A stretch of DNA of 64,000 nt from Oceaniferula flava (GTDB lineage: Bacteria > Verrucomicrobiota > Verrucomicrobiia > Verrucomicrobiales > Akkermansiaceae). A program made the translations under genes and the position numbers. Below the pieces are notes generated by a model. That model was not told the DNA's origin, did no database searches, and was given only the letters and a program-made list of their open reading frames with translations. Location of the stretch: positions 62,001 through 126,000 of the forward strand of contig NZ_JAFBGL010000007.1 in NCBI RefSeq assembly GCF_016811075.1, written 5' to 3'. Below are positions 1-64,000 of this stretch, one piece after another; the stretch's first letter is position 1; every line of letters begins with the position of its first letter.

Positions 1-148
1 GAGCCCCAACCATTTCACTCAACCTAGTGAGAAAGGTATGCACCGCTAGCTCCGTGTGACACACAGGGAATGACGCCACCTCATGCCATAGATCGCGCAA
101 TTGATCTGGCGGGTATGATTTACCGTTACTACCTTTCGTATCTAACAT
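1..148 (-). CDS. N-terminal fragment of an unrecognised protein, cut by the window edge
   Basis: An open frame on the minus strand starts at an ATG (148-146) and runs off the left edge without a stop, giving 49 residues that begin MLDTKGSNGKSYPPDQL. The composition is that of an ordinary soluble protein and there is no signal peptide. No clear Shine-Dalgarno sequence precedes the ATG. I recognise no family. It would be transcribed divergently from the glycoside-hydrolase-like gene to the right. An equally long chance frame is possible, so confidence is limited. Confidence 0.4.
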   Translation of the reverse strand, partial: MLDTKGSNGKSYPPDQLRDLWHEVASFPVCHTELAVHTFLTRLSEMVGA

Positions 149-196
149 AGTGAACGCACAGATTACTTTGGAATATTACTAGAAGCAAGGTCTATC

Positions 197-302
197 TAAC
201 ACGCTAACCATAGTATTGGTAGCGATAAAGTTAGAAAAAAAGTTACTTTTCCTTCAAAGATACCCCTCGATAGGGGGGTTGCAACACCCAGTTAGCGTGT
301 TA
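197..302. repeat. Perfect 12-bp inverted repeat, 82 bp apart
   Basis: TAACACGCTAAC at 197-208 is matched by its exact reverse complement GTTAGCGTGTTA at 291-302. The 82-bp interval holds the CCCC-N6-GGGG palindrome. This could be two operator copies for a dimeric regulator or the stem of a long leader hairpin; the sequence does not decide. Confidence 0.6.
263..276. promoter_or_regulatory. CCCC-N6-GGGG palindrome
   Basis: CCCC TCGATA GGGG lies about 255 bp before the hydrolase start. It resembles the first of two palindromes at 8915-8953 before a PEP-CTERM gene: both have C4-5, a CGAT-containing spacer and AGGGGG. It is a candidate operator; the cognate regulator is unknown. Confidence 0.35.
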
Positions 303-531
303 TTTTCGCTTTGTGTTTAACGCTTTGCTGTGTGGTCGCCATGTGTGTTTCTCATGTGTGTGTGACATCAGAATACAATGATTCGGTTCTTCTGAACCAG
401 GCGATCACACAGCTCTTTTTTCTAACGGCAAGCGATAATCGGTGGATCCCCTTGATGATTCAATCTCAAAAATCCGATCTCTCTCTGGCTTTCAGCTTGC
501 ATCTAAATCGGCATCACCGAGGTTTACGCTC

Positions 532-1977
532 ATGACAATGCGCCTGTGGATCATCCTAACAGCAATTTTTTCCACTCCCCTCTCCGGATTGGCCCAGCAA
601 TACGCCCCAAGCCGCGAAGCGCCGCCGTTAGTAACACGTGAATTCCGTGGCGCTTGGGTGGCATCAGTTTACAATATCGATTGGCCAAGTCGCCAAGGTC
701 TATCCGCATCCAGCCAACAGGCAGAGCTCCGTGCGATGCTCGACCAAATGGCCCGACTCAATCTCAACGCGATCATTTTCCAAGTCCGACCTCATGCCGA
801 TGCACTTTACCGCTCGAGCCTCGAACCATGGAGCCCTTGGTTAAGTGGCACCATGGGCCGATCCCCCGGCTACGATCCACTAGCCTACTGCATCGCCCAG
901 GCCCACGCACGCGGGATCGAAGTGCACGCCTGGTTCAACCCCTTCCGCGCCCTCCCCAATGCGTCGATGCCAACCTCATCGAAACACGTCGCCCGCACCC
1001 ATCCCTCAGTGATCAGGAAGTTCAAGAACTACAAGTGGATGGACCCCTCGAGCTCCTTCACCCGCCAGCGTGCACTGTCCGTGATCCTCGATGTCACCCG
1101 TCGCTACGACATCGATGGCATTCATATTGACGACTATTTCTACCCTTATCCGGATGTGGATAAAAACGGTCGGGCCAAACAGCAGTTCCCCGATGGCAAG
1201 AGCGCATCGCAGCGGCGGTCCTATGTCGATTCCTTCGTCCGCGACATGTATACCTCGGTGAAAAAAACCAAACCCTGGGTGCGTGTCGGCATCAGTCCCT
1301 TTGGCATTTGGAAACCAGGAGTCCCCTCAGGCACCACTGCCAGCATCAATGCCTACGAACATCTAGCCGCCGACTCTCGGAAGTGGCTGGCCAACGGTTG
1401 GTGCGATTATATGTCGCCTCAACTCTACTGGCGCATCGCTGGCCCGCAAAGCTACAGCCGCCTACTCAACTGGTGGCGCGCACAGAGCAGTCGACCAGTC
1501 TGGCCAGGCATCGCCACCTCGCGCATCAACAGCAGCGAAGACCCTGGCCGACCCGCGAGCGAGATCGTTAATCAGGTGCAACTCTCCAGAACCATTGGTC
1601 GGAACTACGCCGGTCACGTCCACTGGAGCATGAAAAGCCTCAAACAGAACCGTGGTGGCATTTCCAGCCTCCTCACCAAGCAATCCTACACCACCCCTGC
1701 CCTCGTTCCTCCCATGCCGTGGATGAGCAAGACACTGCCGCCGACTCCACAGGCGCAGGCAGTGACATCGCGTGGTGGCGTCAACCTGCGATGGACCGCG
1801 GTGAAAAGCAGTGCCAAGTATGCAGTGCAGGCACGCTACGGCCGAAATTGGTTCACTGTAAAAGTGGTGCCCGGTGCTGTGACCCAGCTACTTCTGAAGG
1901 GCTCCCCGGACGCCATCGCGGTGAGTTCAGTCGATCGCTACGGCAATACAAGTCGCCCTTCCGTGATTGCACGTTAA
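532..1977 (+). CDS. Secreted family-10-like glycosyl hydrolase (GHL10/DUF187, YngK/DigH type)
   Basis: The 481-residue protein has a signal peptide (about 1-21, cleavage after LSGLA). A (beta/alpha)8 hydrolase-like domain runs from REFRGAWVAS at residue 36 to about residue 330. Family features visible are AWFNPFRA and DIDGIHIDDYFYPYP near residue 195, where the acidic pair lies. The last 80 residues look like a fibronectin-III-type beta domain. Family members act outside the cytoplasm on glycans; E. coli DigH cleaves peptide-free peptidoglycan strands. The start at 532 is chosen because it gives the signal peptide and has a GAGG about 9 bases upstream; a longer frame from 442 lacks both. The substrate is not predictable from sequence alone. 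Confidence 0.85.
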   Translation: MTMRLWIILTAIFSTPLSGLAQQYAPSREAPPLVTREFRGAWVASVYNIDWPSRQGLSASSQQAELRAMLDQMARLNLNAIIFQVRPHADALYRSSLEPWSPWLSGTMGRSPGYDPLAYCIAQAHARGIEVHAWFNPFRALPNASMPTSSKHVARTHPSVIRKFKNYKWMDPSSSFTRQRALSVILDVTRRYDIDGIHIDDYFYPYPDVDKNGRAKQQFPDGKSASQRRSYVDSFVRDMYTSVKKTKPWVRVGISPFGIWKPGVPSGTTASINAYEHLAADSRKWLANGWCDYMSPQLYWRIAGPQSYSRLLNWWRAQSSRPVWPGIATSRINSSEDPGRPASEIVNQVQLSRTIGRNYAGHVHWSMKSLKQNRGGISSLLTKQSYTTPALVPPMPWMSKTLPPTPQAQAVTSRGGVNLRWTAVKSSAKYAVQARYGRNWFTVKVVPGAVTQLLLKGSPDAIAVSSVDRYGNTSRPSVIAR

Positions 1978-2121
1978 GAGGTTACCGCGAGGGCCAATTG
2001 TCAGCCAAATGTCACATCAAACTTCATTTACTTTGTAAACATAAGGCTTTACCGAAACCGCTCTACCATGCTATTTTTGGCGGGTCGTTCAAAGGAACTT
2101 CCCCAAATCCGGACACACAGC

Positions 2122-2322
2122 ATGAAAAATATTCGCCTTGTTATCGTCGTTAATTCATTGGTTCTGGCTGCATGGCTCGGCGCCTCTTTTGTCACCGAGG
2201 TCTCCATCAGCACAGATCAGCAGCAAGCGGCGAAGCCGGCCCTGAGCGATGCCGTGAAAGCCACGGTCAAAGCATCCAGCGAAAGCCTCAAGACACCACT
2301 GCCAGTGGCGCACATGAAGTAG
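2122..2322 (+). CDS. Small single-span membrane or exported peptide, 66 aa
   Basis: The peptide begins MKNIRLVIVVNSLVLAAWLGASF, a hydrophobic segment that may be a signal anchor or signal peptide. A polar alanine- and lysine-rich tail of about 40 residues follows. A Rho-independent terminator directly after it supports a real transcription unit. No family is recognised. An in-frame start at 2068 would add 18 residues before the hydrophobic segment and is less likely. Confidence 0.55.
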   Translation: MKNIRLVIVVNSLVLAAWLGASFVTEVSISTDQQQAAKPALSDAVKATVKASSESLKTPLPVAHMK

Positions 2323-2368
2323 TCTCGCTTTCATTCACAATTCCGCCAGCGAGTGGAATGCATCTTCA

Positions 2369-2391
2369 GACCGGCCACGCCGGTCTTTTTT
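2369..2391 (+). terminator. Rho-independent terminator after the 66-aa peptide gene
   Basis: GACCGGC, loop CAC, GCCGGTC, then a run of seven T. It separates the small gene from the GbsR-type regulator. Confidence 0.85.
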
Positions 2392-2450
2392 GTGCTCACT
2401 AGGTTCAAAAAAAATTGAACTCAACTGCTTAGACAGCTAGTCTGCTTGTC

Positions 2451-2951
2451 ATGAGCGCCAACGACTGCCCATCCTCCGAGACCCGGATCATTGACGATCG
2501 ATTGCTTGCCTTTTTCCAAGATGCGGTGCGTCTTCTGGGGCTACCCAAGTCCGTAGGCGAGATTTATGGCGTGCTCTACGCCTCACCTACCCCCTTGACG
2601 ATGATTGACTTGGTCGATCGACTCGGCATCAGCAAGGGATCAGCCAGCCAAGGGCTGAAAATGCTTCGCACTCTGGGAGCAGTGCGCGAAGTGGATTTCA
2701 AAGACGATCGGAAAACGTATTTCGAAGCCGATGTGGAACTCAAAAAGCTGGTGGGTGGTTTCATCCGCGAGCAAATCCGACCGCATCTCACCAGTGGCAA
2801 GGAGAAGCTCAAGGAAATCCGCTCAGAGGCGCAGCACATCGAGGACCCCGAGTTGCGCGCGTTTTATGACGAACGGATCGAGCGCCTTGAACGGTGGTCA
2901 GGAAAAGCCAATTTGGTGCTCCCGCTCCTACAAAAGTTCTTGGGAGAATAG
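2451..2951 (+). CDS. GbsR/MarR-family transcriptional regulator
   Basis: The protein has 166 residues with a winged-helix domain around residues 25-95: IYGVLYASPTPLTMIDLVDRL, then a recognition helix in GISKGSASQGLKMLRTLGAV. A long helical dimerisation tail follows. The overall form matches GbsR-type regulators. The NusG-like gene follows after 29 bp and is probably co-transcribed. In other Verrucomicrobiota I recall this pair near exopolysaccharide clusters, but no such cluster is in this window. The ligand and targets are unknown. Confidence 0.8.
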   Translation: MSANDCPSSETRIIDDRLLAFFQDAVRLLGLPKSVGEIYGVLYASPTPLTMIDLVDRLGISKGSASQGLKMLRTLGAVREVDFKDDRKTYFEADVELKKLVGGFIREQIRPHLTSGKEKLKEIRSEAQHIEDPELRAFYDERIERLERWSGKANLVLPLLQKFLGE

Positions 2952-2980
2952 TGATCCAGTGCTAATCAGCCCCCACACAC

Positions 2981-3541
2981 ATGGCCGACATACAAGACAG
3001 CGACGACTCACCAGCCTGGTATTGCGTGCGCACCCAGACCAAGCGTGAACATCTGGCCGCGAAAAGCCTGAAACAGCTCGAGGGCATCGAGTCTTTCTGT
3101 CCCCGTCTACGCTACCGCAAAGCCACTCGCCGAGGGAAGATTTGGTGGGTTGAAGCCATGTTCCCTGGCTATATTTTCGCCTTTTTCTCCCGTAAACAAA
3201 GTGAGCGCCTCGTCGTGCACACCCCCGGAGTGATGAAGCTGCTAAAGTTCGGCGACTACGTGCCGGAAATCAAAGCCACCTTCGTCGCCGAGCTAGTGCG
3301 CCAAATGCAGGAGCAAGACGAGGAGGGGAATGACATGCTCACCCTGCAGCCTACCGTCAAAGAAGGCGATGAAGTGGAAATCGCCCACGGTGCCATGCAG
3401 GGGATCCAGGGCAAGGTGGTCGAGGTGTTACCGTCCCAAGAACGGGTAAAATTGCTAGTTGAATTCCTCGGTAGCGATCAACTGGTCGATGCCGATTTAT
3501 TCTCCCTGCTCCTGCCCAGCAAGCCGCTGCCGGAGGACTAG
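2981..3541 (+). CDS. NusG-paralogue transcription antiterminator (RfaH/UpxY/LoaP-like)
   Basis: The protein has 186 residues. The NGN domain spans about residues 12-110: WYCVRTQTKREHLAAKSL, then MFPGYIFAFF. A KOW motif follows at about 123-150 (VKEGDEVEIAHGAMQGIQGK). It would bind RNA polymerase and promote elongation. The length and the position next to a GbsR-type regulator, away from rplK/secE, indicate a specialised paralogue and not housekeeping NusG. It is convergent with eda, three bases apart, and no terminator is seen between them. Confidence 0.85.
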   Translation: MADIQDSDDSPAWYCVRTQTKREHLAAKSLKQLEGIESFCPRLRYRKATRRGKIWWVEAMFPGYIFAFFSRKQSERLVVHTPGVMKLLKFGDYVPEIKATFVAELVRQMQEQDEEGNDMLTLQPTVKEGDEVEIAHGAMQGIQGKVVEVLPSQERVKLLVEFLGSDQLVDADLFSLLLPSKPLPED

Positions 3542-3544
3542 AAC

Positions 3545-4201
3545 TTAGATCCCCTTGACCAAGTTCACCGCTTCGCTGACCAGCGAGGTGATAGCATCGA
3601 ACTTGCCTTCGTTGACCAGTTTGCGATCGACCATCCAAGATCCGCCACAGGCAACCACACTGGGAATGGCCAGATAATCGGCCACATTGCCGGCGTGAAT
3701 CCCGCCTGTCGGCACAAAGCGCATCTCCTGATACGGAGCCGCCATGGCTTTCAATGTTTTGGCACCACCGAAGGCCTCAGCCGGGAAGAACTTCACCTGT
3801 TCCAGCCCGTAATCCATCGCCAAAGCAATGTCGGAGGGAGTAATCGCCCCCGGGATGCAGAGCACTCCGAGTTCGAGACATCGCTCGATCACCCCACGGT
3901 GCATCCCCGGGCAGATGATGTATTTCGCACCACTGTCCACCGCCATGTCCACTTGCTCAGGCTGCAAGACAGTGCCGGCACCGAGTAGGACGTCGGGGAA
4001 TTGTGCAATGTTCCGCATCGCATCCAGGGCGGCAGGCGTGCGCATAGTGACCTCGGCCACCGGCAGGCCACCACTGACCAGGGCTTCAGCCAAGGGCGCG
4101 CCCTCTTCAGCTCGGTCTAACACGATCACCGGAACCAGTCGGTGACTTTTCATCTGACAAACAATATCCGCTTGTGCCTGCGTAGGGAGGTTTTCTGACA
4201 T
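3545..4201 (-). CDS. eda: 2-keto-3-deoxy-6-phosphogluconate aldolase
   Basis: The protein has 218 residues, close to E. coli Eda (213). It cleaves KDPG to pyruvate and glyceraldehyde 3-phosphate, the last step of Entner-Doudoroff and uronate catabolism. Catalytic residues are visible: E50 and R54 in AEVTMRTP, and Schiff-base lysine K137 in VKFFPAEAFGG. The start at 4201 has an AGAAGG-like site just upstream; an in-frame extension to 4258 has no support. It is divergent from kduI across 175 bp, fitting shared control of uronate degradation. Confidence 0.93.
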   Translation of the reverse strand: MSENLPTQAQADIVCQMKSHRLVPVIVLDRAEEGAPLAEALVSGGLPVAEVTMRTPAALDAMRNIAQFPDVLLGAGTVLQPEQVDMAVDSGAKYIICPGMHRGVIERCLELGVLCIPGAITPSDIALAMDYGLEQVKFFPAEAFGGAKTLKAMAAPYQEMRFVPTGGIHAGNVADYLAIPSVVACGGSWMVDRKLVNEGKFDAITSLVSEAVNLVKGI

Positions 4202-4376
4202 AGCGCCTTCTAGCAAAAGCGCCCTAACGTAAACCAGTGAAAAACTGCTGAAATCCAACTATGCGTGACATACCAACGCCACATCAGGATTCCTCATTGA
4301 CCACCCATCCCCTCCCGTCCAATGATGATCTGAGAACATTGCACCTTTCCTATCACCCGCTCTAACTTATTTCATT

Positions 4377-5207
4377 ATGCTCAACCACCGAACCGCTGAC
4401 GACATCAGCTACAAGTCTCTCGATACCACCGGCCTGCGCGATCGATTTTTGCTGCAGGATCTTTTCACCGAAGGCCAGCTGCAGCTGGTTTACACCGATC
4501 TCGATCGCGCCATCGTCGGCTCGGCCGTGCCCACGTTAGACACCCTGACACTCAGTGCCGCAGAGGCCCTGCGTGCCGAGTATTTCTGCGAGCGCCGCGA
4601 GCTGGGGGTGATCAACCTTGGAGCCACCGGCAGCATCACCGTGGATGGGGAAAGCTACCAGCTCAGCCACACCGAGTGCCTCTACATCGGTCGCGGCAGC
4701 AAGGAAATCAGCTTCACCAGCGCCGATGCCGCCGAGCCAGCCCAGTTCTATCTGCTCAGCTACCCGGCGCACACGGATTACCCAACGGCCCACGCCAAAA
4801 TCGAGGATGCGAACAAGCTGGAACTCGGTTCCAAAGCCGAGGCCAACGAGCGCCACCTCTATCAGTACATCCATGAGAACGGCATCCAGTCCTGCCAGCT
4901 CGTCATGGGTTTCACCATTCTTCAGCCCGGCAGCATCTGGAATACCATGCCGCCACACACTCACGATCGGCGCTCGGAGGTCTACGCCTACTTCGATGTG
5001 GAAAATGACCACCGCATCGCCCACTTCATGGGACATCCGGACGAGACCCGCGTGCTGTGGATGTCGGAAAAAGACATCGCGCTGTCGCCTTCATGGTCGA
5101 TCCACTGCGGCGCCGGCACCGGCTCCTACTCATTCGTCTGGGGCATGGGTGGCGAGAACCAACGCTTCGATGACATGGACGGCTTCCCGCTTTCCACGCT
5201 CAAGTAA
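4377..5207 (+). CDS. kduI: 5-keto-4-deoxyuronate isomerase (5-dehydro-4-deoxy-D-glucuronate isomerase)
   Basis: The enzyme converts 4-deoxy-5-keto-uronate, released from unsaturated uronides of pectin or similar polymers, to 3-deoxy-D-glycero-2,5-hexodiulosonate. It has 276 residues against 278 in E. coli. The zinc site is intact: H194, H196 and E201 in PPHTHDRRSE and H243 in WSIHCG, at the E. coli positions minus two. It is the first gene of a five-gene run with TRAP transporter genes and kduD. Confidence 0.95.
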   Translation: MLNHRTADDISYKSLDTTGLRDRFLLQDLFTEGQLQLVYTDLDRAIVGSAVPTLDTLTLSAAEALRAEYFCERRELGVINLGATGSITVDGESYQLSHTECLYIGRGSKEISFTSADAAEPAQFYLLSYPAHTDYPTAHAKIEDANKLELGSKAEANERHLYQYIHENGIQSCQLVMGFTILQPGSIWNTMPPHTHDRRSEVYAYFDVENDHRIAHFMGHPDETRVLWMSEKDIALSPSWSIHCGAGTGSYSFVWGMGGENQRFDDMDGFPLSTLK

Positions 5208-5305
5208 TGGCAGCCTAACAAGCTGCACTCAAAACCCCTCTCCCTGGGACCCGACTCCCAGAAAACCCGCGCCGTCCAGCGGCGCCCCCACCCCTCTACC
5301 CCCTC

Positions 5306-6340
5306 ATGAAAAAAGCCAACCTCCTCACCGGCATTCTGATCGGCGCGCTCAGCGCCAGTGCGCTCTTTGCCTATCTCGGCAGGAAACAGCTGACCGGAGG
5401 AAGTGGTGGCGGTGTCACTCAGGAGCGCAGCATCAAGGTGGCGCACAACATGCCGGTCTCCCACCCGGTGCACCGCGGAATCGAGCACTTCGCGCAACGC
5501 CTCGAGGCCCTATCCGGTGGCCGGATGAAGTGCGATGTCTTTCCGAACGGACAGCTTGGGGACGAAACGGAATACCTCGAGAAACTTCAAGCTGGCTCGC
5601 TGGATATCGCCAAGACCAGCGCCGCACCGATCGCCAACTTCGTGCCCCGCATGAAGGTCTTCAGCCTGCCCTACCTGTTCCGCGATCGTGAACATTACTG
5701 GAGTGTGTTAGACGGCGAAATTGGCAGCCATCTCCTGGAAGAACTGGAAACCCGCGACGGCGAGAACCCCTCCGGCATCCGCGGCCTGTGTTACTACGAT
5801 GCCGGCAGCCGGAACTTCTACACCGTCGGCGAGGTGAAAGCTCCCGCCGATCTCAAAGGGCTCAATATCCGTGTGATGAAAGACCCGATTGCCATCGCCA
5901 TGACCAGCACCCTGGGTGCCAATCCGGTGCCGATGCCCGGCGGAGAAATCTACTCCGCCCTGCAACGAGGCAACATCAACGGCGCGGAGAACAACCCCCC
6001 GACCTTTGTCGCCCAGCGCCACTACGAGGTCTGTAAGCACTTCATTTTCGATCACCACTCCCGCATCCCCGATGTGCTCAACATCAGCAGCACGCTGTGG
6101 AAAACCCTGACCGACCAGGAACGCGAGTGGGTGCTCACCGCCGCTCGCGAGTCGTCCCATTTCCAACGCAAACTCTGGCAGGCCCAATCAGACGCTGCCG
6201 TGGAGGAGATGAAGAAAAATGGCGTCAGCATCCGCGAAGCCGATATCTCCGCCTTCCAACAAGCCGCCGGCCCGTCACGCAAGGACTTCCTCACCGGTGA
6301 AGTGAAGTCCTACGCTGAAAAAATCGAGTCCGCCCAATAG
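5306..6340 (+). CDS. dctP: TRAP transporter solute-binding protein (DctP family)
   Basis: The protein has 344 residues with an N-terminal hydrophobic signal/anchor (about 1-23), then the DctP fold beginning RSIKVAHNMPVSHPVHRG. R189 in LKGLNIRVMKDP is the family arginine that binds a substrate carboxylate. GQLGDETEYLEKLQAGSLDIAKTS is also typical of the family. It would capture a sugar acid or uronate in the periplasm for the DctQM carrier encoded next. Flanking by kduI and kduD suggests an unsaturated or keto-deoxy uronate; the exact ligand is inferred only. Confidence 0.92.
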   Translation: MKKANLLTGILIGALSASALFAYLGRKQLTGGSGGGVTQERSIKVAHNMPVSHPVHRGIEHFAQRLEALSGGRMKCDVFPNGQLGDETEYLEKLQAGSLDIAKTSAAPIANFVPRMKVFSLPYLFRDREHYWSVLDGEIGSHLLEELETRDGENPSGIRGLCYYDAGSRNFYTVGEVKAPADLKGLNIRVMKDPIAIAMTSTLGANPVPMPGGEIYSALQRGNINGAENNPPTFVAQRHYEVCKHFIFDHHSRIPDVLNISSTLWKTLTDQEREWVLTAARESSHFQRKLWQAQSDAAVEEMKKNGVSIREADISAFQQAAGPSRKDFLTGEVKSYAEKIESAQ

Positions 6341-6341
6341 C

Positions 6342-6806
6342 ATGCTCTCCCTGCTCACCAAATCTCTCAAGTGCATCTCCGCCGCCTGTCTGGTGGTGTT
6401 GCTGCTGGCTGTGTTGTTAGGCATTCTCTCGGCCCGACTCGGCCTCGGCATCGCCTGGACCACCGAGCTGGCTGAGTTCCTGTTAGTATGGACCGTCATG
6501 TTCGGCGGAGCGCTCGCCTACCTCGAACACTCCCACCTAGGCGTCGATATCCTGGTCAACCACACCGACGATGGCACCCGCAAGTTCACCGCCAAACTCA
6601 GCCACCTGCTGATCGCACTCTTTGCCCTGCTGGTCATGGTGATCGGTGGATTCCAGCTGTTTCAAGCCCGTTGGGAATCGGCCCAGGTGCTGCCCGCGCT
6701 CGGTATTCGCAAGGCCTGGTTCTACTTCGCCGTGCCGGTCTCCGGCTGCCTGATCTTTCTCACCGCCATCCTTTACCTTGGCAAAAAACCCACCCCCAAC
6801 CCCTAA
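6342..6806 (+). CDS. dctQ: TRAP transporter small permease (DctQ family)
   Basis: The protein has 154 residues with four predicted transmembrane segments (about 8-30, 45-65, 87-110, 125-147). It carries the family motif FLLVWTVMFGGALAY with the following HLGVDILV. It starts one base after the dctP stop and precedes dctM by 21 bp, so it is translationally linked. It forms the small integral subunit of the tripartite carrier. Confidence 0.9.
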   Translation: MLSLLTKSLKCISAACLVVLLLAVLLGILSARLGLGIAWTTELAEFLLVWTVMFGGALAYLEHSHLGVDILVNHTDDGTRKFTAKLSHLLIALFALLVMVIGGFQLFQARWESAQVLPALGIRKAWFYFAVPVSGCLIFLTAILYLGKKPTPNP

Positions 6807-6827
6807 CAAGGAGCTCCCCCACCACTC

Positions 6828-8117
6828 ATGACGCTCGGCCTTGCCATTCTCATCGTTGCCTTCATCAGCCTGCTGCTGCTGGAAGTTCCCGTGGCTTTTG
6901 TGGTCGGTATCGCCACCGCCTTGGCCGCTTTGGCATTAGGAAACCACGGCGTGGCCGAAGCCATCTCCAGCGACATGGCAAATGCCGTGGATGAGTTCGC
7001 CCTGCTGGCCATTCCCTTCTTCATCCTCGCGGGCGACCTGATGGGCGCGGGTGGATTGGCGCGCCGACTGATCAACTTCGCCTCGGTCATCGTCGGTCGG
7101 CTTCCCGGCGGACTTTCCATGGTGAACACCCTGAGCTGCATGCTCTTCGGATCGATTTCTGGCTCCGCCGCGGCTGCCGTTTCCTCCATTGGTAACACCC
7201 TGATCCCCGAGATGAACAAGAAGGGATACGACAAGGACTTCAACGTTGCCGTCACCACCTCCGGCTCCATCACCGGGCTGCTGATTCCTCCGAGTAATGT
7301 GATGATCGTGTTCGCCGTCGTCGCTGCGAATATTTCGGTTTCCGATCTCTTCCTCGCGGGCGTTTTTCCCGGCCTTTTGTTAGGCCTGGCACTGATGGGC
7401 GTCTGCGTCATCGTTTCATTGAAAAGAGGATACGGAGCCGCTCCAGATGCCACCTTCCCCAAGTTGTGGCCCTCTCTGGTCAGTGCCTTGCCGAGCCTGA
7501 TGCTGGTGGTCATCGTCATCGGAGGGATTTTCAAAGGCTGGTTCACCGCCACCGAAGCCTCGGCCATTGCGGTAGTCTGGGCATTTTTGTTAGCCGTGGT
7601 TTTCTATCGCGAAATCCCGCTCAAAGAGCTCGGCGCCCTGATCGCCCGCTCCGCGCGCACCACCGGCGTGGTGATGCTACTGATCGCCACCAGCTCCGCG
7701 ATGAGCCAGCTGCTCACCGCCGAGCGCGTGCCGCAGATGGTCAGCGCCACCATGCTGGCGCTGTCCGAGAACCCGATCTTGATTCTGCTGATCATCAATG
7801 TGGTTCTGCTGCTGGTGGGCACCTTCATGGATATCACCCCGGCGATTTTGATCTTCACACCGATCTTCCTGCCGGTCGCCATCGGCCTGGGCATGGATCC
7901 GATCCACTTCGGCATCCTGATGATTGCCAACCTTTCGATCGGCCTCTGCACGCCGCCCGTGGGCACCTGCCTCTTTGTCGGTTGCTCGGTCGGCAAGACC
8001 CGCATCGCCGGAGTCTCGCGCGAGATGATTCCCTTTTACATCGCCATGATCGTCGTGCTCATGGTCATCACCTTCTGGCCATCGCTGTCGCTCTGGCTGC
8101 CTAACTCGATTAAATAA
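6828..8117 (+). CDS. dctM: TRAP transporter large permease (DctM family)
   Basis: The protein has 429 residues and is highly hydrophobic, about 12 transmembrane segments. DctM signatures are IPFFILAGDLMGAGGLARRL, GSISGSAAAAVSSIG and LLIPPSN. This is the ion-coupled translocation subunit; with DctP and DctQ it forms a sodium- or proton-driven uptake system. A GGAG site lies shortly upstream of the ATG. kduD follows after 7 bp. Confidence 0.93.
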   Translation: MTLGLAILIVAFISLLLLEVPVAFVVGIATALAALALGNHGVAEAISSDMANAVDEFALLAIPFFILAGDLMGAGGLARRLINFASVIVGRLPGGLSMVNTLSCMLFGSISGSAAAAVSSIGNTLIPEMNKKGYDKDFNVAVTTSGSITGLLIPPSNVMIVFAVVAANISVSDLFLAGVFPGLLLGLALMGVCVIVSLKRGYGAAPDATFPKLWPSLVSALPSLMLVVIVIGGIFKGWFTATEASAIAVVWAFLLAVVFYREIPLKELGALIARSARTTGVVMLLIATSSAMSQLLTAERVPQMVSATMLALSENPILILLIINVVLLLVGTFMDITPAILIFTPIFLPVAIGLGMDPIHFGILMIANLSIGLCTPPVGTCLFVGCSVGKTRIAGVSREMIPFYIAMIVVLMVITFWPSLSLWLPNSIK

Positions 8118-8124
8118 TCACCTT

Positions 8125-8886
8125 ATGAAAGCATTCGATCTCACTGGAAAAACCGCCCTCGTCACCGGCTGCAAACGCGGCATTGGATTTGCTATGGCCG
8201 AAGGCCTTGCCGAAGCCGGAGCCGACATCATCGGCGTCTCCGCATCGCTAGAAACCTCCGGCAGCAAGATTGAGAAGGCCGTACAAGCTACCGGGAAAAA
8301 CTTCACTGGCTACCAGGCAGACTTTTCAGATCGGGCATCGCTTTACGCCTTCATTGAAGCGGTGAAAAAGAACCACGGGACCCCGGACATCATCGTCAAC
8401 AATGCCGGCACCATCATGCGCGCACCCGCCGCTGAACACAGCGACGAATTCTGGGACCAAGTAATCGAGGTGAACCTCAACTCCCAGTTCATTATCACCC
8501 GCGAGTTTGGCAAGGGCATGCTTGAGCGCGGCAGCGGTAAGGTCATCTTCACGGCCTCATTACTGACGTTCCAAGGTGGCATCACCGTGCCTGGCTACGC
8601 TGCCTCGAAGGGCGGCATCGGCCAGCTGACCAAGGCCTTCGCCAACGAGTGGGCCAGTCAAGGCATCAACGTGAACGCCATCGCTCCAGGCTACATCGCC
8701 ACCGACAACACCGAGGCGCTGCGCGAGGACCCGGTGCGCTCCGAGCAAATCCTCAGCCGCATCCCAGCCGGCCGCTGGGGAGACGCCGCCGATTTCAAAG
8801 GCCCGATCGTTTTCCTCGCCTCCGATGCCGCCAATTACGTCAGCGGGGAGACCTTGGTGGTCGATGGTGGCTGGATGGGCCGTTAG
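8125..8886 (+). CDS. kduD: 2-dehydro-3-deoxy-D-gluconate 5-dehydrogenase (SDR family)
   Basis: The protein has 253 residues. It has a Rossmann TGCKRGIGFAMAEGL dinucleotide motif near residue 13, NNAGT, a catalytic serine in the TASLLTF segment, and Y158 and K162 in YAASK. The GYIATDNTEALREDP segment is typical of KduD. It reduces the product of KduI to 2-keto-3-deoxygluconate, which a KDG kinase and Eda then process; no KDG kinase is in this window. It is the last gene of the operon. Confidence 0.9.
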   Translation: MKAFDLTGKTALVTGCKRGIGFAMAEGLAEAGADIIGVSASLETSGSKIEKAVQATGKNFTGYQADFSDRASLYAFIEAVKKNHGTPDIIVNNAGTIMRAPAAEHSDEFWDQVIEVNLNSQFIITREFGKGMLERGSGKVIFTASLLTFQGGITVPGYAASKGGIGQLTKAFANEWASQGINVNAIAPGYIATDNTEALREDPVRSEQILSRIPAGRWGDAADFKGPIVFLASDAANYVSGETLVVDGGWMGR

Positions 8887-8914
8887 ATTCTGTTAGTTCA
8901 ATTGCGCGATGAAG

Positions 8915-8953
8915 CCCCCACGATTAGGGGGTAATGAAACCCCCATGCAGGGG
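8915..8953. promoter_or_regulatory. Two adjacent C-run/G-run palindromes before a PEP-CTERM gene
   Basis: CCCCC-N7-GGGGG at 8915-8931 is followed by AACCCC-CATGCA-GGGGTT at 8938-8955. Neither is followed by a T-run, so they do not look like the kduD terminator. They lie 80-120 bp before the start at 9036. The first resembles the element at 263-276. They are candidate operators or leader hairpins. Confidence 0.4.
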
Positions 8954-9035
8954 TTCGATTTCCTACGCACAAAGAAAGGTCTTCTACCAAGTATCAGGGA
9001 TGATTGGATGGATTCTCCTAACACCCATCAATCCT

Positions 9036-9773
9036 ATGAAAAAATACCTTTTACTCACAAGTATGGCACTGCCGCTGGTCATGGTCAGTTCGGTGCATGC
9101 CGCAACAACTGTTGTTTACAGCGCGGAAATAGAAATAGGCCCGTCCGGCACGCTCTTCTCGGACGCTGGCAATCGCGATAACTGGACAGGGGATGATATT
9201 GAAAACTGGCAGACACAAAGCCAGTCCGATTTGGTTTACCTGAGAAACCACAACCGTGGAGATGACACTATCAAGCGCGACAACGATGCTAATTTCTCTT
9301 ATAACCTCGCTGGTGTCACATCGTTCTCGATGCAAATTGATGCCCGTGTCGATTCGTTTTGGGAAGCCGGTTTGGCCCCTTCAGCTGGTGGTGCACAGCT
9401 CCTGATCGGGGGCGATTACAACAACAGTGATGACTTCTACATCAACTTCAATGGCACGCGTTACGGCAACGACAACAACCTCGCCTCGACGGTCAATGGC
9501 AACGCCGCCAGCTTACGACTCGATTACGATGTGATCACTGGCACTGCCGACCTGATCTATGATCCGGGTGGCGTCAACGAATCGGCACTGATCACCGACC
9601 TCGCACTGAACATTTCCGCGACCCAATTACAAAACATGGACCAGCTCAGCACCCGGGCGAATACGCAATATGCGGGCGCTGGAACTTGGATGATCACCAC
9701 TGTCCCTGAAGCCAGCAGCATGGCTCTTCTTGGACTTGGTGGACTGGCTCTCATGGTTCGGCGTAGGAAATAA
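9036..9773 (+). CDS. PEP-CTERM-sorted secreted protein (PEA variant)
   Basis: The protein has 245 residues with a signal peptide (MKKYLLLTSMALPLVMVSSVHA). The body is rich in N, D and G, probably a beta-sandwich. The C-terminus has VPEASSMALLGLGG, a hydrophobic helix and RRRK. This is the PEP-CTERM/exosortase sorting architecture with PEA in place of PEP. The start at 9036 gives the clean signal peptide; the frame continues upstream but without sense. The function is unknown; family members are usually envelope or matrix proteins. A strong terminator follows. Confidence 0.85.
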   Translation: MKKYLLLTSMALPLVMVSSVHAATTVVYSAEIEIGPSGTLFSDAGNRDNWTGDDIENWQTQSQSDLVYLRNHNRGDDTIKRDNDANFSYNLAGVTSFSMQIDARVDSFWEAGLAPSAGGAQLLIGGDYNNSDDFYINFNGTRYGNDNNLASTVNGNAASLRLDYDVITGTADLIYDPGGVNESALITDLALNISATQLQNMDQLSTRANTQYAGAGTWMITTVPEASSMALLGLGGLALMVRRRK

Positions 9774-9790
9774 TGACTCAATCATCATAA

Positions 9791-9828
9791 AAAAACGCCA
9801 CCCGCAAAGAGCGCGGAGTGGCGTTTTT
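9791..9828. terminator. Bidirectional terminator between convergent genes
   Basis: AAAAACGCCAC, a 16-base loop, then GTGGCGTTTTT: an 11-base arm usable on both strands. It serves the PEP-CTERM gene and the converging DUF6288 gene, whose stop lies about 20 bp away. Confidence 0.9.
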
Positions 9829-9848
9829 GGTTGAAGAACGGAAATCCT

Positions 9849-12215
9849 CTAACGGAAGTTCTTGATCGTTTTCAAGCGATCTCTTGTGGTGGGTGCCGAC
9901 TCGATTTTTTTCGCCGTTTGCTCAATCAGAGCCTTCCACTTGTTGTCGCCCTTACCGTAAGCCGCAGCGGCCTTGTTAAGCACAGGAAGAACCGACTTCG
10001 CATGTCCTTGATAACTGGCAACCACGGCAGCGGCACGTGGAATGCGGGCGTTTCTTCCCCAAGAATTTTCCGCTACCAGATCGGCGGCAATTTCCAGACC
10101 CTCTTTCAGTTTCATGCTAGCTAGCACCTCCACGCAGGAAACGCGCAGGCCGTTAGCAAACATGACATTGCCAGCCGGTGGCTCGGTGGCACGCTGATAG
10201 ATTTTAGGCAGCAGCTCGACTTGCTCATCTTTCGGCAAGTAACGCACCCCCATGGCAACGCGTGAAGAAACCAAGGCGTCTTCGTCATCGAGCAGAATCA
10301 TCACTCCCTGCACGGCCACCTTGCGGTCCTTGATCCCGTTAAGCAGGTCACCAATCTGTTTCCCACGTGAACCGAGTGGGAAAAAGATATCACCCAGCTT
10401 CTGAGTGAAAACCGGGTTCTCGCCCTTGGCTCTTACGAGATGGCTGAAAACAGCCTCCACAGCGCGAGGTTTATCCAAACGCGCACTGGCCTGCATGGCG
10501 GCGATACGCACTCTCAGGTCTTCGTCATCGAGCATCTTGGTGCAAATTTCATAGTCCTTGAGGGAGTTCACTGCCGCGATCCGCACGATGGGGTCTTTGG
10601 CGGCCAGAATGGTCTCGCCACCTTCCAGCAGCTTACGTTTGCGCAGCTCTTTCTCAGCACGAATGCGGGCCACGGGCGACCACGATGTCAGCGCCTTCTT
10701 CAGCACCACCTCGGAAGCGCCTTTGTAGCTTGTCCGACCAGCGTCCATGTTTTCCTTATTTTCCTCCGCGGTGAAGGCTTCGATGCTGGAGCCTTTCTTG
10801 CCAGTGAGGCGAATCACTTTGCGCGGCAGAGCGAGGTGCAAAAGGTAAGCTCCGGGGCAATCCCAACCAGAGTGAGCACTGCCCTCACGTTCATTGGGGT
10901 AACCTTGATAGGGGTATCGATGCTGGGGATCGCGGGCGAGATCGTAATACCAGCCGAACTCCTTGAGCCACATTCCAGTCGCTTCCGGACCACCGAGAGC
11001 AACGGCTGGCAAGGACCAGAACATGTTGAAAAAGTTGCCGGTGTGACCCTGTTCGCGGTCGCTGCCGTAGGACGCCATCGCGGTGCGAGTGTAATATTTC
11101 GTCGCCCGGCTATCCTCCAAGAAGTTGAAGAATAACGCGCTGGCTGAGTTCTTGCCATTGTCATCGTGACCATACTGCGTGGTAGGTGGTCCATCACCGT
11201 AGGGGATGGCACCGAGGCCTACGTGACGACGGAAAAAGTGAGCGCTCTCGGTGATGCATTTGTCCAGGTTGGGAACATCGACACCGCACTCGCGAGCGAG
11301 CGTCAGCGACATCACCACCGGCACACCCACGGCATTGACCGCGCCGTAACCGCGCAGGCGATGGTTGGTGGGATCGACAAAACTATGTCCCCAAGTGCTC
11401 AGAGGACCACGGCCATCGACCAGGTATTTGCTGAGACGTTTGATCTCCGGCAGCACTTTCTGATCGTTTGTCACCAGATAATATTCGCTAAGGAAGAGGT
11501 TCGCGAAGGCGAAGTGCCAGCACGGCAGGCCGATCTCGGGCGACACGGGACGGCTGACCATGCGGTGGGCGTAGTCCTTGAGCTGCTCCATGTATTTTTC
11601 CTCGCCGGAAGCCAGCAAGGCCAGCGCATTAATGTGCGTGGGGATATCGGTGCGCTTGAGACCACGTTTCGACAATGCCTCGCAACCTTGATCGAAGAGA
11701 ATGCGGGACTTTTCGCAATCATAGGGCGCGGTGGCGGAAAATGCCGGCAGCTTTGGCAGGGTGATGCTTACCTGCTCGGTTTTCCCCTGACGGAATCGCT
11801 GCAGCACCAGTTGACCATCGGCCGCCTGAGCCGTGCCAAGGGCTTTGGCAAATGCAATCCGCGCATCGCTGCTGAATGCCTGGTCGCCGATTCCGACGAT
11901 GACATCTCCTTTTTGCAGCACCCCGGAAGCAGGAGTCCCGGAGGAAACCTGGGTGATTAAAATTTGGCGTGAAGGCCTGGTATTGCCTTCGGACGCCAGA
12001 CCTTTTCCGATCTGACACCATCCACGCGCCCCCGTTGGCCCGAGTGTCCAGTCGTGAGAAGCCCCCCTCGGCAGTTTGTCACCTGCGGTGAAATCATAGA
12101 TGGTAGAGCTGATCGCCGGATCCCTGGCAGCATCAGCAGCAGGCATGAGCGTGAGCGAGGCAAGCACGCATGCCGCACTTACTAAGCGGCGTGAAAATAG
12201 TTGATTCATAGGCAT
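9849..12215 (-). CDS. Secreted DUF6288-type protein with PDZ domain and HEAT-like repeats
   Basis: The protein has 788 residues. A signal peptide covers about 1-29 (LMPAADAA). A PDZ-like domain lies at about 80-155 (GTPASGVLQKGDVIVGIGDQAF). Next is a long alpha-helical toroid-like region, about 165-470, with GLPCWHFAFANLFLSEYYL and GYGAVNAVGVPVVMSLTLARECG. The C-terminal 250 residues are HEAT-like helical repeats (KDPIVRIAAVNSLKDY, DEDLRVRIAAMQAS). DUF6288 proteins occur in Planctomycetota and Verrucomicrobiota; none has a function I know of. An alternative start is 12209. It stands alone on the minus strand, and the iron ABC operon upstream runs the same way. Confidence 0.75.
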   Translation of the reverse strand: MPMNQLFSRRLVSAACVLASLTLMPAADAARDPAISSTIYDFTAGDKLPRGASHDWTLGPTGARGWCQIGKGLASEGNTRPSRQILITQVSSGTPASGVLQKGDVIVGIGDQAFSSDARIAFAKALGTAQAADGQLVLQRFRQGKTEQVSITLPKLPAFSATAPYDCEKSRILFDQGCEALSKRGLKRTDIPTHINALALLASGEEKYMEQLKDYAHRMVSRPVSPEIGLPCWHFAFANLFLSEYYLVTNDQKVLPEIKRLSKYLVDGRGPLSTWGHSFVDPTNHRLRGYGAVNAVGVPVVMSLTLARECGVDVPNLDKCITESAHFFRRHVGLGAIPYGDGPPTTQYGHDDNGKNSASALFFNFLEDSRATKYYTRTAMASYGSDREQGHTGNFFNMFWSLPAVALGGPEATGMWLKEFGWYYDLARDPQHRYPYQGYPNEREGSAHSGWDCPGAYLLHLALPRKVIRLTGKKGSSIEAFTAEENKENMDAGRTSYKGASEVVLKKALTSWSPVARIRAEKELRKRKLLEGGETILAAKDPIVRIAAVNSLKDYEICTKMLDDEDLRVRIAAMQASARLDKPRAVEAVFSHLVRAKGENPVFTQKLGDIFFPLGSRGKQIGDLLNGIKDRKVAVQGVMILLDDEDALVSSRVAMGVRYLPKDEQVELLPKIYQRATEPPAGNVMFANGLRVSCVEVLASMKLKEGLEIAADLVAENSWGRNARIPRAAAVVASYQGHAKSVLPVLNKAAAAYGKGDNKWKALIEQTAKKIESAPTTRDRLKTIKNFR

Positions 12216-12347
12216 TTGAGCAGTGCTTATAACACGGACCTGTGTCTTTGTCTAGATCGCAAGACAGAGCTCATTTTATAACCCATTGAAGGTGAGTTTT
12301 TGATGAAAGATAGACGCCGTGCTCACAGGGTTGCCCTGCCCTCACTG

Positions 12348-14045
12348 CTACATCCGGAAAATACTGCCGCCCTTTTTCCCCATGATCACGAAGGCGCCCA
12401 TGATGGAAATGCCGAGGAAAATCATCGCCCAGACGCCAAGGGCGGAGGCAAGTTCGTGACCCGTCCCCAGAGTGCTGAGCAGGGAGTAGATGGCCTTGGT
12501 GATAGGATAATGCTCGGCCTGCTGCGCGAGGATGAGGCTATCGGACACCTCTAACATAGCGAAGGCAAAGGCGAGGATGCCACCGGCCACCAAGTTCGCC
12601 CCGATCAATGGGATGGCTACACGCCGCATGGTGCGGGCCGGCGAAGCCCCGAGCGATTTGGCCGCTTCCTCCAGGGTGATGTTGCTCTGTTGCAGACCCG
12701 CCACGGCAGCGCGCACCACGTAGGGAAGTCTCCTCACCGCATAAGCGGCAATCAGGAGGAAGATCGGATTGTTCGATGGCCCCACCAACCAATGCAGAGG
12801 CTCCCCTTTTTGAGTGATGGCAATGTAACCGAAGGCCAACACCAGCCCCGGCACTGCAAGCGGCAACATCATCACCGCATCGAGCAACACCCGACCACGA
12901 ATCGTGCTGCGCACCACCACCCAGGCGATGGCTGTGCCCAGAATAACATCTAACAAAGTAGATCCCGTGGCGTAGATCAGGCTGTTTTTGATCGATGGCA
13001 CCACCAGGGGATGACCGAGGGCCTCGTTGTAGTGCGCCATGGTCATCGACTCTGGGAAAATCGTCCCATACCAGTCGCCAGAGACCGAGAGAAACAGGAC
13101 ACCCAAGTGCGGCACGCAGGCGATGAAAAACACCGTCATGAAACCCGCCGCCAGCGCCCATCCTTTTTTAGCCGAGAGCGTGGCTTCACTGGCGTGCGTT
13201 TTGGGTCGTGGAGCCGTGCCCAGTCCAGAACGACCCAGCACCACCTTGGAAACCGCAAATACAGAAGCGGAAACAATCAGCATAATGCCAACCAGTGCGT
13301 AGGGCATGGGATTGGCATTGAGATCTTTGATACCATCGTAAACCTGCACAGAGGCGACCCGTGTGTAATCGAAAACTAAGGGCACGCCGAGCTCGGTGAA
13401 TGACCAAATAAAGACAATGGCCGCCCCAGCAAAGACACCCGGCATGCACAGTGGCAGCGTGATTTTCCACAGTCGGCGCCATGGAGGGCAGCCGAGGTTC
13501 TGAGCAGCCTGCTCCATCGCGGGATCGAGGTGAGACAGGGCGGCAGAAATGTTCAGGTAGAGGATGGGGTAGAGGTGCAGCGCGTTCATGATGATCACGC
13601 CCCAGAGACGACCTTCTCCTAACCAATCGACCGGCGCATTGGCACTCATCAGCCCGAGATCGATGAGAAAGGCATTCAACGATCCGCTCACACCAAGGAT
13701 GTGTTTGATCCCGACGGCACCTACAAAGGGAGGTAATACCAAGGGCGCGAGAATCAGGATGCAGAGCCACTTTTTCAGCGGAAAAACCCAACGGTGCGAG
13801 GCCAGCGCCAGCGGAAAGGCAATGGCAAGCGAGAGCACGGTGCTACCAAGCCCCATGACAAAGGCATTCCACAGCCCCTCCATGTAGATCGGGTTATTAA
13901 ACACACCGAACACGTAATCGAGAGTGAACCCTCCGTCCTCAGCCTCGAAAGCGACAGCCAAGGTCATCGCCACGGGGTAGACAAAGAAAACTCCGAAGAT
14001 CAGAACGACAACGGCGGTGATGGAATACGCGGTGGTTTTGTTCAT
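12348..14045 (-). CDS. ABC transporter permease, fused double domain (ferric iron type, FbpB/SfuB-like)
   Basis: The protein has 565 residues and about 12 transmembrane segments in two homologous halves. Each half carries an EAA-type cytoplasmic loop: EQAAQNLGCPPWRRLWKITLP near 180 and EEAAKSLGASPARTMRRVAIP near 470. The fused form is usual in iron(III) ABC systems. It is the last gene of the ATPase-binding protein-permease operon and starts 5 bp after the binding-protein stop; GGAGGAAGG lies just before the ATG. Substrate inferred from family and from a Fur-like site before the operon. Confidence 0.88.
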   Translation of the reverse strand: MNKTTAYSITAVVVLIFGVFFVYPVAMTLAVAFEAEDGGFTLDYVFGVFNNPIYMEGLWNAFVMGLGSTVLSLAIAFPLALASHRWVFPLKKWLCILILAPLVLPPFVGAVGIKHILGVSGSLNAFLIDLGLMSANAPVDWLGEGRLWGVIIMNALHLYPILYLNISAALSHLDPAMEQAAQNLGCPPWRRLWKITLPLCMPGVFAGAAIVFIWSFTELGVPLVFDYTRVASVQVYDGIKDLNANPMPYALVGIMLIVSASVFAVSKVVLGRSGLGTAPRPKTHASEATLSAKKGWALAAGFMTVFFIACVPHLGVLFLSVSGDWYGTIFPESMTMAHYNEALGHPLVVPSIKNSLIYATGSTLLDVILGTAIAWVVVRSTIRGRVLLDAVMMLPLAVPGLVLAFGYIAITQKGEPLHWLVGPSNNPIFLLIAAYAVRRLPYVVRAAVAGLQQSNITLEEAAKSLGASPARTMRRVAIPLIGANLVAGGILAFAFAMLEVSDSLILAQQAEHYPITKAIYSLLSTLGTGHELASALGVWAMIFLGISIMGAFVIMGKKGGSIFRM

Positions 14046-14050
14046 GCTGA

Positions 14051-15577
14051 TTACTTCCCTTCCTCCGCCAGCTCACCAGCGAGTTCATAGTTCTTTCTGA
14101 AAAGCTTGCCGAGCCGCACTGCCATCCTGGCCGTTTCCACCTTCGTCCCATCGCTGAGCTGCCTGCGGAGATCACCCATCGTATTTTGGTAGGAAACCAA
14201 CGTGGTGTCGGAAAAAATCTTCGTCGCACGCTCCGGCATGCCGGCATCGGTGAGCTTCACCCAGGCTTCTTTGAGCTCTTCGTGAGCGTCCAGACAGAGC
14301 ACGCGGATGACGAATTGCAAGGCCTTGAAACCTTTCCCCGTCAGGGCACGATCATAGACAAAACCGCCAGTCATCTCGTAGGGGTTCTCCTGATCGGTGA
14401 AATGTTGGAGGTTTTCCGCTGTGTAAACATCACGCCTTACCGGCATGCGCCGCAGAGCGTGGTGACGGGGACCTATCGGGCTGCCAGGCCGAGCATTCCA
14501 GAGCACTTGCCCCTGTTCGGAAACGAGGAATTCGACAAACGCCTGGGCCAGCTCCGGGTCGGGCGCACCTTTCAGCACCGCCACGGGATCGACACTCATG
14601 GAGGTGCCTCCCTTCGGTGATATCCAGTGAAGCCTGGAACTGCCATCTTCTTTCATCAGCATCTGCTCGTAGGTGCGACCGTAAAAGTCCACACACATAC
14701 CCGCCGCGGCATCTCCTGAGGCCACATCGTGCGGGATCTTGGTGGAGCTGTCGGTGAAGTAGCGGGCATTGGCTCCAATTTTCTGAATCAAATTAATGCC
14801 CCGGTCCCAACCATCGTTGAGCACGCGTGCCTGGAATCGGTCCGGAGTCTCGCCGGGTGCCACTTTTGCTGTGGCGGCCGCCTCATGCATCTGCTGCTGG
14901 ATCAGCATCTCGAAGGCACGGGCCACCGAGCCACTTTTGTTAGGATCGGACAGGGCGATGCCGCCGAAATACTTGGGGTCGCCGAGGTCCTCCCAGGTTT
15001 CCGGAGGTTCCAACCCCCGGCGACGCAGCGCATCGACGTTGTAACAAATACCAAAACGCGACAAACAAACGCCCACCCAGCTGTGGTCTTCCGCGTAGTA
15101 AATCTCTCCGGAAAACGTCTGCGGCAGCGCGTCTTCACCGAACCACTCAGGGTGCGACTCGAAGACATCGAGTTTGGCGAAGCGATCTTTCTCCGCCTGA
15201 ATGCGAAACTCGTAATCGCCGCCACCGAAGAAAATATCGATTTCCACCCCTGTGTCGCCAGTTTTCTTCGCCGCGGCAAAGCGTCCATCCAAGATCTTCC
15301 TGATCTCGGAGGTGCCGCCCGGGGTGAGCCAGTTCACGTAGACGGTCTCGCCATGTTCTTCCTGCCACCATGCTTGGAATGCCTCGCCAAACTCACGGCG
15401 GATGGTCTCGTTATGAGGTGTGATGATGGTGATTCGGCGGTCGGCATTTTCCGCGGTAATCTTCCCCGTGCCGGCTTTGCGGCTCATCAGCAAAGGAGTC
15501 GCCACGCAGATCACCAGCGCCAGGGCGACTAGAGATTTACTATTCACCCAAGGGGCAAGGTGTTGATGAAGTTTCAT
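14051..15577 (-). CDS. ABC transporter extracellular solute-binding protein (iron type)
   Basis: The protein has 508 residues, long for the family. An N-terminal signal anchor (about 16-32) is followed by ITIITPHNETIRREFGEAFQAWW, the start of a class-II periplasmic binding fold of the FbpA/AfuA group. Later motifs include GICYNVDALRRRGLEPPETWEDL and GTSMSVDPVAVLKGAPDPELAQAFVEFL. The start overlaps the ATPase stop by 4 bp, showing translational coupling. The ligand is probably ferric iron or a small oxyanion; the C-terminal 120 residues are extra and unexplained. Confidence 0.85.
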   Translation of the reverse strand: MKLHQHLAPWVNSKSLVALALVICVATPLLMSRKAGTGKITAENADRRITIITPHNETIRREFGEAFQAWWQEEHGETVYVNWLTPGGTSEIRKILDGRFAAAKKTGDTGVEIDIFFGGGDYEFRIQAEKDRFAKLDVFESHPEWFGEDALPQTFSGEIYYAEDHSWVGVCLSRFGICYNVDALRRRGLEPPETWEDLGDPKYFGGIALSDPNKSGSVARAFEMLIQQQMHEAAATAKVAPGETPDRFQARVLNDGWDRGINLIQKIGANARYFTDSSTKIPHDVASGDAAAGMCVDFYGRTYEQMLMKEDGSSRLHWISPKGGTSMSVDPVAVLKGAPDPELAQAFVEFLVSEQGQVLWNARPGSPIGPRHHALRRMPVRRDVYTAENLQHFTDQENPYEMTGGFVYDRALTGKGFKALQFVIRVLCLDAHEELKEAWVKLTDAGMPERATKIFSDTTLVSYQNTMGDLRRQLSDGTKVETARMAVRLGKLFRKNYELAGELAEEGK

Positions 15578-16665
15578 GCCTTGAGAATAATCACATCTGC
15601 AGGGTCGGCGGTGAGCACAATATCATCGCCATCTTCTCGGATCACATGGGGGTTGGTTTCAGTGACGGACCAGAGGTGATCACCTGCAGCGGCAACGCGA
15701 TATTGGATGTGGCTACCCAGATACATGCGATCCTTAATCTTACCACGAATACGGTTAATCGGCACTCCGGAATAATCCACGAAAAGCGCTTCCGGACGAA
15801 TGGAAACCAGCACCTTCGAGCCCTCTTTTGGTCGCCAGCCTCGACGACTGATCCTGCCGTTGAAGCGCCCCATCGGGCTGGAAACACTCAAGCCAAGCTC
15901 ATCGTCATCGCGGACGATGCGGTCAACGGTCGCTTCGATTAAGTTTGTCTCACCGATGAAACCCGCGACGTGAGCGCTCAATGGATTTCGATAAATATCA
16001 TTAGGCGTGCCCATCTGCACCACTCTGCCAGCATCCAGCACTGCCATGCGGTCGGCCATTGAAAGGGCCTCTTCCTGATCGTGAGTTACGTAGACACCTG
16101 TGAGGTTGTTCTCTTTCACAATCCGCCGAATCTCACGGCGCATTTCCAACCTTAATTTGGCATCCAAATTAGATAACGGCTCGTCGAGGAGGAGACACTT
16201 CGGCTTGACCACCAGGGCACGAGCAAGGGCCACGCGCTGCTGCTGGCCGCCAGACATGTGATCGATCCGGCGATCATTGTATCCTTCCAAATGGACCATC
16301 GCCAGAGCCTCGTCCACCCGTTGAGTGATTTCCTTACGGGGCACCTTGCGCTCCTCAAGCCCGAACGCGACATTCTCCCCCACGCTCATGTGGGGCCAGA
16401 GCGCATAGCTTTGGAATACCATGGCAGCTTCCCGTTTATGGGTTGGTAGCCCAGTGACATCGCGATCGCCATAAAGCACTCGTCCAGAGTCCGGGTTTTC
16501 CAGACCGGCAATACAACGCAGCAGCGTGGTCTTGCCACAGCCACTGGCGCCCAGCAGGAAAAACAGCTCGCCTTTTTCGATGGTGATACTTGCTTGGTCC
16601 AAGGCCTTCGTCTCGCCAAAGTTCTTCACCAGTGATTCTGCACGTATCGCATCCATATCCGTCAT
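15574..16665 (-). CDS. ABC transporter ATPase (FbpC/PotA-type) for the iron system
   Basis: The protein has 363 residues from the start at 16665. Walker A is LLGASGCGKTTLL, the Q-loop lies in AMVFQSYALWPHM, the signature is HMSGGQQQRVALARAL, Walker B is CLLLDEP and the switch histidine is in VTHDQEEA. A C-terminal TOBE regulatory domain (about 250-360) contains VLVSIRPEALFVD. The start at 16665 has AGAAG 4-5 bp upstream; a longer frame from 16713 is unsupported, and 16656 is possible. First gene of the operon. Confidence 0.92.
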   Translation of the reverse strand: MTDMDAIRAESLVKNFGETKALDQASITIEKGELFFLLGASGCGKTTLLRCIAGLENPDSGRVLYGDRDVTGLPTHKREAAMVFQSYALWPHMSVGENVAFGLEERKVPRKEITQRVDEALAMVHLEGYNDRRIDHMSGGQQQRVALARALVVKPKCLLLDEPLSNLDAKLRLEMRREIRRIVKENNLTGVYVTHDQEEALSMADRMAVLDAGRVVQMGTPNDIYRNPLSAHVAGFIGETNLIEATVDRIVRDDDELGLSVSSPMGRFNGRISRRGWRPKEGSKVLVSIRPEALFVDYSGVPINRIRGKIKDRMYLGSHIQYRVAAAGDHLWSVTETNPHVIREDGDDIVLTADPADVIILKA

Positions 16666-16723
16666 ATATCTTCTAAAGCCCCCTTCAGCAATGCAAGCAT
16701 AGAACTGCGGCAATACTGTTGTG

Positions 16724-16738
16724 TGAATCTCATTGAGA
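16724..16738 (-). promoter_or_regulatory. Fur-box-like element before the first iron ABC operon
   Basis: On the minus strand the site reads AATGAGATTCA (16734-16724), within the palindrome TCTCA-T-TGAGA (16728-16738). It lies about 60 bp upstream of the ATPase start. The same AATGAGANTCA pattern occurs at 44833-44843 before the other iron operon and resembles half of known Fur sites (AATGAGAAT). Binding is inferred. Confidence 0.5.
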
Positions 16739-16882
16739 AAAACTGCAATCCAGAGCGTATCTATCAGGAGCTAGATCCCCGCGCCTGCCAAATCACGCGA
16801 GCTCCCGCAGCATATAATCGCCATTTTTTCGCATAGATCCTACGTCGGCACGTCTACACCCTGAACAACATTCCACAACACC

Positions 16883-17380
16883 ATGTCTGACCAAACAACC
16901 ACCGATTCCACATCTCCCTACACCACTCCGGAAACCACCGCGCCAGCAGCCACACCGGCTGTCGCTGGCAGCGCAGCTCAAGCCACTCTCGGCCAGCGCG
17001 CCGGTGCTTACCTCATTGACGTCATCCTTGCGAGCATCGTAGCCGGCATCCTCTCGTCACTTGTAGGACAAGTCTCCTCCATCCTCGGCTCCCTGCTTTC
17101 CTTCACTGGTATCGCCTACGTCTTGGTGCGTGACTCACTGCCACAAACTGATGGCCAGAGCATCGGTAAGAAACTTCTCGGTCTGCGCGCCGTCACCAGC
17201 GATGGCCAAAGCCTGAGCGGCAACTGGCAGCCCGGCCTACTGCGCAACGTCATCCTGGTCATTCCCTTCATGGCCCTGGTTGAACTGATCGTCCTGATCA
17301 CCAAGAAAGATGCCCCCGAAGGGCTGCTCCGTCTCGGTGACCAGTGGGCAAACACCAAGGTCATCCAGGTGCCTAAGTAA
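16883..17380 (+). CDS. RDD-family membrane protein
   Basis: The protein has 165 residues. A polar T/A/P-rich N-terminal tail (1-35) is followed by an RDD domain: QRAGAYLIDVILASIVAG with the R...D pair, a second span near 60-75 and GQSIGKKLLGLRAV. A third span is LLRNVILVIPFMALVELIVLI. RDD proteins are small membrane proteins of mostly unknown function, some linked to ion transport. It is monocistronic, with a terminator directly downstream. Confidence 0.85.
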   Translation: MSDQTTTDSTSPYTTPETTAPAATPAVAGSAAQATLGQRAGAYLIDVILASIVAGILSSLVGQVSSILGSLLSFTGIAYVLVRDSLPQTDGQSIGKKLLGLRAVTSDGQSLSGNWQPGLLRNVILVIPFMALVELIVLITKKDAPEGLLRLGDQWANTKVIQVPK

Positions 17381-17405
17381 GCTTTTTCCATCGTAGAAAA
17401 ACCCC

Positions 17406-17447
17406 AAAAACTCTCGGTCGTGTGTGTGTCGGCCGGGAGTTTTTTCT
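17406..17447 (+). terminator. Rho-independent terminator after the RDD gene
   Basis: CTCTCGG and CCGGGAG pair (one G-T) around a 15-base loop, preceded by A5 and followed by T6. Confidence 0.8.
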
Positions 17448-17492
17448 TTTTGATTTCCACACGAGCCCATCGCGAGCACAATCAGTCCCCTG

Positions 17493-17873
17493 ATGAAAAA
17501 GCTCATCCCCTTGGTCATTCTCGCCTGTGCCGTCGCGGCCGTCTGTGCTGTGCTTTTCAATCCATCGGAAAGCAAGCGGATCACCAGACCCGATGGCGCC
17601 TTCACCGCCGTGGTTAGCTATCGTAACTATCAGACTTACCTGCCCTCGGCACCGGGCGACAGCGGCGGCATGCCCGGGTTCATCACGATCTACGACCGCA
17701 GCGGCCAGTCTTACGGACGCATCCCCTTGTCGAAAATTAGCCAGGCCAACGAACTGCAGTGGACCGATACCGGTGCCATCATCCCCGGCTATTGCAACTG
17801 GGAGTTTTCATCTCGAAGCTACCGCGTGTTGGATGAGGACCACGCCCGGCAAGAATCCGACCCATCGCGCTAA
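17493..17873 (+). CDS. Small exported protein of unknown function, 126 aa
   Basis: The N-terminus MKKLIPLVILACAVAAVCAVLF is a signal peptide or anchor; the two cysteines are not in a clear lipobox. A soluble domain of about 100 residues follows with FTAVVSYRNYQTY, GGMPGFITIYDRSG and YCNWEFSSRSYRVL. No family is recognised. It lies between the RDD gene terminator and another small membrane protein gene, so the two unknowns may be co-transcribed. Confidence 0.65.
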   Translation: MKKLIPLVILACAVAAVCAVLFNPSESKRITRPDGAFTAVVSYRNYQTYLPSAPGDSGGMPGFITIYDRSGQSYGRIPLSKISQANELQWTDTGAIIPGYCNWEFSSRSYRVLDEDHARQESDPSR

Positions 17874-17919
17874 TACCGGCTAACGTCAGCCATCCCCCCC
17901 TTATCAATCACTCCCAGCC

Positions 17920-18351
17920 ATGGCGGACCTATCTTCCATTCTTCTCGTGATCATGGTTCCTGCACTCATGCTCGGCTTTGTTGGGTTCTGGTGCTTGGTA
18001 TGTTGGCTGCTTGGGCAGATAAGTGGTTGGAATCAGCTGGCGAAACGTTACCGAAATACGGAACCGTCTGATGGATACGCCCGCTACATGGCCAGCGGGT
18101 CGGTGGGGCTGGTCAACTATAGCAACTGCCTCAACCTCAGATCATCGTCTGACGGCTTGAGCCTTTCCGTCTTTCCCATCTTTCGCCCGGGTCATCCACC
18201 CGTGTTGATCCCCTGGGACGATCTGAACAACCCAACTGTCCGATCTTTTCTCTGGCTTCAATCGGTTAAGTTAGACGTGGGATCCCCTCGCATCACCAGC
18301 CTAACACTCTCGAACAAAGATTTTGAAAATCTACAGAAGCATGCTCTTTGA
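17920..18351 (+). CDS. Membrane-anchored protein of unknown function, 143 aa
   Basis: One N-terminal transmembrane segment (about 7-33, rich in L, V, F and W) is followed by a cytoplasmic-looking domain of about 105 residues. The segment LRSSSDGLSLSVFPIFRPGHPPVLIPWDDL resembles a small PH-like beta domain. No close family is recognised. The upstream gap of 46 bp to the 126-aa gene suggests the same transcript. Confidence 0.65.
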   Translation: MADLSSILLVIMVPALMLGFVGFWCLVCWLLGQISGWNQLAKRYRNTEPSDGYARYMASGSVGLVNYSNCLNLRSSSDGLSLSVFPIFRPGHPPVLIPWDDLNNPTVRSFLWLQSVKLDVGSPRITSLTLSNKDFENLQKHAL

Positions 18352-18424
18352 AGTCAGCTTTATGAATAGAATACTGACACAATTTTATAACAGACAGCCG
18401 AGAGCGTTTGTCTAACATCCCAGT

Positions 18425-18805
18425 ATGAACCCTATTCTAGTAGTCAACGACGACAGCAGTCTCCTCGCCGATATCACCAAAATCCTCAAGGAGGGTGGTT
18501 ATTTCCACATCGCAGCCTCCAGTGGCCAGCAAGCGCTGACGATGGCATCCGGTTACGATTTCCCCCTCGCCATCCTCGACCTGAAACTGGCTGATATGGA
18601 TGGTGACGAGCTCTATCAGAAACTGCTGAAATCCGAATCGCATTACACCCTGCCCGTGGTCGCCCTCGTCGACTCACTCGATGCCGAGGAAGTCGCCGTG
18701 GTGAATCGATTACTCCCTCAAGGCCAGGTGACCCTACTTTCCAAGCCACTGAAAAGGGAATGGTTAGAAGACCTGTTCGAACGCTACGGCGAGAAGAAGA
18801 GCTAA
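18425..18805 (+). CDS. Stand-alone response-regulator receiver domain
   Basis: The protein has 126 residues, one receiver domain with no output domain. The phospho-acceptor aspartate lies in LAILDLKLADMDGDEL and the conserved lysine in TLLSKPL. The usual acidic pair after beta-1 reads VVNDDS, so the first aspartate is replaced by asparagine, which may alter Mg2+ binding. No histidine kinase is nearby; the partner is unknown. A bidirectional terminator follows. Confidence 0.85.
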   Translation: MNPILVVNDDSSLLADITKILKEGGYFHIAASSGQQALTMASGYDFPLAILDLKLADMDGDELYQKLLKSESHYTLPVVALVDSLDAEEVAVVNRLLPQGQVTLLSKPLKREWLEDLFERYGEKKS

Positions 18806-18913
18806 GGTGACAGCCGTCTCTGCCAATCTGCGGAGGGAACATCGTGAGCGTTCGCTATCGAACATCACGCCATATGCGGATCGCCTCCTCACGAAACCAC
18901 CGACCTCAACAAA

Positions 18914-18944
18914 AAAGCCCCCAGGTGCATCACCTGGGGGCTTT
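18914..18944. terminator. Bidirectional terminator between the receiver gene and bamA
   Basis: AAAGCCCCCAGGTG, loop CAT, CACCTGGGGGCTTT: a perfect 14-base arm flanked by A and T runs, between convergent genes. Confidence 0.93.
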
Positions 18945-18968
18945 GAAATTGGATAGGATCGTTAGACC

Positions 18969-21287
18969 TTAGAATTTGTAGTCCAGGTAGAACTGGAACT
19001 GGCCACCTTTGTCAGCCTCTTCGTCAGGTGACTGAAGTGGGATGGCGTAATCGATGGCGAGCGGGCCGAAAGGAAGGTTCAGGCGGAGGCCCACACCCGC
19101 ATCGTGGTAGAGATCGCTGCCGAAGTCCCAGGACTTGGCGTTGACCAGACCGATGTCGTAGAACACCGCACCACGGACACGCTCGATGAGCGGGAAGGTG
19201 TATTCCACAGTGGCGTAGGCCGAGGTGTTACCACCGAAGACTTCCTCCGTTGTGGCGTCACGGGGACCCACGTCACGGTTGTCAAAACCACGCAGGTTGT
19301 GAGGTCCGCCGAGGAATTCACGATCGAAGATTGGCACCATGTTGCTGTCGCCGTGGGTATCAGCCACGCTGAAAGCACCGCGAAGGTTCAGGATGCTGTC
19401 GCCCCAGAGGTTCCAGTGTTTGGCGCCGGAACCTTGAACGATGAAGACATCCACATCACCACCGATAAATCCACCGGCGTAGGTGACACCGAGGTCGATC
19501 TTGTGACCCTTACGTGGCAGCTGGTTGCTGTCGCGGCTATCGTAAACGTAGTTGAAGCTCAGAGCACTGCGGATAAAGTCACCGTCTTCGGCCATGAATA
19601 CGGCGGAAGTATCGCTTTCGGCATCAATGGTGATTTTCTCCAGGCGATATTCACCTTTGATGTAGGCGCGTTTGCTGACCGGCTTCCTGAGGGAAACGGC
19701 AGCACCGTATTGGCTCTGCTCATATTCGGAGCTGTAGTAGAGCGCATCGCGGTAGAAGAACTCAGTGCCGAGCGCAAGACGCTGGCCGAGGAACCATGGT
19801 TCCACCCATGACAGGCGGAAATCGGTGCGCTCGCTACCGAGCTGCAGTTTGGCACCGAAACGCTGACCGGCACCGGTGAAGCTTGGCCAGTTTCCAATGT
19901 CGAAGTTGGTTTGCTCCAAGTTAACGTAACCGACGATGCTATCGACGGAGCTGAATCCGAGACCGAAGCTGATCGAACCAGTCTTCTTCTCGTTCACCTG
20001 AATGCTGACGTCGCGGTAGCCAGCTTGATTGCTTGGGGAGGCACCCACTTGCACATCGTTGAAGTAGTTCATGTTCTTCAGACGGCGGCGGGTGGTATCG
20101 AGCTCAACGGAGTTATAATACTCGCCGGGCTTCAGAGGAACTTCGCGGCGGATGACGCGGTCCTGAGTCTTGTCATTACCTTCGATGGTGATGCGGCCAA
20201 CACGGTAGCGACGACCCTCAGTAATGCGGTAAGTGATGCTAACGCTGGTAGCAGTGACGTTGCGGATGTCAGGGCTGACAGCGGCATCGGCATAACCACG
20301 GGAGCCGTAGTAGCTACGGATGCTGGTGATATCTGCGCGCATCTTGCTCAGTGAGTAGCCGTCACCGGCATTCAGGGTGAGTGCGGGTGCCAGATCGGCA
20401 GGTTTGAAAACGGTCATTTTTCCGAAGCCGACATTGGCCACGGTGTATTTGGCACCTTCGTTGATGCTGATGACGAGATCCACACGCTCATCGGCAGCTG
20501 GCTCACGACGCACATCGGCCGTGGCGCGGAGGTAGCCGCGGTTGCGATAGTAGTCGAGCACACGGTCGACATCTTCTTCGAGCTTCACTACATCGATGCG
20601 GCCTGATTTAGTGAAGAAGGAGAACCAACCTTTCTGCTTGGTTTTCATCTCGTTGCGCAGAACGTGAGAGGCAACCGAGTTATTTCCTTCGAAACGAATC
20701 TCATCAACTTCGGCACGAGCACCCTCGTTGACAATGAAGACCAACTCAGCTGTGCCAGCGGCAGCCGCTGGCTGAATGCGGTGGGAGACACTGACATCGG
20801 CGTAACCAAATCCACGGTAGTGCTCCTGAATGTTGCGGCGAGCAGTCAGGATCGCTTCATCGCTCATCACACCACCAGCTTTCAGCTTGGTGACGTTGGC
20901 GAGTTTACGCTCACTGAAGCGTGTGTTGCCAAGAAAACCAACAGCCACAATTTTTCCACGTGTTTTAACTTCGGCGATCACCTTGACTCCGGAGCCGACA
21001 GCTTCAGCGAAGAAACGGACATCGTCTACCAGACCACTGGCGTAAAGGCTGCGAACATCGTCATCGAGACGAGCTGCGCTGTAATTCTGACCGGCGCGGA
21101 CTGCCATGTTGCCGCGGATCCGGGCTTCATCCACAGTGCGTGGGCCGACGTAGCGGACGGCCACAGACGTGATCTTTTTGCCTTCAAAATTTTGCGCATT
21201 TGCGGTGGTGGCGCTGGCCACTAACATCATGAGCCCCGTCAGCACCAGGAGTGACTGAGAGACGCGTTGGGTGATACCTTTAAACAT
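18969..21287 (-). CDS. bamA: Outer membrane protein assembly factor BamA
   Basis: The protein has 772 residues from the start at 21287 (a longer frame to 21335 is unsupported). A signal peptide ends at about ANA. Five POTRA domains span roughly residues 35-420, for example ITSVAVRYVGPRTVDEARIRGNM and RVGRITIEGNDKTQDRVIRREV. A 16-strand beta-barrel ends in FYLDYKF with the C-terminal phenylalanine of outer-membrane proteins. The barrel-lid motif is LRGF (GGPHNLRGFDNRDVGP). It is the core of the machine that inserts outer-membrane beta-barrels and proves a diderm envelope. No skp/ompH or lpx gene adjoins. Confidence 0.95.
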   Translation of the reverse strand: MFKGITQRVSQSLLVLTGLMMLVASATTANAQNFEGKKITSVAVRYVGPRTVDEARIRGNMAVRAGQNYSAARLDDDVRSLYASGLVDDVRFFAEAVGSGVKVIAEVKTRGKIVAVGFLGNTRFSERKLANVTKLKAGGVMSDEAILTARRNIQEHYRGFGYADVSVSHRIQPAAAAGTAELVFIVNEGARAEVDEIRFEGNNSVASHVLRNEMKTKQKGWFSFFTKSGRIDVVKLEEDVDRVLDYYRNRGYLRATADVRREPAADERVDLVISINEGAKYTVANVGFGKMTVFKPADLAPALTLNAGDGYSLSKMRADITSIRSYYGSRGYADAAVSPDIRNVTATSVSITYRITEGRRYRVGRITIEGNDKTQDRVIRREVPLKPGEYYNSVELDTTRRRLKNMNYFNDVQVGASPSNQAGYRDVSIQVNEKKTGSISFGLGFSSVDSIVGYVNLEQTNFDIGNWPSFTGAGQRFGAKLQLGSERTDFRLSWVEPWFLGQRLALGTEFFYRDALYYSSEYEQSQYGAAVSLRKPVSKRAYIKGEYRLEKITIDAESDTSAVFMAEDGDFIRSALSFNYVYDSRDSNQLPRKGHKIDLGVTYAGGFIGGDVDVFIVQGSGAKHWNLWGDSILNLRGAFSVADTHGDSNMVPIFDREFLGGPHNLRGFDNRDVGPRDATTEEVFGGNTSAYATVEYTFPLIERVRGAVFYDIGLVNAKSWDFGSDLYHDAGVGLRLNLPFGPLAIDYAIPLQSPDEEADKGGQFQFYLDYKF

Positions 21288-21467
21288 TCTTCGTGTGGAT
21301 ATGGGTTGGTTGGCCGCCAGTAGGCCACCTAACAACTATCCAGTCAAGGTCAATCAGCAGGGAATCGATTGCGCCCAAGCTAAGATTCCATGCGGCTTGG
21401 CGGCGATTTTCAAGTCGCCTGTAAATGACCATGACACAATCACAGCGATTCGCCGAGCCGACCCACG

Positions 21468-22190
21468 TTAGGGCGTCCGCAGCAAGGGGTGACCCGGCTT
21501 AGCCTTCGAGGTAAAGGGGGGTCTAAGATAACAAGGCGCCAAGGGAAGGCGAACCATCTCCGCGCGACGTGTCTCGGACAAACCTAACCAAACCCCGATC
21601 AGCCCTTGAGCCTGCGGGCGCGTGCGAGTGACTTGCCCAGGAAGCGACATGCCATCCAACCATGGTGCGGCAGGATCGTCCAAGGTGAAGAGATTGAGAG
21701 GGTTTGCCTCGGCACTCTGCTGCAAGCGCTGCTGGAATTCGGCAACATCCATCAGCTCCGGTTCGGCGGCTTCACCACCGGGGTCAATTTCAGCCAGGAA
21801 ATATAGTCCACGGCGCGCATCGCCGATGGCCAGACTGACGGTCTCCGCATCGGCAGCGCGGGAACAAGGAGTCGCCGCCAGCGATCCCAAACCGACCGCC
21901 GGACAGCCATGGGTGAGGGCCACTCCCTGGCCTGCGGCAATGCCCGTGCGCACTCCACTGTAGCTCCCCGGACCGGTGCCCACGAGAACCGCATCGAGTG
22001 TCCGTTCGCCAAGTAAATCCAGCGCTTCCGCCAAGGGCTCGAACACCATCGAGTTGTGATTGCGATCGCTGGTGAAATCCTTCTGATAGATCACCTCACC
22101 ATCACACCAGAGCGCAATACTGGCATCCGGCACACTGGTCTCAATGGCTAGAAATGCGCCGGTTTCAGCTCGATGATTTGCAGTCTCCAC
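21468..22190 (-). CDS. tsaB: tRNA threonylcarbamoyladenosine biosynthesis protein TsaB
   Basis: The protein has 240 residues of the ASKHA fold. AIETSVPDASIALW is the phosphate-1-like loop and LVGTGPGSYSGVRTGIAAGQGVA is diagnostic of TsaB. It is the scaffold partner of TsaD in making t6A37 on ANN-decoding tRNAs. No tsaD or tsaE is adjacent. The gene stands alone between bamA and gltA. Confidence 0.93.
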   Translation of the reverse strand: METANHRAETGAFLAIETSVPDASIALWCDGEVIYQKDFTSDRNHNSMVFEPLAEALDLLGERTLDAVLVGTGPGSYSGVRTGIAAGQGVALTHGCPAVGLGSLAATPCSRAADAETVSLAIGDARRGLYFLAEIDPGGEAAEPELMDVAEFQQRLQQSAEANPLNLFTLDDPAAPWLDGMSLPGQVTRTRPQAQGLIGVWLGLSETRRAEMVRLPLAPCYLRPPFTSKAKPGHPLLRTP

Positions 22191-22422
22191 ACGAGCGGTT
22201 TAATGCCAATCGATGAAAATACCAATTCTGAAATCCTGAAATAGGCAGCCTGAACATTTTGCCTCAAGAGCTTCTGGCCGACCGCATTTTTCAGCGTCAC
22301 AAAAGATCGCCGATTCATTCTTGCAATGAGTTTCGCTACGCGCTTAGGTCTTCGCGCTGACAATTTTTGGAAAATCCAAGATTCAGTTCACAATTTCTAA
22401 CTTCAAACCCGTTTATTATCAT

Positions 22423-23553
22423 ATGAGTGACTACGCCAAAGGACTCGAAGGAGTCATCGCCAATGAATCAGCCCTCAGCCGTGTTGAGGGTCTGGAGGGA
22501 AAGCTTTCCTACCTTGGATACGACATCGATGATCTAGTAAACGGATGCACATTCGAGGAAGTCACCTACCTGCTGCAGAACGGCCAACTGCCAAACCAAT
22601 CCGAGCTCGACGCCTTTTGCGAGAGCCTTAGAGGTCGCCGGGAGCTCCCTCAAGGTGTGGTCGATTTCCTGAAGTCAGCCCCCAAGGACGCTCTGCCGAT
22701 GGATATCATCCGCACCGGCGTTTCCATGCTCGGCCTGACCGACAAGCGCGCCAAGATTGGTGAGCCGGATCACGAGGCCAACCGCGAAGTCGCCCTGTCC
22801 ATCGTCGCTCAGATCCCCGTGATCGTCGCTTACTACCACCGTGCACGCCAGGGAATGGATCTCCCACCTGTCCGCACCGATCTCGGTGAGGCCGCTCATT
22901 TCCTCTACCTGATCAATGGCGAGGAGCCCAGCGAAGCCATGGCTCGCACGCTCGACATCGCCTACATCATCCATGCGGATCACGGCATGAATGCCTCCAC
23001 CTTCTCCGCACGGGTCACCGTCGCCACACTCAGCGACATGTATTCCGCCGTCACTTCGGCCATCGGCACCCTCAAGGGACCACTGCACGGCGGCGCTAAC
23101 GAAGGTGTGATCCAGATGCTCGAGGAAATCGGTGAGGAAGACAAGGTGGACGCCTACGTGGAAGACTGCCTGACCAACAAGAAGAAGATCATGGGCATCG
23201 GCCACCGCGTTTACAAAGTGCTCGACCCTCGCGCACCACACTTGCAGAAAATGGCGATCAAGCTCACCGAAGAGCTCGGCGAGCCCAAGTGGATCAACAT
23301 GTCCAACCGCATTGCGGAAATCATGCGCGAGCGCAAGGGCCTGAATGCCAACGTCGATTTCTACTCCGCCACCGTGTATTACTCCATGGGCATCCCCACC
23401 GACCTGTTCACCCCGATCTTCGCGATCGCCCGCGCAGCCGGCTGGACCGCCCAGGTGCTGGAGCAGCTGCAGGACAACCGCCTGTATCGCCCTCTGACCA
23501 AATATGTCGGACCTCAGGAAACCATGCCCGTTCCGCCGATTAGCGAGCGATAG
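22423..23553 (+). CDS. gltA: Citrate synthase
   Basis: The protein has 376 residues, similar in length to short type-I citrate synthases. It condenses acetyl-CoA and oxaloacetate. Active-site segments are present: HADHGMNASTF (catalytic His), GPLHGGANEGVI, GIGHRVYKVLDPRA and the aspartate in VDFYSATVYYSMGIP. It is monocistronic, with a terminator. A 2-methylcitrate synthase is the main alternative, but no prp genes are near. Confidence 0.92.
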   Translation: MSDYAKGLEGVIANESALSRVEGLEGKLSYLGYDIDDLVNGCTFEEVTYLLQNGQLPNQSELDAFCESLRGRRELPQGVVDFLKSAPKDALPMDIIRTGVSMLGLTDKRAKIGEPDHEANREVALSIVAQIPVIVAYYHRARQGMDLPPVRTDLGEAAHFLYLINGEEPSEAMARTLDIAYIIHADHGMNASTFSARVTVATLSDMYSAVTSAIGTLKGPLHGGANEGVIQMLEEIGEEDKVDAYVEDCLTNKKKIMGIGHRVYKVLDPRAPHLQKMAIKLTEELGEPKWINMSNRIAEIMRERKGLNANVDFYSATVYYSMGIPTDLFTPIFAIARAAGWTAQVLEQLQDNRLYRPLTKYVGPQETMPVPPISER

Positions 23554-23581
23554 GCATACAATCCGTATATCTCATTCAAAA

Positions 23582-23614
23582 AACCCGACCAGCCAAGGGC
23601 TCGTCGGGTTTTTT
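23582..23614 (+). terminator. Rho-independent terminator after gltA
   Basis: AACCCGAC and GTCGGGTT pair around a 13-base loop, preceded by A and followed by T4. Confidence 0.88.
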
Positions 23615-23692
23615 ATTGGAAGTTGGTACTATATTCGCAAGAGTTGTCGGCAAGCAAACGTTATAAGCTCAACCAAAACGTATAAAAAAATC

Positions 23693-24994
23693 ATGAACCA
23701 CGACTCAGAAAACAACACCCGCCGCAGCTTTCTTAAGAAAGCCAGCGCCGCGGCCGCAGTCACCCCCATTCTCGGCGTTCCAGCCATCGTTAACGCTCAG
23801 AACATGGGCAGCAAGACCCTCAAAGTCGGCCTGATCGGCTGTGGTGGTCGTGGCACCGGCGCCGCCGTTCAGGCGCTGTCCGCCGACGAGAACATCCAGC
23901 TTTGGGCGATGGGCGATGCCTTCTCCAAGCAGATCGAAAGCTCACTGAAGCAGCTGAAAAAATTCGGCAAGCGCAGTGAAGTGGCCGCCGAGCGTCAGTT
24001 CAGTGGCCTGAATGCCTTCCAGCAGGTCATCGACTCCGGTGTCGACGTCGTCCTGCTCGCAGCGCCTCCCGGCTTCCGTCCCCAGCACCTGCGTGCTGCC
24101 GTGGAAGCGAAAAAGCACACCTTCGCTGAAAAACCCATGGCCGTGGATATGGCCGGGGTGAAATCCGTGCTCGAGTCCACTGCGCTCGCCAAGAAAAACA
24201 ACGTCGCCATCCAACACGGCTTCTGCTGGCGCTACGCTCCCAGCACCCGCGCCGCCTACGGCAAGATCCTCAACGGCGACTTCGGCCGCGTGACTTCCAT
24301 CTACGGAACTTACATGAGCAGCGTTTACAAACCGATCCCCAAAGACGCGGTCAAGCCCAAGGGCATGGGCGATGTCGAGTGGCAGGTCAGCTGGTGGACC
24401 AACTACGAGTGGCTCTCCGGCGCTCCTATCCTTGAGCAATCCATCCACACTGTGGATAAAATCGCCTGGGGCATGGGCGATGTGGCACCCATAGCCGCTG
24501 TCGGCACCGGTGGCCGCATCCAGCGTGACGACCCAAGTAACGTCTACGATCACTACAACGTCTCCTTCGAATACCCGAATGGCGTGTTCTGCCAGCTCGG
24601 CGCCCGTCAGTTCAGCCGAAGCCACACCGAAGTCATCGACCGCATTTTCTGCGAAGATGGCAGCGTCGTTGGACCAGGCCAGCCGCGTGCCATCGATGGC
24701 AACGGCAAGACCACATGGCGCTACCGCCCCGAAGCCGGAGCCGAGCAGAACATGTATCAAGTTTGCCACAACGAGTTCTTCGCCGACCTTCGTGCCGGCA
24801 AGATCAACAACTCCGGCGAATACATGGCGAACTCCACCGCCCTCGCCATCCTCGGTCGCGAAGCCGCTCACACCGGCAAGCGCATCACTTGGGACAAGCT
24901 GTTCAAATCCGACGAAGACATGGCTCCTGACAGCCTGAAGTTCGAGGACAGCTTCGCGATTGCCCCGGTCCCTGTGCCCGGCAAAAAATCCTAA
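23693..24994 (+). CDS. Tat-exported Gfo/Idh/MocA-family oxidoreductase
   Basis: The protein has 433 residues. A twin-arginine signal (NTRRSFLKKASAAAAVTPIL) indicates folded export. The Rossmann motif VGLIGCGGRGTGA lies near residue 45 and the family lysine in FAEKPMAVD; DPSNVYDHYNVSFEYPNG belongs to the C-terminal substrate domain. These enzymes oxidise sugars or polyols with tightly bound NAD(P). It opens a region with two more such proteins and two DUF1080 proteins, fitting keto-sugar chemistry. The ATG at 23693 is preferred since it starts the Tat signal. Confidence 0.9.
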   Translation: MNHDSENNTRRSFLKKASAAAAVTPILGVPAIVNAQNMGSKTLKVGLIGCGGRGTGAAVQALSADENIQLWAMGDAFSKQIESSLKQLKKFGKRSEVAAERQFSGLNAFQQVIDSGVDVVLLAAPPGFRPQHLRAAVEAKKHTFAEKPMAVDMAGVKSVLESTALAKKNNVAIQHGFCWRYAPSTRAAYGKILNGDFGRVTSIYGTYMSSVYKPIPKDAVKPKGMGDVEWQVSWWTNYEWLSGAPILEQSIHTVDKIAWGMGDVAPIAAVGTGGRIQRDDPSNVYDHYNVSFEYPNGVFCQLGARQFSRSHTEVIDRIFCEDGSVVGPGQPRAIDGNGKTTWRYRPEAGAEQNMYQVCHNEFFADLRAGKINNSGEYMANSTALAILGREAAHTGKRITWDKLFKSDEDMAPDSLKFEDSFAIAPVPVPGKKS

Positions 24995-25023
24995 CTGAAC
25001 CGACCACACCCCTCACTCAAAAC

Positions 25024-25053
25024 GCCGACCGCAGCAGTGCGGTCGGCTGTTTT
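25024..25053 (+). terminator. Terminator-like hairpin after the first oxidoreductase
   Basis: GCCGACCGC, loop AGCAGT, GCGGTCGGC, then TGTTTTG. The T-run is short. It lies just before the ATG at 25070. Confidence 0.7.
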
Positions 25054-25069
25054 GCACCAAGCCATCACC

Positions 25070-26263
25070 ATGAACGTATCATCCAGAATCGCTCTCATCC
25101 TACCGCTCGTCAGCCTCATCAGCCTGAATTGCCACGCCGATGAGAAAGCCGTCAGTATTACTCCCGTCGGCAGCGTTGGCGACCAGCCTGCGCCCGAATT
25201 CCTCGATCTCACCAAGACCATTCACGCCGCCATCGTCAAGAAAGCCGCTGAACAGGAAGCCGGGGAAATGAAGGCCTACACCGAGACCGCCCCGGAAGCC
25301 GAGGATGCTGAGTTTGAAATGCTGCCGATTCCCGGCGGCACCTTCACCATGGGATCACCCGAAGGTGAGGAGGGACGCAAGGCCGACGAAGGCCCGCAGC
25401 GTGAAATCAAGATCGAGCCCTTCTGGATGGGCAAGGTGGAAGTCACTTGGGACCTCTACCGCCAGTTCATGGACAACGAGAACCTGAACTATGTCACACG
25501 GAATAAAAACGGCAGTCTGAACCGCGACAACGATCGCCAGACACCCGAGCCGAACAAGGCCGAAGGCGACGAAACCCTGGTAGACATCCTCTCCCAGCCC
25601 ACCGCCCCCTTCCACGTGATGCACTTCAACATGGGCAACGGCGCCGGCTACTCCGAAGATTACCCCGCCTGCTCAATGACCCAACACGCCGCCAGCAAGT
25701 TCTGCGAATGGCTGAGCGCCCAGACAGGTCACTACTACCGCCTGCCCACCGAAGCCGAGTGGGAATACGCCTGCCGCGCCGGCAGCAAAACCGCCTACTC
25801 CTTCGGTGACGACGCCTCGAAGCTGGAGGAATACGCCTGGTTCCGCAAAAATGCCCGCATCGATGCGGTTTACGAATACGAATACCAACCGGTGGGTGAG
25901 AAAAAACCCAACGCCTGGGGCCTGCACGACATGCACGGCAACGTCGCCGAGTGGGTGATCGACAGCTACCAGACAAGCTACGCCAAAGTTCCCAACGGCA
26001 CCCTCAATCCCGTGCAGCTGAGCAAAGATCGCTACCCTCGCGTGGTGCGTGGCGGCCACTTTGAGATGGACGCTGACGGCCTGCGCTCCGCCGCCCGCCA
26101 CCCGTCGCACCCCAGCTGGAAGGAAAACGATCCACAAGCACCGCGGTCGATCTGGTATCATACCAAGGCCCGATGGCTCGGTTTCCGCATCGTGCGCCCG
26201 GCCAAGATCCCACCCGTCGAGGAAATGCACCTGCTCTGGAACACCGGCCCTGGCGAGCTCTAA
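25070..26263 (+). CDS. Secreted FGE/SUMF1-fold protein lacking the catalytic cysteines
   Basis: The protein has 397 residues with a signal peptide ending about NCHA. The formylglycine-generating-enzyme fold starts near residue 92 (FEMLPIPGGTFTMGSPEGEEGR), with RLPTEAEWEYACRAG and LHDMHGNVAEWV following. The C-terminal segment RVVRGGHFEMDADGLRSAARHP carries no cysteine where copper-dependent FGE has its active-site pair. It is thus probably not a sulfatase activator; other SUMF1-fold roles are possible. The start at 25070 follows the hairpin; an earlier in-frame start at 25037 would lie inside it. Confidence 0.85.
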   Translation: MNVSSRIALILPLVSLISLNCHADEKAVSITPVGSVGDQPAPEFLDLTKTIHAAIVKKAAEQEAGEMKAYTETAPEAEDAEFEMLPIPGGTFTMGSPEGEEGRKADEGPQREIKIEPFWMGKVEVTWDLYRQFMDNENLNYVTRNKNGSLNRDNDRQTPEPNKAEGDETLVDILSQPTAPFHVMHFNMGNGAGYSEDYPACSMTQHAASKFCEWLSAQTGHYYRLPTEAEWEYACRAGSKTAYSFGDDASKLEEYAWFRKNARIDAVYEYEYQPVGEKKPNAWGLHDMHGNVAEWVIDSYQTSYAKVPNGTLNPVQLSKDRYPRVVRGGHFEMDADGLRSAARHPSHPSWKENDPQAPRSIWYHTKARWLGFRIVRPAKIPPVEEMHLLWNTGPGEL

Positions 26264-26281
26264 GCCCACCCATGCGCTGTC

Positions 26282-27298
26282 ATGACAGCCCGCTCCATCA
26301 TCGCCTGCCTGCTGTCATTGAGCCCGATAACCTCGGTATCACTGGCGGCTGAGCCGGTAGCTCTGGAGCGCTACCATTTTCAAAGCGCCCTGATGGGCAC
26401 CAAGTTCCAGATCGTCCTCTACAGCGACGATGCTGGCAGCGCCAAAAAAGCAGCCGATGCCGCCTTTGAGCTCGGCCAAAAGGTGGAGGACGCTTGCTCG
26501 GATTACGATCCCCGGAGCGAGCTGATGGCCCTGATGAAGCCACCCGCCACCCAGCAGGTCAGCCCTCTGCTGGCGGATGTTTTATCCAAATCACTCGCCA
26601 TCGCCCAAGAGACCGATGGCGGGTTCGACCCCACACTAGGCGGCCACAGCTGGAACTGGCGCCGGGCCCGCACACGCGGTAAACTCCCCACCGCCCAAGC
26701 CATCGCCGCCGCCCAAGCGATCTCCGGCTGGCGCAACTTGACGATCGACGCCCAAGGTCGGGTGACCAAGGGACTGCCGGGCATGAAACTCGACCTCGGA
26801 GGCATCGCCAAAGGCTACGCCGCCGACCTGATGCTCGAAGAGCTCAAACGCCGCGGCATCCGCATCGCGACCGTGGCCGCCGGTGGCGACGTCCGCCTCG
26901 GCGACCCACCACCGGGTCAACAAGGCTGGCGTGTAGGACTGAAAACGCTCGGCAGCGAGCCGGCCAAAGCCCGAGCATTCATCATCGTTTCCAACTGCGC
27001 CGTCTCCACCTCCGGGGATTTGCATCAGTTCTCGGTGATCGACGGCAAGCGCTACTCCCACATTGTCGACCCCGCCACCGGCCTGGGACTCACGCAGCGG
27101 ATCTCCGCCACCGTGGTCGCCCCCACAGCCACCCGATCCGACGCCTTGGCCACCGCCAGCTGCGTCAGCGACAGATTCCGAGCCCTCCTACTGGCCAACA
27201 AGCGGGCGGAGAAAGCCCTCATCATCACCCTCGATAAAGCGGGGCGGCCGCAGCAACGAAGGTCGGCCGATTTCCCAAACATCCACACCGCCCCGTGA
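26282..27298 (+). CDS. apbE: FAD:protein FMN transferase (ApbE)
   Basis: The protein has 338 residues with an N-terminal signal peptide (ends SLAA). ApbE motifs are ALMGTKFQIVLY, KLDLGGIAKGYAADLMLEEL, VAAGGDVRLG and YSHIVDPATG. It uses FAD and Mg2+ to attach FMN to Ser/Thr of proteins such as NqrB/C or RnfG outside the cytoplasm. No Nqr or Rnf gene lies in this window, so the acceptor is unknown. It follows the FGE-fold gene by 18 bp, likely one transcript. Confidence 0.92.
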   Translation: MTARSIIACLLSLSPITSVSLAAEPVALERYHFQSALMGTKFQIVLYSDDAGSAKKAADAAFELGQKVEDACSDYDPRSELMALMKPPATQQVSPLLADVLSKSLAIAQETDGGFDPTLGGHSWNWRRARTRGKLPTAQAIAAAQAISGWRNLTIDAQGRVTKGLPGMKLDLGGIAKGYAADLMLEELKRRGIRIATVAAGGDVRLGDPPPGQQGWRVGLKTLGSEPAKARAFIIVSNCAVSTSGDLHQFSVIDGKRYSHIVDPATGLGLTQRISATVVAPTATRSDALATASCVSDRFRALLLANKRAEKALIITLDKAGRPQQRRSADFPNIHTAP

Positions 27299-27372
27299 CC
27301 CATTCTTCGGCAATAGACAGATTGCCAAATTTTTGATTCCTGATTCAATCCACCCACTCACATCCACCATCC

Positions 27373-28716
27373 ATGAGCACAGCTAAAAATTCAAATACTC
27401 TACGTCTTTCCGTCATGATGTTTCTCCAATTCTTCGTTTGGGGAGCATGGTATGTCGCCATGTGGGGTTTCCTAAAAAACTCGGGAATGACCGCAATCGG
27501 TAACGGAGGTTCCTTTGATGCCGCAGCTTATACGGTAGCTCCAATTGCAGCCATCCTCGCACCTCTGACATTAGGTCTTATCGCAGATCGATTTCTCAAT
27601 ACAGAAAAAGTCCTATCCATACTCTTCCTTGTAGGAGCTATCCTGCTCTACATCGCGCCGAGCCTCGCTCAAGCTGGAGCTCCTGAATCATTTCTTGGCC
27701 AGTTTAGCCATCCGATGATTTTATGTCTGCTGGCTTACATGATCTGCTTCATGCCCACCTTGGGACTAACAGCAAGCCTCTCCTTCAGTCACCTCGAGAA
27801 TGCGGAAAAACAATTTCCAGTTGTACGTGTGATGGGAACAATCGGTTGGATTGTTGGAAACTGGGCCATGTGGTTATGTCGTTCTACTGGACTTGATGCT
27901 GATGTATTTTCAGATAATTCACCACACATTTTCACAGCTGCGGCTTTAGCTTCAGGCATTCTAGGCCTTTACTGCCTCACACTTCCAAAAACCACGCCAC
28001 CGTCTAAAGGCAAAAAAATCGCTCTGGGAGAAATCGTTGGTATTGATGCCTGGGGCCTACTCAAGAACAAAGGATTCTTTGTTTTCGCTATTGCTAGTTT
28101 CCTCATCTGTATCCCTTTAGCTGGATATTATGCTAAAGGATACGGCTATGTAGATAGCATGGGGGTCACTCTGTTTGGCTCCACCACAGGGGCTATGAGC
28201 ACAGGGCAAATGTCCGAGATCTTCTTTATGCTCGTGATGCCGTTTTGCTTCGCCCGCTTGGGCGTCAAATGGATGCTGACAATCGGAATGGCAGCTTGGG
28301 TCGCTCGCTATGGCCTATGGGGGTATGCCTTCGGCCAAGAAGGCCCTATGCTTACACTGCCTATCTTTATCGGCATCCTTCTTCACGGTATTTGCTACGA
28401 CTTTTTCTTTGTCACAGGCATGATTTACACAGACAAGAAAGCCCCAGCTGCAATCAGAAATCAGGCTCAATCACTCGTAGTAATGCTTACCCAAGGATTA
28501 GGACTTGGTCTCGGAGCTCAACTTTTTGGGCGTTGGACCGCGATGTGCACATCTGGTGATACCATCGACTTCTCAAAATTCTGGTATGTGCCAGCTGGGT
28601 TCGCATTTGTAGTGATGATTCTCTTCGCCCTCTTCTTCTGGGACAAAGTCGACAAGAAAACCGACCTCGAGGAAGTGGCTGTCGCGGCATCACCGGACGA
28701 AGAGTCCGCGATGTAA
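27373..28716 (+). CDS. MFS transporter, nucleoside:H+ symporter (NupG/XapB)-like
   Basis: The protein has 447 residues and 12 predicted transmembrane segments. It starts LRLSVMMFLQFFVWGAWYVAMWGFL, typical of the nucleoside:H+ symporter group that in Planctomycetota and Verrucomicrobiota often sits with Gfo/Idh/MocA and DUF1080 genes and may carry sugars. ITDR-like loop GLIADRFLNTEKVL is present. The codon use is visibly richer in A+T (many TTA, ATT, GGA and AAA codons) than in the adjacent genes, which suggests a different history or expression level. Confidence 0.88.
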   Translation: MSTAKNSNTLRLSVMMFLQFFVWGAWYVAMWGFLKNSGMTAIGNGGSFDAAAYTVAPIAAILAPLTLGLIADRFLNTEKVLSILFLVGAILLYIAPSLAQAGAPESFLGQFSHPMILCLLAYMICFMPTLGLTASLSFSHLENAEKQFPVVRVMGTIGWIVGNWAMWLCRSTGLDADVFSDNSPHIFTAAALASGILGLYCLTLPKTTPPSKGKKIALGEIVGIDAWGLLKNKGFFVFAIASFLICIPLAGYYAKGYGYVDSMGVTLFGSTTGAMSTGQMSEIFFMLVMPFCFARLGVKWMLTIGMAAWVARYGLWGYAFGQEGPMLTLPIFIGILLHGICYDFFFVTGMIYTDKKAPAAIRNQAQSLVVMLTQGLGLGLGAQLFGRWTAMCTSGDTIDFSKFWYVPAGFAFVVMILFALFFWDKVDKKTDLEEVAVAASPDEESAM

Positions 28717-28755
28717 TCGCCGAAATACCGATTCGTCCCCCCACGTATCATTTGC

Positions 28756-30048
28756 ATGCCCGAAAAACCTTCCAATGCCGCCAAACTCAGCCGCCGCTCC
28801 GCTCTCAAGGGGCTGGCTGCGATGGCGACCGTGCAAATTTTACCCAGCCACCTCGCCCTCGGCGGCCCCAAGGCACCCAGTAATCAACTGACCAAAGGAA
28901 TCATCGGCTGCGGCGGAATCTGCTCAGCCCACCTGGGAATGCCTGGCAAGCTGCTGGCACTCTGTGACGTCGATCGCAAACACCTCGACCGCCGGATGGC
29001 GCAGGCGAAAAAGCGCGGATCGAAGGAGGTCACCGGCTACTCGGATTTCCGCGAGCTCATTGCCCGCAAGGACATCGATATCGTGCACGTGGCCACGCCA
29101 CCGCACTGGCACGCGCTGATGAGCATTGCCGCGGCGAAAGCCGGCAAAGACATCTGGTGTGAAAAACCGATGTCGCGCACCATCGGCGAAGGCATCGCGA
29201 TGGTCAAAGCCGTGGAGGAACAGCAACGGATGTTCCGCCTGAACACCTGGTTCCGCTTCCGCGGCAATTATTACGGTCTCGGCAGACCCGCCTCGGACGC
29301 CTGGAAGGTGGTGCAGCACAAGCTGCTCGGCGATGGCCCCTACACCTTTAACCTCGGCACTGGATTTGTCGGAAACTGGAAACTGCGCCAGTGGTCGGGA
29401 CGCACCGATCTCAAGGAGCAGCCGATCCCCGAGCACCTCGACTACGATTTCTGGCTCGGGCCGGCACCCATGAAGCCCTACACCCCGCTGCGTGTCCACG
29501 GCAAGTTCCGTGGCTACTGGGACTACGATGGCGGCGGCCTCGGCGACATGGGCCAGCACTACCTGGACCCCTGCCAGTTTGTTCTCGGCAAAGACGGCGA
29601 AAGCCCGGTGCACGTGGAAGTTGATACCCAACCTCAGGACGACGACGCGGTCTTGCCCTGGCGCCGGATCGAAATGACCTACGCCGACGGCACCAAAATC
29701 GTCCTCGATGCGGCCAACAAACCCAAGGACCCGATCATCAGTGGACCGAAAGGCAATATTTACCGTGGATTTAAGTCTGACGTGCCGGATTTGGACAAAA
29801 AACTCAAAGACCTCCCCGGTCCACCGCCGATGGTCACCGACTTCCACCAGTCGGTCCGCGAACGTAAGACATTCGCCCTCAACCAGCGCAATGGATTCCG
29901 CTCTTGTACCTTGATTAATATCGCCAAGGTGGCACTACGAATGAATCAACCGCTACATTTCGACTCGAAAAATCTAAAATTCATCGATAATGATGTGGCG
30001 AACCGTTATATTGACCAGCCCATGCGCGGCCCATGGTCGCTCAGCTAG
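28756..30048 (+). CDS. Gfo/Idh/MocA-family oxidoreductase with Tat-like signal
   Basis: The protein has 430 residues. SRRSALKGLAAMATVQILPSHL is a twin-arginine signal. The nucleotide-binding motif GIIGCGGICSAHL is followed by LALCDVD; the catalytic lysine lies in DIWCEKPMSRTIGEG and the His-rich VATPPHWHALM is typical. It is not a close copy of the oxidoreductase at 23693; the two differ in length and substrate domain. It follows the MFS gene by 40 bp, fitting import and periplasmic oxidation of a sugar. Confidence 0.9.
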   Translation: MPEKPSNAAKLSRRSALKGLAAMATVQILPSHLALGGPKAPSNQLTKGIIGCGGICSAHLGMPGKLLALCDVDRKHLDRRMAQAKKRGSKEVTGYSDFRELIARKDIDIVHVATPPHWHALMSIAAAKAGKDIWCEKPMSRTIGEGIAMVKAVEEQQRMFRLNTWFRFRGNYYGLGRPASDAWKVVQHKLLGDGPYTFNLGTGFVGNWKLRQWSGRTDLKEQPIPEHLDYDFWLGPAPMKPYTPLRVHGKFRGYWDYDGGGLGDMGQHYLDPCQFVLGKDGESPVHVEVDTQPQDDDAVLPWRRIEMTYADGTKIVLDAANKPKDPIISGPKGNIYRGFKSDVPDLDKKLKDLPGPPPMVTDFHQSVRERKTFALNQRNGFRSCTLINIAKVALRMNQPLHFDSKNLKFIDNDVANRYIDQPMRGPWSLS

Positions 30049-30081
30049 CGCAATTTCAGTCATCAAAAAACCCACAATCGA

Positions 30082-30786
30082 ATGATCCCTAAACACCTCA
30101 TCACTACGATCTTCCTCACTGCCATCATGGGGATTTTCAGCGCGGCCACAGCCGCTAAAGCCACTTTCCAAACCTCCTCGGTAGGGAAATGGACCGGTCC
30201 GGAGCTCTACATTAAGCAGTCGTCCGATCTCACCCCACTGCAGCTGCACAGCGTCGCTATTTCCCAGCCTTACACCTACCGCCAAGGCTCGGCCATCGAG
30301 ATCCACGCCAAAGAAGATCCCACCCGCAAAAGCAGTCGCACCTCCCTGATCGCCACCATCGATATCCCAGGCCACATTTCCCAGCCCCTCATTGTTTTTG
30401 TCCCCAACGATGAAGAAAACGAAGAAAAGCCCGAAAAACTCCGCTACCTCGTGCTCGATCTCTCCACCATGGTCTACTCAGGCGGAACTCTGCGCTTCGT
30501 CAACCTCAGCGAGGACAAACTCGAGGTCAGCCTGGGCGATAATGCTGAAAAACTGAAGCCGAACGCGGTGAAAGTGATCGAACACCGCGGCGACGATCCT
30601 CACAAGGTCGCCTTCAACATCACCCTCCTCCCCTCGGACGAGGAAGCCACCAAGGTGCGCGATGTCGGCACCATGCTGCTCACCAGACCCACCAAACGTA
30701 TGACCGTGTTTATCGACACCACTATCAACAAACGCGGCAAAAAGCTGCTCACCTTCCTGACCTTGGTAGACTATCTCTCTCAATAA
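30082..30786 (+). CDS. Exported protein of unknown function, 234 aa
   Basis: A signal peptide (MIPKHLITTIFLTAIMGIFSAATA) is followed by a region rich in beta-forming residues, including QPLIVFVPNDEENEEKPEKLRYLVLDLS and GGTLRFVNLSEDKLEVSLGDNAEKL. No family is recognised; the layout suggests one or two beta-sandwich domains. It lies 33 bp from each flanking oxidoreductase gene and is probably part of that operon. Confidence 0.75.
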   Translation: MIPKHLITTIFLTAIMGIFSAATAAKATFQTSSVGKWTGPELYIKQSSDLTPLQLHSVAISQPYTYRQGSAIEIHAKEDPTRKSSRTSLIATIDIPGHISQPLIVFVPNDEENEEKPEKLRYLVLDLSTMVYSGGTLRFVNLSEDKLEVSLGDNAEKLKPNAVKVIEHRGDDPHKVAFNITLLPSDEEATKVRDVGTMLLTRPTKRMTVFIDTTINKRGKKLLTFLTLVDYLSQ

Positions 30787-30819
30787 CCCACGCACCCTTC
30801 CGCATCCTACTCATCAATC

Positions 30820-31887
30820 ATGATCAAAATACTCTGCGCCGGAGCAGGCCACATGGGCCGCTCACACGCCCTCGCTTACCACAACATCCCTGAATTCGAT
30901 ATCGTCGGCATCTGCACCCGCTCCGCCGGCTCACGTGAGAAGCTCAACGAGGAACTCGGCGGCAATTACGCGCTTTTTGACGATTACTACAAAGCGCTCG
31001 AAGAAACCAAACCGGATGCGGTTTCCATCTCCACCTACCCGGACACCCACGCCCCCTACGCCATCGCCGCGCTCGAAGCCGGCTGCGATGTGTTTATCGA
31101 AAAACCACTCGCCGAAACCGTTGAGGAGGCTCAATCGATCGTCGATGCCGCCAAAAAATCCGGTCGCAAACTGGTGATCGGCTACATTCTCCGCCACCAC
31201 CCGAGCTGGCAGAAGTTCATCGAGATGTCCCACGACCTCGGCAAGCCACTGGTGATGCGCATGAACCTGAACCAGCAATCGTTCGGCGATAACTGGGAGA
31301 CCCATAAAAACTTGATGTCCTCGATCTCGCCGATCGTCGACTGCGGCGTCCACTACGTCGATGTGATGTGTCAGATGACCCGCTCCAAGCCAGTCCGCGT
31401 CGCCGGCCTGGGTGCCCGTTTGTCCGATGAACTTCCGGAAGGCAAAATCAACTACGGCCACCTGCAAGTGACCTTCGAAGATGGCTCCGTGGGCTGGTAT
31501 GAAGCCGGCTGGGGCCCGATGATGAGCGAGACCGCTTTCTTCGTGAAGGATGTTGTCGGCCCGAAAGGCTGCGTCACCATCGAGGCCAAGGAAGCCGCTG
31601 GCGAAGGCGCCTCCGCGGACGTCGATGCCCACACCAAAACCAACACCCTGCGTCGTCACTTCTCCGAGCTCGATGCGGATAACCAATTTGTCAAACAGGA
31701 CACCTGGACCGAAACCGGCGACGAGCCAGACCACGATGAACTCTGTCAGCGCGAGCAGGAGTTCTTCCTCAATGCCATCAAAAATGATAGTGACCTCACT
31801 GATCATATGGACGATGCCATCAACTCGATGAAAATCGTCGCCGCTGCTGATGAATCATTCCGCACCGGCGAGATCGTCCAGCTCTAA
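30820..31887 (+). CDS. Cytoplasmic Gfo/Idh/MocA-family oxidoreductase
   Basis: The protein has 355 residues with no signal peptide, unlike the other two family members here. The motif ILCAGAGHMGRSHALAY binds NAD(P); the lysine lies in VFIEKPLAETVEEAQ. The C-terminal domain contains SPIVDCGVHYVDVMCQM with the conserved His. It probably acts on the intracellular form of a sugar after uptake. The DUF1080 gene follows after 22 bp. Confidence 0.9.
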   Translation: MIKILCAGAGHMGRSHALAYHNIPEFDIVGICTRSAGSREKLNEELGGNYALFDDYYKALEETKPDAVSISTYPDTHAPYAIAALEAGCDVFIEKPLAETVEEAQSIVDAAKKSGRKLVIGYILRHHPSWQKFIEMSHDLGKPLVMRMNLNQQSFGDNWETHKNLMSSISPIVDCGVHYVDVMCQMTRSKPVRVAGLGARLSDELPEGKINYGHLQVTFEDGSVGWYEAGWGPMMSETAFFVKDVVGPKGCVTIEAKEAAGEGASADVDAHTKTNTLRRHFSELDADNQFVKQDTWTETGDEPDHDELCQREQEFFLNAIKNDSDLTDHMDDAINSMKIVAAADESFRTGEIVQL

Positions 31888-31909
31888 CCTATACCAACCT
31901 ACCCACTTG

Positions 31910-32677
31910 ATGAAACCTCTGTTCCTCACCGCATGCCTCCTTGGAGTGACCTCGCTCGGCTCCCTCTTCGCTGAAGAAGGCTTCACCCCACTCTTCGATG
32001 GTAAAACATTGCAGGGCTGGAAAAGTGCCCACTCCAAAGGTGAGGGCGACTGGGGACCGTTCCGCATCGATGAAAAAGAAAAAGCCATCCACGTCTACCA
32101 AGGTGACGAGGCTGGCAGCAAGCAGAAGTCGGACTGTCTCTACACCGAGAAAAGCTACAGCAAGTTCATCCTCAAACTGGAATACAAGTGGCTGGACAAA
32201 CGTTTCGAGCCACGGGCTGAATACGATCGTGACGCTGGCCTGCTTTTCCACATCCACGGCGACCTGACCCGAGTCTGGCCGCTGTCGCTGGAAATGCAGA
32301 TCGGTGAGTCTCCGGGGGACAAGTTCGAAGGCGACCGCTTCCACACCGGTGATCTTTTTGTGCTTGGGAAAAACCTGCGCTGCAAAACCACCAAAACCGA
32401 TGGCATCTTCGACCCCAAGGGGAAGCTTGTCAGCTCCCGCCACTGCCCCACCCGCTTAGGTGTGGAAAAACCGAAAGGTGAGTGGAACGAAATGGAGATC
32501 CGGGTCGATGGCTCGAACAAGGCCACCTTCATCTTCAACGGTGAAGTGGTGCACGAGATCCACGATTTCACCGCAGAAGTCGACGGTAAGAAAGTGCCGC
32601 TGGCCGAAGGTCGCATCGGCCTCCAGGCCGAGTGGGCCGAGCTCATGTATCGCAATATCAGGATCAAAGAACTCTAG
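31910..32677 (+). CDS. Secreted DUF1080 protein (3-keto-disaccharide hydrolase domain)
   Basis: The protein has 255 residues with a signal peptide ending about SLFA. The DUF1080 concanavalin-like fold begins EGFTPLFDGKTLQGWKSA. The later segment AEYDRDAGLLFHIHGDL and WAELMYRNIRIKEL at the end are typical. Members with known activity hydrolyse glycosides oxidised at C3, which fits the adjacent Gfo/Idh/MocA dehydrogenases. The start at 31910 gives the signal peptide; the frame extends upstream into the oxidoreductase gene. Confidence 0.88.
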   Translation: MKPLFLTACLLGVTSLGSLFAEEGFTPLFDGKTLQGWKSAHSKGEGDWGPFRIDEKEKAIHVYQGDEAGSKQKSDCLYTEKSYSKFILKLEYKWLDKRFEPRAEYDRDAGLLFHIHGDLTRVWPLSLEMQIGESPGDKFEGDRFHTGDLFVLGKNLRCKTTKTDGIFDPKGKLVSSRHCPTRLGVEKPKGEWNEMEIRVDGSNKATFIFNGEVVHEIHDFTAEVDGKKVPLAEGRIGLQAEWAELMYRNIRIKEL

Positions 32678-32704
32678 GATCAGCCAGCATTGCCCCCTCG
32701 CTCG

Positions 32705-33877
32705 ATGACAACAACGCCGTCACGCCGCTTTTTCCTTTTCCCGTTTCTTCTCGTTCTCACCGTGCTCGCATTCTCTCATGCATTGAGAGCCGAGTTCGTC
32801 CATCCGGGCATCGCCCACAGCCAGCAGAGCATCCACTTTGCCAAGCAGAAGGTGGCCGAAGGTGAACAACCGTGGAGCGACGCCTGGAAACGCTTGAAGC
32901 AATCGCGCCAAGCCAGTCTCGACTGGAAACCCAGCCCCCACGCTCGGGTGGAACGCGGTCCGAGCAATAACCCCGATATCGGTTCCTCGGATTTCACCCA
33001 GGACTCGATCGTGGCCTACACCCACGCGATTTGTTGGAACATCAACGGTGACGAAGCACACGCCAAGAAAGCCGCGGAGATCCTCGATGCGTGGTCGTCG
33101 ACCTTAAAATCCGTGGGCAACCACGACGCCCGCCTTCTGATTGGCATGGACGGCTACCACTACTGCATCGCCGCCGAGTTACTGAAGCACACCTGGAACG
33201 GCTGGCCGGCCGAGAAGCAGCAGGCATTCAGCACCATGCTGCGTCGTGTCTTTTACCCGGTAATCAAAGATTTCTACCCCAGCGCCAATGGCAACTGGGA
33301 TGCATCCATGCTCCAGGCCATGGCCGCCATGGGGGTCTTTCTCGACGATCAGGCGATGTTCGATCGTGCGACTACCTATTTCCTCAAGGGCAAGGGCAAC
33401 GGTGCCATCGGTATGTATTTCAAACCTTCCGGCCAGTGTCAGGAAACCGGCCGCGACCAAGGACATACTCAGATGGGCTTGGAATATCTCGCCAACACCT
33501 GCGAAACCGCCTGGATCCAGGGAGTGGATCTCTATCAGGCCCTCGATAATCGTCTCCTGAAAGGCTTCGAATACACCGCGAAATACAACCTCGGCCACGA
33601 TGTTCCCTACGTGCCCTACAAGAGCTTCGAGGGCAGATATCACTACAAGAAGTTGTCGGACAAAGCACGCGGTCGCCTGCGTCCCATGTATGAGCGGGTT
33701 TACAACCACTACCACAACCGTAAGGGGCTGAATGCGCCATTCACCAAGCAGGCCGCTCTGAAATCGAGAGAGGGAGGCAACGAACGTCGCGGACGCAAGG
33801 GCCGGGTCAGACGTGGTGCTGCCATGGACACCCTGATGTATGCCGATCAGCCGGCTCGTTTCCCCGAGGCGAAGTAA
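32705..33877 (+). CDS. Alginate-lyase-fold polysaccharide lyase (PF05426-like, possibly PL38)
   Basis: The protein has 390 residues. The signal peptide includes FFLFPFLLVLTVLAFSHALRA. An (alpha/alpha)n toroid follows, with NGNWDASMLQAMAAMGVFL and QETGRDQGHTQMGLEYLA, the Asn/His/Arg-rich active-site segments of this alginate-lyase group. The product would be an unsaturated uronate, which could feed kduI/kduD/eda elsewhere in the window. The C-terminus is unusually basic (KSREGGNERRGRKGRVRRG), an odd tail. The upstream frame from a TTG at 32690 is less likely. Confidence 0.8.
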   Translation: MTTTPSRRFFLFPFLLVLTVLAFSHALRAEFVHPGIAHSQQSIHFAKQKVAEGEQPWSDAWKRLKQSRQASLDWKPSPHARVERGPSNNPDIGSSDFTQDSIVAYTHAICWNINGDEAHAKKAAEILDAWSSTLKSVGNHDARLLIGMDGYHYCIAAELLKHTWNGWPAEKQQAFSTMLRRVFYPVIKDFYPSANGNWDASMLQAMAAMGVFLDDQAMFDRATTYFLKGKGNGAIGMYFKPSGQCQETGRDQGHTQMGLEYLANTCETAWIQGVDLYQALDNRLLKGFEYTAKYNLGHDVPYVPYKSFEGRYHYKKLSDKARGRLRPMYERVYNHYHNRKGLNAPFTKQAALKSREGGNERRGRKGRVRRGAAMDTLMYADQPARFPEAK

Positions 33878-33950
33878 TGCAGAGCTGCAGGTCACTTGCC
33901 GTGCCTGTGAATGATCGCTTCCGGACTACCTAACATCTTGCCACCACACC

Positions 33951-35003
33951 ATGAGCATTCTCCCTCAGCCACAGCCGAAAATGTGGATCTGGTTCCTTTG
34001 CCTCGGCGGATTTTACCTCGTCTGGGCGTGGTTGGTTTTCTATCAAGAGCAATGGTCGGAGGTCGTCAGCCACTGGCCAATGGCCGCAGCGATGGCCGTG
34101 GGCAGCTACGCGGCAGGGTCCACTCCCATGGGCGGGGGCAGCGTCGGTTTCCCCATCCTCGTCCTACTCTTCGGTGAGTCCGCCGAGCTGGGGCGGGATT
34201 TCAGCTTTGCCGTGCAGTCGATTGGCATGAGCAGCGCGGCGATCTTCATCTTTGCCCGTCGCCAAGCCCTGGCGGGCGCCATGCTCAAGGGTGCTTTGTT
34301 AGGAACCACTATTGGGCTACCAATCGGGATCTTCCTGGTCGCTCCCTGGGTCCCGGGGTTGCATATTAAAATCATCTTCGCGGTGGTGTGGGGCAGCTTT
34401 GGCATCCTGCACCTCTGGCGGATTCAGGAAATTGCCGGCCATGAGGGCATGACCGATTTCGATGAACGCTGGGACCAGAAGGCCGGATTCTTGGTGGGAC
34501 TGTTAGCCGGAGCGGCAGTGGTCTCCGTTTCCGGCGTCGGGGTAGACATGGCACTCTACACCGTGCTGGTTCTACTCTGCCGCGCCGACCTGAAGATCGC
34601 CATTCCCACCTCCGTGGTCATCATGGCTTTCGCCTCGGTGTTAGGCATTCTCACCAAACTCGCCTTCACCGGAGTTCAGCCGGGTGTCTATGGCAACTGG
34701 CTGGCCGCAGCGCCGGTGGTGGCACTCGGGGCGCCATTGGGAGTTTTTGTCGTGGATCTGATTGGTCGCAAACCCACCCTGATCGTGGTCGCCATTCTCT
34801 GCGTAGGGCAGCTGCTGTGGACCTTGCTGCAGGAGAGCGACAACCTGGGAGCACTGGGTATGAGCATCTCCGTGCTGGCCGTAGGTGCCTGTCTTCTAGG
34901 CTTTGAACGACTCCGCATCTGGGGTGCCCGCTTGGTGGGTGAACGCAGCGAACACCCGCAGCGAGACACCAACATCGCCGCTGTTAGTCAACCGGAAGCC
35001 TGA
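33951..35003 (+). CDS. TauE/SafE-family sulfite exporter-like permease
   Basis: The protein has 350 residues and about 9 transmembrane segments in two repeats. AVGSYAAGSTPMGGGSVGFPILVLLFG and LLAGAAVVSVSGVGVDMALYTVL are the family glycine-rich segments. Family members export sulfite, sulfoacetate or related anions. It stands after the lyase gene with a 73-bp gap; no sulfur-metabolism gene adjoins, so the substrate is undetermined. Confidence 0.85.
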   Translation: MSILPQPQPKMWIWFLCLGGFYLVWAWLVFYQEQWSEVVSHWPMAAAMAVGSYAAGSTPMGGGSVGFPILVLLFGESAELGRDFSFAVQSIGMSSAAIFIFARRQALAGAMLKGALLGTTIGLPIGIFLVAPWVPGLHIKIIFAVVWGSFGILHLWRIQEIAGHEGMTDFDERWDQKAGFLVGLLAGAAVVSVSGVGVDMALYTVLVLLCRADLKIAIPTSVVIMAFASVLGILTKLAFTGVQPGVYGNWLAAAPVVALGAPLGVFVVDLIGRKPTLIVVAILCVGQLLWTLLQESDNLGALGMSISVLAVGACLLGFERLRIWGARLVGERSEHPQRDTNIAAVSQPEA

Positions 35004-35096
35004 TCGCCTCCGACGAGAATTCTCTATAAAAAAGGGAAATTTGACGCTGTATTTCCTATGGCAAGATCGCGGCTCAGAGGTCAGTATTGATCCAAC

Positions 35097-37418
35097 ATGA
35101 AACGCCGTCATTTCCTCACGCTCCTCACCGCCGTCCTGGGCCAGCCCTACCTGCGCGCCGCCGAATCACTGACTACCTTGACTCGTATCGATCGCTGGAA
35201 CCTGAGCCACGACCGGATTTTCCTCGGTGGCGAATTCTGGGCCAACCCCATGGAAGACTGGCGGGTCGAGAAGGGCTGGGCGAGCTGCCTAACAGGCGCG
35301 GCCAATCGCTCCATCCACTCATTGGTTTACGATCTTACCCAACCAAACCAACCATTCACTCTCAGCACGGAGCTCATGCGCCCCGCTACGCTGAAAAAAG
35401 ATCATGGCGCCGGTTTCCGCATCGGCATCACCGCGGACATCGCCGACCACCGCGCCCGCTGTTTCGCCAACAACGGCTACCGAGCTGGCATTCAAGGCAA
35501 TCAGCTCATCCTCGGTAAAAAGATGGTTCCACTCGCGGAAAAAGCGCCCGCCCACACCGAACTCACCTTGGTAGGCAAGCCGTCCGGCACCCAGGTGGAG
35601 CTGACCTTGACCGCCACCGATCCTGCCAGCGGAAAGTCGCTCGGCTCAGCCACCACCAGCGTGCCGGCCATCGAACTTACCGGTAACATCGCGCTCGCCT
35701 CCCAATACCCCGCCCCAGGAGACCGATCCGCCAACCGTCCGGGCAAACATGACGGCAGTGGCTACAAATTCCGCAACTGGCAGATCTCCGGCGATGCCTT
35801 CAGCCACCATCAGGACCGCCAATTTGGCCCCATTCTCTGGGCCATGTATTCCCTCAGCGACAACCGCAATGACGACCGCTTTGTGATGAAACTCACCGCG
35901 CTGGTGCCGCCCCTCGGAGAAAAGGACAACCACACACTTTCGTTAGAGGTCAAACGTGACGGAGTGTGGAAAAAGCTCGGCGAAGCCAAGGCGGAAACCG
36001 ACTCCTGGACCGCCACCTTCCGCGTGCCCCAGTGGAATGAATCCGAAGCTTGCCCATACCGTATCAGCTACCTGGAAAAACACAGCAACGGCAGTGAAAC
36101 ATCGCACAGCTTCACCGGCACCATCCGCGCCAACCCAAGTGGCCGCCCCCTGCGCATCGGTGCCCTCACCTGCCAAAACGACATCGGGTTTCCTTACCAA
36201 CCGGTGGCCGATAACTTGGTCAAACTGGACACCGATCTGCTCTACTTCTCCGGCGACCAACTCTACGAACAGCACGGCGGCTTCGGCATCCTTCGCAAGC
36301 CGGCCGTCCCGGCCATTCACAACTATCTCCGCAAGTTCTATCAGTTTGGCTGGGCCTTCCGCGAGGCCATGCGCCACGCGCCCACCATCTGCCTGCCGGA
36401 CGATCACGATGTCTTCCACGGCAACCTCTGGGGCGGCGGCGGCGTGCCGTGGAACCAGGATGCCAAAGGACCCAGCCGCGTCGGCTACCATCAGCCGGCC
36501 CGCATGATCAATGCCGTGCACCGCACGAACTGCTCGCACCACCCGGACTTCGCCTCCCCCAAACCCTGTAAGCAGGACATCTCGGTCTACTATGGCGACA
36601 TGCTCTACGGCGGCGTCAACTTCGCCATCATCGCGGATCGCCAGTGGAAATCCGGACCGGAAACCGTCAACACCAGCGGCGCTCGCTACGATCACGTAAC
36701 GGATCCAGATTTCGATACCTCCACACTCGACCAACCCGGCCTCAGCATGCTCGGTGAACGTCAGGAGAAGTTCTTGGAAAAATGGAGCAAGGACTGGCGG
36801 GGCCACAGCATGAAGGTGCTGTTATCACAGACCGTTTTCGCCGCCGTCGCCACCTACCACGGCGCTCGCAACGGCTACCTCAAGGGGGATCTCGATTCCG
36901 GCGGCTGGCCGCAAACCCCACGGAACCGAGCCATCGATCTGATCCGTGAGTCCATGGCCCTGCACATCAATGGCGACCAACACCTCACCACCCTGGTGCA
37001 ATACGGCGTCGAGCAGCAACGCGACTCAAACTGGTCGTTCTGCACACCCGCAATCTCGGTCGGATACCCACGCTGGTGGAAACCTGACGAGCTTAAAACC
37101 CCACACACCAATCGCCCCAAACACGGGCTGCCTGACACCGGGGAGTACATCGATGGGTTTGGCAACAAAGCCTACGTCTACGCCGTCGGCAACCCTCTAG
37201 ACAACCCCCAAAAGGGAGCCAAGGACCGCTACGAAGTGGCACACAACAAAGCCAGCGGCTTCGGCCTGGTCACCATCAATAGTGCGAAAAAAACCTACAC
37301 CATGGACTGCTTCCGTTTCCTCGTGGATGCCACCGATGGCAAAGCGTCGAATCAGTTCCCCGGCTGGCCGGTCACCGTGCATCAAAAAGAAAACAAGGGC
37401 GATAACATCATCTCCTGA
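35097..37418 (+). CDS. PhoD-like metallophosphatase with N-terminal beta domains
   Basis: The protein has 773 residues with a signal peptide ([21 protein letters not shown], Tat-like RRHF). The N-terminal 250 residues form a beta-rich domain, then an Ig-like segment follows to about 350. The calcineurin-like PhoD domain starts [15 protein letters not shown] and has [34 protein letters not shown] and [17 protein letters not shown], supplying Asp, Asn and His metal ligands. It probably cleaves phosphodiesters or monoesters outside the cytoplasm. cbpA follows after 41 bp. Confidence 0.85.
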
Positions 37419-37459
37419 CTTGCGAACTGCCATGGATGAGTCAACAATACCCTCAACTC

Positions 37460-38422
37460 ATGGCCGTAGATTTCAAAGACTACTACCAGAGCCTGGGCGT
37501 CAGCGAAGACGCCTCGGCTGCTGATATCAAAAAAGCATTCCGCAAACTCGCGCGAAAATACCACCCGGACGTCGCCAAGGACAAGTCCACGGCGGAGGCC
37601 AAATTCAAGGAGATCAACGAGGCCTACGAGGTGCTCAGCGATCCTGAGAAACGGCAGAAATACGATACCCTTGGCGCCGATTGGGACAACCCCAATGCCG
37701 GCCAAGGCTTCTCGCAGGGAGCCGCTGGCGGCTTCCAGGCTGGCGGCGAAGATTTCAGTTTCAGCGGCACCGGTTTCAGTGATTTTTTCGAGCAGTATTT
37801 CAGCTCGGGCAGTCGTTACGGCGGCAGTGCCTATGAATCCTACAGCGCCCCCCGCGGCGGCGGTGCTCGTCGCGGCCATGATATCGAGGGCGATATTCTA
37901 GTGACCCTCGAGGAATCGATGCAGGGCGCCGTGCGCTCGATATCCATGCAAACGGCAAACCGCCAGACGGGAAAAACCGAGACCACCACCTTCCAAGTGC
38001 GCATCCCCCTCGGGGTCAAGGATGGCCAGCGGATTCGGGTGCCCGGCCACGGCAGTTCCGGCACCGGCGGCGCGCCCGATGGCGATCTCTACCTACGGGT
38101 TCGCCATGCCGCCCACCCCGAATTCACCTCGAACCAATCCGATCTCTACCACGAACTCGACATCGCTCCTTGGGAGGCCGTGTTAGGGTCCAAACACGAA
38201 GTGCCTTCACTCGATGGGCCGATCAAAATCCGCATTCCCGAAGGTGCGGAAAACGGACAGCAAATGCGAATCCGCCAGCGCGGCTTGCCGATAGGTAAAA
38301 GCGGCGAGCGCGGCGACCTCTACATCGTTCTCAACATCACCACCCCCGACGAAATCACCACCGAGCAGCGCAAGCTCTGGGAGCAACTGCGCGATTCCGA
38401 CGCATCGACCAACTCGAACTAA
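37460..38422 (+). CDS. cbpA: DnaJ-class co-chaperone CbpA-like
   Basis: The protein has 320 residues. The J domain (about 3-70) has the [12 protein letters not shown] motif. A G/F-rich linker ([18 protein letters not shown]) follows. Two C-terminal beta domains are present ([41 protein letters not shown]), with no zinc-finger CxxCxGxG repeats, so it is type II (CbpA/DnaJB) and not DnaJ. It stimulates DnaK ATPase. The start at 37460 is chosen since the J domain begins at once. cbpM follows 8 bp downstream. Confidence 0.9.
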
Positions 38423-38430
38423 TCCTCACC

Positions 38431-38754
38431 ATGCCTGACGAACCATCGCCATCCAAGCACCACTCACCGGTGGACGAAGTCGACGCCATCTACTCCGTGG
38501 AAATCGTCGCCAAGCTCGCCGGAGTCGATCGACAAACGGTGCTGCACTACCACGAGCTCGGTGTCGTTTCTCCGGCCACCGAGGCCATGGAGTTCGACAG
38601 CGAAGGCCTGCGCCAACTCTGCCGGCTCGAGCAGCTCCGGCAAAGCCATCAGCTCACCGACAGCGGCCTGCAGCTGATCGCCGGCATGCTGCAAGAGATC
38701 GAACAACTTCGTCTAGAACGCCGCCAACGCCAGCGGCAATACCCCGGTCCTTAG
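38431..38754 (+). CDS. cbpM: CbpM-like/MerR-fold chaperone modulator
   Basis: The protein has 107 residues with a MerR-type winged helix: YSVEIVAKLAGVDRQTVLHYHELGVV at about 20-46, then a helical tail ending in a very basic RLERRQRQRQYPG. In E. coli, CbpM binds the J domain of CbpA and inhibits it; the gene order cbpA-cbpM is the same here. A small MerR-like DNA-binding regulator is the alternative. Confidence 0.8.
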   Translation: MPDEPSPSKHHSPVDEVDAIYSVEIVAKLAGVDRQTVLHYHELGVVSPATEAMEFDSEGLRQLCRLEQLRQSHQLTDSGLQLIAGMLQEIEQLRLERRQRQRQYPGP

Positions 38755-38840
38755 GCCAGAATGCGCCCCTTTGCGGGAAAAACCCACCGCTTGCCAAATT
38801 CCTCTTAAGATCTCAGAGTCAGCGCATGTATAAAGACACC

Positions 38841-40136
38841 ATGAAGATCACCATTTGCTGCTTGGCAGCCGTTTGCACGCCGATGCTTGGCCAGGCCAAG
38901 GAAGAAGCCGTCTCCCTGTTCAATGGCAAGGACCTCACCGGCTGGAAGGGTGAAGGCTACGCTGTGAAGGACGGCGCCATCGTCTGCACCCCGAAGGGCA
39001 CCAACTTGATGACCGAAAAGGTCTACTCCAACTACATTTTCGAATTCGAATTCAAGCTGCCACCCGGCGGCAACAACGGCATTGGCATTCATTACCCCGG
39101 CGAGGGCAACCCAGCCTACGTCGCCATGGAGGTGCAGGTGCTCGACAACACCCACCCCAAGTATGCCAAACTCAAGGACTACCAATTCCACGGCGGTCTC
39201 TACACCCTGAAGGCAGCAAAAAAAGGCCACCTCAAACCGCTCGGCGAGTGGAATAAGGAGACCATCACCGTGAACGGCAACACCATCACCGTGGAACTCA
39301 ACGGCACCGTGATCAACGAAGCCAACTTGGACACACTTTCCCAGAAATTCCCGAAACACGAGGGCGTCAAACGTCGCTCCGGCCACATCGCCTTCTGCGG
39401 TCATGGCGATCCAGTCCAGTTCCGTGGCATGAAAGTCACCGAGCTGCCCAGCGCAATCAATGCCAATGCCCAGACCAGCCCAACAGCGCTTCCCGCGCCC
39501 CAGCTCGAGGGATTCACCCCGCTCTACAATGGCAAGGACCTCAGCGGCTGGAAAAATGATCCCGGTCACGCCGGCCACTGGCAAACGCGCGGTGAGGTCC
39601 TGCACTACGATGGAAAATCCACCGCCAAGGACAAGAACCTGTGGACAGCCAAGGAATACGGCGACGTGGTCCTCGCCGTCGATTGGCGCTGGGCAGCCCC
39701 CGCCAGCAAGAAGGCCATGCGCCCATTACTCGATCCTAAAACCGGCGAAGCCAAACTCGACGCCGAGGGCAAGCCAATCATCATGGAAGTCGACGAGCTC
39801 GATTCCGGCATCTATTTCCGCGGCAACAACCGTTCCCAGGTGAACCTCTGGAACTGGCCTGGGGGATCCGGTGAAGTTTACGGCTACCGCACTAACAAAA
39901 AGCACCCGCAAGCCATCCGCGCCGCCCTCACTCCCAGCGAGAATGCAGACAACGCCATCGGCGAATGGAACCGCACATTGATCACCCTCAAAGGCGACCG
40001 CTTAACCGTCGTGCTCAACGGTAAAACCGTTATCTCCGAAGCCCAACTGCCCGGCGTGCCTGAAAAAGGCGCCATCGCCCTGCAGCACCACGGCTCGGCC
40101 ATCGAGTTCGCCAACATCGCAATCAAGGAGCTGTAA
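38841..40136 (+). CDS. Secreted protein with two tandem DUF1080 domains
   Basis: The protein has 431 residues with a signal peptide (MKITICCLAAVCTPMLGQA). Domain 1 starts VSLFNGKDLTGWKGEGY near residue 26 and ends with VQFRGMKVTELP. Domain 2 starts FTPLYNGKDLSGWKNDPG near residue 226 and ends with EFANIAIKEL. Both are 3-keto-disaccharide-hydrolase-like. Domain 2 is longer in the middle. The double copy points to internal duplication, perhaps for bivalent glycan binding. The frame begins at 38826, but the ATG at 38841 gives the signal peptide. Confidence 0.88.
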   Translation: MKITICCLAAVCTPMLGQAKEEAVSLFNGKDLTGWKGEGYAVKDGAIVCTPKGTNLMTEKVYSNYIFEFEFKLPPGGNNGIGIHYPGEGNPAYVAMEVQVLDNTHPKYAKLKDYQFHGGLYTLKAAKKGHLKPLGEWNKETITVNGNTITVELNGTVINEANLDTLSQKFPKHEGVKRRSGHIAFCGHGDPVQFRGMKVTELPSAINANAQTSPTALPAPQLEGFTPLYNGKDLSGWKNDPGHAGHWQTRGEVLHYDGKSTAKDKNLWTAKEYGDVVLAVDWRWAAPASKKAMRPLLDPKTGEAKLDAEGKPIIMEVDELDSGIYFRGNNRSQVNLWNWPGGSGEVYGYRTNKKHPQAIRAALTPSENADNAIGEWNRTLITLKGDRLTVVLNGKTVISEAQLPGVPEKGAIALQHHGSAIEFANIAIKEL

Positions 40137-40186
40137 ACCGGCCCCAGCTCTCGCGTTCTGCTAGCGCCACGCCGCTGCAGAGGGAT

Positions 40187-40257
40187 GCCGCAGACTGGGT
40201 CTGCGGCCCGCGAAACCAAATTGACCCGTCGGATGGCTGCAAACCCATCGCGACGGG
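40187..40257. other. Two strong hairpins in the gap before the ACT-domain gene
   Basis: GCCGCAGAC-TGG-GTCTGCGGC is a perfect 9-bp stem (40187-40207). CCCGTCGGATGG and CCATCGCGACGGG form a 12-bp stem with one bulge (40225-40257). Neither has a T-run, so they do not look like standard terminators. They fill much of the 171-bp gap between the DUF1080 and ACT genes and could form a structured leader or a repeat-type element. Confidence 0.6.
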
Positions 40258-40307
40258 GAAAATCCACTTTCCACTCAGTGGCTCTCATGGTTTAATGTCG
40301 GCACCTT

Positions 40308-40766
40308 ATGCCAGACCTTGAGATCAAACCCAACGGCACGCCTCCCATCCAGTTCTCAGTGATGCTGAAGAACCGTGCGGGCGCATTGAGTTCACTGGTC
40401 CGCCTACTCCGTGGCGACCACATCGAGGTCATCGGCCTGAGCGTGCAGGATTCACGTGACGCCTGCGTAGTCCGCCTGGTGCTCTCGGACCCCGACAATG
40501 CGATGCGCATTTTCATGGAAAAAGGGATCCCGCACACCACCTCGGAGATCGCTGTGATCGGGCTGACCGAAACCGGTGGCGGCTTGGCCCGTGCGCTCGA
40601 TACCCTGCGCGCCGCAGAGACCAATGTCGATTTTGCCTACTCCCTGATGTCGCACCCCGAAGGGAAATCACTGATGGCGCTGCACCTGGAGGACACCCAC
40701 TTCGGTATGTCAGTGCTGCACAATGCCGGCTTCAAAGTTTACTACGAGGAAGACCTTGTGCGCTAA
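40308..40766 (+). CDS. Tandem ACT-domain protein (acetolactate-synthase-small-subunit-like fold)
   Basis: The protein has 152 residues and no enzyme domain. The first ACT-like unit (about 14-85) begins IQFSVMLKNRAGALSSLVRLLRGD. The second (about 83-150) includes ALDTLRAAETNVDFAYSLM and ALHLEDTHFGMSVLHNAGFKVY. ACT domains bind amino acids or similar ligands. Since ilvB is absent nearby, a small ligand-sensing role is more likely than true IlvH. The gene precedes ruvB by 54 bp. Confidence 0.8.
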   Translation: MPDLEIKPNGTPPIQFSVMLKNRAGALSSLVRLLRGDHIEVIGLSVQDSRDACVVRLVLSDPDNAMRIFMEKGIPHTTSEIAVIGLTETGGGLARALDTLRAAETNVDFAYSLMSHPEGKSLMALHLEDTHFGMSVLHNAGFKVYYEEDLVR

Positions 40767-40820
40767 GGCCGCTGCCTTCAGAGTTGCACCCTCTCGTATT
40801 TTCCTTCTTTCTATCCAGCC

Positions 40821-41837
40821 ATGTCCGAATCCCTCTACCAGCAAGCGAACGAGTCTCCGGACAAGACCTTTGAGCAATCGCTACGGCCCCCGGGCTTTGA
40901 GGATTTTCAAGGTCAGGAAAAAGTCACCGATCGCCTGATGCTGATGGTTGAGGCCGCGCAGCGTCGGGACGATGTGCTTGAGCATATCCTGCTCTCAGGC
41001 CCTCCGGGGCTAGGTAAAACCACCCTGGCGAACATCATTGCCAACGCCACCGGCACCCAACTACACACAACTTCCGGACCACAGATTGAAAAGGCAGGTG
41101 ACCTCGCCGGCATCCTCACCAACATTCAGAAGGGCGACATTCTCTTCATCGATGAAATTCACCGCCTGCACCCCGCCATTGAGGAATACCTCTATCCCGC
41201 GATGGAGGATTATCGACTCGATATCATCATCGACTCCGGGCCATCTGCTCGCACCATTCAGCTGAACCTACCGAAATTCACCCTAGTCGGTGCCACCACC
41301 CGCGCCGGTATGTTGACCTCGCCTCTAAGATCTCGCTTTGGCCTGGTGAACCGGCTCGATTACTACACCGCCAAGCAACTGGCCGGTATCATCCTGCGCT
41401 CCGCTGGCCTACTCGACGTTTCCATCAAACCTGATGGAGCCGAGGAAATTGCCTCCCGCTCTCGCGGCACTCCAAGGATAGCCAATAACCTCCTACGCTG
41501 GGTGCGTGACTACGCACAAGTCCGTGCCGATGGCACCATCACCGGCCCAATTGCCAACGATGCCCTGGCCATGATCGAGATCGATAACGATGGTCTCGAT
41601 GAAATGGACAAACGCATCCTCGAAGCCGCCATTTACAAGTTCAACGGCGGCCCGGTAGGACTTTCTACGCTTGCAGTTGCCATCGGCGAAGATGCCTCTA
41701 CCTTGGAGGAAGTACACGAACCCTTCCTCATCATGCAGGGATTCCTCAAGCGCACCCCTCGCGGACGCGTCGCCCTGCCCGCCGCCTACACCAAAATCGG
41801 CGCCACACCAAACCCCAACCAGCAAGAACTCCTCTAA
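40821..41837 (+). CDS. ruvB: Holliday junction branch migration ATPase RuvB
   Basis: The protein has 338 residues, normal for the family. Walker A is [15 protein letters not shown] (G60-), Walker B is [10 protein letters not shown], sensor 1 is LVGATTRAG and the arginine finger region is [14 protein letters not shown]. The C-terminal winged helix is [19 protein letters not shown]. RuvB pumps DNA at Holliday junctions with RuvA. ruvA and ruvC are not adjacent. The Fur-type gene starts 2 bp after the stop. Confidence 0.97.
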
Positions 41838-41838
41838 A

Positions 41839-42267
41839 ATGTCCAGTGAACTAAACACCATCATCGATCGCTGCCGCTCCGAGGGACTGCGCCGCACCAA
41901 GGCGCTTGAGGAACTTCTCGCCACCCTGCTAGAGTCTGAGCGCCCCATGACACTCGCCGAGCTCGCGGAGTCGTCACGACTGGTGAATCAATGTGACAAA
42001 GCCACCGTTTTCCGTCTACTGCAGCGCCTTGCAGACAAAGGCATCGTCCGCCGCCTCGGTCTCCACGAGCGCGCTGCTTATTTTGCCCTGCTCGTTCCAG
42101 GTCGGCACTGTGATTACTTGATCTGCACCAGCTGCGGCAATATCGAAACCGTCAACGCACCTTGCCCAGTGCGAGACTTGGAAAAAGAGATCCAGTTCAC
42201 CACCGGATACAAAAACCTCTACCACGAGCTCGAATTCTTCGGAACCTGCCCAGCTTGCGCGGCTTGA
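41839..42267 (+). CDS. Fur-family metalloregulator
   Basis: The protein has 142 residues. The winged helix (about 15-80) contains VNQCDKATVFRLLQRLADKGIVRRLG. The structural zinc site is intact: C96-x2-C99 (ICTSCGN) and C137-x2-C140 (GTCPACAA). The metal-sensing stretch GRHCDYLI has HCD where Fur proteins usually have HHDH, so Zur or another subtype is possible. It is translationally coupled to ruvB. Fur-like and Zur-like sites elsewhere in the window are candidate targets. Confidence 0.88.
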   Translation: MSSELNTIIDRCRSEGLRRTKALEELLATLLESERPMTLAELAESSRLVNQCDKATVFRLLQRLADKGIVRRLGLHERAAYFALLVPGRHCDYLICTSCGNIETVNAPCPVRDLEKEIQFTTGYKNLYHELEFFGTCPACAA

Positions 42268-42305
42268 TTCGGAGAATGGCATTCACAGGATAGGCGCTTG
42301 ATGTG

Positions 42306-42329
42306 CCTCACACTTCAAACCGTGTGAGG
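42306..42329. other. Perfect 8-bp hairpin downstream of the Fur-family gene
   Basis: CCTCACAC, an 8-base loop, then GTGTGAGG. It is not followed by T on either strand, so termination is uncertain. Confidence 0.5.
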
Positions 42330-42456
42330 AAACCCATAACTAGCTATTCCTTAGCTACTTTACGGTGCATCCAGTAACAGTCCTCTTTGCATCTCCTGTA
42401 CATTTTGCGAGGTGCCCAAATACAATACTTGGAAGCACGTCAAATAAAGGCCTCTA

Positions 42457-42498
42457 GAAAAAAAACTGGGATGGTCCGATTAACAGACCACCCCCAGT
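42457..42498 (-). terminator. Rho-independent terminator of the PEP-CTERM gene
   Basis: On the minus strand, CTGGG plus TGGTC pair with GACCA plus CCCAG around a 9-base loop, then a run of eight T. It lies about 30 bp after the stop at 42530. Confidence 0.85.
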
Positions 42499-42529
42499 GA
42501 AATAGATTCAGTTGTTTACCCCAGCCTGA

Positions 42530-43369
42530 TTACTTGCGACGACGCAAGATCAAAGCAAGACCACCAAGACCGAGCAAAGCCGCAGAGCTAGGCTCAGGAA
42601 CAAGAGTTAAAGAACTACCCGTTCCACCATCAGAGGTCACCTTGAAAATGGAAGAGAAATTTTCTTCCGTCACTTGAACTCCGCCGACAGACACGAAGTT
42701 GGTCGGGGCTGTACCCGGGATCGTGCCATTCGCTTCGGCACCGTAGACCAATTCGTTGATCCAGTCTGTCTCAGTAGCAGTAGTTCCAGCGATAAGGCTC
42801 CCTGTCCAATCAGAAGTAATGGTGAAAGAAGCGCCCGTGCCGCTGAGGCGAAGGTCAAAGTTATTGGGAACCACAATCGTCGCTGCATCACTCAAATTAA
42901 TGCTCGAGTTTGTACTATTCGCAATGACATCACTAGCGGCATTAGCAAAAATCAACATGGAGTTACCCGACAGGTTAAAAGCACCATTGTCTCCATTGGA
43001 GTTAAAGTTGGTCGTATTATTGATGACAGCATCACCCGAGAGATTGTAAGTGCTATCAGCACTGGTCCAGTTGTAGGCTCCAGTCATCGTTCCCGTCGTA
43101 TGGTTGATAGTAGCTCCCTCGAATCCTTGGATGACATTGCTAGTGCCCACACCATTGCCGACGGTATCGGTGATGTTGATAATACCTACGTCGCCAGATC
43201 CTGGAAGAACACCAGTCGATGAATCGGCTTGATTCTCCCAGTTGGCCGCCGTTTCCAGATTGCCTCCAGTGTGAAGATAGGTGGCTGCTGACGCTGCTAG
43301 ACCGCTAGCTGCCAAGCATGACAGGGTGAGTGATGCGGTAGTGATTTTGCGATGATAATTAATTTTCAT
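42530..43369 (-). CDS. PEP-CTERM protein with autotransporter-like N-rich repeats
   Basis: The protein has 279 residues. The signal peptide runs to about ASAA. The body is rich in N, S, T and G with short motifs such as GGNLETAANWENQADSS, NLSGDAVINNTT and NLSGNSMLIF, like right-handed beta-helix passenger sequences. The C-terminus is VPEPSSAALLGLGG then LALILRRRK. It would be sorted by an exosortase. The gene is clearly A+T-richer than housekeeping genes around it. The start at 43369 gives the signal peptide. Function unknown. Confidence 0.85.
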   Translation of the reverse strand: MKINYHRKITTASLTLSCLAASGLAASAATYLHTGGNLETAANWENQADSSTGVLPGSGDVGIINITDTVGNGVGTSNVIQGFEGATINHTTGTMTGAYNWTSADSTYNLSGDAVINNTTNFNSNGDNGAFNLSGNSMLIFANAASDVIANSTNSSINLSDAATIVVPNNFDLRLSGTGASFTITSDWTGSLIAGTTATETDWINELVYGAEANGTIPGTAPTNFVSVGGVQVTEENFSSIFKVTSDGGTGSSLTLVPEPSSAALLGLGGLALILRRRK

Positions 43370-43586
43370 AGTTATGTGTGTGTGACTTACGCAGGCAATA
43401 ATCGATAGATCACACCTACTATACAAAATAACACATACAAAATATTCCCCATCAACTGCAAACTTTATCCAATATTAATTCCTTACAAATAGGTTACTTA
43501 ATAGCCTCCGTGTTTACCCAAAAACTATCCTAGCTCCGGCAGTCTTCATACCCGGCTGAATCCCACAGGATCCGCGCCCTTCCACC

Positions 43587-43872
43587 AAAAAACCCGCTGC
43601 TCCGGAGGGGATTTGAGCTAGCGGGCTGTATGGTGGCCTTGCGGCCTACGACAATTTCCTTGGGGAGGAACGGTTGTCATGAGTTCTACCTGGGGAAGGG
43701 AGAGAAAAGCTTGCAACTGTGTTCTCTTGGCATCCTTGGGTTAGTGTGGTGTCCAAGGACTCAACCGACTTGGGGGGCGTCGATTGCAAGAGAGCAGTGT
43801 CAGCTTTGGAGGGTGGTCTCGTCCTGGAAGGGGGTTAGCAAGTTCGGCAATGGGGATTGTCTCGCTTGCTGA
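43587..43872 (-). ncRNA. Candidate structured small RNA, copy A (about 285 nt)
   Basis: A minus-strand unit with its own promoter (43877-43905) and terminator (43593-43625 hairpin, then T6 at 43592-43587). It starts with hairpin AGCAAG...CTTGCT (43870-43837). The core, about 170 nt, is shared with copy B: CAATCGAC and GTCGGTTG close a loop GCCCCCCAA, next TCCTTGG/CCAAGGA, and TCTCTTGCAA can pair with either CAAGAGA or TTGCAAG. A second GACAA...TTGTC stem carries a TCCCCAA loop. CCUCC/CCCCAA motifs recur. No known RNA family is recognised; it is not tmRNA, RNase P RNA, SRP or 6S by their signature sequences. Confidence 0.65.
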
Positions 43873-43876
43873 AACG

Positions 43877-43905
43877 AAGTTAATGTTATTTTTTATAAAT
43901 GTAAA
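43877..43905 (-). promoter_or_regulatory. Promoter of small RNA copy A
   Basis: On the minus strand: TTTACA (43905-43900), a 17-base spacer, TAACTT (43882-43877), then CGTTTC and the conserved AGCAAG start. The matching element before copy B has the same spacing. Confidence 0.55.
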
Positions 43906-44080
43906 CGGATTTCTTCTGCTTAAAGTAATAAAAAGTATAATTTAACGTTAGAAACACGATAACCTAACTCAATATCGACCATTTAGACCCACAGATTACC
44001 TCTACACCATTACATAAAATACATTTTCTGTAATTTCTGCCGCGAGGCTGTGACCTCTGTAATCACCGCTTAGCTATAAT

Positions 44081-44425
44081 AAAAAACAGCTTTCTCCATT
44101 GAAGACGGAGAAAGCTGCTTTTTGGGTAGTTAATCCAGAGTTTCTTGGGAGGAAACGCCTGTCAAAATTGAGGACTGCTCTGGATTAATGAAATAATGTT
44201 TCTTGGAGGGAAACGCTGTTTTCTTGGGAGGGGGGTCTTAATGATAAGGAATAGAGAGTGAAAAGCTTGCAACCGTGTTCTCTTGGCATCCTTGGTTTTT
44301 GTGTTTCCAAGGACTCAACCGACTTGGAGGGTGTCGATTGCAAGAGAGCATTGTCACTTTCGTGCGTGGTCTTGTCCTGGATTGGAGGGCAGCAAGTCCG
44401 GCGATAATATCGTCTCGCTTGCTGA
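44081..44425 (-). ncRNA. Candidate structured small RNA, copy B (about 345 nt)
   Basis: A minus-strand unit parallel to copy A. It starts at AGCAAG (44423) and ends with terminator CAGCTTTCTCC/GGAGAAAGCTG (44117-44087) then T6. The first hairpin has CGAT/ATCG where A has CAAT/ATTG, a compensatory change. The core stem CAATCGAC/GTCGGTTG closes loop ACCCTCCAA. Two further hairpins GTTTC-N7-GAAAC have loops CCTCCAA and CTCCCAA; CCUCC-type motifs occur at least five times. Length grows in the 3' half relative to A. No reading frame is conserved between the copies. Confidence 0.65.
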
Positions 44426-44430
44426 AAACA

Positions 44431-44459
44431 TAATTAGGGTGATTTTCAAGATAGGTAAA
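44431..44459 (-). promoter_or_regulatory. Promoter of small RNA copy B
   Basis: On the minus strand: TTTACC (44459-44454), a 17-base spacer, TAATTA (44436-44431), then TGTTTTC and AGCAAG. The layout equals that of copy A. Confidence 0.55.
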
Positions 44460-44862
44460 GCGTTTTTTACGATTAATTTTGCTGTTTTTTATAATACAGG
44501 CCTATTTGTCTGCAATTAACTGCCTTGGAAGCCCATATCTGCGCAATGACCTTCCTGCCCAACACCCGTTTTTACGTTATTTTTTATAATACCATCCAGT
44601 CACAGACAATGTCCAACCACCACACCAGATAATGCCTCCAAGCAATACCAGCCTCGCAATTCACTCTATTCAGGAGAGGCAGAGCCAGTTTCACAGTCTC
44701 CTGATCTTTGGTGCCAGCTTGTCACCCCTAGCGCCAGCTTGCCAAATGCGCAGCTTTCACAGTCAGTCTCGGCATTTGCACTGGACGGCAAATCGGACGG
44801 GTGCTAATCGTAACCCGCTCGCTCTCATTGCTAATGAGACTCAAACTCAACAAATTCCAACA
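44460..44862. other. 403-bp gap between small RNA B and the second iron operon
   Basis: No gene is supported. The first 140 bp are A+T-rich and carry two copies of TTTTTTATAATAC (about 44484 and 44580), related to the sequence upstream of copy A. The rest reads as an upstream extension of the FTR1-like frame but has no signal peptide; it contains a Fur-like element just before the chosen start. Confidence 0.6.
44833..44843 (+). promoter_or_regulatory. Fur-box-like element before the second iron operon
   Basis: AATGAGACTCA ends 20 bp before the ATG at 44863 and overlaps the palindrome CTCATT-GCT-AATGAG (44824-44838). The same AATGAGANTCA pattern precedes the other iron ABC operon at 16734-16724. 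Confidence 0.5.
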
Positions 44863-45693
44863 ATGACTTTATCTCGCTCACTGACCCGCATGCTGCCTAC
44901 CTCGTTGGCAGTCGCCGCTGCCATTATTGCCCTGCAACCATCCAATGCCAACGCCCACGGCGCACTGGGTGAGGACGTGAAAAACATGCAGGCGCACGTC
45001 GGCGAGTATGAAACCGATCTGCGCAAGACCATCTCCAAGTATGAAACCCTGGTAAACACCTACGCCGAAAAAGGCGGTAAGGCCGTGGACACCGGTGATT
45101 TACTGAAGTTCTGGGAAGACGCCAAGATGCACTACCCAGTGGAGCTCAACTTCGTGCAGCACTATGCCAAGATCTGGCAGGGCATTTACGCGATTAAGGA
45201 AGGCATCGATGCCGGCAAGCCTGGCAAAGAGGTTCAAGCCTCCATGACCAGCCTGCGTGAAACACTCTGGCAGGGGCTGGGCGCCGTCAAACTCGCCGCC
45301 CATCAACAGGCCAATAACCAAGCAGCCGCTCCCAAGGCCGCTGGTGACAAACATGACGCCGCTGCCGATCCAGTAGCCACGCTCGCCATCATCAAGGACA
45401 AGCTCGATCGCATCATGGCAAAATCTGCCGAGCGCGACTTCGAGGAAGCCAAGAAAATGGTGCACGCGACCTACCTGAACCTTTTCGAGGGCGTGGAAGG
45501 TGGCCTCATTGAGCAAGACGCCAAGCTGGTGGCCGATCTGGAAAAAGACTTCAACGTCACCTTGCCGAAGCTGATCGAAGGTGAGGCCGCACTGGCTGAG
45601 ATCAAAAAAACCACCGAAGCCATGAAGGCAAAAATTGCCAAGGCCAGCGAACTGATGGCCAAAGCTGCCAAGGAGAAGAAAGATGCCTTTTAA
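44863..45693 (+). CDS. Secreted FTR1-like periplasmic iron-domain protein
   Basis: The protein has 276 residues. The signal peptide runs to about NANA. An alpha-helical body includes AKKMVHATYLNLFEGVEGGL, IEQDAKLVADLEKDFNVTLPKLIEGEA, which matches the extracytoplasmic N-terminal domain found on many FTR1 iron permeases; a lysine/alanine-rich coiled coil ends it. No permease part is present. The next gene, an iron-type binding protein, overlaps it by 11 bp, so it is the first gene of the second iron operon and probably helps ferrous/ferric capture. An imelysin-like role is the alternative. Confidence 0.7.
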   Translation: MTLSRSLTRMLPTSLAVAAAIIALQPSNANAHGALGEDVKNMQAHVGEYETDLRKTISKYETLVNTYAEKGGKAVDTGDLLKFWEDAKMHYPVELNFVQHYAKIWQGIYAIKEGIDAGKPGKEVQASMTSLRETLWQGLGAVKLAAHQQANNQAAAPKAAGDKHDAAADPVATLAIIKDKLDRIMAKSAERDFEEAKKMVHATYLNLFEGVEGGLIEQDAKLVADLEKDFNVTLPKLIEGEAALAEIKKTTEAMKAKIAKASELMAKAAKEKKDAF

Positions 45694-46741
45694 TCCCACA
45701 CGCCGCCATTTCCTACGTTCCGCCATCGGTGCCGCCGGTGGCTGCATGTCCGGGCTGCCGCTGATGGGGCTGGGCCAGGATGCCGCGCAAAAGCTTGCCG
45801 GCGTTTCCGTGGAAGATCTTCCGCGCCTGAAGGGGAAGCTGACGCTCTACCTCGGACGTGGCGAAGGCGGACTGTATGAGCGCGTCATCGATGCGGTGAA
45901 AAAGCGCAATCCGGATCTCCGACTCAGCATCCGCCGCGGACCCACCGCGGCACTGGCGAACACCATCGTCGCCGAGGCGAAAATGGGCCTGGTCCGCGCC
46001 GACGTCTTCTGGGCGGTCGATTCCGGAGCCATCGGACTGGTCGCCGGCACCGGCAAGGCGCGCAAGCTGCCCGATACGATTACCAGCCAAGTCGACGAAC
46101 GCTTCCGCTACGATAACTGGGTGCCGATTTCGGGTCGCATCCGCACCATCCCCTTCCACACCGGTAAACTCAAAGCTGCCGATGTGCCGAAGACACTTTC
46201 GGAAATTGCCGACAGCGATCTCACCATCGGCTGGGCCCCGGCTTACGGAGCTTTTCAATCGTTTGTCTCCGCCATGCGGATCCTGCGCGGTGACGAGGCC
46301 ACCAAGAAATGGCTGATCGCCACCAAGAAACGTGCCAAATCCTACGCCGGCGAACTCGGTGCCGTCATGGGCGTGGCTCGTGGCGAAGTGGACATCGCCT
46401 TTGCCAATCACTACTACACCCTGCGACTGAAAGCAGGCGATCCGGACGCCAAGGTGGACCTCGCATTCACCAACAACGATGCCGGCTGTCTGCTCAATGC
46501 CTCCGGCGCCATGACCCTGCGCGGCGGCGAGCTGGCGCAGAATTTCGTCCGCTACCTCCTCAGTCGCGAAGCGCAATCATTCCTCGCCTCGGAAGCCTAT
46601 GAAATCCCGATGCTGCCGAGCGTCACCATGCCGAAAGGCCTGCCCGACCTCGCTGACATCCATCCGCCGAAGGTCGACCTCGCCCAGCTGGCGGATCTCG
46701 CCCCCACCTTGCGACTGATGCGCAGCACCGGGGTCTTGTAA
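45683..46741 (+). CDS. Tat-exported iron(III)-type ABC binding protein
   Basis: The protein has 352 residues. TRRHFLRSAIGAAGG is a twin-arginine signal. The FbpA-like fold contains KLTLYLGRGEGGLYERVIDAV, AEAKMGLVRADVFWAVDSGAIGLV and VARGEVDIAFANHYYTLRL, the last with the tyrosine pair used to bind iron in this family. It overlaps the FTR1-like gene by 11 bp. The permease follows after 98 bp. It is only distantly related to the 508-residue binding protein at 14051. Confidence 0.88.
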   Translation: MPFNPTRRHFLRSAIGAAGGCMSGLPLMGLGQDAAQKLAGVSVEDLPRLKGKLTLYLGRGEGGLYERVIDAVKKRNPDLRLSIRRGPTAALANTIVAEAKMGLVRADVFWAVDSGAIGLVAGTGKARKLPDTITSQVDERFRYDNWVPISGRIRTIPFHTGKLKAADVPKTLSEIADSDLTIGWAPAYGAFQSFVSAMRILRGDEATKKWLIATKKRAKSYAGELGAVMGVARGEVDIAFANHYYTLRLKAGDPDAKVDLAFTNNDAGCLLNASGAMTLRGGELAQNFVRYLLSREAQSFLASEAYEIPMLPSVTMPKGLPDLADIHPPKVDLAQLADLAPTLRLMRSTGVL

Positions 46742-46839
46742 AACTCGGAACTTCTCAAGCTCAAGCAGGCCGGTCACCGCTCGATGCGCTCCCAGTAGCC
46801 ATTGACGCGGAGGCCGGCCGGCCCTTATAACCGCATGCG

Positions 46840-48444
46840 ATGACCCGCTGGCTAAGCCGCTACCCTTCCTACCTGCTCTCCGCTGTGATTGCGGTGCTGG
46901 CGCTAGCTCCTATTGCGGTGCTCTACTACCTGGCTAAGGGAGCGGAGGTTTATTTCAGCGAGGAAACGTGGCGAATTCTCAAAAACACCCTGCTGCTCAC
47001 AGCCACCACCGTGGTGGGGTCGATCGTGATCGGGGTGCCGCTTGCCTTCCTAACAGCCTACTGCAAGCTACCGCTCCAGCGCCTCTGGGTGATCGCACTG
47101 GCCACGCCCTTGGCGATGCCCAGCTACCTCGGCGCCTTCACCTTCTACGCCGCCTTCGGCAAGGGCGGTGAGCTCGAAAAGTTGATTGGTTTGACCTTGC
47201 CCAGAATGGAGGGACTGGCGGGTGCCACCGTGGTGATGACGCTTTACAGTTACCCCTTTGTTTTTCTAACAACACGCGCTGCACTGCGAGGACTGGACGG
47301 AAATATCGTCAATGCCGCCCGCACTCTCGGGCTCTCGTTGCCGGGCTCCCTCTGGCGAGTGGTGCTGCCACGGGTGCGCAATGGCATCGCCGCCGGCTCT
47401 TTGCTGGTGGCGCTCTACACGCTCTCGGATTTCGGCACACCGGCGATCATGCAGCTGGACACCTTCACGCGTGCCATCTTTGTGGAATACAATGCCTTCG
47501 GCCTCGACCGCGCCGCCCTGTTCTCGCTGCAGTTGATTTTCCTCGTGGTGGTGGTGCTGGTGGCCGAGTTTTGCTTTCGCAGCGTGCGGGAAAATAGCGG
47601 CCATTGTTTGTCGCTACAGCCGAGCCGTGCGGGTGTCGCATTTTCCCTGATACCAGTGGCCGGCATTGTCGCTTTGGCTATCGGGTTACCGCTACTGATC
47701 TTCGGTATCTGGCTGAAGCGCGAGGGGGCGGGAGACTTTGATCAAATCATCGCCTGGAACTCACTCAAGGTCTCGCTGATCGCTGCGGGCGTGGCGGTGA
47801 TCGTGGCTCTGCCGGTGGCTTATGCGGCAACGATTGGAAAGGTCGGTCGTTTCCTCGAACGCATCGTCTACCTCGGCTACGGCGTGCCTGGAATCGTCAT
47901 GGGCACCGCCCTGGTTTACCTCGGACTGCGCGCCGAGGCTGAGATTTACAAAGCGTCTGAGGAGAACCCAGAGGTGACTCAGTTTCTGGAGAAATGGGGG
48001 CTGGAGGAGCCGTTTTTGTATCAGACGTTGGCTTTGTTAGTGATCGCCTACGTGCTGCGTTTTCTGCCGCTGGCGGTGGGCACGATTCGGGCGACTTTGG
48101 AAAAAATCGATGGCAACATGGTGCACGCCGCGCGCACCTTGGGGGCCGGTCGCAGTGAGGTCTTCCTACGGGTAACCATGCCGCTGGCCATGCGGGGAAT
48201 CGTCGCCGGAGCCGCCTTGGTTTTCCTCGAAACCATGCGCGAGCTGCCCGCCACCCTGCTGCTGCGCCCGAATGAATACGAAACCTTGACCACGGAAATC
48301 TGGCTGGTCTACGAGGCTGGCTACTTCGGCCGCGCCGCCATCCCCGGGCTGTTACTGGTCTTGTTTTCCGCCATCGGTCTGGCCATCATGCTCGCCGGTG
48401 AGCGGAGGGCTGAGAAACTTCTGCTCCACCAGGAAGAATCATGA
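46840..48444 (+). CDS. ABC transporter permease, fused double domain (iron type)
   Basis: The protein has 534 residues and about 12 transmembrane segments in two halves. EAA-like loops are NAARTLGLSLPGSLWRVVLPRVRNG near 165 and HAARTLGAGRSEVFLRVTMPLAMRG near 430. It overlaps the ATPase gene by 4 bp. The structure parallels the permease at 12348, but the two are not near-identical copies, so the genome has two separate iron-type systems. Confidence 0.9.
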   Translation: MTRWLSRYPSYLLSAVIAVLALAPIAVLYYLAKGAEVYFSEETWRILKNTLLLTATTVVGSIVIGVPLAFLTAYCKLPLQRLWVIALATPLAMPSYLGAFTFYAAFGKGGELEKLIGLTLPRMEGLAGATVVMTLYSYPFVFLTTRAALRGLDGNIVNAARTLGLSLPGSLWRVVLPRVRNGIAAGSLLVALYTLSDFGTPAIMQLDTFTRAIFVEYNAFGLDRAALFSLQLIFLVVVVLVAEFCFRSVRENSGHCLSLQPSRAGVAFSLIPVAGIVALAIGLPLLIFGIWLKREGAGDFDQIIAWNSLKVSLIAAGVAVIVALPVAYAATIGKVGRFLERIVYLGYGVPGIVMGTALVYLGLRAEAEIYKASEENPEVTQFLEKWGLEEPFLYQTLALLVIAYVLRFLPLAVGTIRATLEKIDGNMVHAARTLGAGRSEVFLRVTMPLAMRGIVAGAALVFLETMRELPATLLLRPNEYETLTTEIWLVYEAGYFGRAAIPGLLLVLFSAIGLAIMLAGERRAEKLLLHQEES

Positions 48445-49487
48445 AGCTAGAAATCGACAAGCTATGCGCCGGCTACGGCAAGGCCACGGTGGTGGAGAAC
48501 TTGAACCTCAAGCTTGAGGGCAACGAGATCTTGATGCTAGTGGGGCCGACCGGTTGTGGCAAATCGACGATTCTACGCACCCTCGCCGGCATCCTCCCTG
48601 TGACCAGCGGCGAGATCAGGATGAACGATCTCCGCATCACTAAGGGAAACCCGGTGCCGCCGGAGAAACGCCATATCGGTATGGTGTTCCAAGATTTCGC
48701 CCTTTTCCCCCATCTCAATGTGGAGAAGAACATCGGCTTCCGCCTGCGTGACAAGTCTGAGGTTAAGCACTGGATCGAGGTTCTCGGGCTGGAGTCGCAT
48801 CGGCGCGCGATGCCGCAGACACTTTCCGGCGGGCAGAAACAACGGGTTGCGCTGGCCCGCGCCCTCGCCCATCAGCCATCGCTGATGCTGCTCGACGAAC
48901 CTCTTTCCAATCTCGATGCCGCCCTCAAGGACAGCCTACGCTGGACCATCCGCGATGCCCTCAAGGAAGCTGGCGTGCCTGCCGTCTGGGTGACCCACGA
49001 TCAGGACGAAGCGATGTCCATCGGCGATCGAGTGGGGATCCTCAACCAAGGAAAGCTGGAACAGCTCGATACGCCGGAGAATTGCTTCGAACACCCATCC
49101 AGTCGCTTCGTCGCCGAATTTCTCGGTGACGCATCCTTTTTATCCGCCCAACTTCAGGAAAACCGGGCCGACACCCCACTCGGTAGCGTGCCGGTGATTG
49201 CGGTCGATTGCCCACCGTCCGGCGATATCCAGCTACTCGTGCGCCCCGACGATTTCACCCTCACCGAAAGCGCCGAGCCCAATGCGCAGCTTATCTGGTC
49301 GCGCTTCGAAGGAGGCTCCCGACTTTGCAAGGTGAAGCTGAACGAGGGCGGCGAGGAGGTCAAAGTCCGCGTCAGCCATGAAGTTCAGCCCGCTCCCGGC
49401 GAAGCCGTGCGCTTGGATGTGATTGCCAGCCATCCCCTGATGGCGTTCAGAAGGGAGGGTGGACATTCTTGTCCGCCGGCAAGCTAA
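48441..49487 (+). CDS. ABC transporter ATPase (iron type, FbpC-like)
   Basis: The protein has 348 residues. Walker A is LVGPTGCGKSTILR, Q-loop MVFQDFALFPHL, signature TLSGGQKQRVALARAL, Walker B LMLLDEPLSNLD and switch VTHDQDEAMS. The C-terminal TOBE domain (about 240-340) includes QLLVRPDDFTL. It is the last gene of the FTR1-like/binding protein/permease/ATPase operon. Confidence 0.93.
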   Translation: MKLEIDKLCAGYGKATVVENLNLKLEGNEILMLVGPTGCGKSTILRTLAGILPVTSGEIRMNDLRITKGNPVPPEKRHIGMVFQDFALFPHLNVEKNIGFRLRDKSEVKHWIEVLGLESHRRAMPQTLSGGQKQRVALARALAHQPSLMLLDEPLSNLDAALKDSLRWTIRDALKEAGVPAVWVTHDQDEAMSIGDRVGILNQGKLEQLDTPENCFEHPSSRFVAEFLGDASFLSAQLQENRADTPLGSVPVIAVDCPPSGDIQLLVRPDDFTLTESAEPNAQLIWSRFEGGSRLCKVKLNEGGEEVKVRVSHEVQPAPGEAVRLDVIASHPLMAFRREGGHSCPPAS

Positions 49488-49558
49488 GGGCAGTGCTCTT
49501 GGGTTGCGGGCAGGGGTTGCCCATGGACAGGAATGTCCATGCTCCGTTCCGCTCTTTC

Positions 49559-51961
49559 CTAACGGAAGGTGATCGGCAGTGTTTTGGTCAGGTGAGCCAA
49601 CAGCTTCTGGTGTGCGTCGTCCACTTCCTTGGCCTTCAGGGTGCGCTCCGGGGAGCGGTAGTGGAAGGTGTAGGCGATGGATTTTTTATCGGCAGGCAGT
49701 TTTTCGCCGGTGGGATCGGTGAACAGATCGAAGCAGGCGGAGGAAACTAACAGCATCTCGTTGTGCTTCTTAATCGCTTTCTCGATGTCCGCATTTGGCA
49801 TGTCCACGGGAGCTTCCATGGCGGCGTCACGACTCGATCCGGGGAACTGGGGAAGTTCATCCGCCTGAGAGGTTCCAGCACCGAGCTGCTGGCACTTTTT
49901 CAGCTCCAGCTCAGCGAGGTAGATCGGTGTGTTCGAGCCAAGCTCGCGGCACTTCGCCGGGCTGAGCTGGGCGAAGGCACCGATCGGCTTGCCATCGCAC
50001 TGAATGTCAGCAGCCAGGATGAAGCCGTCGCGTTTGCGCGGTGTGAATTGGATGTCTTTGTTTGGCAGCAGAGATTCGATCACAGCTTTGAGATCGAAGG
50101 CATCGATGCTCTTGCTGTCGGCCGACCAACCGGACGGTGAGGCATCGCCCCCCATCAGCAGTGCCAGCGAATCCGCCTCCAAGTCCTTCGCCTTGCCGCC
50201 TCCGGCATTGCGGAACTGGCGACCGATCTCGAAGAAACGCAGCGACTTCACGCCCTGGCGGATGTTACGCGCGGCAGTGGCGACCAGACCAGGAGTCAGA
50301 GAAGGACGCATGATCGCGTGGTCTTCGCTCAGTGGCAGGGCGACACGAATGACATCACCATCCATCAGCGGACGGAGTGGCAACGCGGTGTCCATCTGCG
50401 GCACGGTGGCCTCGGTGGAGCTTTCGGCGATGAGTTTGATCGTCTGGGTTTCGTAGAACCCGAGAGCGGCGAGCGTCTTACGCTGGGCCATTTGGTAATC
50501 GTAGGCGGCATCGACCGCGCTTTCCTGCACGAAGGTGCCGGTGTAGCGTGAGGGAACTTTGTCGAGACCGTGGACGCGGGCGACTTCTTCCACGAGGTCG
50601 ATGTGGCGCGGCAGGTCGAGACGATAGCTGGGGACTTGCCACTTGTTGTCGGCGACCTTGTCCAGTCCGAGGCGAGTAAGAATATCTTCGGCATCGGCAA
50701 GGGAAATAGAACCTCCCATCAGCTGGTCCAGCTTGGCGGCATCGAGCTCCACTTCGCTGGTGAGCACAGGAGCTTCTCCGGCCACAGCGGTGGCGCCTTC
50801 AATGCTGCCACCAGCCAGCTCGGTGATCAATTTCGCGACGAACGCGGAGGAGGTCAGCACTGCTTGCGGATCGCTACCACGCTCGAAGCGATAGGAGGAA
50901 TCCGAGCTGAGTGCCAGTCGGCGTGAGCTGCGACGGATATTCGATGGCGTGAAGTAGGCGCTTTCCAGAATGACGTCGGTGGTGGTTTCGGTAACACCGC
51001 TATCGAGCCCACCCATGATGCCACCGAGCGCAAGCGCTTTGCCGGAGGCGTCTGAGATCACCACATCGTCGGCGGCGAGCTTGTAGTCGACTTCGTCGAG
51101 AGCTTTGAACGTTTCGCCATCGGCGGCCATGCGGATATCGAGAGCGCCTTTTACTTTCGCGGCATCGAAGGCGTGCAGCGGGTGGCCGAGCTCGTGCAGG
51201 GCGTAGTTGGTGATATCGACGACGTTATTGATCGGGCGCAGGCCGATCGCTTCCAGCTTGGTCTTCAACCATTCGGGCGACTCGGTAACCTTCACACCGG
51301 AGATTTTCACGGCGGTGTAGTACGGGCAGGAGTCGGTGGCGTTGAGTTGGATCAGACCAGCCGCACCGGTCGTTTCGGGAGTTTCGAGTGCCGGAGATTT
51401 GCGATCGATGCCAGCCAGTGCACCGAGCTCGCGGGCCATGCCGGTGTGGGAAAGCAGGTCGGGGCGGTTTGGTGTGACTTCGACTTCGATGATGGTATCG
51501 GCATCGAACATGTCTTGCAGCTTCTCACCGATCACGGCGTCCTCCTGCAGGATCATCAGGCCGTCTTCGGCATCGATCAGGCCGATCTCACCGGCGGCGC
51601 AGAGCATGCCGAGTGATGGCACGCCGCGAAGCTTGCCCTCCTTGATCACGAAGCCGCCACCGAGGTCGGCACCGGGCAGCGCGCAGGGGACTTTATCGCC
51701 CACCTTGTAATTCTTCGCGCCACAGACGATCTGGCGCAGTTCGCCTTCGCCGGCGTCGACCATGCAAACTTTCAGCTTGTCGGCGTCCGGATGCTGCTCG
51801 GCGGATTTCACCTGAGCGACCACGATTTTATCCGATGGCACACCTTTGGATTCGATCCCCTCCACTTCCACACCGGCAAAGGTGAGCAGGTCATCAATTT
51901 CCTGCAGGGACATGTGGGAGAGATCAAGGTGATCGTTGAGCCAGTTGAGTGAGACGTTCAT
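49559..51961 (-). CDS. pheT: Phenylalanine-tRNA ligase beta subunit
   Basis: The protein has 800 residues, normal for the family. An N-terminal EMAP/tRNA-binding OB domain lies at about 40-150 (VVAQVKSAEQHPDADKLKVCMVD). The B3/B4 editing domain contains VEVTPNRPDLLSHTGMARELGAL. B5 lies at about 400-480 and the catalytic-like core after it (MRPSLTPGLVATAARNIRQG). The FDX-ACB domain ends the protein (FPGSSRDAAMEAPVDMPNADIEKAI). pheS is not adjacent, so the genes are split. Confidence 0.96.
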   Translation of the reverse strand: MNVSLNWLNDHLDLSHMSLQEIDDLLTFAGVEVEGIESKGVPSDKIVVAQVKSAEQHPDADKLKVCMVDAGEGELRQIVCGAKNYKVGDKVPCALPGADLGGGFVIKEGKLRGVPSLGMLCAAGEIGLIDAEDGLMILQEDAVIGEKLQDMFDADTIIEVEVTPNRPDLLSHTGMARELGALAGIDRKSPALETPETTGAAGLIQLNATDSCPYYTAVKISGVKVTESPEWLKTKLEAIGLRPINNVVDITNYALHELGHPLHAFDAAKVKGALDIRMAADGETFKALDEVDYKLAADDVVISDASGKALALGGIMGGLDSGVTETTTDVILESAYFTPSNIRRSSRRLALSSDSSYRFERGSDPQAVLTSSAFVAKLITELAGGSIEGATAVAGEAPVLTSEVELDAAKLDQLMGGSISLADAEDILTRLGLDKVADNKWQVPSYRLDLPRHIDLVEEVARVHGLDKVPSRYTGTFVQESAVDAAYDYQMAQRKTLAALGFYETQTIKLIAESSTEATVPQMDTALPLRPLMDGDVIRVALPLSEDHAIMRPSLTPGLVATAARNIRQGVKSLRFFEIGRQFRNAGGGKAKDLEADSLALLMGGDASPSGWSADSKSIDAFDLKAVIESLLPNKDIQFTPRKRDGFILAADIQCDGKPIGAFAQLSPAKCRELGSNTPIYLAELELKKCQQLGAGTSQADELPQFPGSSRDAAMEAPVDMPNADIEKAIKKHNEMLLVSSACFDLFTDPTGEKLPADKKSIAYTFHYRSPERTLKAKEVDDAHQKLLAHLTKTLPITFR

Positions 51962-52148
51962 TTTTTCGGTGGTCGGTGGAAATCAGTGGGCTGTGGTAGG
52001 TAGGCGGTCGGCAGTGACTACCGTGCGGCGCGGTGGGTTTGACCACAGAACGGGGGATTTTTACAGTAAAATTATTGAGTTACCCGCGGTGCGAAAGGCA
52101 GTCGAGCAGCAAGGATAGAGTGAATGCGAAGCCATGTCCGAAGAGGTC

Positions 52149-53090
52149 TCATTGCAAAAGGGTCACGTCGGTGAACATCTTGGACATGGTCGATTTCATC
52201 ATCTTCACGAAATCACGCATGTAGGCGTGCTCGCTGGAGCCCGCTTGGGTGGCGGCATAAAGCTCGCTTTGCAAACCGTTCCGCGTCACTGGGCGCTCGC
52301 TGATATATCCGCTGTCGAGGTGCTGTTTCACCGCCCAACGCGGCAGCACCGCGATCCCCCTGCGACTGGCCACCAGCTGTAAAATGGCCACCGTCAGCTC
52401 GGTTCGCCGCTGCTGCCGGGGACGCACGCCTGCCGGCTGCAGGACTTTACGATACAGGTCCATGCGGCTTTCCGGAATGGGATAACAGATCACGTTTTCC
52501 AGCTCAAAATCACGCGCCGTCAGGTAGTCCTTGGCTAACAGCGGGTGATCATTGGCTAACAAAGCCGGCATTTCAAAGCTGAACAATGGCTGATATTCGG
52601 TGCGCTTGCGCCGCGTGTTGCGCGAGACGATCACCATGTCGGCCCGCCCCTCATCCAACAAGCCTCCCGGATCTGCGTGGAAACCTGAAATCAAATCCAT
52701 CTCCACATCCGGCCACGACTCCCGAAACAAATCCATTGCCGGCATCAGCCAGTCGAAACAGGAGTGGCACTCCACCGCGATGCGCAGCTGCCCTGAGACG
52801 CCTTGCTTCAGTTTGGTTAGATCGCGCTCTGCATCCTCGATCAATCGGCGTACATCGTAAGCCAATCCTAACAAGCGCTCGCCCTCCCTGGTCCACTGCA
52901 GCGGACTGGTTTTGCGCACGTAAAGCGAGGCCTCGTAGCGCTCTTCCAGCGCCTTGATCTGATGCGATAAAGCACTCTGGCTCAGATTCACACGCTCTGC
53001 CGCCCTGGTCAGGCTGCCGGTTTCGGCCAAGGCAATCATCGTCTGCATCTGCCTAAGTTCTAAGTGCTGCATGCCTTCCGCTAACATCAC
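52149..53090 (-). CDS. metR: LysR-family activator MetR
   Basis: The protein has 313 residues. The LysR winged helix (about 8-70) contains TGSLTRAAERVNLSQSALSHQIKALEERY. The effector domain has LRIAVECHSCFDWLMPAMDLFRESWP, very like E. coli MetR (IAIECHSCIQWLTPAL). It would use homocysteine to control metE, which lies divergently 81 bp away. An internal start at 53072 (MQHLELRQMQ) is equally plausible, since GGAAGG lies right before it. Confidence 0.92.
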   Translation of the reverse strand: MMLAEGMQHLELRQMQTMIALAETGSLTRAAERVNLSQSALSHQIKALEERYEASLYVRKTSPLQWTREGERLLGLAYDVRRLIEDAERDLTKLKQGVSGQLRIAVECHSCFDWLMPAMDLFRESWPDVEMDLISGFHADPGGLLDEGRADMVIVSRNTRRKRTEYQPLFSFEMPALLANDHPLLAKDYLTARDFELENVICYPIPESRMDLYRKVLQPAGVRPRQQRRTELTVAILQLVASRRGIAVLPRWAVKQHLDSGYISERPVTRNGLQSELYAATQAGSSEHAYMRDFVKMMKSTMSKMFTDVTLLQ

Positions 53091-53095
53091 AGAAT

Positions 53096-53133
53096 CATTA
53101 TTTCAATTCATATTGTCACCCTCATCATTTCAT
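53096..53133. promoter_or_regulatory. Paired candidate MetR sites in the metR-metE gap
   Basis: TCATTATTTCA (53096-53106) and TCATCATTTCA (53123-53133), on the other strand TGAAATNATGA, are spaced 27 bp apart in the divergent gap. They resemble, but do not equal, the E. coli MetR pattern TGAA-N5-TTCA. Binding is inferred from position. Confidence 0.4.
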
Positions 53134-53171
53134 TATTCTAATCATGCAATTTCCCTCACGCTATTTTGGCA

Positions 53172-55466
53172 ATGCAAAAACAACACATTACAACACACGT
53201 CATCGGCTACCCGCGACTGGGAGCTGGCCGCGAACTGAAGTGGGCGACGGAAAAATTCTGGCGTCAGGAAATCTCAGCCTCAGCGCTGCAAGAGGTCGGC
53301 CGGAAGTTGCGCCGACGTCACTGGCAGGAGCAGCAGGACGCCGGACTGGATTTTGTCACGGTGAACGATTTCAGCTTCTACGACACCACCCTCGATACCG
53401 CCTTGATGTTCGGCATCGTGCCGAAGAGATTTGGCGCATCCGATGCCGACCGGGGACTGAGCGACTACTTCAGCTTCGCCCGTGGCGCCGAGGGCCGTGA
53501 GCCACTGGCGATGACCAAGTGGTTCGACACCAATTACCACTACCTCGTTCCGGAAATCGACGACGACCTGAAATTCACCCTCCATCCAGAGAAAATCCTG
53601 GGGGAACTCGAGGAGGCGATCTCGGCTGGCTACCGCGCCAAGCCAACTTTGTTAGGGCCTGTTAGTCTGCTGTCACTCAGTCGCGCCAGCGACCCCAAGC
53701 ATGGCGATCCGCTGCAACATTTAGAGCAGCTACTCCCCCTCTACGGAGAACTTCTGGAACAACTCTCCGCCGCCGGGGCCGAATGGATTCAGCTCGAAGA
53801 GCCGGTCCTCGCCGACGACCTCAGCGCGGCCCAGCACGCAGCGATTGTCCGCACCTACATGAAGCTCGGGCAGCACAAAGGTGGCAGCCGACTGCTGCTG
53901 GCTAGCTACTACGGCAGCGTCCGGGGCAAGCTGAATACGCTGTTCACCCTACCAATCGATGGCGTCCATCTCGATATCACCGAGCAGCCCGAGGACGCGG
54001 TGACGGCAGCGCGTTACCTCCCGGATGACAAAATCCTCTCGCTGGGGCTGGTGCAAGGCAGAGAAATCTGGGCCGCGAAACTGGCAGAGCTGCGCGAGAT
54101 CGGCGAGGAAGTGTTAGAACACATCGATGCAGAGCGTCTCTGGCTCGCATCGTCCTGTTCTCTGCAACACATGCCTCACACCCTGGAACATGAAAGCGAG
54201 CTCCCCTCTCCGCTGCGCCCTTGGCTCGCCTTCGCCAAGGAAAAGCTCGTGGAACTGCGCCACCTCTCCCAGGCCTTGGCCGGTTCCGCCGATGAGGCTG
54301 TGTTTGCTGCCAATGAGGAAATCCACCGCCGTCGCGCACTCACCCCGGGGGTCGAGGTCGGCAGTTTACGCGAAAGCTACCAGGCTCTGGACCGTGACGA
54401 ACACAAAAGGCGGCTGCCATTTCCCCAACGCATCCCACGGCAACAGCAGCTGCTCCAGCTCCCCGAGTTCCCCACCACCACCATCGGATCCTTTCCGCAA
54501 ACCCAAGAAGTCCGAAGCCAGCGAGCTGCCTTCCGGCGCCGCAAGCTCACCGCCGAGCAGTATCGTGTATTTGTCAAAGACCAGATCCGCAACTGCATCC
54601 GCAAACAGGAAGACATCGGCCTGGACGTGCTGGTGCACGGTGAGTTCGAGCGCAACGACATGGTCGAATACTTTGCCGAAGGACTGAAAGGGGTCGCCAG
54701 TTCACAGTTCGGATGGGTGCAAAGTTACGGCACCCGCTGTGTCAAACCTCCGATCATCTGGGGCGACATCGAACGCCCCAAGGCGATCACCGTGCCGTGG
54801 ATTTCCTATGCTCAGAGCCTTACCAATCGACCCGTCAAAGGCATGCTCACCGGCCCCATCACCATTCTGCAATGGAGTTTTGTGCGTGATGATTTGCCGC
54901 GGGAACAAGTCGCCAAACAAATCGCCTGCGCCATCCGCGCAGAAGTGCTCGATCTCGAACGTGCCGGAACCGCCATCATTCAGGTGGACGAACCGGCGCT
55001 GCGCGAAGGGCTGCCACTGCGCCAAAATGAACAAGCCGCCTACCTCTCCTGGGCCGCAGACGCGTTTAAAATCTCCACCTCCGCAGTGGCGCCGGAAACG
55101 CAGATTCACACGCATATGTGTTACTCCGAGTTCGAGGATATTTTCCAGACCATCATCGATCTGGATGCCGATGTCATCTCCATCGAAACCACGCGCAATC
55201 GGCTCAAGCTGCTAGAGACTTTCCGAAACCACGGCTACCCGAACCAGATCGGCCCAGGCATCTGGGACATCCACTCCCCCTGGGTGCCAAGTGTGGAAAG
55301 CATGACCTCCCTGCTGACCAAAGCAACGGGCATCATCCCACGGGAAAACCTCTGGGTAAATCCGGACTGCGGACTAAAAACCCGCCAATGGAAAGAGAGT
55401 GAGGCATCACTGCGAAACCTCGTCGTCGCCGCCGAACAACTCCGTGCTTGCACGACATTGAGCTAA
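53172..55466 (+). CDS. metE: Cobalamin-independent methionine synthase
   Basis: The protein has 764 residues, normal for MetE. The N-terminal domain is an ancestral copy (GYPRLGAGRELKWATEKFW). The C-terminal catalytic domain starts LPEFPTTTIGSFPQTQEVR and carries zinc ligands in IHTHMCYSEFEDIF (H and C) and in NPDCGLKTRQW (C). It transfers methyl from methyl-tetrahydropteroyl-triglutamate to homocysteine. The ATG at 53172 is preferred to an in-frame TTG at 53166. No strong ribosome site is visible. It is controlled presumably by divergent metR. Confidence 0.97.
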   Translation: MQKQHITTHVIGYPRLGAGRELKWATEKFWRQEISASALQEVGRKLRRRHWQEQQDAGLDFVTVNDFSFYDTTLDTALMFGIVPKRFGASDADRGLSDYFSFARGAEGREPLAMTKWFDTNYHYLVPEIDDDLKFTLHPEKILGELEEAISAGYRAKPTLLGPVSLLSLSRASDPKHGDPLQHLEQLLPLYGELLEQLSAAGAEWIQLEEPVLADDLSAAQHAAIVRTYMKLGQHKGGSRLLLASYYGSVRGKLNTLFTLPIDGVHLDITEQPEDAVTAARYLPDDKILSLGLVQGREIWAAKLAELREIGEEVLEHIDAERLWLASSCSLQHMPHTLEHESELPSPLRPWLAFAKEKLVELRHLSQALAGSADEAVFAANEEIHRRRALTPGVEVGSLRESYQALDRDEHKRRLPFPQRIPRQQQLLQLPEFPTTTIGSFPQTQEVRSQRAAFRRRKLTAEQYRVFVKDQIRNCIRKQEDIGLDVLVHGEFERNDMVEYFAEGLKGVASSQFGWVQSYGTRCVKPPIIWGDIERPKAITVPWISYAQSLTNRPVKGMLTGPITILQWSFVRDDLPREQVAKQIACAIRAEVLDLERAGTAIIQVDEPALREGLPLRQNEQAAYLSWAADAFKISTSAVAPETQIHTHMCYSEFEDIFQTIIDLDADVISIETTRNRLKLLETFRNHGYPNQIGPGIWDIHSPWVPSVESMTSLLTKATGIIPRENLWVNPDCGLKTRQWKESEASLRNLVVAAEQLRACTTLS

Positions 55467-55945
55467 GCACGGAAACCCACCTCCTCCCCGTATCGGTCGG
55501 TTACCGATGCGGGGATCGGGTGGATTCCATAGCACACACCGGTTATTTTTTCACCTAATTACAGCCCCCCCTCACAAGCATACTAACAGAACACAATGAT
55601 ATAACTCAGCTATCTGCGGAAAGGAAGGAGGGGCCTTGCCTCGCAGATATTTTTTCGCGCCAACATATCGGCTTTGCAACATCATTGATGAACCTCTAGC
55701 GCTGCTGCCATTTCCACTCTGATGTCAAAATGAACGAGGATTTCCTTTTGTCATTTCTAGATTCGAGTTAATGATACCCTCGTCCCAGCCGTAGTATGGC
55801 CGCAGACAATAAATCGCATCTTTTGAGTAAATCGAATGCGGTGCCCTGAACAGGCAACCAACCTAGGAAGATTCAAACCCTACCTTTATATTAAGTTCAT
55901 CTGCACCCACGACAATTGCGGGACTTAACTAACATTATTATATAC
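55467..55945. other. 479-bp gap between metE and proB with two hairpins
   Basis: No gene seen. CCCCG-T-ATCGG pairs with CCGAT-G-CGGGG at 55486-55514, the likely metE 3' hairpin, but no T-run follows. A stronger terminator lies at 55610-55654. The remaining 290 bp are A+T-rich without a convincing open frame or promoter pair. Confidence 0.6.
55610..55654 (+). terminator. Terminator-like hairpin with a G-rich purine loop
   Basis: ATCTGCG and CGCAGAT pair around a 23-base loop containing AAGGAAGGAGGGG, then ATTTTTT. It is 140 bp after metE. The loop would be complementary to CCUCC motifs like those in the 43.6-44.4 kb small RNAs. Confidence 0.65.
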
Positions 55946-56725
55946 GTGGACCAAATAATCGTCGTCAAAGTAGGAACAGGAGTGCTCACCAGAGCGGAAG
56001 ATGCCACCCTCGATGGAGCTTCCCTGTTACGTCTCGTCAATGCAATCGCCCAATGCGTGGGCCCGCACGGTAAATGCATCCTTGTCTCCAGTGGAGCTGT
56101 AGGAGCTGGCATCACCGCATTCGGCCTCACCGAGTATCCCAAAGAGCTGGCCACCAAACAAGCGGTCTCCGCTGTCGGTCAGACTCGCCTGATGCACGCA
56201 TACGAAAACCTCTTCGCGCACTTCCGCGTCAACGTGGCCCAGCTGCTCCGGACCGCCGATGATTTCCGCGATACCGAACGCCGCGCCAACACCAAGGCCA
56301 CCCTGCTGCGACTGCTGCACGAGCCAGCCGTGGTGCCCATCGTGAACCAGAACGATACCGTGGCCTACAGCGATTACTGCGTAGGTGATAACGACATGCT
56401 CGCCGTCCGCGTGGCCGAACTGGTCAAAGCCGACAAGCTGGTGATCTTCTCCAGCATCGACGGACTTTACGGCGAAGGCGGCATCGGTGGTGAAATCATC
56501 CCGGTGGTGGAAGACGTTGATTCGGTCTTCGATTTTGCCGAAGAAAAAAAAGCCCGGATGTCCATGGGTGGCATGAAAGCCAAACTCACAGCGGTGAAAC
56601 GCGCTGTCGACGGCGGGATCGAAACCTGCATCGCCAACGGTCGCGAACCAGAACGCCTCAGGGACATCATCAACGGCCGAGGCATCTGCACCCGCTTCCT
56701 CGCCAAAAAACCCGCCACGAAATAA
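55946..56725 (+). CDS. proB: Glutamate 5-kinase, catalytic domain only
   Basis: The protein has about 259 residues if it starts at the GTG at 55946 (MDQIIVVKVGTGVLTR). The amino-acid kinase fold is complete: VKVGTG, CILVSSGAVGAG, VVPIVNQNDTVAYSD, MSMGGMKAKLTAV. The C-terminal PUA domain of the 367-residue E. coli enzyme is missing. It phosphorylates glutamate at the start of proline synthesis. No ATG fits in frame; an upstream TTG at 55916 would add 10 residues. proA follows after 22 bp. Confidence 0.92.
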   Translation: MDQIIVVKVGTGVLTRAEDATLDGASLLRLVNAIAQCVGPHGKCILVSSGAVGAGITAFGLTEYPKELATKQAVSAVGQTRLMHAYENLFAHFRVNVAQLLRTADDFRDTERRANTKATLLRLLHEPAVVPIVNQNDTVAYSDYCVGDNDMLAVRVAELVKADKLVIFSSIDGLYGEGGIGGEIIPVVEDVDSVFDFAEEKKARMSMGGMKAKLTAVKRAVDGGIETCIANGREPERLRDIINGRGICTRFLAKKPATK

Positions 56726-56747
56726 TCCCCCGACCCATTTTCATTTC

Positions 56748-58037
56748 ATGAATTCAGACGAAATCAAAGACGCCATCTATCAGCTTGGTCACAACGCGCG
56801 CACTGCCGCGCACCAACTGGCCCAGCTCACGGCAGAGAAAAAATCCGACATCCTGCGCGCCATGGCCACGTCCCTGCGTGCGGACACCGCTGCCATCCTC
56901 GAGGCGAATGCCAAAGACATCGACGCCGCCGAAACCAAAGGTCTCACCGGAGCGATGTTAGATCGCTTGAAGCTCGATGCCGACCGCGTCGACGCCATCG
57001 CCGCGGGCATCGAACAAGTCGCCGACCTTCCAGACCCCGTGGGTGAGCACCTGGAAAAAATCTCCCGCCCGAACGGCATTGAGATCAACAAGGTGCGGGT
57101 GCCCATCGGGGTGATTGGTATTATCTTCGAGAGTCGCCCGAACGTGACCTCGGACGCCGCCGTGCTCTGCCTCAAATCGGGCAATGCCACCATCCTGCGT
57201 GGCGGCAGTGAAGCGATCCACTCGAACAAAGCCATCGCCAAAGCTCTTCAGTCCGGCGGCGAACCGGCCGGATTACCCGCTGGCGCCATCCAGCTCATCC
57301 CCTTCACCGATCGTGAAAGCGTCGCGGTGCTCGCGGGCATGGACAAATATCTCGACCTGATTATCCCACGCGGAGGCAAGGGGCTGATCGAAACCGTGGT
57401 CAGCCTGGCACGCATGCCGGTGATCAAGCACTATGATGGCATCTGCCACGCCTACGTCGATCGTGCAGCCGACCAAGATCTCGCGGTCGCCATCATCGAC
57501 GATGGCAAAACCCAGAAACCCTCGGTCTGCAACGCCCTGGAAACCGTCCTGGTGCACAAGGACATTGCCGATGAGTTTCTACCCAAGCTGAAAGCCCGGC
57601 TCGATCAACGTGGTGTGGAAATCCGCGCCGATGAAGCGACCCAAAAAATCATCGACGGCACCACCCCTGCCGAGGACGCCGACTGGGTCACCGAGTATCT
57701 CGATCTCATCATCGCGGTCAAAGTGGTCGATTCCACTGAAGCCGCCATTGAGCACATCAATACCCACAGCTCTCAGCACAGCGAAGTGATCATCACCACC
57801 GACGACGCAGCGGCCCAACATTTCCTAACGGCCATCGACAGTGCCTGTGTCTACCACAACGTCTCCACCCGCTTCTCCGACGGCGAAGAGTTTGGATTTG
57901 GTGCGGAAATCGGCATCAGCACCGACAAACTTCACGCCCGAGGCCCGATGGGGCTGAAAGAGCTGACCAGCTACCAATACCGCATCACTGGCGACGGCCA
58001 GATCAAGGACAAGGCGAGACAAGACGCGCTCGACTAA
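56748..58037 (+). CDS. proA: Gamma-glutamyl phosphate reductase
   Basis: The protein has 429 residues, normal length. The catalytic cysteine is C261 in KPSVCNALETVLVH. Other family features are GVIGIIFESRPNVTSDAAVLCLKSGNATILRGGSEAI and the C-terminal GFGAEIGISTDKLHARGPMGLKEL. It reduces glutamyl 5-phosphate to the semialdehyde with NADPH. It ends the proBA operon with a good terminator downstream. Confidence 0.96.
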   Translation: MNSDEIKDAIYQLGHNARTAAHQLAQLTAEKKSDILRAMATSLRADTAAILEANAKDIDAAETKGLTGAMLDRLKLDADRVDAIAAGIEQVADLPDPVGEHLEKISRPNGIEINKVRVPIGVIGIIFESRPNVTSDAAVLCLKSGNATILRGGSEAIHSNKAIAKALQSGGEPAGLPAGAIQLIPFTDRESVAVLAGMDKYLDLIIPRGGKGLIETVVSLARMPVIKHYDGICHAYVDRAADQDLAVAIIDDGKTQKPSVCNALETVLVHKDIADEFLPKLKARLDQRGVEIRADEATQKIIDGTTPAEDADWVTEYLDLIIAVKVVDSTEAAIEHINTHSSQHSEVIITTDDAAAQHFLTAIDSACVYHNVSTRFSDGEEFGFGAEIGISTDKLHARGPMGLKELTSYQYRITGDGQIKDKARQDALD

Positions 58038-58073
58038 GCATCCCGCACTCCAAAAAAACGGAAACCCTCCACC

Positions 58074-58117
58074 GCCCCGTTTCAGCTCAGACATTGAGCC
58101 GAGGCGGGGCTTTTTTT
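58074..58117 (+). terminator. Rho-independent terminator after proBA
   Basis: GCCCCGTT pairs with GGCGGGGC (two G-T pairs), an inner GCTCA/TGAGC extends the stem, then a run of seven T. Confidence 0.85.
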
Positions 58118-58410
58118 GTCGATGGCTCCCAGTAGGGCGCCTTTTTTTTTCGCCCGCGACGTCAGGCAGAGCCAACGTAACGAGCCACCCTATTGAGCCC
58201 CAACAAACATCCTTCTCCTTCAAACAGAACATTAAACCCTACGTAACATACGTTTGAAAACAAGCTGTTTTCGTGACATAGGATCGCTCAAAAAGTTCTT
58301 TTTTTGACCCCTTTCCTACGAAAACAAACCCTCCGTAACGTAAGTGATGGCCTAATGATTGCTTCAAGTTTCGCTCACCTGCGCAACCAGTCATACGCAG
58401 AACTACTACT
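58118..58410. other. 293-bp leader region of a PEP-CTERM gene with direct repeats
   Basis: No gene. It contains two imperfect 18-bp direct repeats of the form AAACCCT-N-CGTAAC-N-TA-N-GT (58234 and 58326), 92 bp apart, and the palindrome GAAAAC-AAGCT-GTTTTC. A small GGGCG/CGCCC hairpin with a T-rich loop lies just after the proA terminator. Confidence 0.55.
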
Positions 58411-59202
58411 ATGAAATATCAATCCATTGCACTTACCACACTCTCCCTGCTTGCAGCCTGTGGAACTTCCCAAGCCGTTATCGTCTATCATGATGAATTC
58501 GACGGTGATTTTCTCATCAACAATAACTATGTTGGTGGTGGACTCATTAGCGACACCTACTTGGACCTAGCAGACCCATTCATCGATGAAGGAGTATTGA
58601 CTTCAAACCAGAATCCAGTTCAAGGCTTTAAAGTCGCTTACTTGCATACCGAAAATCAATTTGATCTGTCTGGAGGTTTCACCCTGACCGTGGACTTCCA
58701 AACGGCGGCTTCAAGCAGCTTTGCGTCTTTCACCTCATCCTTCGGTATTGTTGACGAAATCACTGCTTCCGGAACCGATCTGGGCAACCTGAATGCCTTC
58801 ATGCAGACCGATGCTGATTTGAATGCAGTCGGATTTTCCGCCACCACAAGAAACGGTTTTCAAGGTCTCAACTCCGACACCACCGGCGGTGCATTGACAT
58901 CTGCATCCACCGCATTGAACAGCGCGATCGATCTGGGAACCCGTCAAACATTCACCCTGACAGTGAATGCGGACGGCAGCGCTGATTTCGACCTCGACGG
59001 CACCTCCGCTAGTCTCGGCGCCGGCACATTTTCCGACCTTTTCACCAACTCCGCAGATGGTGAGTACTTCTTCGCCGCTTATACCCAAGGCAATTCCGGC
59101 ATGAACATCTATGAAATCACCATCGATGCCGTGCCTGAGCCATCCTCCGCAGCCCTTCTTGGCCTCGGTGGACTTGCTCTGATTCTGCGTCGTCGCAGAT
59201 AG
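58411..59202 (+). CDS. PEP-CTERM protein with lectin-like beta-sandwich
   Basis: The protein has 263 residues. A signal peptide runs to about SQA. The body (YHDEFDGDFLINNNYVGGGL, then LSGGFTLTVDFQTAASSS) looks like a concanavalin/LamG-type beta-sandwich. The C-terminus is VPEPSSAALLGLGG, LALILRRRR, nearly identical to that at 42530. It would be anchored or released by the exosortase route. No enzymatic motif is seen. The next PEP-CTERM gene is convergent. Confidence 0.85.
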   Translation: MKYQSIALTTLSLLAACGTSQAVIVYHDEFDGDFLINNNYVGGGLISDTYLDLADPFIDEGVLTSNQNPVQGFKVAYLHTENQFDLSGGFTLTVDFQTAASSSFASFTSSFGIVDEITASGTDLGNLNAFMQTDADLNAVGFSATTRNGFQGLNSDTTGGALTSASTALNSAIDLGTRQTFTLTVNADGSADFDLDGTSASLGAGTFSDLFTNSADGEYFFAAYTQGNSGMNIYEITIDAVPEPSSAALLGLGGLALILRRRR

Positions 59203-59230
59203 GCATCCACGGACATACCGCTCTTCCATC

Positions 59231-59268
59231 AGCCTTCCTCGGTCCATGCCGTGGAGGGCTTTTTTTTG
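59231..59268 (+). terminator. Rho-independent terminator after the PEP-CTERM gene at 58411
   Basis: CTTCCTCGG pairs with CCGTGGAGG (one mismatch, one G-T) around TCCATG, followed by eight T. Confidence 0.75.
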
Positions 59269-59318
59269 CACGCATGGATGGCACTTCGCACAAGTCACAC
59301 GGAGGCATGCTCTCGGAA

Positions 59319-59350
59319 TAAAAAAACCCGACCAGGAGGCTGGTCGGGTT
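59319..59350 (-). terminator. Rho-independent terminator of the PEP-CTERM gene at 59381
   Basis: On the minus strand AACCCGACCA, a six-base loop and TGGTCGGGTT, then T6. It starts about 30 bp after the stop. Confidence 0.88.
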
Positions 59351-59380
59351 GCTATCAAATAAGGCTTCGAAAATTGGGCT

Positions 59381-60178
59381 CTACTTCTTCCGTCGGAACA
59401 CAAGAGCCATGGCTCCGAGACCGAGAAGGGCTGCGGAGGACGGCTCTGGGACGGTGGAGATGCTGACGCTATCCACGGTGTAGACGATGCTATTTCCCTG
59501 CACGCTCGTGTAAGCGCCGAGGTTGGAGGCGATGCCCGCATAGGTCGCATGGGCGAGTGTTCCGGATGTATTGATCTCCGAAGACAAGCCGGTGGAAGTG
59601 GCCGACCAGGTATTGTCATCGTTCACAGTGAAGCTGAGAGTGAAACCGTCCTCCATCGAATCTGTGGTCAGTGCCGTTGTTTGCTGAGCTCCAGTGCTCG
59701 AAGAACCCACTTCAAAGAAGCTCGATACCGAACCAATCACATCCAGCTTGATCCCAATGGCATTGCCACTGTTGTTAAACAAACTTGGATCTCCATTTGT
59801 GGCTGTGCTTGAGTTTCCAGTGACTCCGAAGAACATGTCGTTCGACTGAATGGCACCCACGTTTTGAGAAATTCCGCTGATCACCCACTCCACAGTGAAG
59901 CCAGTTGCGCCGGCGACGGATGTGACATCCACCAGGCTGCTTGAGTTAAGTCCATAGGTGCTGTTATTATTGGTCCCGGTGGTGATCACTCCTGTCGCAG
60001 GGTCTGCTGAACCACCGGTGCCCAAGCTATTGGTTGCTTGTTGCAAAGAAGGCCCCACATCAGCCCCGGCACCGAAATCATTCATTTGCAATGTCACGGC
60101 ATGAAGTGACGAAAGAGCGACTGCCTGTAACCCCAATGTGGTGACCCAGAGGGCCAGTTTACTTTCTGTTTTCATCAT
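59381..60178 (-). CDS. PEP-CTERM-sorted secreted protein
   Basis: The protein has 265 residues, starting MMKTESKLALWVTTLGLQAVALSSLHA, a signal peptide. The body is S/T/N/G-rich with GFTVEWVISGISQNVG and DGFTLSFTVNDDNTWSATSTG. The C-terminus is VPEPSSAALLGLGAMALVFRRKK. It is convergent with the PEP-CTERM gene at 58411 but is not a close copy. The function is unknown. Confidence 0.83.
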   Translation of the reverse strand: MMKTESKLALWVTTLGLQAVALSSLHAVTLQMNDFGAGADVGPSLQQATNSLGTGGSADPATGVITTGTNNNSTYGLNSSSLVDVTSVAGATGFTVEWVISGISQNVGAIQSNDMFFGVTGNSSTATNGDPSLFNNSGNAIGIKLDVIGSVSSFFEVGSSSTGAQQTTALTTDSMEDGFTLSFTVNDDNTWSATSTGLSSEINTSGTLAHATYAGIASNLGAYTSVQGNSIVYTVDSVSISTVPEPSSAALLGLGAMALVFRRKK

Positions 60179-60322
60179 AGTGCTTGTCTATTTAAGATTG
60201 GCTACGAGTCGTTGTGACGGACTCAGGATAAGTATCCGCAAGGACACCCGATTTTTTTTAACCTAAGAGGGAGCCAATTTGCTGTCAAGAATCATCCACA
60301 GGCCTCCTCCGGTCCACCGAGT

Positions 60323-61300
60323 TTACTTGCCAAAATACTCACGCGCCGACTGTTCAAGTTCAGCGAGCGGGAGATTAGGGCCAATCAAAATGACGGAGTT
60401 TTCCACCCCGGGGCCGAGTTCCACGCGTTGTGGGTAGCGACTCACCTCCATGCCCACACGCTCGTAGAGATAACGCGCTCCCGGCTTGCCCTGCACGCCC
60501 ATCAACATTTTCACCCTGAGCACCGAGGCTGGGAGGGAGTTCAGCCAGTTCAGAATCTTCTGCTCTTCTGCCTGTGCCGGCAGCACGATCTTGGCGGAGT
60601 GAAAGTCATGGGTCTGCTCGTGCTGGGCGGATTTTTTCAGCGTGGCAAGTTCCAGCTCACCCTGCGCCGGAGCGGTAAGCAGTCGCTGTCGTCGAGCCCG
60701 TCCCAGTGCAAGCACCTCGCGGACCAGCTCCTCATCACTCAGCACGGGGGCGTGGGCATTGACCTTTCTGACTTCTGCCAGAATCTCTTCGACGCTGCGC
60801 CCTCCTCCGGTGTGGGAAAGGTAGAGATGGCTGGCGGTTTGCAGCTGGAGCTCTTCAATGTCACGATAGAAGCCGCGCTCGCCAAAGTGGCGGGTATCGA
60901 TCACGCAGACTTGCCATCGCGGATGCAGTTGCAGCCTCTCTTCCAACAAGGTGAACGCTTCAATAATCGGCACAGGGTCGGCCGTTCCATTGAGCTCGAC
61001 GAATAGCAGGTCCGACTCCAGCGCATTGGTTTTCAAGCTAAGTTTGAGCAGAAAATCCAAGCCCTCACAGCAGGCACAACCTGCCGATAGAGCTTCGATG
61101 CTTCCCGCCATCCCTTCAATGGTGGCGCAATCCAGATTGGCATCGGCAAAGTCGTTCAGAATCACATCGGTATGCAATGCTTCCTCCTGACAGGCGGTCA
61201 GAAGCCGCTTCAGTAAGGTAGTTTTGCCAGCGCCCAGAAAACCGGTAAGGAGGATGACGGGGCGGACACGCGTGAGGCTTTTTATGGCTGCCAGAGTCAT
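60323..61300 (-). CDS. COG0523 (CobW/ZNG-type) metal-trafficking GTPase with degenerate NKxD
   Basis: The protein has 325 residues. Walker A is LLTGFLGAGKTTLLKRLL; the metal motif CxCC reads GCACCEG; Walker B-like LLFVELNGTADP. The segment expected to hold guanine-specific NKxD reads LYLSHTGGGR, so that motif looks lost. COG0523 proteins deliver zinc, cobalt or other metals under limitation. The start abuts the previous stop with no gap. With the two genes upstream it forms a metal cluster behind a Zur-like palindrome. Confidence 0.88.
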   Translation of the reverse strand: MTLAAIKSLTRVRPVILLTGFLGAGKTTLLKRLLTACQEEALHTDVILNDFADANLDCATIEGMAGSIEALSAGCACCEGLDFLLKLSLKTNALESDLLFVELNGTADPVPIIEAFTLLEERLQLHPRWQVCVIDTRHFGERGFYRDIEELQLQTASHLYLSHTGGGRSVEEILAEVRKVNAHAPVLSDEELVREVLALGRARRQRLLTAPAQGELELATLKKSAQHEQTHDFHSAKIVLPAQAEEQKILNWLNSLPASVLRVKMLMGVQGKPGARYLYERVGMEVSRYPQRVELGPGVENSVILIGPNLPLAELEQSAREYFGK

Positions 61301-61864
61301 TCAGACAAATTGTTTCGGTCTCGTTGTCTGGGCGCGCTTTTCCAGAAATTCCGCGACCCAAGCCATCGCCGCCGCAGGAGGAAGCCACGGGCTCTGGCTC
61401 TTGATTTTACTCCACTCATGATAACAACGTTCGCGGTAGGCTTGGCCATGACGCTTCTCGATCCAGCGCTCATAATCCAGCCACCACTGCAGTAAAGGGC
61501 GCAGAGCCGTCATCAGGCTCTCAGGTTTCCCGGCGTCCAAGTCCTCCTGGGACCAACAACCGGCCACCAAGCGGTGCTCTGGAAGCCAGTGGTAAAAGCG
61601 GCCTTTCTTCCGTAAATAAACGAGCTGTGAACTCGCCGAATAGACACCGGCGCAAGAGCCGTAGAGCTCGATCCGATGATCTCCCGCATCGTAGGCGTAG
61701 CAGCTTGTCCCCTTCAATCCACGTGATGGTGATTTCTCAAATCCGTAGGCTGACAGCTGGTTGCCCGTTGGATGCACGACATCCTTACCGAGAAAATACA
61801 TCTGCTGGTAGAATCCGTTGGCGCAATCTTTCAGCAGACAGGCCAACCTTCGGGAATCGCTCAT
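61301..61864 (-). CDS. Uncharacterised protein in the metal-homeostasis cluster, 187 aa
   Basis: The protein has no signal peptide or membrane span. It is rich in aromatic residues: CANGFYQQMYFLGKDVVHPTGNQL, YDAGDHRIELYGSCAGVY and QWWLDYERWIEKRHGQAYRERCYHEW. Several Cys and His occur but no tight metal motif. I do not recognise the family. It lies between a MerC-domain gene and the COG0523 gene, with no gap to the latter, so a role in metal supply is likely. Confidence 0.75.
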   Translation of the reverse strand: MSDSRRLACLLKDCANGFYQQMYFLGKDVVHPTGNQLSAYGFEKSPSRGLKGTSCYAYDAGDHRIELYGSCAGVYSASSQLVYLRKKGRFYHWLPEHRLVAGCWSQEDLDAGKPESLMTALRPLLQWWLDYERWIEKRHGQAYRERCYHEWSKIKSQSPWLPPAAAMAWVAEFLEKRAQTTRPKQFV

Positions 61865-61883
61865 CAGGACACAGCGCTGGCTG

Positions 61884-62483
61884 TTATTTTTTGCTACAAC
61901 ATCCGCAGCCAGAGCAGCATAAGTTCGCCGCGTGAACCGCGATTAAACACAAGCCACCCAAGGTGGTCACGATACTCGCCGGGGGGATGTGGAGCGACTT
62001 TTCGCCAGCCTCGTCGACCACGATCGACGGGCAGCAGTTATCGACACATTGTGCCGCCATGGGAGTCTCCACCGGAGCCTCCACACATTCATCACAAGCA
62101 CTGCAGCAGCTCGATTCAGCAAGCGGAGCCTGCTCCATGCTCATGGCAGATGTCCCCTCAGGCCCAGATGCGTCCGCCTCCGCGTAAGGTAGCATCGCAC
62201 CGATGACAATCAGAACGGCACCCAGACTGCCCAGACCGAGCACCCACTTCTGGCCATGGCGACGGAAGCCTTTGACCATCATATAGACTGCGATGGGAAT
62301 CACCACCACGGCCATGCCCCAGTGAGTCGCCGGGTGTGACCACGCTTTACCAAAAGCCGGCATCACCAGTAGCAAGACCGGTGTAACCGCGCAGTGAATG
62401 GCGCAGAGAATAGAGGCAAAGATACCGATGCGGTCGGCATTCGCACGGCTTTCAAGGGAGATAGGTTCAGCAGTTAATTCCAT
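61884..62483 (-). CDS. MerC-domain membrane protein with cysteine-rich loop and tail
   Basis: The protein has 199 residues with four predicted transmembrane segments. The MerC-like core starts NADRIGIFASILCAIHCAVTPVLLLVMPAFG, with a CxxxHC pair as in MerC metal transporters. Between spans 3 and 4 is a Cys-rich loop (ESSCCSACDECVEAP, CVDNCCPS), and the C-terminus ends CCSGCGCCSKK. These would bind thiophilic metals or zinc. It is the first gene of the cluster, downstream of the Zur-like palindrome. Confidence 0.82.
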   Translation of the reverse strand: MELTAEPISLESRANADRIGIFASILCAIHCAVTPVLLLVMPAFGKAWSHPATHWGMAVVVIPIAVYMMVKGFRRHGQKWVLGLGSLGAVLIVIGAMLPYAEADASGPEGTSAMSMEQAPLAESSCCSACDECVEAPVETPMAAQCVDNCCPSIVVDEAGEKSLHIPPASIVTTLGGLCLIAVHAANLCCSGCGCCSKK

Positions 62484-62787
62484 CAGTCAGATCTTTTGTT
62501 GGACGAATTATAACCTAAAAACCCACTAACGCAACACACTTGCGTTAATAATGCGGTATTTTTGCGTTCACTCTCCTACAACCGAGGAAGTATCAAGGAA
62601 TAGCCACAGATACCAACTTTTGAAGATTTGTAATGCACGATCCCAACACGTTGGTTTCCATGACCTCTCTGAAGCCCAGCTGTTAACATAGACCTCGCAC
62701 AATAGAACAACTGTTTGATGTTTGACCCTTACCGCCAACAAGATTAACTTTAGTTTATGATGTGAAGATACTAAGCATCTCAGCAAT
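62484..62787. other. 304-bp divergent gap between the metal cluster and a PEP-CTERM gene
   Basis: No gene is supported; a minus-strand frame here (62568-62867) overlaps the signal peptide of the next gene and has no family features. The gap holds the TAACGCAA palindrome. Confidence 0.6.
62527..62568 (-). promoter_or_regulatory. Zur-like operator before the MerC/COG0523 cluster
   Basis: TAACGCAA (62527-62534) and TTGCGTTA (62540-62547) form a perfect 8-5-8 palindrome, 44-64 bp before the MerC gene start. A third half, TTGCGTT, follows at 62562-62568. COG0523 clusters are often zinc-regulated, so Zur is the natural candidate; the site sequence itself differs from the best-known Zur boxes. Confidence 0.5.
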
Positions 62788-63660
62788 ATGAGAAGTATTA
62801 TTCTATTAACGCTAACCGTTCCCACAATGGTTAGTGCTGCCGTATCGGTCACTAGCGCCACTGACATGTGGAACGTGGTTCAATACGGTGTCGATCCTAG
62901 TGCAGACCCTTCCGAGGACCAGCAAACAGGCATCCGTGATGCCGACATCGTCGGAGATGCCAACAACCCATCATTCTACACAGCATTTGATGATGCGGAC
63001 ACTCCCCTCGTCCTCACCGATGGAACCTTGGGTTTCAGACTTCGCGTCGCCGGTGATAAAAACCCCAGCGGTTTCGAATCGGCATTCTGGGTAGGCATCG
63101 ATGCCAACTTGGACGGTGCTATCGATCTTTTTGCCGCGGCAATCGAAGGGTCGGAGGTCGGTCTCTACCCGGCAGGAAGCGGAGCCAACATTTCACCGAG
63201 CACCACCAGTATCGACTCATCCAATCCCTACTATGAGGTCTCAGCTACATCGGCAAATTACGACTTCCAATCAGTCAACACCACGATCGACCCGACTCTG
63301 ACCAACGACAATCTTGACGGGGGATCTGGAGGAGGTGGCGATCACACTGACTATTTTGTCAGCTTTTCCCTACCACTCATTGAACTGGCAACGGCTGTGG
63401 ATTCTCTGAACCTTCCTGGCATCGGGTCATTCGATGAAACGAACGCTCTGCAGTATGTCACCGCCACGAGTAATAACGCAAACAGTCTCAACCAGGACCT
63501 CAATGGCATCAACGGTGGCCAGTCATCAAGCACGAGCTGGGAAGATCTGGGTGGATTCAGTGAAATCCTGTCCGCCAACGGTCTGCCTGTGCCAGAGCCA
63601 AGCAGCTGGGTATTTTCCTCCCTAGCCGGCTTGATAATGCTGAGACACAGACGTCGATAG
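62788..63660 (+). CDS. PEP-CTERM-sorted secreted protein with degenerate anchor
   Basis: The protein has 290 residues. A signal peptide (MRSIILLTLTVPTMVSAAV) is followed by a D/S/N-rich region, DGAIDLFAAAIEGSEVGLYPAG and a GGSGGGG stretch near residue 180. The C-terminus is VPEPSSWVFSSLAGLIMLRHRRR, a shorter, less canonical PEP-CTERM helix than its neighbours. No family is recognised. Confidence 0.8.
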   Translation: MRSIILLTLTVPTMVSAAVSVTSATDMWNVVQYGVDPSADPSEDQQTGIRDADIVGDANNPSFYTAFDDADTPLVLTDGTLGFRLRVAGDKNPSGFESAFWVGIDANLDGAIDLFAAAIEGSEVGLYPAGSGANISPSTTSIDSSNPYYEVSATSANYDFQSVNTTIDPTLTNDNLDGGSGGGGDHTDYFVSFSLPLIELATAVDSLNLPGIGSFDETNALQYVTATSNNANSLNQDLNGINGGQSSSTSWEDLGGFSEILSANGLPVPEPSSWVFSSLAGLIMLRHRRR

Positions 63661-63819
63661 ATACGAAGCATATCCCTGATATTTCGGCTAGCGCTAAGGA
63701 ACTGCGTCTTGATTATTGATTTGACCTACAATCGCCATAAAACTTAGCTTCATAGTCAAAATCATCGTCTCCAGCGACTTCGTGATAAAGTAGCGGCGAT
63801 GCCAGCAATAACCGACTCA

Positions 63820-64000
63820 ATGAAAACACTCATCAAACCCACCCTCCTGCTTCTTCTCATGGCCACCGCCGTCTTCGGCAAGGTGCCACGCGGCTTCAAA
63901 CCCACCTCCGAATTTGAGGCGGTGAAGGCTGAAGCGATCGAAAAAAAGAAACTTCTCACCATCGTGTTCAAAGGCAGTGACGACCGCTGCCCGAACTGCG
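63820..64000 (+). CDS. Exported thioredoxin-like protein, cut by the window edge
   Basis: The open frame begins MKTLIKPTLLLLLMATAVFGKV, a signal peptide, and runs off the right edge after 60 residues. KKKLLTIVFKGSDDRCPNC ends with a CxxC pair at the position expected in thioredoxin-fold proteins. An in-frame ATG at 63799 would add seven residues before the signal. It is partial, so the subfamily cannot be given. Confidence 0.75.
   Translation, partial: MKTLIKPTLLLLLMATAVFGKVPRGFKPTSEFEAVKAEAIEKKKLLTIVFKGSDDRCPNC

Follow-up and report, generated by a model that had tools for sequence, protein, structure and literature searches.

A tandem pair of putative structured small RNAs with redundant C-rich loops in Oceaniferula flava

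Two related minus-strand units, A and B, occupy a 1.5-kb interval bounded by the likely start of a PEP-CTERM gene and a divergent plus-strand open reading frame (ORF) in the window, the 64-kb stretch of the Oceaniferula flava genome analysed here. A and B are very probably real RNA genes, and they most likely represent two paralogous small RNAs (sRNAs) that would be transcribed independently of each other. Together with their relatives in G003, G005, G006, and G011, four further genomes of the genus, they form a new family of a known kind of RNA. The structure, strand, and conservation of these RNAs, the predicted exposure of their loops, and a promoter spacing found in three sequences are results of calculation and are described first; a candidate mode of action is then weighed against its rivals.

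Organization of the two RNA units

All features of the RNAs given here lie on the minus strand. Unit A (43587..43870, 284 nt) and unit B (44081..44423, 343 nt) each run from the sequence AGCAAG, found at 43870 and 44423, respectively, to the end of a T6 run; an earlier, sequence-only reading of this DNA had proposed a pair of related minus-strand units with this common start, and the proposal is borne out. Unit A ends ~218 nt before the likely start of the PEP-CTERM gene (~43369, minus strand), and the start of the divergent ORF is either 44632 or an internal ATG at 44863. Identity between the units is 89% in the 5' part (165 aligned nt), and the 3' parts can be aligned only loosely (76% over 114 gapped-aligned nt). 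Common to both units are a 5' hairpin, a three-way-junction core, and C-rich loops.

The 5' hairpin spans 43837..43870 in A (-7.4 kcal/mol, z -2.4) and 44391..44423 in B (-9.7 kcal/mol, z -2.5), the latter carrying an A-U to G-C compensatory pair. The core of A (43703..43807) comprises a conserved tail and three helices: P1 (UCUCUUG/CAAGAGA, 43793-43787/43729-43723), P2 (CAAUCGAC/GUCGGUUG, 43786-43779/43769-43762), which encloses a C-rich loop at 43778-43770, and P3 (GUCCUUGG/CCAAGGAU, 43760-43753/43739-43732). The core of B (44259..44361) is placed by its fold and by a covariance model trained on A and B. In the 3' half of A the fold predicts a hairpin with a C-rich loop (UUCCU CCCCA AGGAA, 43650..43678). 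A CCYYCCAAGAAA-like block is present in three copies in B, two of which form small hairpins with GUUUC/GAAAC stems according to the fold and repeat analysis, one with the loop CUCCCAA (44140..44158) and one with the loop CCUCCAA (44198..44216); the third copy of CCTCCCAAGAAA in B, assigned to repeat family D5, is at 44220..44231.

Promoter-like boxes, terminators, and an AT-rich motif

Each unit had been credited in the sequence-only reading with promoter-like boxes of the form TTTAC-17-TAA and with a terminator hairpin ending in T6, and these elements are present in both A and B. The boxes of A (43877..43905) are TTTACA (43905-43900) and TAACTT (43882-43877), separated by 17 nt and followed by 6 nt to AGCAAG; those of B (44431..44459) are TTTACC (44459-44454) and TAATTA (44436-44431), also separated by 17 nt and followed by 7 nt to AGCAAG. 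G011, the sole relative in which the boxes could be aligned, keeps the TTTAC and TAA boxes and their 17-nt spacing; by eye, the TTTAC box was not recognised in G003 or G005, and the contig of G006 begins too near the RNA for its boxes to be judged.

The terminator hairpin of A (43587..43627), in which a hairpin at 43627-43591 runs into T6 (43592-43587), has a folding energy of -18.6 kcal/mol (z -3.0). That of B (44081..44123) has T6 (44086-44081) inside the hairpin span and a folding energy of -26 kcal/mol (z -8.5). All four relatives have terminator-like hairpins (z-scores of -3.1 to -7.6), and a run of four or five T comes after each. A consensus scan of 43400-44860, with a terminator rule that admits loops of 3-8 only, lists neither the promoters nor the terminators of A and B; it returned three other promoter-like sites (2.4 in shuffles) and no terminators.

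The AT-rich motif TTATAAAAAAYARCA is found within the promoter of A (43884..43898), upstream of B (44480..44494; a similar block lies upstream in G011), and between B and the divergent ORF (44575..44589). Three of the five genome-wide matches to this motif with at most one mismatch are at this locus, and the reversed control pattern has one match; such an arrangement would fit a common control of both RNAs and the divergent ORF. Elsewhere in the genome (L057, near 1501-1515), the motif also precedes a minus-strand ORF of 97 aa.

Folding, covariation, and strand

The minus strand of A (43586-43876) folds with a z-score of -4.61, a value reached by none of 200 shuffles, and the plus strand with -1.41 (18 of 200 shuffles as good). 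For B (44079-44425) the z-score is -6.01 on the minus strand (0 of 100 shuffles as good) and -3.62 on the plus strand, which is weaker than the minus strand though also reached by none of 100 shuffles. The first hairpin differs between the copies by one pair altered on both sides, CAAT/ATTG in A and CGAT/ATCG in B; this compensatory change, reported in the sequence-only reading, is seen in the sequence, and the U-G pair that the same reading noted in CAATCGAC/GTCGGTTG, possible only on the minus strand, is real. Within the core, the 46 helix positions of P1-P3 hold no difference between A and B, and the remaining 59 positions hold 15 (Fisher p 1e-4).

Alignment A2 comprises six sequences (A, B, and the four relatives), two of which are near-identical. 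In this alignment P0, P1, and P3 are paired in 97.4% of cells, compared with 35-50% when the partners are slid. Five cells are changed on both sides, which none of 500 shuffles reaches; two pairs, one in P1 and one in P3, are changed on both sides and still paired (132 of 500 shuffles reach two), and there are six further pair types (483 of 500 shuffles reach that number). The wobble cells are ten G-U and no A-C, an imbalance that indicates the minus strand, and there are three other mismatches. Helix P2 is less certain than P1 and P3 because MAFFT misaligns it among the distant members, so that covariation in P2 rests on few rows. In alignment A7 the paired cells of P2 amount to 68.8%, and the whole structure has 9 A-C versus 12 G-U cells with 11 other mismatches.

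Relatives and distribution

The sequence-only reading had put forward a covariance model built from both copies as a check, and such a model (R2, from A and B alone) recovers relatives of the core at 39-58 bits from four further genomes of this genus: the scores for these unseen sequences are 58.3 bits in G011, 47.3 in G006, 40.6 in G005, and 38.6 in G003. BLAST against 58 genomes, the own genome included, gives E-values below 1e-6 in five genomes only, the own one and these four of the same genus; at E <= 1, 37 of the 58 genomes match, and the matches beyond the five, the best with an E-value of 0.028, were treated as chance.

A model built from all six sequences (R1) was used for wider scans, those of the family and order with stricter filters. 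Strong matches (E 1e-23 or better) are found in 5 of 260 family genomes, two further matches with E-values of 0.02-0.05 being dropped; among 386 genomes drawn from the order there are four matches, all in this genus, with G011 not among the rows listed. A laxer scan of 14 genomes of the genus gives the same five strong matches and two weak ones. Weak model matches in G009 (18.0 bits) and G007 (17.2 bits) were dropped, as were L037 (23.3 bits) and L038 (20.8 bits), in which most of the junction is missing; L037 resembles coding sequence by eye. The exact core motif is found in four stretches among a one-genome-per-species collection of 84,980 species, from which the own records were possibly left out; all four are MAGs, titled Akkermansiaceae (three) or Verrucomicrobiaceae (one). 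No viral contig in IMG/VR contains the exact core motif.

As far as searched, the RNA family is restricted to the genus and patchy; its presence in 5 of 14 genomes makes it dispensable at genus level. On an ABC-F protein tree of 12 genomes, in which three of nine inner branches are well supported, presence of the RNA needs four changes and is unclustered (352 of 500 shuffles are as low).

Genomic context and the nature of the units

An ABC-F gene on the opposite strand faces the RNA in all four relatives, a convergent arrangement that leaves no downstream gene for the RNA to lead. In G003 and G005 the RNA lies between pheT and the ABC-F gene, the gene pair in G005 having been checked with Pfam. 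By eye, G001 and G002 (L054 and L055) have pheT-like and ABC-F genes separated by a short gap and no RNA, and G003 and G005 (L005 and L006) show an inverted repeat, TAATAATAT-TGC-ATATTATTA, upstream of their RNA. The ABC-F gene of the own genome has no such RNA beside it. In the window the RNA pair is flanked by a Fur-family regulator gene (41671-42267) and by solute-binding protein and permease genes (45683-48444); an iron role is unsupported, since the relatives sit beside the ABC-F gene instead.

The same context speaks to the proposal that A and B are cis-acting leaders of the PEP-CTERM gene, as a riboswitch or attenuator pair. Strand and distance allow it, as this gene is on the same strand and its start follows the end of A by ~218 nt, but each unit is closed by a terminator-like hairpin of its own, and the conserved position upstream of a gene that marks cis-leaders is lacking in four of four relatives, where the RNA and the ABC-F gene converge; the proposal is given very little credence. 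That A and B are a functionless remnant of a gene or mobile element is just as hard to credit. A remnant would account for the patchy presence, for the four unclustered changes on the ABC-F tree, and for the pheT/ABC-F interval without RNA in G001 and G002, but it sits poorly with helices that are preserved while loops vary, with the promoter spacing kept in G011, and with the absence of a kept reading frame and, one sub-threshold match apart, of any protein family in the ORFs. A decayed gene was considered and rejected: the six ORFs over both units give a single sub-threshold Pfam match (TM2, 18.7 bits, cut-off 27.9). No reading frame is kept across the six RNAs, the frames drifting out of phase or being without ATG in other members; among short ATG frames, MPREH.CKLF is common to A and B and an MPPN start to G003, G005, and G006.

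A search with Rfam 15 gives no match at the gathering threshold in the 64-kb window. Sub-threshold matches number five at E <= 5 in 41000-47000, two of them over or beside the terminator of B, and four at E <= 1 in the relatives (L003-L006), three of which are to rdlD at 22-27 bits versus 50 and antisense over the terminators. 6S RNA was rejected as an identity for the units, which stay below the Rfam threshold; the one RF00013 match of the genome is elsewhere (C1:282694-282874, 55.1 bits). Neither of the search outcomes that the sequence-only reading had named as contrary to it, a known Rfam family or a decayed gene, was encountered, and its view of a structured RNA gains support from the four relatives, the two double-sided pair changes, the minus-strand wobbles, the recurring promoter spacing, and the terminators. 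In the literature on small or structured RNAs of this phylum, the titles and abstracts among the matches listed contain no comparable RNA; unlisted papers may exist.

C-rich loops and a candidate mode of action

The six RNAs, with ends set by eye in the relatives, contain 29-41% C and 16-20% G and have 6 to 18 CCYCC motifs each. In all six the mean predicted probability of being unpaired is 0.75-0.85 for CCYCC versus 0.46-0.55 for other C, and the number of CCYCC motifs exceeds that in composition shuffles in five (p 0 to 0.0045; for A, p 0.0625). Several stable stems with apical C-rich loops, as in RNAs of the sX13 type, are predicted. The Hfq family PF17209 has no match at E <= 0.01 in the own genome (98.5% complete); 5 of 14 control genomes match. 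The own genome also has three RRM_1 genes (L088, L089, and L090), and 2 of 14 control genomes match this family.

A and B may be trans-acting, Hfq-independent regulatory RNAs that use redundant C-rich loops against G-rich mRNA. This is the reading that we tentatively prefer, while holding it to be somewhat short of probable; it draws on the anatomy of the RNAs and on the precedents of sX13, NfeR1, and LhrC, and transcription, trans action, pairing, and targets are what we infer. The lack of an Hfq match and the convergent placement in the relatives speak for this reading as well; the start-region tests described below, the patchy distribution, and the small set of six sequences, two of them near-identical, weigh against it. 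Each RNA would start at AGCAAG and end at its intrinsic terminator, and its 5' hairpin, junction, and several hairpins or single strands would expose C-rich runs (C/U-C-C-C/U-C-C-A-A). The redundant loops would pair, without Hfq, with a limited set of mRNAs at G-rich stretches, and pairing would block translation or alter mRNA stability. The conserved junction would keep the loops presented and protect the RNA; with the core kept and the 3' half drifted, the two copies may have overlapping but non-identical targets.

Known RNAs of similar design

RNAs with C-rich or CU-rich loops of this mode are described from Xanthomonas, Sinorhizobium, and Listeria (PMC3771888; PMC10746234; PMC4132741), and A and B most likely work like sX13, NfeR1, or LhrC while standing outside those families. 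The published account of sX13 from Xanthomonas presents a structured, Hfq-independent RNA with several C-rich loops in a host without a consensus ribosome-binding site (PMC3771888); A and B are likewise structured, with several C-rich loops, in a host without detectable Hfq, but they have at least six C-runs and a three-way junction, whereas sX13 is described with three stems and 4C/5C loops. This likeness is one of description, the Rfam scan being the sole sequence comparison. NfeR1 and other alpha-r14 (cuckoo) RNAs are reported to expose redundant C-rich motifs in several hairpins and to be Hfq-independent (PMC10746234). Redundant C-rich motifs in several hairpins are predicted to be exposed in A and B too; as described, however, the three hairpins of NfeR1 each carry an identical CCUCCUCCC, and CCTCCTCCC is absent from A and B; a further difference is that the host here has at most a trace of Shine-Dalgarno (SD) signal. 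LhrC of Listeria resembles A and B, again by description, in being a set of paralogous multicopy sRNAs with redundant CU-rich sites, and is reported to differ in having five copies and in binding Hfq (PMC4132741). In Bacteroides the paralogous FopS sRNAs are described as associating with the non-Hfq RNA-binding protein RbpB, so that such a protein and paralogous sRNAs can cooperate; FopS is, however, depicted as a single-stranded 5' seed plus a terminator, whereas A and B are junction RNAs with C-rich loops (PMC11697453).

PrrF1 and PrrF2 of Pseudomonas are tandem duplicated sRNAs in an iron-related setting, and A and B share with them the tandem duplication and, in the window, an iron-related setting. 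Unlike PrrF1/PrrF2, the relatives of A and B adjoin an ABC-F gene, and inspection by eye for a Fur site at A and B demonstrated none. RbpB is an RRM protein, a class also represented in the own genome.

Translation starts and the choice between mRNA and protein partners

The host's translation starts were examined in 464 kb of its genome (400 kb plus the window, ~12% of the total), in which a simple gene caller of our own called 311 genes; misplaced starts among these calls would weaken a signal. The tetramers GGAG, GAGG, and AGGA are flat, with 18 and 17 occurrences per 311 in the two nearest 12-nt intervals and 13-19 in the other eight. Stricter SD 5-mers are slightly up (8 of 311 at -18 to -7 versus 2-6 elsewhere), and 84 unambiguous starts give an SD signal in 9 versus 5 in the upstream control. 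In the 3' tail of 16S rRNA, GGATCATCTCCTTTCT, CAUCUCC replaces CACCUCC (own genome, G000:C21:2026-2045, L085); a CAUCUCC tail is present in three of the three genomes in which the tail was found (L085, L086, and L087), the other 11 of 14 having no pattern match. Akkermansia is listed among organisms with scarce SD use but conserved CCUCC, and other organisms with an altered anti-SD core are described in the same source (PMC10783764).

For all nine accessible segments of A and B the duplex threshold is reached less often in the 311 starts than in gene interiors, which as controls are less C-rich and richer in GG than start regions; compared with shuffled segments, four of the nine are higher (by at most 0.007) and five lower. 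None of the 311 start regions contains the complement CTTGGRRGG. In a scan of start regions with 87 14-nt windows (39 of A and 48 of B), a few are approximately twofold above shuffles, the largest being 23 versus 10.0 and 22 versus 9.7. The first of these shows no excess once the start codon is left out, the second is equally frequent inside genes (26 of 311), and none of the six excess windows that were rechecked is clearly above both controls. CCYCC is commoner in start regions than in gene interiors (3.0 versus 1.8 per kb) and GGAGG is rarer (0.8 versus 1.4).

Targets of sX13-type RNAs carry G-rich motifs near the translation start, and alpha-r14 RNAs pair with the initiation regions of their mRNAs; the 311 start regions show no enrichment and no general preference of this kind, although single targets may exist. 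These start-region results count against a general ribosome-binding-site mechanism and leave selective pairing or protein binding. Anti-SD sRNAs of the NfeR1 kind, blocking ribosome-binding sites generally, would suit the abundance of CCYCC motifs, mostly unpaired by prediction, and the trace of SD signal that remains (8 of 311 versus 2-6; 9 of 84 versus 5 of 84), but the flat tetramers around starts, the CAUCUCC tail in every genome where the tail was found, and duplex tests without start preference make such a role highly improbable. The main rival to trans-acting pairing is protein binding, in which C-rich, G-poor single strands would titrate or recruit an RRM protein, Rho, or a cold-shock protein with no mRNA pairing. 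This rival, on balance unlikely, can call on the three RRM_1 genes in a genome with no detectable Hfq, on the base composition and the mostly unpaired C-runs, and on loops that show no preference for translation starts. The binding of a paralogous sRNA family by RbpB is a parallel as well, but the FopS sRNAs so bound are reported still to base-pair (PMC11697453), and the two readings may therefore be compatible.

A narrower variant, in which a genus-specific junction RNA of bacteria with no detectable Hfq and little or no SD signal would present arrays of C-rich loops to a protein (RRM, ribosomal protein, or Rho) as a titrating decoy and not as antisense, is doubtful. Some of the C-rich loops carry the CCUCC core that the 16S tail of the own genome no longer has. 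To our knowledge, no tandem sRNA pair works on the titrating-decoy principle.

Implications

In a host with at most a trace of SD signal, the C-rich loops of A and B are unlikely to be general anti-SD tools; their targets would then be unusually specific, or the loops would bind protein. A compact RNA family with a testable structure may offer a handle on RNA regulation in a host with no detectable Hfq and nearly no SD signal.
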